NCBI GenBank assembly: GCA_027296805.1
Contig: JAPUIR010000268.1
Location: forward strand, 1-11,326
DNA from: Chloroflexota bacterium
Lineage (GTDB): Bacteria; Chloroflexota; Dehalococcoidia; Bin125
Reading direction: 5' to 3'
Length of the DNA stretch: 11,326 nt
This document shows positions 1 through 11,326 of the stretch, one piece after another. The translations under genes and the position numbers were made by a program. The notes beneath the pieces were generated by a model. That model was not told the origin of the DNA and did no database searches. It saw nothing but the letters and a program-made list of their open reading frames with translations. Numbering within the stretch: position 1 is the stretch's first letter; each line of letters starts with the position of its first letter.

Positions 1-1
1 G

Positions 2-304
2 CCGATCGAGTTCCGCACGCTGCTGCGACCGATGGCGTTCGCCACTCTGCCCCTCGCCCTCCAGCTCTTCATGGCCTTGCCGGAGTTGGCCTACGGCGTG
101 GGGCTGATCAGTCTGGTCGCCTGGTTCGGCCTCAGCGTGGCGGCCACAGAGGCCGCGATGCCTGCCGCGACTCGCAAGCAAGCCCTACTCGCCAACGGCG
201 CTGGCTTCACCTTCGTCGCGTTGGTGATATCGGCCTTGGGCAGCGCCGCCGCCATCGCGCCCGGCGCCTTCGCGCAGGGATCGAATCTGAGTCACCTGGT
301 CTAG
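2..304 (+). CDS. Yip1-like multi-pass membrane protein, C-terminal part (5' end outside window)
   Basis: The frame is open from the first bases of the window and stops with TAG at 302-304, so this is the last 100 codons of a longer gene. The visible part begins with a charged stretch (PIEFRTLLRP) and then has two to three hydrophobic segments: LPLALQLFMALP, a glycine-containing helix around YGVGLISLVAWFGLSVAA, and FTFVALVISALGSAAAI. The pattern of a short charged lead, an Arg-Pro, then helices separated by a small basic loop (TRKQ) resembles the C-terminal half of bacterial Yip1-domain proteins, which are integral membrane proteins of unknown biochemical role. That assignment rests on pattern only. 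An internal ATG at 32 is not the likely start, because the same frame continues upstream with coherent sequence. The gene is convergent with the minus-strand lepB-pyrE unit. Confidence 0.6.
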   Translation, partial: PIEFRTLLRPMAFATLPLALQLFMALPELAYGVGLISLVAWFGLSVAATEAAMPAATRKQALLANGAGFTFVALVISALGSAAAIAPGAFAQGSNLSHLV

Positions 305-337
305 CTCAGCGGGCTTCGAGTTCAGCCGATCTCGAGT

Positions 338-559
338 TCAGTCATCGGGGCCACGGAGCCGCCGCGCCAGATGGGCGCGCCAGCCTTGCGGGCGTGGCGC
401 CGCGTGTCGACGCCGAAGCGGGAGCCCATCGCGCAGTGCGATCGCCGCCAGGACAATGCCCGCCCCCGCCGCACCCGCGATCACCCGGCCCGGCCAGAGC
501 GATTCCGATCGTCGCGGGCCTAAGTCACGGTCAGTGGTGGGCCGTTGGGGTCCTGACAT
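338..559 (-). CDS. possible small single-helix membrane protein downstream of pyrE
   Basis: A 73-codon frame starts with ATG at 559 inside the end of pyrE (40-base overlap, different frame) and ends just before the convergent gene. Residues 26-43 form one hydrophobic Gly/Ala/Ile/Leu helix (VIAGAAGAGIVLAAIAL), followed by a basic patch (RRR) and an Arg-rich tail, as in a one-pass membrane protein with a cytoplasmic tail. A GTG at 484 (codon 26) is an alternative start just after the pyrE stop, but it would begin right at the helix. No strong ribosome binding site is visible for either start, and Arg/Ala/Pro-rich frames arise easily in DNA of this composition. I do not recognise a family. It may be a real third gene of the lepB-pyrE unit, or noncoding tail sequence. 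Confidence 0.33.
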   Translation of the reverse strand: MSGPQRPTTDRDLGPRRSESLWPGRVIAGAAGAGIVLAAIALRDGLPLRRRHAAPRPQGWRAHLARRLRGPDD

Positions 560-1089
560 TGAGGACAGTCTTCCCCGCTGAATGTCTCGATGTCCAGTGT
601 CATACAGGCGAATGTTGGCAGCCCCAGGTCGCTGCGGCCGCCGCTGCGGTCGACCACGAGCCCCACGCCGATCGGTTCGCCACCCGCCTCGCGCACGGCG
701 GCGATCGTGTCGAGCACCGATCCCCCCGTCGTCAGCACGTCATCCACGACCAGGGTGCGTTGTCCCGGGCTGAAGCTGAATCCGCGTGCGAACTCGCGAC
801 CGCCCTCGCTGCGCCGCTCCGCGAAGTAGTTGGGGACGCCCATCTGACGGGCTGTCTCGAAGGCCAGGATTATGCCGCCCGTGGTCGGTCCCACGACCAA
901 CTCCACGCCGGCCTCGGCGAAGTGCTGGGCGATCTGCCCGCAGAGGTTGGTCGTTGCTTGGGGGTCTTCGAGGAGCCGGAACTTCTCGACGTAGAGCGGC
1001 CCATGCCGCCCCGACGCGTATTGGAAATGGCCCTCCAGCACGGCGCCCACTTCGCTCAACAGCGCGAGCGGTTCCGGTGTGGGGCTCAT
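520..1089 (-). CDS. pyrE: orotate phosphoribosyltransferase
   Basis: Catalyses orotate + PRPP to orotidine 5'-phosphate + diphosphate, the fifth step of de novo pyrimidine synthesis, in the cytosol. The 189-residue length is normal. The type I PRTase PRPP-binding motif is at residues 112-125 (TLVVDDVLTTGGSV), with the paired acidic residues Asp116-Asp117. The N-terminal orotate-site pattern FQYASGRHGPLYVEK is at 22-36, and the flexible-loop region is around NYFAERRSEGGREF (87-100). A CPQC pair at 175-178 near the C terminus resembles the Cys-x-x-Cys tail of some bacterial PyrE proteins. The ATG at 1089 overlaps the TGA of lepB as ATGA, so the two genes are very likely cotranscribed and translationally coupled. 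The combination with a signal peptidase has no obvious metabolic meaning. The family assignment is secure; the link to lepB is context only. Confidence 0.95.
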   Translation of the reverse strand: MSPTPEPLALLSEVGAVLEGHFQYASGRHGPLYVEKFRLLEDPQATTNLCGQIAQHFAEAGVELVVGPTTGGIILAFETARQMGVPNYFAERRSEGGREFARGFSFSPGQRTLVVDDVLTTGGSVLDTIAAVREAGGEPIGVGLVVDRSGGRSDLGLPTFACMTLDIETFSGEDCPQCQDPNGPPLTVT

Positions 1090-1706
1090 TGCACCGCCAC
1101 TCCGTCCAGGCCAACCAGGTCGCGGCTGCCCGCGCCGCCGATCCGGTCGAGCGGGAACCAGCGGAAGATGACCTTGCCCACGAACAGATCCCTGTGGATG
1201 GGCCCGAAGATATGCGAGTCCGAGCTGGCGTTGCGATTGTCGCCCAGTACGAAGTAATGCTCCGGCGGCACCACGAGTTGCGAGAGGGTATAGCTCGGGG
1301 GGGCGGTGATGTAGTCGGACTCGGCCAGCGGCGTTTGGTTCACGAAGACGACGCCCCCGCGCACTTCCACGACGTCGCCCGGCAACCCGATCACACGCTT
1401 GACGAAGTCTCGATCGTCATTGAAGGGGGAGCGGAAGACCACCACGTCGCCGCGCTGCGGTCCCCCGAAGAGGTAGTCGCCGTTGCTTTTACCGGGAACG
1501 ATGGCGTCGAGCGGACCGATTTCGATCGCGCGGTAGGCGAGCTTGTTGACCAGCACGAATTGGGAGTCGCTGAGAGTTGTCTCCATAGACGACCCTTCGA
1601 CCTGGAAATTCTGCACCGCCTCCCGCGCGAGCAGGAAGACAATCAAGGCCAAGATCACAGTCTCGAGGACGTCCCGCAGGGGGCCGTAGCGCAAGTTGTG
1701 GAACAT
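1086..1706 (-). CDS. lepB: signal peptidase I (type I leader peptidase)
   Basis: Membrane-bound serine protease that cleaves signal peptides from exported proteins at the outer face of the cytoplasmic membrane. With the start at 1706 the protein has 206 residues. It has one N-terminal membrane anchor (about 13-32), the box B nucleophile motif GSSMETTL with Ser40, the Lys103 general base in FVKRVIGLPGD (101-111), and the box E motif GDNRN followed by SSDS (155-164). Box C/D is seen as RGDVVVFRSP (85-94). The anchor count and length match the Gram-positive-style short family. The frame stays open to an ATG at 1898, but the extra 64 residues are Arg-rich and unlike any signal peptidase N terminus. 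The start at 1706 also has a Shine-Dalgarno (GGAAGAGG) four bases upstream, and the anchor follows at once. The gene is first in a unit with pyrE and diverges from the ECF sigma gene. Confidence 0.95.
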   Translation of the reverse strand: MFHNLRYGPLRDVLETVILALIVFLLAREAVQNFQVEGSSMETTLSDSQFVLVNKLAYRAIEIGPLDAIVPGKSNGDYLFGGPQRGDVVVFRSPFNDDRDFVKRVIGLPGDVVEVRGGVVFVNQTPLAESDYITAPPSYTLSQLVVPPEHYFVLGDNRNASSDSHIFGPIHRDLFVGKVIFRWFPLDRIGGAGSRDLVGLDGVAVQ

Positions 1707-1718
1707 CTCGCCTCTTCC
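1707..1718 (-). promoter_or_regulatory. ribosome binding site deciding the lepB start
   Basis: On the minus strand GGAAGAGG lies four bases before the ATG at 1706-1704. It favours this start over the in-frame ATG at 1898. A second, stronger anti-SD match, AAGGAGGTGG (minus strand, plus-strand positions 1743-1752), lies further upstream without a usual start codon at good spacing. Confidence 0.6.
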
Positions 1719-1885
1719 GCTCCGCGAATCCAGCCTATCGCCCCACCTCCTTGCCCGGTATTGGGTGCTGGTTGGGGTCGCGGAGCGTGCGTTCACCGAC
1801 CCTTTACACAATCGTCGGATGGCAAGTCGGCCCTTGATACACTCGCGGTAGATCGCCCGCCGGCCGGGCACGGTTGACTGGTCAC

Positions 1886-1950
1886 ACCGGTCGGTCAAAG
1901 AGGTTGGCCAAACAGGCTGGGCATACCCGACCGGACAACCTCCGACCGGT
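1886..1950. promoter_or_regulatory. compound inverted repeat in the divergent lepB / sigma-factor control region
   Basis: ACCGGTCGG (1886-1894) pairs with CCGACCGGT (1942-1950), and nested inside, AGGTTG (1901-1906) pairs with CAACCT (1936-1941), giving 15 matched pairs with a 6-base bulge on one side. A third partial copy, CCGACCGGA, is at 1927-1935, and GACCGGTC at 1944-1951 is itself a perfect palindrome. The repeat ends a few bases before the sigma-gene Shine-Dalgarno (AAGGA, 1956-1960). It could be an operator shared by the divergent genes or a 5' leader hairpin on the sigma mRNA. A convincing housekeeping promoter was not found here: TTGACT at 1874-1879 has no matching -10 at normal spacing. 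Confidence 0.5.
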
Positions 1951-1970
1951 CATACAAGGACCTGCGCTGC

Positions 1971-2621
1971 ATGCCTCCCGGCGCTGACGCCCCCACCGAC
2001 GACGACCTGGCCGAACGCGCGAAGGCCGGGGAGCTCGACGCCTTCAACCTGCTCGTAGAGCGCTACCAACGGCCGGTCTTTGGCCTTTGCGTGCGCATGC
2101 TCTCCTCCGCCGCCGCCGCCGAGGACGCCGCCCAGGACACGATGATCTCCGCTTGGCGCGGCCTCTCGGGCTATCGCGGGGGCTCCTTCCAGGCCTGGAT
2201 TCTGCGTATCGCCGGCAATCGGTGCCGGGACGAGCTGCGCAAGCGCAAGCGTCGTCCGCAGGACTCGCTCGATAGCCTGATGGAGGAACGCGGCGACGGG
2301 GCCGTGGGACCCGCCGATGGGCGCGGCCCCGAAGATCGCTCCCTGGACTCGGAGACCGGGCGGACAATTTTGGCCGGTTTGAACACGTTGCCGGAGGACC
2401 AGAAGCTGGCGATCCTGCTCTGTGACGTGCAAGGGCTTCCCTACGACGAGATTGCGCACACGATGCGCACTTCGGTGGGCACGGTGAAGTCCCGAATCAG
2501 TCGAGGCCGGGCGCGGATGCGCGACTACCTCATCGAGCGAGGGGAACTTCCGGCCCTCCAAGCACGTCTAGATCAACGCACGGGTGACCCGGCCCCAACC
2601 AGCATTGGGGCCCAAGAATGA
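1971..2621 (+). CDS. ECF-family RNA polymerase sigma factor (sigma-70 family)
   Basis: Directs RNA polymerase to a small regulon, usually one controlled by an extracytoplasmic signal through a partner anti-sigma factor. The 216 residues contain sigma region 2 at about 25-93 (FNLLVERYQRPVFGL, then EDAAQDTMISAWRGL, then FQAWILRIAGNRCRDELRKRKRR). A variable linker of about 40 residues follows, and region 4 is at about 133-187 with a helix-turn-helix (LPEDQKLAILL, then LPYDEIAHTM, then SVGTVKSRISRGRARMR). There is no region 1 or 3, as expected for ECF factors. The ATG at 1971 has AAGGA ten bases upstream. The stop overlaps the start of the next gene (ATGA at 2618-2621), which encodes its probable anti-sigma partner. 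The gene diverges from lepB with an inverted repeat between them. The target promoter and inducing signal cannot be read from the sequence. Confidence 0.92.
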   Translation: MPPGADAPTDDDLAERAKAGELDAFNLLVERYQRPVFGLCVRMLSSAAAAEDAAQDTMISAWRGLSGYRGGSFQAWILRIAGNRCRDELRKRKRRPQDSLDSLMEERGDGAVGPADGRGPEDRSLDSETGRTILAGLNTLPEDQKLAILLCDVQGLPYDEIAHTMRTSVGTVKSRISRGRARMRDYLIERGELPALQARLDQRTGDPAPTSIGAQE

Positions 2622-4012
2622 TGCCGAAACTATTGCAAGGGACTGTTGTGATCTGGGGATGGATTCGCCGCGCGCCGAACTGGTACGACGAGGCCTCGGC
2701 CTACGTCGACGGGGAGCTGTCCGCTCCACGCCGGGCGGCGTTCGAAGAGGCGCTTGGCGAGTCGCCCCAACTCCAGCGCTACCTGGACGAGCTGCAGGCG
2801 ACCAAGCAGGGGATCCAGCTCCTGCCGGAGGTCGAACTGCCTCGCTCCTTCACCATCTCTATCGCGCAAGCACAGGGCACGCCCAGACTCGTGCGGCGGG
2901 AGCCGGCCACGGTCGTGGGTCGCTGGTTCGGCGGCACGACCATGGTCCGCAACGCGGCGGCCTTCTCCGTGCTGGCGGGGGCGGCGTTCGCCGCCGTGGT
3001 CGCCGTGGATATCAGCGGCGATGGTGGCGGCACCGGCGTGCTGACACCTTCGCTGACCACAGTCGCTTCGACCGCCGCCGCGGAGGTCGAGCAGGAGACG
3101 GCGGTCGCCGCCGTCGCTCCGCGCGAGGAAACGGCGCAAGCAGCGGCCGATCAATCCGCCGGCGAGGAAAGTCTGGCTCTGGCGGAGTCGTCCGAGCAAG
3201 CGTTCGCACTACCGGCCGAGCAAGCGGCCGTTACACAAGCCGATACGGTCACCTCCGACTCGGTCGCTCAAGCCGCGCTGGCCGCCCCCGCGGACGGCGA
3301 GCAAGCCGCAGCGCCGCCCCCGCAGGCGGCCGCGCCACCCAGCGAAGACGAGGCAGCGACACAGTCCGAGACTCCGGCGCAAGAGCCCAGTAGCGAGCCG
3401 ACCGAGGCCATCGCCGCCGCTGCCGAGCCGGCCGACTCCGAAGAGGCGGGCAGCGCGGAGGAGGCCGCCACCGAGCAAGCAGTCGAGCAGGCAGCCGACG
3501 AGGAAGCCGTGAGCGAGCAGGCGCTGAGTGGTGCAACCGACAGCCAGGCGGTGTCGGAGGCGCTGATCGACACTCCCGACGAGGAAGCCGCCCCCGTTGC
3601 GGAGCAGCCTGTTCGCGAGTCGGAACCGGAGAGCGCTTCCAGCGCCGCGCCTGCCCGAGGCGAGGCGGTGCCGGAATCTCCCGACGAGGCCGTCACGATC
3701 GAGCGTGTTCCCGGCCAGGGCAGCGATCCCGAGGCCGACGAAGCTGCCGCGGACGAAGAGACCGCGCCGGACGTCGATCTCTCCTCCCTCTCCGACGACG
3801 ACGGGGCCGAGGCGGTCCCGGAGACGGTGGAGCGAGCCCTGTCGGCAACTGCGGTCGAACCTCCGGACTCCGCCGGCGAGAACGCGTTAATAGGCCAGGC
3901 GGGCGACGATGACAGTGTGCTCCTCATCCTGGAGATCGTGTTCGGCGTCGTGCTAGGGGTCTCGCTGGCGGCCGCCGCCCTCGCGCTGCGACGGCGTACC
4001 TCCGCGAGCTAG
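2618..4012 (+). CDS. transmembrane anti-sigma factor with zinc-less N-terminal domain and long acidic linker
   Basis: Probable membrane partner that holds the upstream ECF sigma factor inactive. Residues 22-80 match the anti-sigma domain pattern (YVDGELSAPRRAAFEEAL at 29-46, LPRSFTI at 74-80). However, the usual His-x3-Cys-x2-Cys zinc motif is absent: ESPQLQ stands where the Cys pair normally sits, and the 464-residue protein has no Cys or His anywhere. A first membrane helix (112-131) leads into about 300 residues rich in Glu, Ala, Asp, Ser, Pro and Gln with no recognisable fold. A second helix (433-457) follows, and the protein ends RRRTSAS. The predicted topology is both ends inside and the linker outside. 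The ATG at 2618 overlaps the sigma stop as ATGA. A GTG at 2648, preceded by AAGGGA, is a plausible shorter start. Anti-sigma function is inferred from position plus the domain pattern. Confidence 0.8.
   Translation: MMPKLLQGTVVIWGWIRRAPNWYDEASAYVDGELSAPRRAAFEEALGESPQLQRYLDELQATKQGIQLLPEVELPRSFTISIAQAQGTPRLVRREPATVVGRWFGGTTMVRNAAAFSVLAGAAFAAVVAVDISGDGGGTGVLTPSLTTVASTAAAEVEQETAVAAVAPREETAQAAADQSAGEESLALAESSEQAFALPAEQAAVTQADTVTSDSVAQAALAAPADGEQAAAPPPQAAAPPSEDEAATQSETPAQEPSSEPTEAIAAAAEPADSEEAGSAEEAATEQAVEQAADEEAVSEQALSGATDSQAVSEALIDTPDEEAAPVAEQPVRESEPESASSAAPARGEAVPESPDEAVTIERVPGQGSDPEADEAAADEETAPDVDLSSLSDDDGAEAVPETVERALSATAVEPPDSAGENALIGQAGDDDSVLLILEIVFGVVLGVSLAAAALALRRRTSAS
3035..3907 (+). repeat. 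low-complexity acidic coding region of the anti-sigma factor
   Basis: Codons 140-430 of the anti-sigma gene encode an Ala/Glu/Ser/Pro/Asp/Gln-rich, aromatic-poor stretch without a periodic unit. At DNA level the word GAGCAAGC recurs exactly at 3194-3201, 3218-3225, 3299-3306 and 3473-3480 in the same frame (Glu-Gln-Ala), with near variants between. This suggests growth by slippage or small duplications, followed by drift. Confidence 0.6.
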
Positions 4013-4185
4013 GAGCGACGGCCGGTCCCGGGTCACATCGTCCTGTCGTGGCGCCTTCGAGCTGAGTTCGCCACATTCCGCCGCCGAGTGCCCCTCTCAT
4101 CTGGAGTCGTGACATAACCAAAGATTGTTGAGCGAGGACGCGGGCAACTCCTGCGCCACGTGTGACAGGCTCTCTGCTCGCGGCG

Positions 4186-4194
4186 TGAGATAAT
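4186..4194 (+). promoter_or_regulatory. extended -10 promoter for dcd and the rib genes
   Basis: TGA followed by GATAAT (4189-4194) matches the extended -10 form TGn-TATAAT with one mismatch. It would start transcription near 4201, about 18 bases before the dcd ATG. No good -35 is seen at 17 bases; GTGACA at 4162-4167 is 21 bases away. The rest of the 4013-4218 gap holds a weak hairpin (GTGGCG at 4048-4053 with CGCCAC at 4069-4074) without a T-run. None of the conserved FMN riboswitch blocks was recognised. Confidence 0.5.
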
Positions 4195-4218
4195 CCGCTC
4201 CCAATCGGGAACGGAACG

Positions 4219-4803
4219 ATGATCCTCTCCGATCGCGACATCAAGACCGCGCTCGCGCAAGGGCGCATAGGCGTCGACCCCAGCAGGGGGGTCGAGGAGC
4301 GCATCGGGCCGGATTCGCTCGATTTCCGCCTCGGCTCGTCGTTCCTGGTGTTCGAACGCAGCAAGCAGCCCTACATCGATGCGCGCCGTCCCGAGACCGC
4401 GGAGGGCGCGTCGCGGACCATCGATCTGGAGGAGGGCGAGCCTTTCATCATCCACCCCCACGAGCTCGTGCTGGCCACCACCCTCGAGAGCTTGCGCCTG
4501 CCCGACGATCTCGCGGCGCGTCTGGAGGGCCGATCGTCGCTGGGGCGGCTGGGCATTATCGTCCACAGCACGGCCAGCCTGTTTCACGCGGGCTGGGACG
4601 GGCACGCGACCATGGAGCTGGGCAATCTGGGCGTGATGCCGGTCGCGCTGTACCCGGGCATGCGCATCTGTGCCTTCACGTTCGAGGAGCTGACCTCGCC
4701 CGCCGAGCATCCCTACGGCAGCCGCCCGGAGCACAAGTACGGTGGGCAGGACGGCGCCTCGGGCAGTCGAATCTGGGACGAGATCCCGGAGGAGCCCGCA
4801 TGA
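4219..4803 (+). CDS. dcd: dCTP deaminase (Dcd family)
   Basis: Deaminates dCTP to dUTP, supplying dUMP for thymidylate synthesis; some homologues also hydrolyse dUTP to dUMP. The 194-residue length is normal. Diagnostic features are MILSDRDI at the N terminus, GPDSLDFRLG (30-39), GRSSLGRLGI (104-113) with the Ser106 and Arg110 equivalents of E. coli Ser111 and Arg115, and the catalytic Glu133 in HATMELGN. The C-terminal nucleotide-lid region HPYGS..HKYGGQ is at 164-177. The segment VHSTAS (115-120) resembles the bifunctional deaminase/dUTPase proteins (HSTAG in the mycobacterial enzyme) more than the E. coli one. But the Asp of the usual I-D-P-G-W motif is replaced: the protein reads F-H-A-G-W (122-126). 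The ATG at 4219 follows GGAACGGAAC. Only 31 bases separate it from ribD, so it probably leads the rib transcript. Confidence 0.93.
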   Translation: MILSDRDIKTALAQGRIGVDPSRGVEERIGPDSLDFRLGSSFLVFERSKQPYIDARRPETAEGASRTIDLEEGEPFIIHPHELVLATTLESLRLPDDLAARLEGRSSLGRLGIIVHSTASLFHAGWDGHATMELGNLGVMPVALYPGMRICAFTFEELTSPAEHPYGSRPEHKYGGQDGASGSRIWDEIPEEPA

Positions 4804-4834
4804 TCCCCGCCGACTCCGCCCGGCGAACCTCCCG

Positions 4835-6535
4835 ATGACCTCTCCTATCTCTCCCTATATGCGGGAAGCGCTGGACCAGGCCCGCGCAGTACTGGGCACG
4901 ACGAGCCCCAACCCCGCAGTGGGGGCTGTCGTTGTGCGGGATGGGCGGGTGGTGGGCGGCGGGGCGACCCAGCCGCCTGGGGGCGCGCACGCCGAGGTCA
5001 TGGCTTTGGACGAGGCCGGCGACGCCGCGCGCGGCGCCACCCTCTACGTGACGCTGGAGCCCTGTGCTCACCAGGGGCGAACGTCACCTTGCACGGACGC
5101 GATTCGGGAGGCGGGGGTAGCGGAGGTGGTGGTCGCTTTCGGCGACCCCGATCCCAAGGTCGACGGGGAGGGCATCCGCGCCCTGATCGAAGCGGGAGTC
5201 ACCGTGCGAACCGGCGACGGAGCGACGCAGGCTGCGCTGCACTATGAGGCGTATGCGCACCACCGTCGAAGTGGGCGGCCTTTCGTGACCGCCAAATACG
5301 CGGCCAGCCTGGACGGGAAGATCGCCGCTACCTCGGGCGACTCGCGCTGGGTGAGCGGGCCCGAAACGCGCGCCCGCGCCCACCTCCAGCGGCCCACGTT
5401 CGACGCGATTCTCGTCGGCGTTGGGACCATCTTGCTCGACGATCCCCAGCTCACGGCTCGTCCCGGTGGCTCCAGCGAGGGCGTGCCGCAGCCGCTGCGG
5501 GTCGTGTTGGATAGCCGCGGTCGCACCCCGCTCGATGCCCGGGTGCTGCAGGAGCAGAAGTTCGCGCCCACGCTGATTGCGACCACCGACCAAAGCTCGT
5601 CGGAGTGGCGCGACGCGATCGAGGGATTGGGAGTATGCATCGCTGTGCTTGAGTCGGAGGAGGGGCGCGTCGCCCTGGGGCCCCTGCTCGACCGGCTCAG
5701 CGGCGACGGTGTGGTCTCCCTCCTGGTCGAAGGGGGTGGTCAGGTCCACGGCAGCTTCTTCGACGCGGGGCTGGTCGACAAAGTGACTGCGATCATCGCG
5801 CCGCTGATCATCGGCGGCGATTCCGCGACGGCCGTGGTGGGGCGTGGCGCGGAGCGGATGCGGGACGCGATTCGCTTGCGTGACCTCAGCGTCGAGCGAC
5901 TGGGCGCCGATCTGTTGGTGACCGGATATCCGCTCGCCCCGGCGCCCGACGCCTCCGTCCGCGTCCGCGTGGCCGGAGCGGACGACTACGACGGTTTGTT
6001 GGCGCTGATCGAGGATGCGGCGGCACGCTTGGATCTGGGAGCAGACCTGGAGCGCGCCCTGGCGAACGCAGCGACGGGTGCGGGTGGCTTCTGGGTCGCG
6101 ATCGAGGGGAGTGGCGAGGATGAGGCGGGGCGTGTGGTTGGCGGCGTGGCCCTGGCGTTCCACGATCCGGCTTGGCCGGAGCGAGCCGACGGGCGACATC
6201 GTGCCGGACTAGAGCAGCTCCGCGTCGCAGCCGAATGGCGCGCGCACGGGCTGGCGGTTCGCTTGCTGGAGAGCGCCGAGGCCGCCGCCGAAGGGCGGGG
6301 CTTCGCCTGGCTCACGGCCCTGCCCAGCCCAGGGCTCACGGTGCCCAGCGGCGGGCCTCCCGCTGCAGCGGGCGAGAGCGATGCATCCGGTTTGACACCG
6401 GACGACTGGCGAGCGCGGGGCTTTCGGTACTATCGCCGCAGCCCAGAAGGGGCCTCGCTTCGAATCAAACAGCTCCGTCCGGAGCCCGACTTGGAAGCGA
6501 CACGCGGTCAGAGCGACCCGAGTGGGAGGACCTAA
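4835..6535 (+). CDS. ribD: bifunctional riboflavin deaminase/reductase RibD fused to a C-terminal GNAT acetyltransferase-like domain
   Basis: RibD deaminates the GTP-derived 2,5-diaminopyrimidinone phosphate and then reduces its ribosyl chain with NADPH. Residues 7-145 are the deaminase: the zinc ligands and proton shuttle are His52-Ala-Glu54 plus Cys77 and Cys86 in EPCAHQGRTSPC. Residues 148-364 are the reductase (KYAASLDGKIA at 154-164, GVGTILLDDPQLTAR at 195-209, LLVEGGGQVHGSFFD at 296-310) and end at the usual LLVTGY. Instead of stopping near 370, the frame runs to 566. Residues 375-545 show the GNAT order: RVRVAGADDYDGLLALI, FWVAIEG then GRVVGGVALAF, motif A at 459-478 (EQLRVAAEWRAHGLAVRLL, with the acetyl-CoA loop R469-A-H-G472-L-A474), and a late WRARGFRYYRR. 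A Pro/Gly/Ala insert (about 497-522) precedes that last part. The ATG at 4835 gives the standard N terminus (YMREAL). Upstream codons in this frame overlap dcd and look unrelated. The acetyl acceptor is unknown. Confidence 0.9.
   Translation: MTSPISPYMREALDQARAVLGTTSPNPAVGAVVVRDGRVVGGGATQPPGGAHAEVMALDEAGDAARGATLYVTLEPCAHQGRTSPCTDAIREAGVAEVVVAFGDPDPKVDGEGIRALIEAGVTVRTGDGATQAALHYEAYAHHRRSGRPFVTAKYAASLDGKIAATSGDSRWVSGPETRARAHLQRPTFDAILVGVGTILLDDPQLTARPGGSSEGVPQPLRVVLDSRGRTPLDARVLQEQKFAPTLIATTDQSSSEWRDAIEGLGVCIAVLESEEGRVALGPLLDRLSGDGVVSLLVEGGGQVHGSFFDAGLVDKVTAIIAPLIIGGDSATAVVGRGAERMRDAIRLRDLSVERLGADLLVTGYPLAPAPDASVRVRVAGADDYDGLLALIEDAAARLDLGADLERALANAATGAGGFWVAIEGSGEDEAGRVVGGVALAFHDPAWPERADGRHRAGLEQLRVAAEWRAHGLAVRLLESAEAAAEGRGFAWLTALPSPGLTVPSGGPPAAAGESDASGLTPDDWRARGFRYYRRSPEGASLRIKQLRPEPDLEATRGQSDPSGRT
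6524..6530 (+). promoter_or_regulatory. ribosome binding site for the GTG start of ribE
   Basis: GGGAGGA lies inside the last codons of ribD, eight bases before a GTG at 6539. It supports this non-ATG start, which gives the family's fixed N terminus MFTGIVEE. Confidence 0.65.
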
Positions 6536-6538
6536 GGC

Positions 6539-7129
6539 GTGTTCACCGGCATCGTGGAGGAGATTGGCACGGTCCTGGAGGCCGCCGACGGGCTGCTCAA
6601 GATCGAAGCGACCACGGTGACGCAAGACACCAAGCTGGGCGACAGCATCGCGATCAACGGCGTCGATCTGACGGTGATGGAGATGACGGACTCGATGATG
6701 GCGTTCAACGTCATGCCGGAGACGTATCGCCGCTCCAACCTGATCAAGCTGAGCGCCGGAGACCGGGTCAATCTGGAACGCTCGGTGCGGCCCACCGACC
6801 GGCTGAGCGGGCACATCGTGCGGGGCGTGGTGGAGACGACCTGTCGCATCGCGGCGATCGAGCCGGAGGTGGACGCGGTCGTCGTGCACTACGAAGCGCC
6901 GGCCGACTATCTGCGCTTCATCGTGGTCAAGGGGCCGGTCTGTCTCGATGGGACGAGTCTGACCGTGGTCGACAAGACGGAGACGACGTTCGCCGTGTCG
7001 CTGGTCCAATATACTCAGGAGCACACGAACATCCTGGGCCGAGAGATCGGCGACGAGGTGAACCTCGAGACGGATATTCTTGCTCGCTACGTCGCGGAGC
7101 TGCTCGCGGCGCGGGGACTCTCGGCCTAA
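6539..7129 (+). CDS. ribE: riboflavin synthase, alpha chain
   Basis: Dismutates two 6,7-dimethyl-8-ribityllumazine molecules to riboflavin plus the diaminopyrimidine that returns to lumazine synthase. The 196 residues form the usual two tandem lumazine-binding barrels. The first is about 1-88 ([21 protein letters not shown] at 36-46, METY-type segment [17 protein letters not shown]). The second is about 89-185 ([22 protein letters not shown] at 131-145, [12 protein letters not shown] at 174-185). Phe2 and the second-barrel Ser140 region are kept. Two normally conserved positions differ: the Cys of GVCLT/GCCLT is Asp43, and the second His of the GH-x3-GH motif is Val97 (GHIVRGVVE). The gene begins with GTG three bases after the ribD stop and uses a clear Shine-Dalgarno inside ribD. 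Family membership is secure; catalytic normality is less so. Confidence 0.9.
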
Positions 7130-7145
7130 CGATTGGGAGCGGTTC

Positions 7146-8495
7146 ATGGCCTCACGCAAGCGCACCTCGAACGGGAAGAGCGATCAGAGCGACGGTCCGC
7201 GCAGTCCCTTCGTGAGCGTCGAAGGGGCGATTGAGCAGTTTCAGCGCGGCGAGCCGATCATCATCACGGAGGGCGAGGACCGCGAGAACGAAGGCGATAT
7301 CTGCCTGCCGGCGCAGTTCGTCACGCCGGAGTGGATCAATTTCATGGCCAAGTACGGCCGCGGGTTGATCTGCGTGGGAATGGGGACCGAGCGGCTGGAC
7401 GCGCTGGGCCTCAAGCTGATGGTGGAACAGCCGGACGGCGGCTCCTCCGGCAGCAGCGCGTTCACCGTCTCGGTAGAGGCGCGCAACGGCGTGGGGACGG
7501 GCGTCTCGGCCGCCGATCGGGCACGCACCATCCACGTCCTGATGGATCCCAACGCAACCGCGGCCGACATCGTGCAGCCGGGCCATATGTTCCCGCTGCG
7601 CTCACGCGATGGCGGCGTCCTGGTGCGAGCCGGCCACACGGAGGCCGGCACCGACCTCTGCCGTCTGGCGGGGCTTCAGCCGGGGGCCGTGCTCTGCGAG
7701 ATCATGAAGAGCGACGGCGCGATGGCACAGTTGCCGGAGCTGAAGCGGTTCTCGCGACGTCACAAGATCCCGATGCTCCGGATCGAGCAGTTGATCCAGC
7801 ACCGGCTGCGCACCGAGCGCCTGATTGAGCGGGTGGCGGACGCCAATCTGCCCACGCGGTTCGGCAGCTTCCGCATCATCGGCTACAAGGTGAAGGGTGA
7901 GTTGGAGGAGCACATCGCGCTGGTCATGGGCGATGTCGCGACGCGCGAGCCGGTCCTGGTTCGGGTGCACTCCCAGTGTCTGACGGGCGATCTGCTGGGC
8001 TCGCTGCGCTGCGACTGTGGCGACCAGATGGAGATCGCGCTGGAGCGGATCGCCGCCGAAGGCCGGGGCGCGTTCGTCTATATGCGGCAGGAGGGGCGCG
8101 GGATCGGGCTGCACAACAAGATCCGGGCGTACGCCTTGCAAGACGAGGGCATGGACACGGTGGAGGCCAACCTGGCGCTGGGCTTCCCGGAGGACCGCCG
8201 CGACTACGGGATCGGGATGCAGATCCTGCGCGACCTGGGCATCCACAAGATCCGGCTGCTGACCAACAACCCGGCCAAGCGCCACGGGCTCTCTGGCTAC
8301 GGCCTGGAGGTGGAGGAGCGGCTCCCGATCGAAGCGCGGCCCAACCCGCACAACATCCGTTACCTGGCGACCAAGCAGGAGAAGATGGGGCACTTGCTGG
8401 AGGATGCGGAAGTCGCGAAGGAAGTCTCGCGAGGGCGGGCGGAGGCGAAAGACGCGTCCGCGAAGGATGACGACATCGGGCAGACAGCCGGATAG
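7146..8495 (+). CDS. ribBA: bifunctional 3,4-dihydroxy-2-butanone-4-phosphate synthase / GTP cyclohydrolase II
   Basis: Supplies both precursors of riboflavin: the four-carbon unit from ribulose 5-phosphate (RibB part) and the pyrimidine from GTP (RibA part). With ATG at 7146 it has 449 residues, and GGGAG lies six bases upstream. Residues 21-220 are RibB, with the acidic metal/substrate loop EDRENEGD (44-51), [20 protein letters not shown] (107-126) and GHTEAGTDL (163-171). Residues 238-418 are RibA, with the zinc cysteines in HSQC (Cys278) and RCDCG (Cys289, Cys291), the GTP/phosphate motif RQEGRGIGL (314-322), LLTNNPAKR (371-379) and a C-terminal [17 protein letters not shown] short Lys/Asp/Ala-rich tail (about 420-449) follows the fold. 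The leading 20 residues are polar and look disordered. A longer frame from 7080 would overlap ribE and lacks family sequence. Confidence 0.95.
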
Positions 8496-8501
8496 CGCGG
8501 C

Positions 8502-8975
8502 ATGGCCAACATCCACCGGGGCAGCGAGGACGCGAGCGGTCTGCGCTTCGCGGTCGTGGTGGCGCGCTACAACGACTTCATCACCAAGCCGCTACTCGAC
8601 GGTTGCCTGCGTACGCTGGCGGAGGCCGGCGCTGCGTCGGACGATGTGGACGCGTACTGGGTGCCGGGCGCGTTCGAGATTCCGATCGTCGCCCAGCAGG
8701 CCGCGCGCAGCGGCCGCTACGACGCGGTGATCTGCCTGGGCGCCGTGATCCAGGGCGAGACCGATCACTATCGGCTGGTCGCGGAAGAGGTGGCACGCGG
8801 GATCGCGCGGGTTGGTCTGGAGACTGGCGTCGCCTGCATCTTCGAGGTGCTTGCTACGCCAACCACTGAACTGGCCGTCGCGCGAGCGGGCGGGGATGCC
8901 GGGAACAAAGGCGAAGAGGCGGCCTTCGCGGCCATCGAGACGGCGCGCGTGCTGGGCGAGGTTGCGGACGGCTAG
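8502..8975 (+). CDS. ribH: 6,7-dimethyl-8-ribityllumazine synthase
   Basis: Condenses the ribitylaminopyrimidine with dihydroxybutanone phosphate to lumazine, the substrate of riboflavin synthase; family members assemble as pentamers or 60-mer shells. The 157-residue length is normal. Landmarks are the substrate-loop RYNDFIT (22-28), VPGAFEIP (54-61), GAVIQGETDHY (80-90) with the catalytic His89, the phosphate-site Arg128, and GNKGEEAAFAAIE (134-146) at the end. After the catalytic His the common HF/Y-D/E-Y sequence is here HYRLV, and the usual FGVLTT reads FEVLATP, so it is a somewhat diverged member. It starts six bases after the ribBA stop without a clear Shine-Dalgarno, so translation probably depends on coupling. 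It closes the rib run. The 121-base gap that follows carries the promoter of the next operon and no convincing terminator. Confidence 0.93.
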   Translation: MANIHRGSEDASGLRFAVVVARYNDFITKPLLDGCLRTLAEAGAASDDVDAYWVPGAFEIPIVAQQAARSGRYDAVICLGAVIQGETDHYRLVAEEVARGIARVGLETGVACIFEVLATPTTELAVARAGGDAGNKGEEAAFAAIETARVLGEVADG

Positions 8976-9028
8976 CGCACCTCGGATTTCGACTTCGGGA
9001 ACCAGCTTTGCTTGTGATGGATTTCCCG

Positions 9029-9057
9029 TTGTCTGACCTGGGAAAGAGGGGTAGCAT
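9029..9057 (+). promoter_or_regulatory. candidate promoter for the HTH-siroheme-hemA operon
   Basis: TTGTCT (9029-9034) and TAGCAT (9052-9057) are separated by exactly 17 bases, and each matches four of six consensus bases. The predicted start is near 9064, giving a leader of about 33 bases before the TTG codon at 9097. This leader is AT-richer than its surroundings and holds a tandem TAGATTT at 9071-9077 and 9081-9087, which could be an operator element. Confidence 0.42.
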
Positions 9058-9096
9058 GCGCAGGCTTTCATAGATTTCGTTAGATTTGGGTACATT

Positions 9097-9765
9097 TTGC
9101 CGACTCCGGACACTCGTTCCAACGTCGATCAACCAGAGTGGCTCAGCCTGGGCGACGCCAGCCGGGCGCTGGGCGTCAACAGCTCCACGCTGCGGCGCTG
9201 GGCGGATGCGCGCCTGGTGCGCACGTTTCGCACGCCCGGCGGCCACCGCCGTTTCTCGGCCAGCGACCTCGACCGCTTGATGGGGGCCGGGGTCGACCCG
9301 GCCCAGGAGCTTGACGACGAGGCGGTCGCCCGCATCCGCGAACGCTTACAGCGCGACGCCGGCTCCGATCGCAGCTGGCTCGACCGGCTGACGCCCGAGG
9401 CCCGGCGGGATCTGGGCGACCTGGGCCGGCGCATGGTGCATCTGCTCGAAGGCTATGTGGCGCCCGAGGCCGAGGACCTGCCAGCGTTGGAGCTGGAGGC
9501 GGCGGAGATCGGTGGTCGCTACGCGGAGCTGCTGCATCTTGCCAACGTGACACTGACCGAAGCGGTGACGGCGTTCGCCTATTTCCGTCGGGGACTGGAC
9601 GAGGCGTTACGCGCCTACGCCGGCCGCCAGGGCATGAGCGGCGATGCGGCCGATGCGCTGTGGGAGAAAGCGGCCACGTTGGAAGACCGGGTGTTGGTGG
9701 CCTTGACCGCCTCCTACGAACAGCGTTTCCCGCTCCCGTCCTCCCCGACCGAAGGGGAGCGCTAG
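9097..9765 (+). CDS. MerR-type helix-turn-helix regulator with unrecognised helical C-terminal domain
   Basis: Probable DNA-binding regulator of the tetrapyrrole operon that it heads. Residues 16-64 are a MerR/BldC-like winged helix-turn-helix (LSLGDASRALGVNSSTLRRW, then TPGGHRRFSASDLDRL at 46-61). Residues 75-210 are predicted mostly helical, with Glu/Leu/Ala-rich segments (RRDLGDLGRRMVHLLEGYV, YAELLHLANVTLTEAVTAF, YFRRGLDEALRAYA). I do not recognise this part as a ligand domain; it may be a helical bundle that senses a signal or dimerises. It lacks the cysteine metal site of classical MerR metal sensors: no Cys is present. The start is TTG at 9097, since no ATG or GTG in this frame precedes the HTH; its Shine-Dalgarno is weak (GGG at 9088-9090). 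The stop is two bases before the next gene. Confidence 0.82.
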   Translation: MPTPDTRSNVDQPEWLSLGDASRALGVNSSTLRRWADARLVRTFRTPGGHRRFSASDLDRLMGAGVDPAQELDDEAVARIRERLQRDAGSDRSWLDRLTPEARRDLGDLGRRMVHLLEGYVAPEAEDLPALELEAAEIGGRYAELLHLANVTLTEAVTAFAYFRRGLDEALRAYAGRQGMSGDAADALWEKAATLEDRVLVALTASYEQRFPLPSSPTEGER

Positions 9766-9767
9766 CG

Positions 9768-10487
9768 ATGGCGTACTACCCGGTGTTCATCGACACGGTT
9801 GGAAAGAAGGTCCTCGTGATCGGCGGGGGCAGGGTGGGGTTGGAGAAGACGACCGGCCTGATCAACGCCGAATTGGCTTCCATCACCGTGATCAGCCCGA
9901 AGCTGGAGCCCGCGCTCGAGGAGTGGCGGCGGTTGGGTCGTATCGAGCACCAGGCGCGGGCTTACCGCGAGGGCGACATGGCGGGCTTCGATTGGGTGAT
10001 GATCGCCACCGACGACGGCCTTGCGAACGCCGAGATCCAGGCGGAGGGCCGCCGCCGCGGAATCTGGGTTAACGCCGCCGACGACCCGCAGCACTGCGAC
10101 TTCATCTTGCCCTCTGTCGTGCGGCGGGGGCCGATCACGATCGCGATCTCGACCGGGGGTGGCAGTCCGGCCATGGCGCGCCGGGTGCGTGAGGAGCTGA
10201 CGGACTACTTCACAGAGGACTTCGAGGCGCTGGGGGAGCTGTTGGCGGAGGTGCGTCGGGAGCTGAAGAGTCGCGGCGCGCTGAAACACATCCCTCAGGA
10301 GAGCTGGCAGTCCGCGATCGACGGGCCGCTGCGAGCCCTCCTCGCCCAGCGCCGCTGGGGCCAGGCGAAGGCGCGGCTTTATGCGGGACTTGGCCCCGCC
10401 GTCTTGCCGCAGCCGCAGCCCGCGAGCCGGCCTGCGGGGCTAGAGGCACCGACAGGGTTGGCGGCGCGAACGGCGGTGGCGGAATGA
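9768..10487 (+). CDS. precorrin-2 dehydrogenase / sirohydrochlorin ferrochelatase (Met8/CysG-N type)
   Basis: Oxidises precorrin-2 to sirohydrochlorin with NAD, and in some members inserts iron to make siroheme. The 239 residues begin with the Rossmann fold (YYPVFIDTVGKKVLVIGGGRVGLEK, with GGGRVG at 19-24). The conserved active-site stretch VNAADDPQHCDFILPSVVRRG is at 101-121, including the candidate catalytic Asp105. The segment ISTGGGSPAMARRVREEL is at 127-144, followed by a helical dimerisation domain (about 145-205). The last 30 residues are Pro/Ala-rich and look disordered. No SAM-dependent uroporphyrinogen methyltransferase domain is fused, so it corresponds to the N-terminal half of CysG. 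The ATG at 9768 has GGGGAG eight bases upstream. Its stop overlaps the hemA start as ATGA, so the three genes form one operon. Confidence 0.9.
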   Translation: MAYYPVFIDTVGKKVLVIGGGRVGLEKTTGLINAELASITVISPKLEPALEEWRRLGRIEHQARAYREGDMAGFDWVMIATDDGLANAEIQAEGRRRGIWVNAADDPQHCDFILPSVVRRGPITIAISTGGGSPAMARRVREELTDYFTEDFEALGELLAEVRRELKSRGALKHIPQESWQSAIDGPLRALLAQRRWGQAKARLYAGLGPAVLPQPQPASRPAGLEAPTGLAARTAVAE

Positions 10488-11326
10488 CGTTGATCGGGGC
10501 GGGGTTGAGCCATCGCACGTCGCCCATCGAGGAGCGGGAGCGCTTCGCGCTGTCGACGCTGGAGCTGCCCGCCGCGATGGCGCATTTCGGCGCCGCCTTC
10601 GGACACACGGTCATCCTCTCCACCTGCAACCGCACGGAGATTTACGTCCACCCCAGCGAGCGTGAGATCGAACCGCTCGAACTGCTACTCGAGCTGGCCG
10701 CGTTCAAGCGGATTGAGCTCGATCCGCTGCCGCGCTTCTACGGCCTGCGCGGCCGCGAGGTGCCGGAACATCTCTTCCGCGTAGCGGCGGGCATCGATTC
10801 GATGGTGTTGGGGGAGAGCGAGGTGCTGGGGCAGGTGCGGTCCGCCATGAGCGCGGCCCACGAGGCCAAGACGCTCGACCACACGTTGTCGCGTTTGGTG
10901 CACGACGCGCTGCGAGCGGGCCGGCGCGCGCGCTCGGAGACGCACATCGGCCGCTATGCGGTCTCCGTCAGCAGCGCGGCGGTTTCGCTGGTGCGGACGC
11001 ATGTCCCGGACTGGCGCAACAGCCGGGCACTGGTGGTGGGCGCCGGAGCAGCGGGCAAGCTGGCGGCGCGGGCTTTGCGCGATCAGGGCGTCGATCGCAT
11101 CGTAGTGACCAGCCGGACGCAGGAGCGCGCCGCCGACGTCGCGGCCTACCTGGGCGGGCGGGTCGTGCCGTTTCGCGAATTGGAGACGGCGCTGGCCAAC
11201 GCCGACGTCGTGATCACTTCCAGTTCGGCGGAGGACTACCTGATTACTCCGGAGCTCGTGGCGCGCTCGCGGGGAGCGGTGGAGACGCCCGTGGTCTTCA
11301 TGGACGTGGCGGTACCGCGTGACGTG
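10484..11326 (+). CDS. hemA: glutamyl-tRNA reductase, N-terminal 281 residues (3' end outside window)
   Basis: Reduces glutamyl-tRNA(Glu) with NADPH to glutamate-1-semialdehyde, the first committed step of C5-pathway tetrapyrrole synthesis. The visible part shows SHRTSPIEERERFA (9-22), the catalytic Cys48 in ILSTCNRTEIY (44-54), and GIDSMVLGESEVLGQVRSA after the catalytic domain. The spinal-helix junction (GRRARSETHIGRYAVSVSSAAVSL) follows, then the NADPH domain with VVGAGAAGKLAARAL and VVFMDVAVPRDV at the window edge. The frame is open to the last base, so the C-terminal dimerisation domain lies outside. The ATG at 10484 overlaps the TGA of the preceding gene. Using the C5 pathway excludes an alphaproteobacterial-type ALA synthase route for this locus. 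The preceding dehydrogenase draws from the same uroporphyrinogen III pool on the siroheme branch. Confidence 0.95.
   Translation, partial: MTLIGAGLSHRTSPIEERERFALSTLELPAAMAHFGAAFGHTVILSTCNRTEIYVHPSEREIEPLELLLELAAFKRIELDPLPRFYGLRGREVPEHLFRVAAGIDSMVLGESEVLGQVRSAMSAAHEAKTLDHTLSRLVHDALRAGRRARSETHIGRYAVSVSSAAVSLVRTHVPDWRNSRALVVGAGAAGKLAARALRDQGVDRIVVTSRTQERAADVAAYLGGRVVPFRELETALANADVVITSSSAEDYLITPELVARSRGAVETPVVFMDVAVPRDV

Follow-up and report, generated by a model that had tools for sequence, protein, structure and literature searches.

A GNAT-Type Domain Fused to RibD in One Family of Dehalococcoidia, With and Without Its Acetyl-CoA Loop

The Fused ribD Gene and Its Operon

The window (the whole stretch of DNA analysed here, 11,326 nt) contains a cluster of riboflavin genes, one of which encodes a RibD of unusual length. 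Residues 9-362 of the product give a full-length match to TIGR00326, the curated equivalog model of RibD/RibG (333.7 bits against a cut-off of 156.35), and correspond to an ordinary, complete RibD within a rib operon. The protein differs from this model by about 200 added C-terminal residues. The genes and features are as follows.

4219-4803, plus strand: dcd, dCTP deaminase, the upstream neighbour (TIGR02274, E 2.4e-57)
4835-6535, plus strand: ribD-GNAT fusion gene, 566 codons and a TAA stop at 6533-6535; preferred start ATG at 4835
4853-5137, plus strand: deaminase domain of RibD, residues 7-101 (PF00383, E 3e-17)
5279-5917, plus strand: reductase domain of RibD, residues 149-361 (PF01872, E 6e-51)
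5927-5953, plus strand: linker from the reductase end to the first GNAT strand, residues 365-373 (from secondary structure; P366 in 26/26 aligned proteins)
5954-6478, plus strand: GNAT domain, residues 374-548
6239-6256, plus strand: acetyl-CoA pyrophosphate loop RAHGLA, residues 469-474 (pattern [RQ]xxGx[GA], between strand 4 and helix 3)
6326-6379, plus strand: low-confidence insert, residues 498-515 (pLDDT <50; alignment gaps)
6419-6439, plus strand: GFRYYRR motif, residues 529-535 (G[FY]RY[YF]R in 26/26 aligned proteins, loop-bearing and loop-less)
6539-7129, plus strand: ribE, riboflavin synthase (NF006767, E 4.4e-57)
7146-8495, plus strand: ribBA (NF006803, E 1.7e-173; start picked by eye)
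8502-8975, plus strand: ribH, lumazine synthase (TIGR00114, E 6.1e-44)
9097-9765: BldC/MerR-like DNA-binding protein, directly after ribH (HTH_BldC 44.2 bits, under its cut-off of 77)

Because dcd lies upstream and ribE, ribBA and ribH lie downstream, the fusion gene is placed in the rib operon. The same order, dcd-ribD-ribE-ribBA-ribH, is seen by eye in the family genome G006, and ribH is located 1.97-2.35 kb past the ribD match in all 16 family genomes that carry both on one contig. A frame resembling the BldC/MerR-like protein also follows ribH in G006 (by eye), and this protein is possibly a regulator of the operon. At gathering cut-offs, the window yields no match to Rfam families, the FMN riboswitch among them. 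Further upstream (positions 1971-4012), an ECF sigma factor (TIGR02937) overlaps a 464-residue protein rich in Ala and Glu. This protein has no match in NCBIfam, carries a hydrophobic stretch at its C-terminus (by eye) and is perhaps the anti-sigma partner of the sigma factor.

Two further observations concern RibD-type sequences in the family. A second RibD_C-like reductase (G000:C368:2329-2904, minus strand) shares 29% identity with RibD residues 147-335, and frames of about 250 codons with matches of this kind occur in 16 of 20 family genomes, G000 included. In genus g3, six RibDs (L014, L015, L016, L017, L018, and L019) have an insert of approximately 16-25 residues right ahead of the deaminase HAE motif; in the alignment, this insert follows residue 48 of the window protein.

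The C-Terminal GNAT Domain

The tail comprises residues 365-566 (202 residues) and matches Acetyltransf_1 (PF00583) over residues 412-493 with 33.2 bits (cut-off 20.7, E 6.8e-8), that is, within the same 566-residue frame as the TIGR00326 match. The original prediction of a RibD fused to a GNAT-type domain is thus borne out, and the sequence profile and the predicted structure together identify the tail as a GNAT fold. The acetyl-CoA loop (R469-A474) and the GFRYYRR motif (from G529) both lie where proposed earlier. In the AlphaFold2 model of the whole protein (mean pLDDT 64.1, pTM 0.41, 10 sequences) the RibD part is poor, so that the placement of the tail domain against RibD is unreadable. 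In a VIA-align comparison of the full predicted model, no RibT (a GNAT of riboflavin operons to which we return below) is among the 50 hits listed; these are dominated by RibD and deaminases and are uninformative on RibT. The tail resembles GNAT superfamily structures such as 3f0a (T. acidophilum Ta0374) and 4kvx (Naa10) in fold, strand order and acetyl-CoA loop, but differs in its fusion to RibD, in a tryptophan at the usual tyrosine place near the end of helix 4, in an invariant G[FY]RY[YF]R hairpin and in the absence of the loop from sister lineages.

Residues identical in all 26 aligned fused proteins include R378, W420, G436, R476, E482, G529, R531, Y532, R534, and K545. The low-confidence insert is shortened or missing in the other proteins except P0001, which is near-identical to the window protein. 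Read by eye from the alignment, E460 occupies the strand-4 acid place, where the 11 loop-bearing proteins have E, Q or D (7, 2, and 2, respectively), and W525 occupies the usual helix-4 tyrosine place, with tryptophan in 11/11. We take the helix-4 tyrosine to be the general acid of GNATs and the strand-4 acid to be the base. Not all GNATs use these two residues.

Distribution of the Fusion

At least nine full-length fused relatives were found among the 7996 database candidates scored, with E-values for the tail region between 8.3e-113 and 8.2e-12. Among 20 genomes of the family, the window's included, ribD is fused in 18 of the 18 that carry it (17 complete, one ended by its contig), and none has a stop at the junction. 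The two genomes without ribD are G004, whose contig ends just upstream of ribE, and G013, in which neither ribD nor ribH was found. The fused architecture, which the original prediction had proposed to seek in related genomes, hence occurs in 17 other family genomes and at least nine database proteins, two sets that may overlap.

A frame that runs open past the end of RibD, without a stop or an evident separate start, had also been claimed, and this holds. In-frame start-like codons within the inspected residues 351-392 are found at residues 361, 362, 379, 388, and 389, and no ribosome-binding site is evident by eye before any of the five. Given 72% G+C, the openness of the frame alone is weak evidence for a fusion: random sequences as long as the tail are stop-free in 442 of 20,000 cases with mononucleotide shuffling and in 524 of 20,000 with first-order resampling (2-3%). 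Conservation provides the strong evidence and settles the matter. Two genes merged through a frame error or through assembly, a reading that this chance openness might favour, are refuted in practice by the recurrence of the fusion in independent genomes, and we consider such an artefact extremely improbable.

Outside the family, RibD ends soon after the reductase. Of 21 further genomes of the class, 12 yielded a ribD locus; seven of these RibDs extend 1-21 residues past the reductase (measured) and five about 12 or fewer (by eye). In a wider sample of 393 genomes of the class, 337 have a RibD match at E<=1e-60; among the matches listed, none outside the family reaches beyond query residue 429, and the non-family matches beyond residue 384 have in-frame stops. 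Judged by these sequences, the fusion is family-wide within Dehalococcoidia. No description of a RibD-GNAT fusion was found in the open-licence full texts searched, in agreement with the earlier statement that no described one was known; the supplementary fusion tables of PMC4921024 lie outside that scope.

For searches with the tail alone, a profile was built from seven of 12 loop-bearing tails, without P0001, P0004, P0006, P0007 or the fragment P0010. At E<=1e-7 a profile of the tail matches 12 of 400 genomes of the phylum, four with a fusion, all of the window's family, and eight with stand-alone frames of 182-255 codons. In the 1.5-kb flanks on each side of seven of these eight frames (L149 left out), no rib genes were seen by eye. 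Among the database candidates scored, the tail query returned at least two fragments and no stand-alone close relative. With the seven-row profile (7993 candidates scored), at least four proteins were retrieved, of which P0010 is a true RibD piece. P0011, P0012 (ApbE), and P0013 have unrelated N-termini joined to a RibD-type GNAT tail at differing points inside the domain. Each occurs on a single contig, and all three are probable assembly chimeras. A weak match in G027 is by eye 2-oxoacid oxidoreductase-like and was set aside as a chance match. In another Chloroflexota genome, a long repeat array (L141:1-1422; 10-residue translated unit RGDTRGYAGI) lies beside a stand-alone GNAT.

Loop-Bearing and Loop-Less Tails

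The 26 aligned fused proteins (G019, whose tail is ended by its contig, was excluded from alignments and tree) fall into two groups. The loop [RQ]xxGx[GA] is present in 11, namely the window protein, G006 and nine database proteins, in the form R-x-H-G-[LV]-[AG]. It is absent from the other 15 (G001, G003, and 13 genomes of genus g3), which have a one-residue gap at its place. A Pfam GNAT match at E<=1 is obtained for 7/7 loop-bearing tails scanned and for 1/15 loop-less tails, that one under its cut-off. Since the loop pattern fails in the loop-less tails, their GNAT fold is established by homology only; the two groups are homologous according to hhalign (99.7%, E 2.6e-25). Mean identity within the two groups is 51-52% for the tail and 72-78% for RibD.

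A tree of 38 sequences based on the RibD part only, tail excluded, and including all 12 RibDs of the other families of the class, places the fused proteins in one clade (support 96/94). On this RibD tree the fusion has a single origin. The three states, no tail, loop and no loop, need three changes, one gain and two losses. Two losses are required, since the tree puts G001 beside the G006/P0009 pair but G003 beside g3; the branches behind the second loss have moderate support (87/79 and 89/92), and in 6% of 200 bootstrap trees a single branch sets all loop-less proteins apart from the rest. That the loop was lost on two separate occasions is favoured, not proven. The loop would be the ancestral state, as GNATs arise from GNATs.

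Selection on the loop-less domain can be estimated where sequences are close. With a simple counting method, five pairs have a RibD dS <0.8, all of them in genus g3, and their dN/dS is 0.13-0.29 in the tail and 0.09-0.14 in RibD:

G011-G016: tail 0.21, RibD 0.12
G005-G018: tail 0.17, RibD 0.09
G008-G007: tail 0.13, RibD 0.11
G012-G002: tail 0.29, RibD 0.14
G002-G017: tail 0.24, RibD 0.14

Thus, the loop-less domain in g3 evolves faster than RibD but, by these estimates, is clearly under purifying selection. For g3, at least, these ratios indicate that something besides ordinary acetyl-CoA chemistry is selected in the tail. For G001 and G003 only distant pairs are available, in which dS is saturated and dN/dS of the tail lies mostly at 0.3-0.7, so that weak constraint may apply there; in these two genomes the case for constraint comes from the shared motif alone. 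The faster evolution of the tail and a loop lost twice on the best tree would also fit a functionless domain that is decaying as a passenger in the loop-less lineages. The low ratios in g3 argue against such decay, as do the frames, which are open to the conserved end in 15/15 loop-less tails, and the invariant C-terminal motif. We regard it as quite improbable.

Acetylation as a Possible Role

In the original prediction, the tail might acetylate reactive aminopyrimidines and so divert or detoxify them, or modify riboflavin or a partner enzyme. A small-molecule acetyltransferase of this kind, acting on the amino-pyrimidine or ribitylaminouracil intermediates or on an unrelated amine so as to divert or protect them, is suggested by a GNAT fold with an intact loop joined to the enzyme that produces these intermediates. 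A survey also describes the compound that passes from one RibD activity to the other as highly reactive, with a tendency of the neighbouring enzymes to be fused (PMC4921024). Yet the domain is retained in the 15 of 26 fused proteins that lack the loop, and tryptophan replaces the usual helix-4 tyrosine in all loop-bearing proteins. An acetylated 5-amino group would also block the next step, given lumazine synthase chemistry. Because the loop is absent in 15/26 and the loop-less domain in g3 is under purifying selection, detoxifying acetylation cannot be the common reason for the fusion. Small-molecule acetylation is altogether an unlikely role; acetylation of aminopyrimidines keeps a slim chance for the window's protein but does not explain why the family has retained the domain.

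Other fusions in flavin pathways offer partial parallels. The PyrR/COG3236 damage-control fusion, named earlier as precedent, holds insofar as an accessory domain is fused to a riboflavin enzyme, as here (COG3236 table entry in PMC4921024); RibT, overlooked at that time, is closer (PMC9048828). No COG3236 N-glycosidase domain was found in the tail, whose Pfam matches at E<=1 are to GNAT families only. In plants, FAD synthetase carries a fused FAD pyrophosphatase that has been inactivated (PMC9678776), a flavin-pathway fusion in which the partner domain is inactive yet kept. It differs from RibD-GNAT in enzymes and organisms, and the loss in the present family is lineage-specific and deduced from a motif.

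RibT is a GNAT encoded by the last gene of the rib operon in B. subtilis. According to PMC9048828, RibT binds RibE and RibH, acetylates K29 of RibH and shifts capsids towards pentamers, and shows no interaction with RibDG or RibAB; its C-terminus matters for contacts, and the effect on capsids seemingly also arises via interactions beyond K29 acetylation. Like the tail, RibT is a GNAT with an acetyl-CoA loop that is tied genetically to riboflavin synthesis (PMC9048828; PMC4207565), but it stands alone, is about 120 residues long and is encoded after ribH, while the tail has 202 residues and is fused to RibD. In the window, the gene after ribH encodes the BldC/MerR-like protein and not a stand-alone short GNAT. 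An hhalign comparison of the tail with five Bacillales proteins, taken as RibT from their position after ribH, gives 49% over 44 columns, confined to the GNAT core. Orthology of the tail to RibT is thus unsupported.

The tethered domain might nevertheless act as RibT does and acetylate a riboflavin enzyme (RibH, RibE or RibD itself), tuning complex assembly. This is consistent with the intact loop of the window protein, with the dcd-ribD-ribE-ribBA-ribH operon and the proximity of ribH to ribD across the family, and with the reported acetylation of RibH by RibT. Against it stand the restriction of the profile similarity to the GNAT core and the distribution of the target lysine. Aligned by eye, the K29 equivalent of RibH is present in 8/8 Bacillales loci, absent in both loop-bearing genomes read (the window, with proline at this place and lysine one position earlier, and G006, with valine) and present in 11 of 15 loop-less genomes (G004 left out). 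This pattern is the reverse of that expected, with two loop-bearing genomes on one side of it, and K29 of RibH is not favoured as the target of the tail. Acetylation of a riboflavin enzyme in the manner of RibT is, taken together, doubtful.

A Possible Common Binding Role

The reading we favour, at somewhat less than even confidence, is that a binding or assembly role is common to all fused proteins and that acetylation is kept in the window's lineage. A single event in the ancestor of one Dehalococcoidia family attached a GNAT acetyltransferase gene to the end of ribD. The acetyl-CoA loop would later have been lost, with two losses favoured, and the rest of the domain kept. The common selected job might be binding via the basic-aromatic C-terminal hairpin, G[FY]RY[YF]R...K, to RibD itself, to another riboflavin enzyme or to a phosphorylated ligand. 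Thereby, the pathway complex could be organised or stabilised, a parallel being the contacts of RibT with RibE and RibH in B. subtilis. The domain of the window's lineage probably still binds acetyl-CoA as well and may acetylate a partner.

From residue conservation, we infer that the arginine/tyrosine/lysine cluster of the last hairpin is the likeliest putative binding surface; alternatively, these residues might merely hold the fold. As the window's branch is loop-bearing in 9/9 proteins, a catalytic role may be primary in the window protein. A more specific proposal, possible though on the unlikely side, is that of a pseudo-GNAT, a once-recruited domain that was probably twice made non-acetylating. 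Its hairpin would hold the phosphorylated, reactive RibD product or dock the next enzymes, channelling or retaining the vitamin intermediate, and the window would represent the ancestral, catalytic-looking state.

Why a GNAT occurs in riboflavin operons, as in the case of RibT, is still unsettled. In this family, RibD and GNAT are covalently joined throughout, in natural versions with an intact loop and without the loop. Comparing both versions would allow the parts played by acetylation and by binding in riboflavin synthesis to be told apart directly, and the acceptor need not be guessed first.
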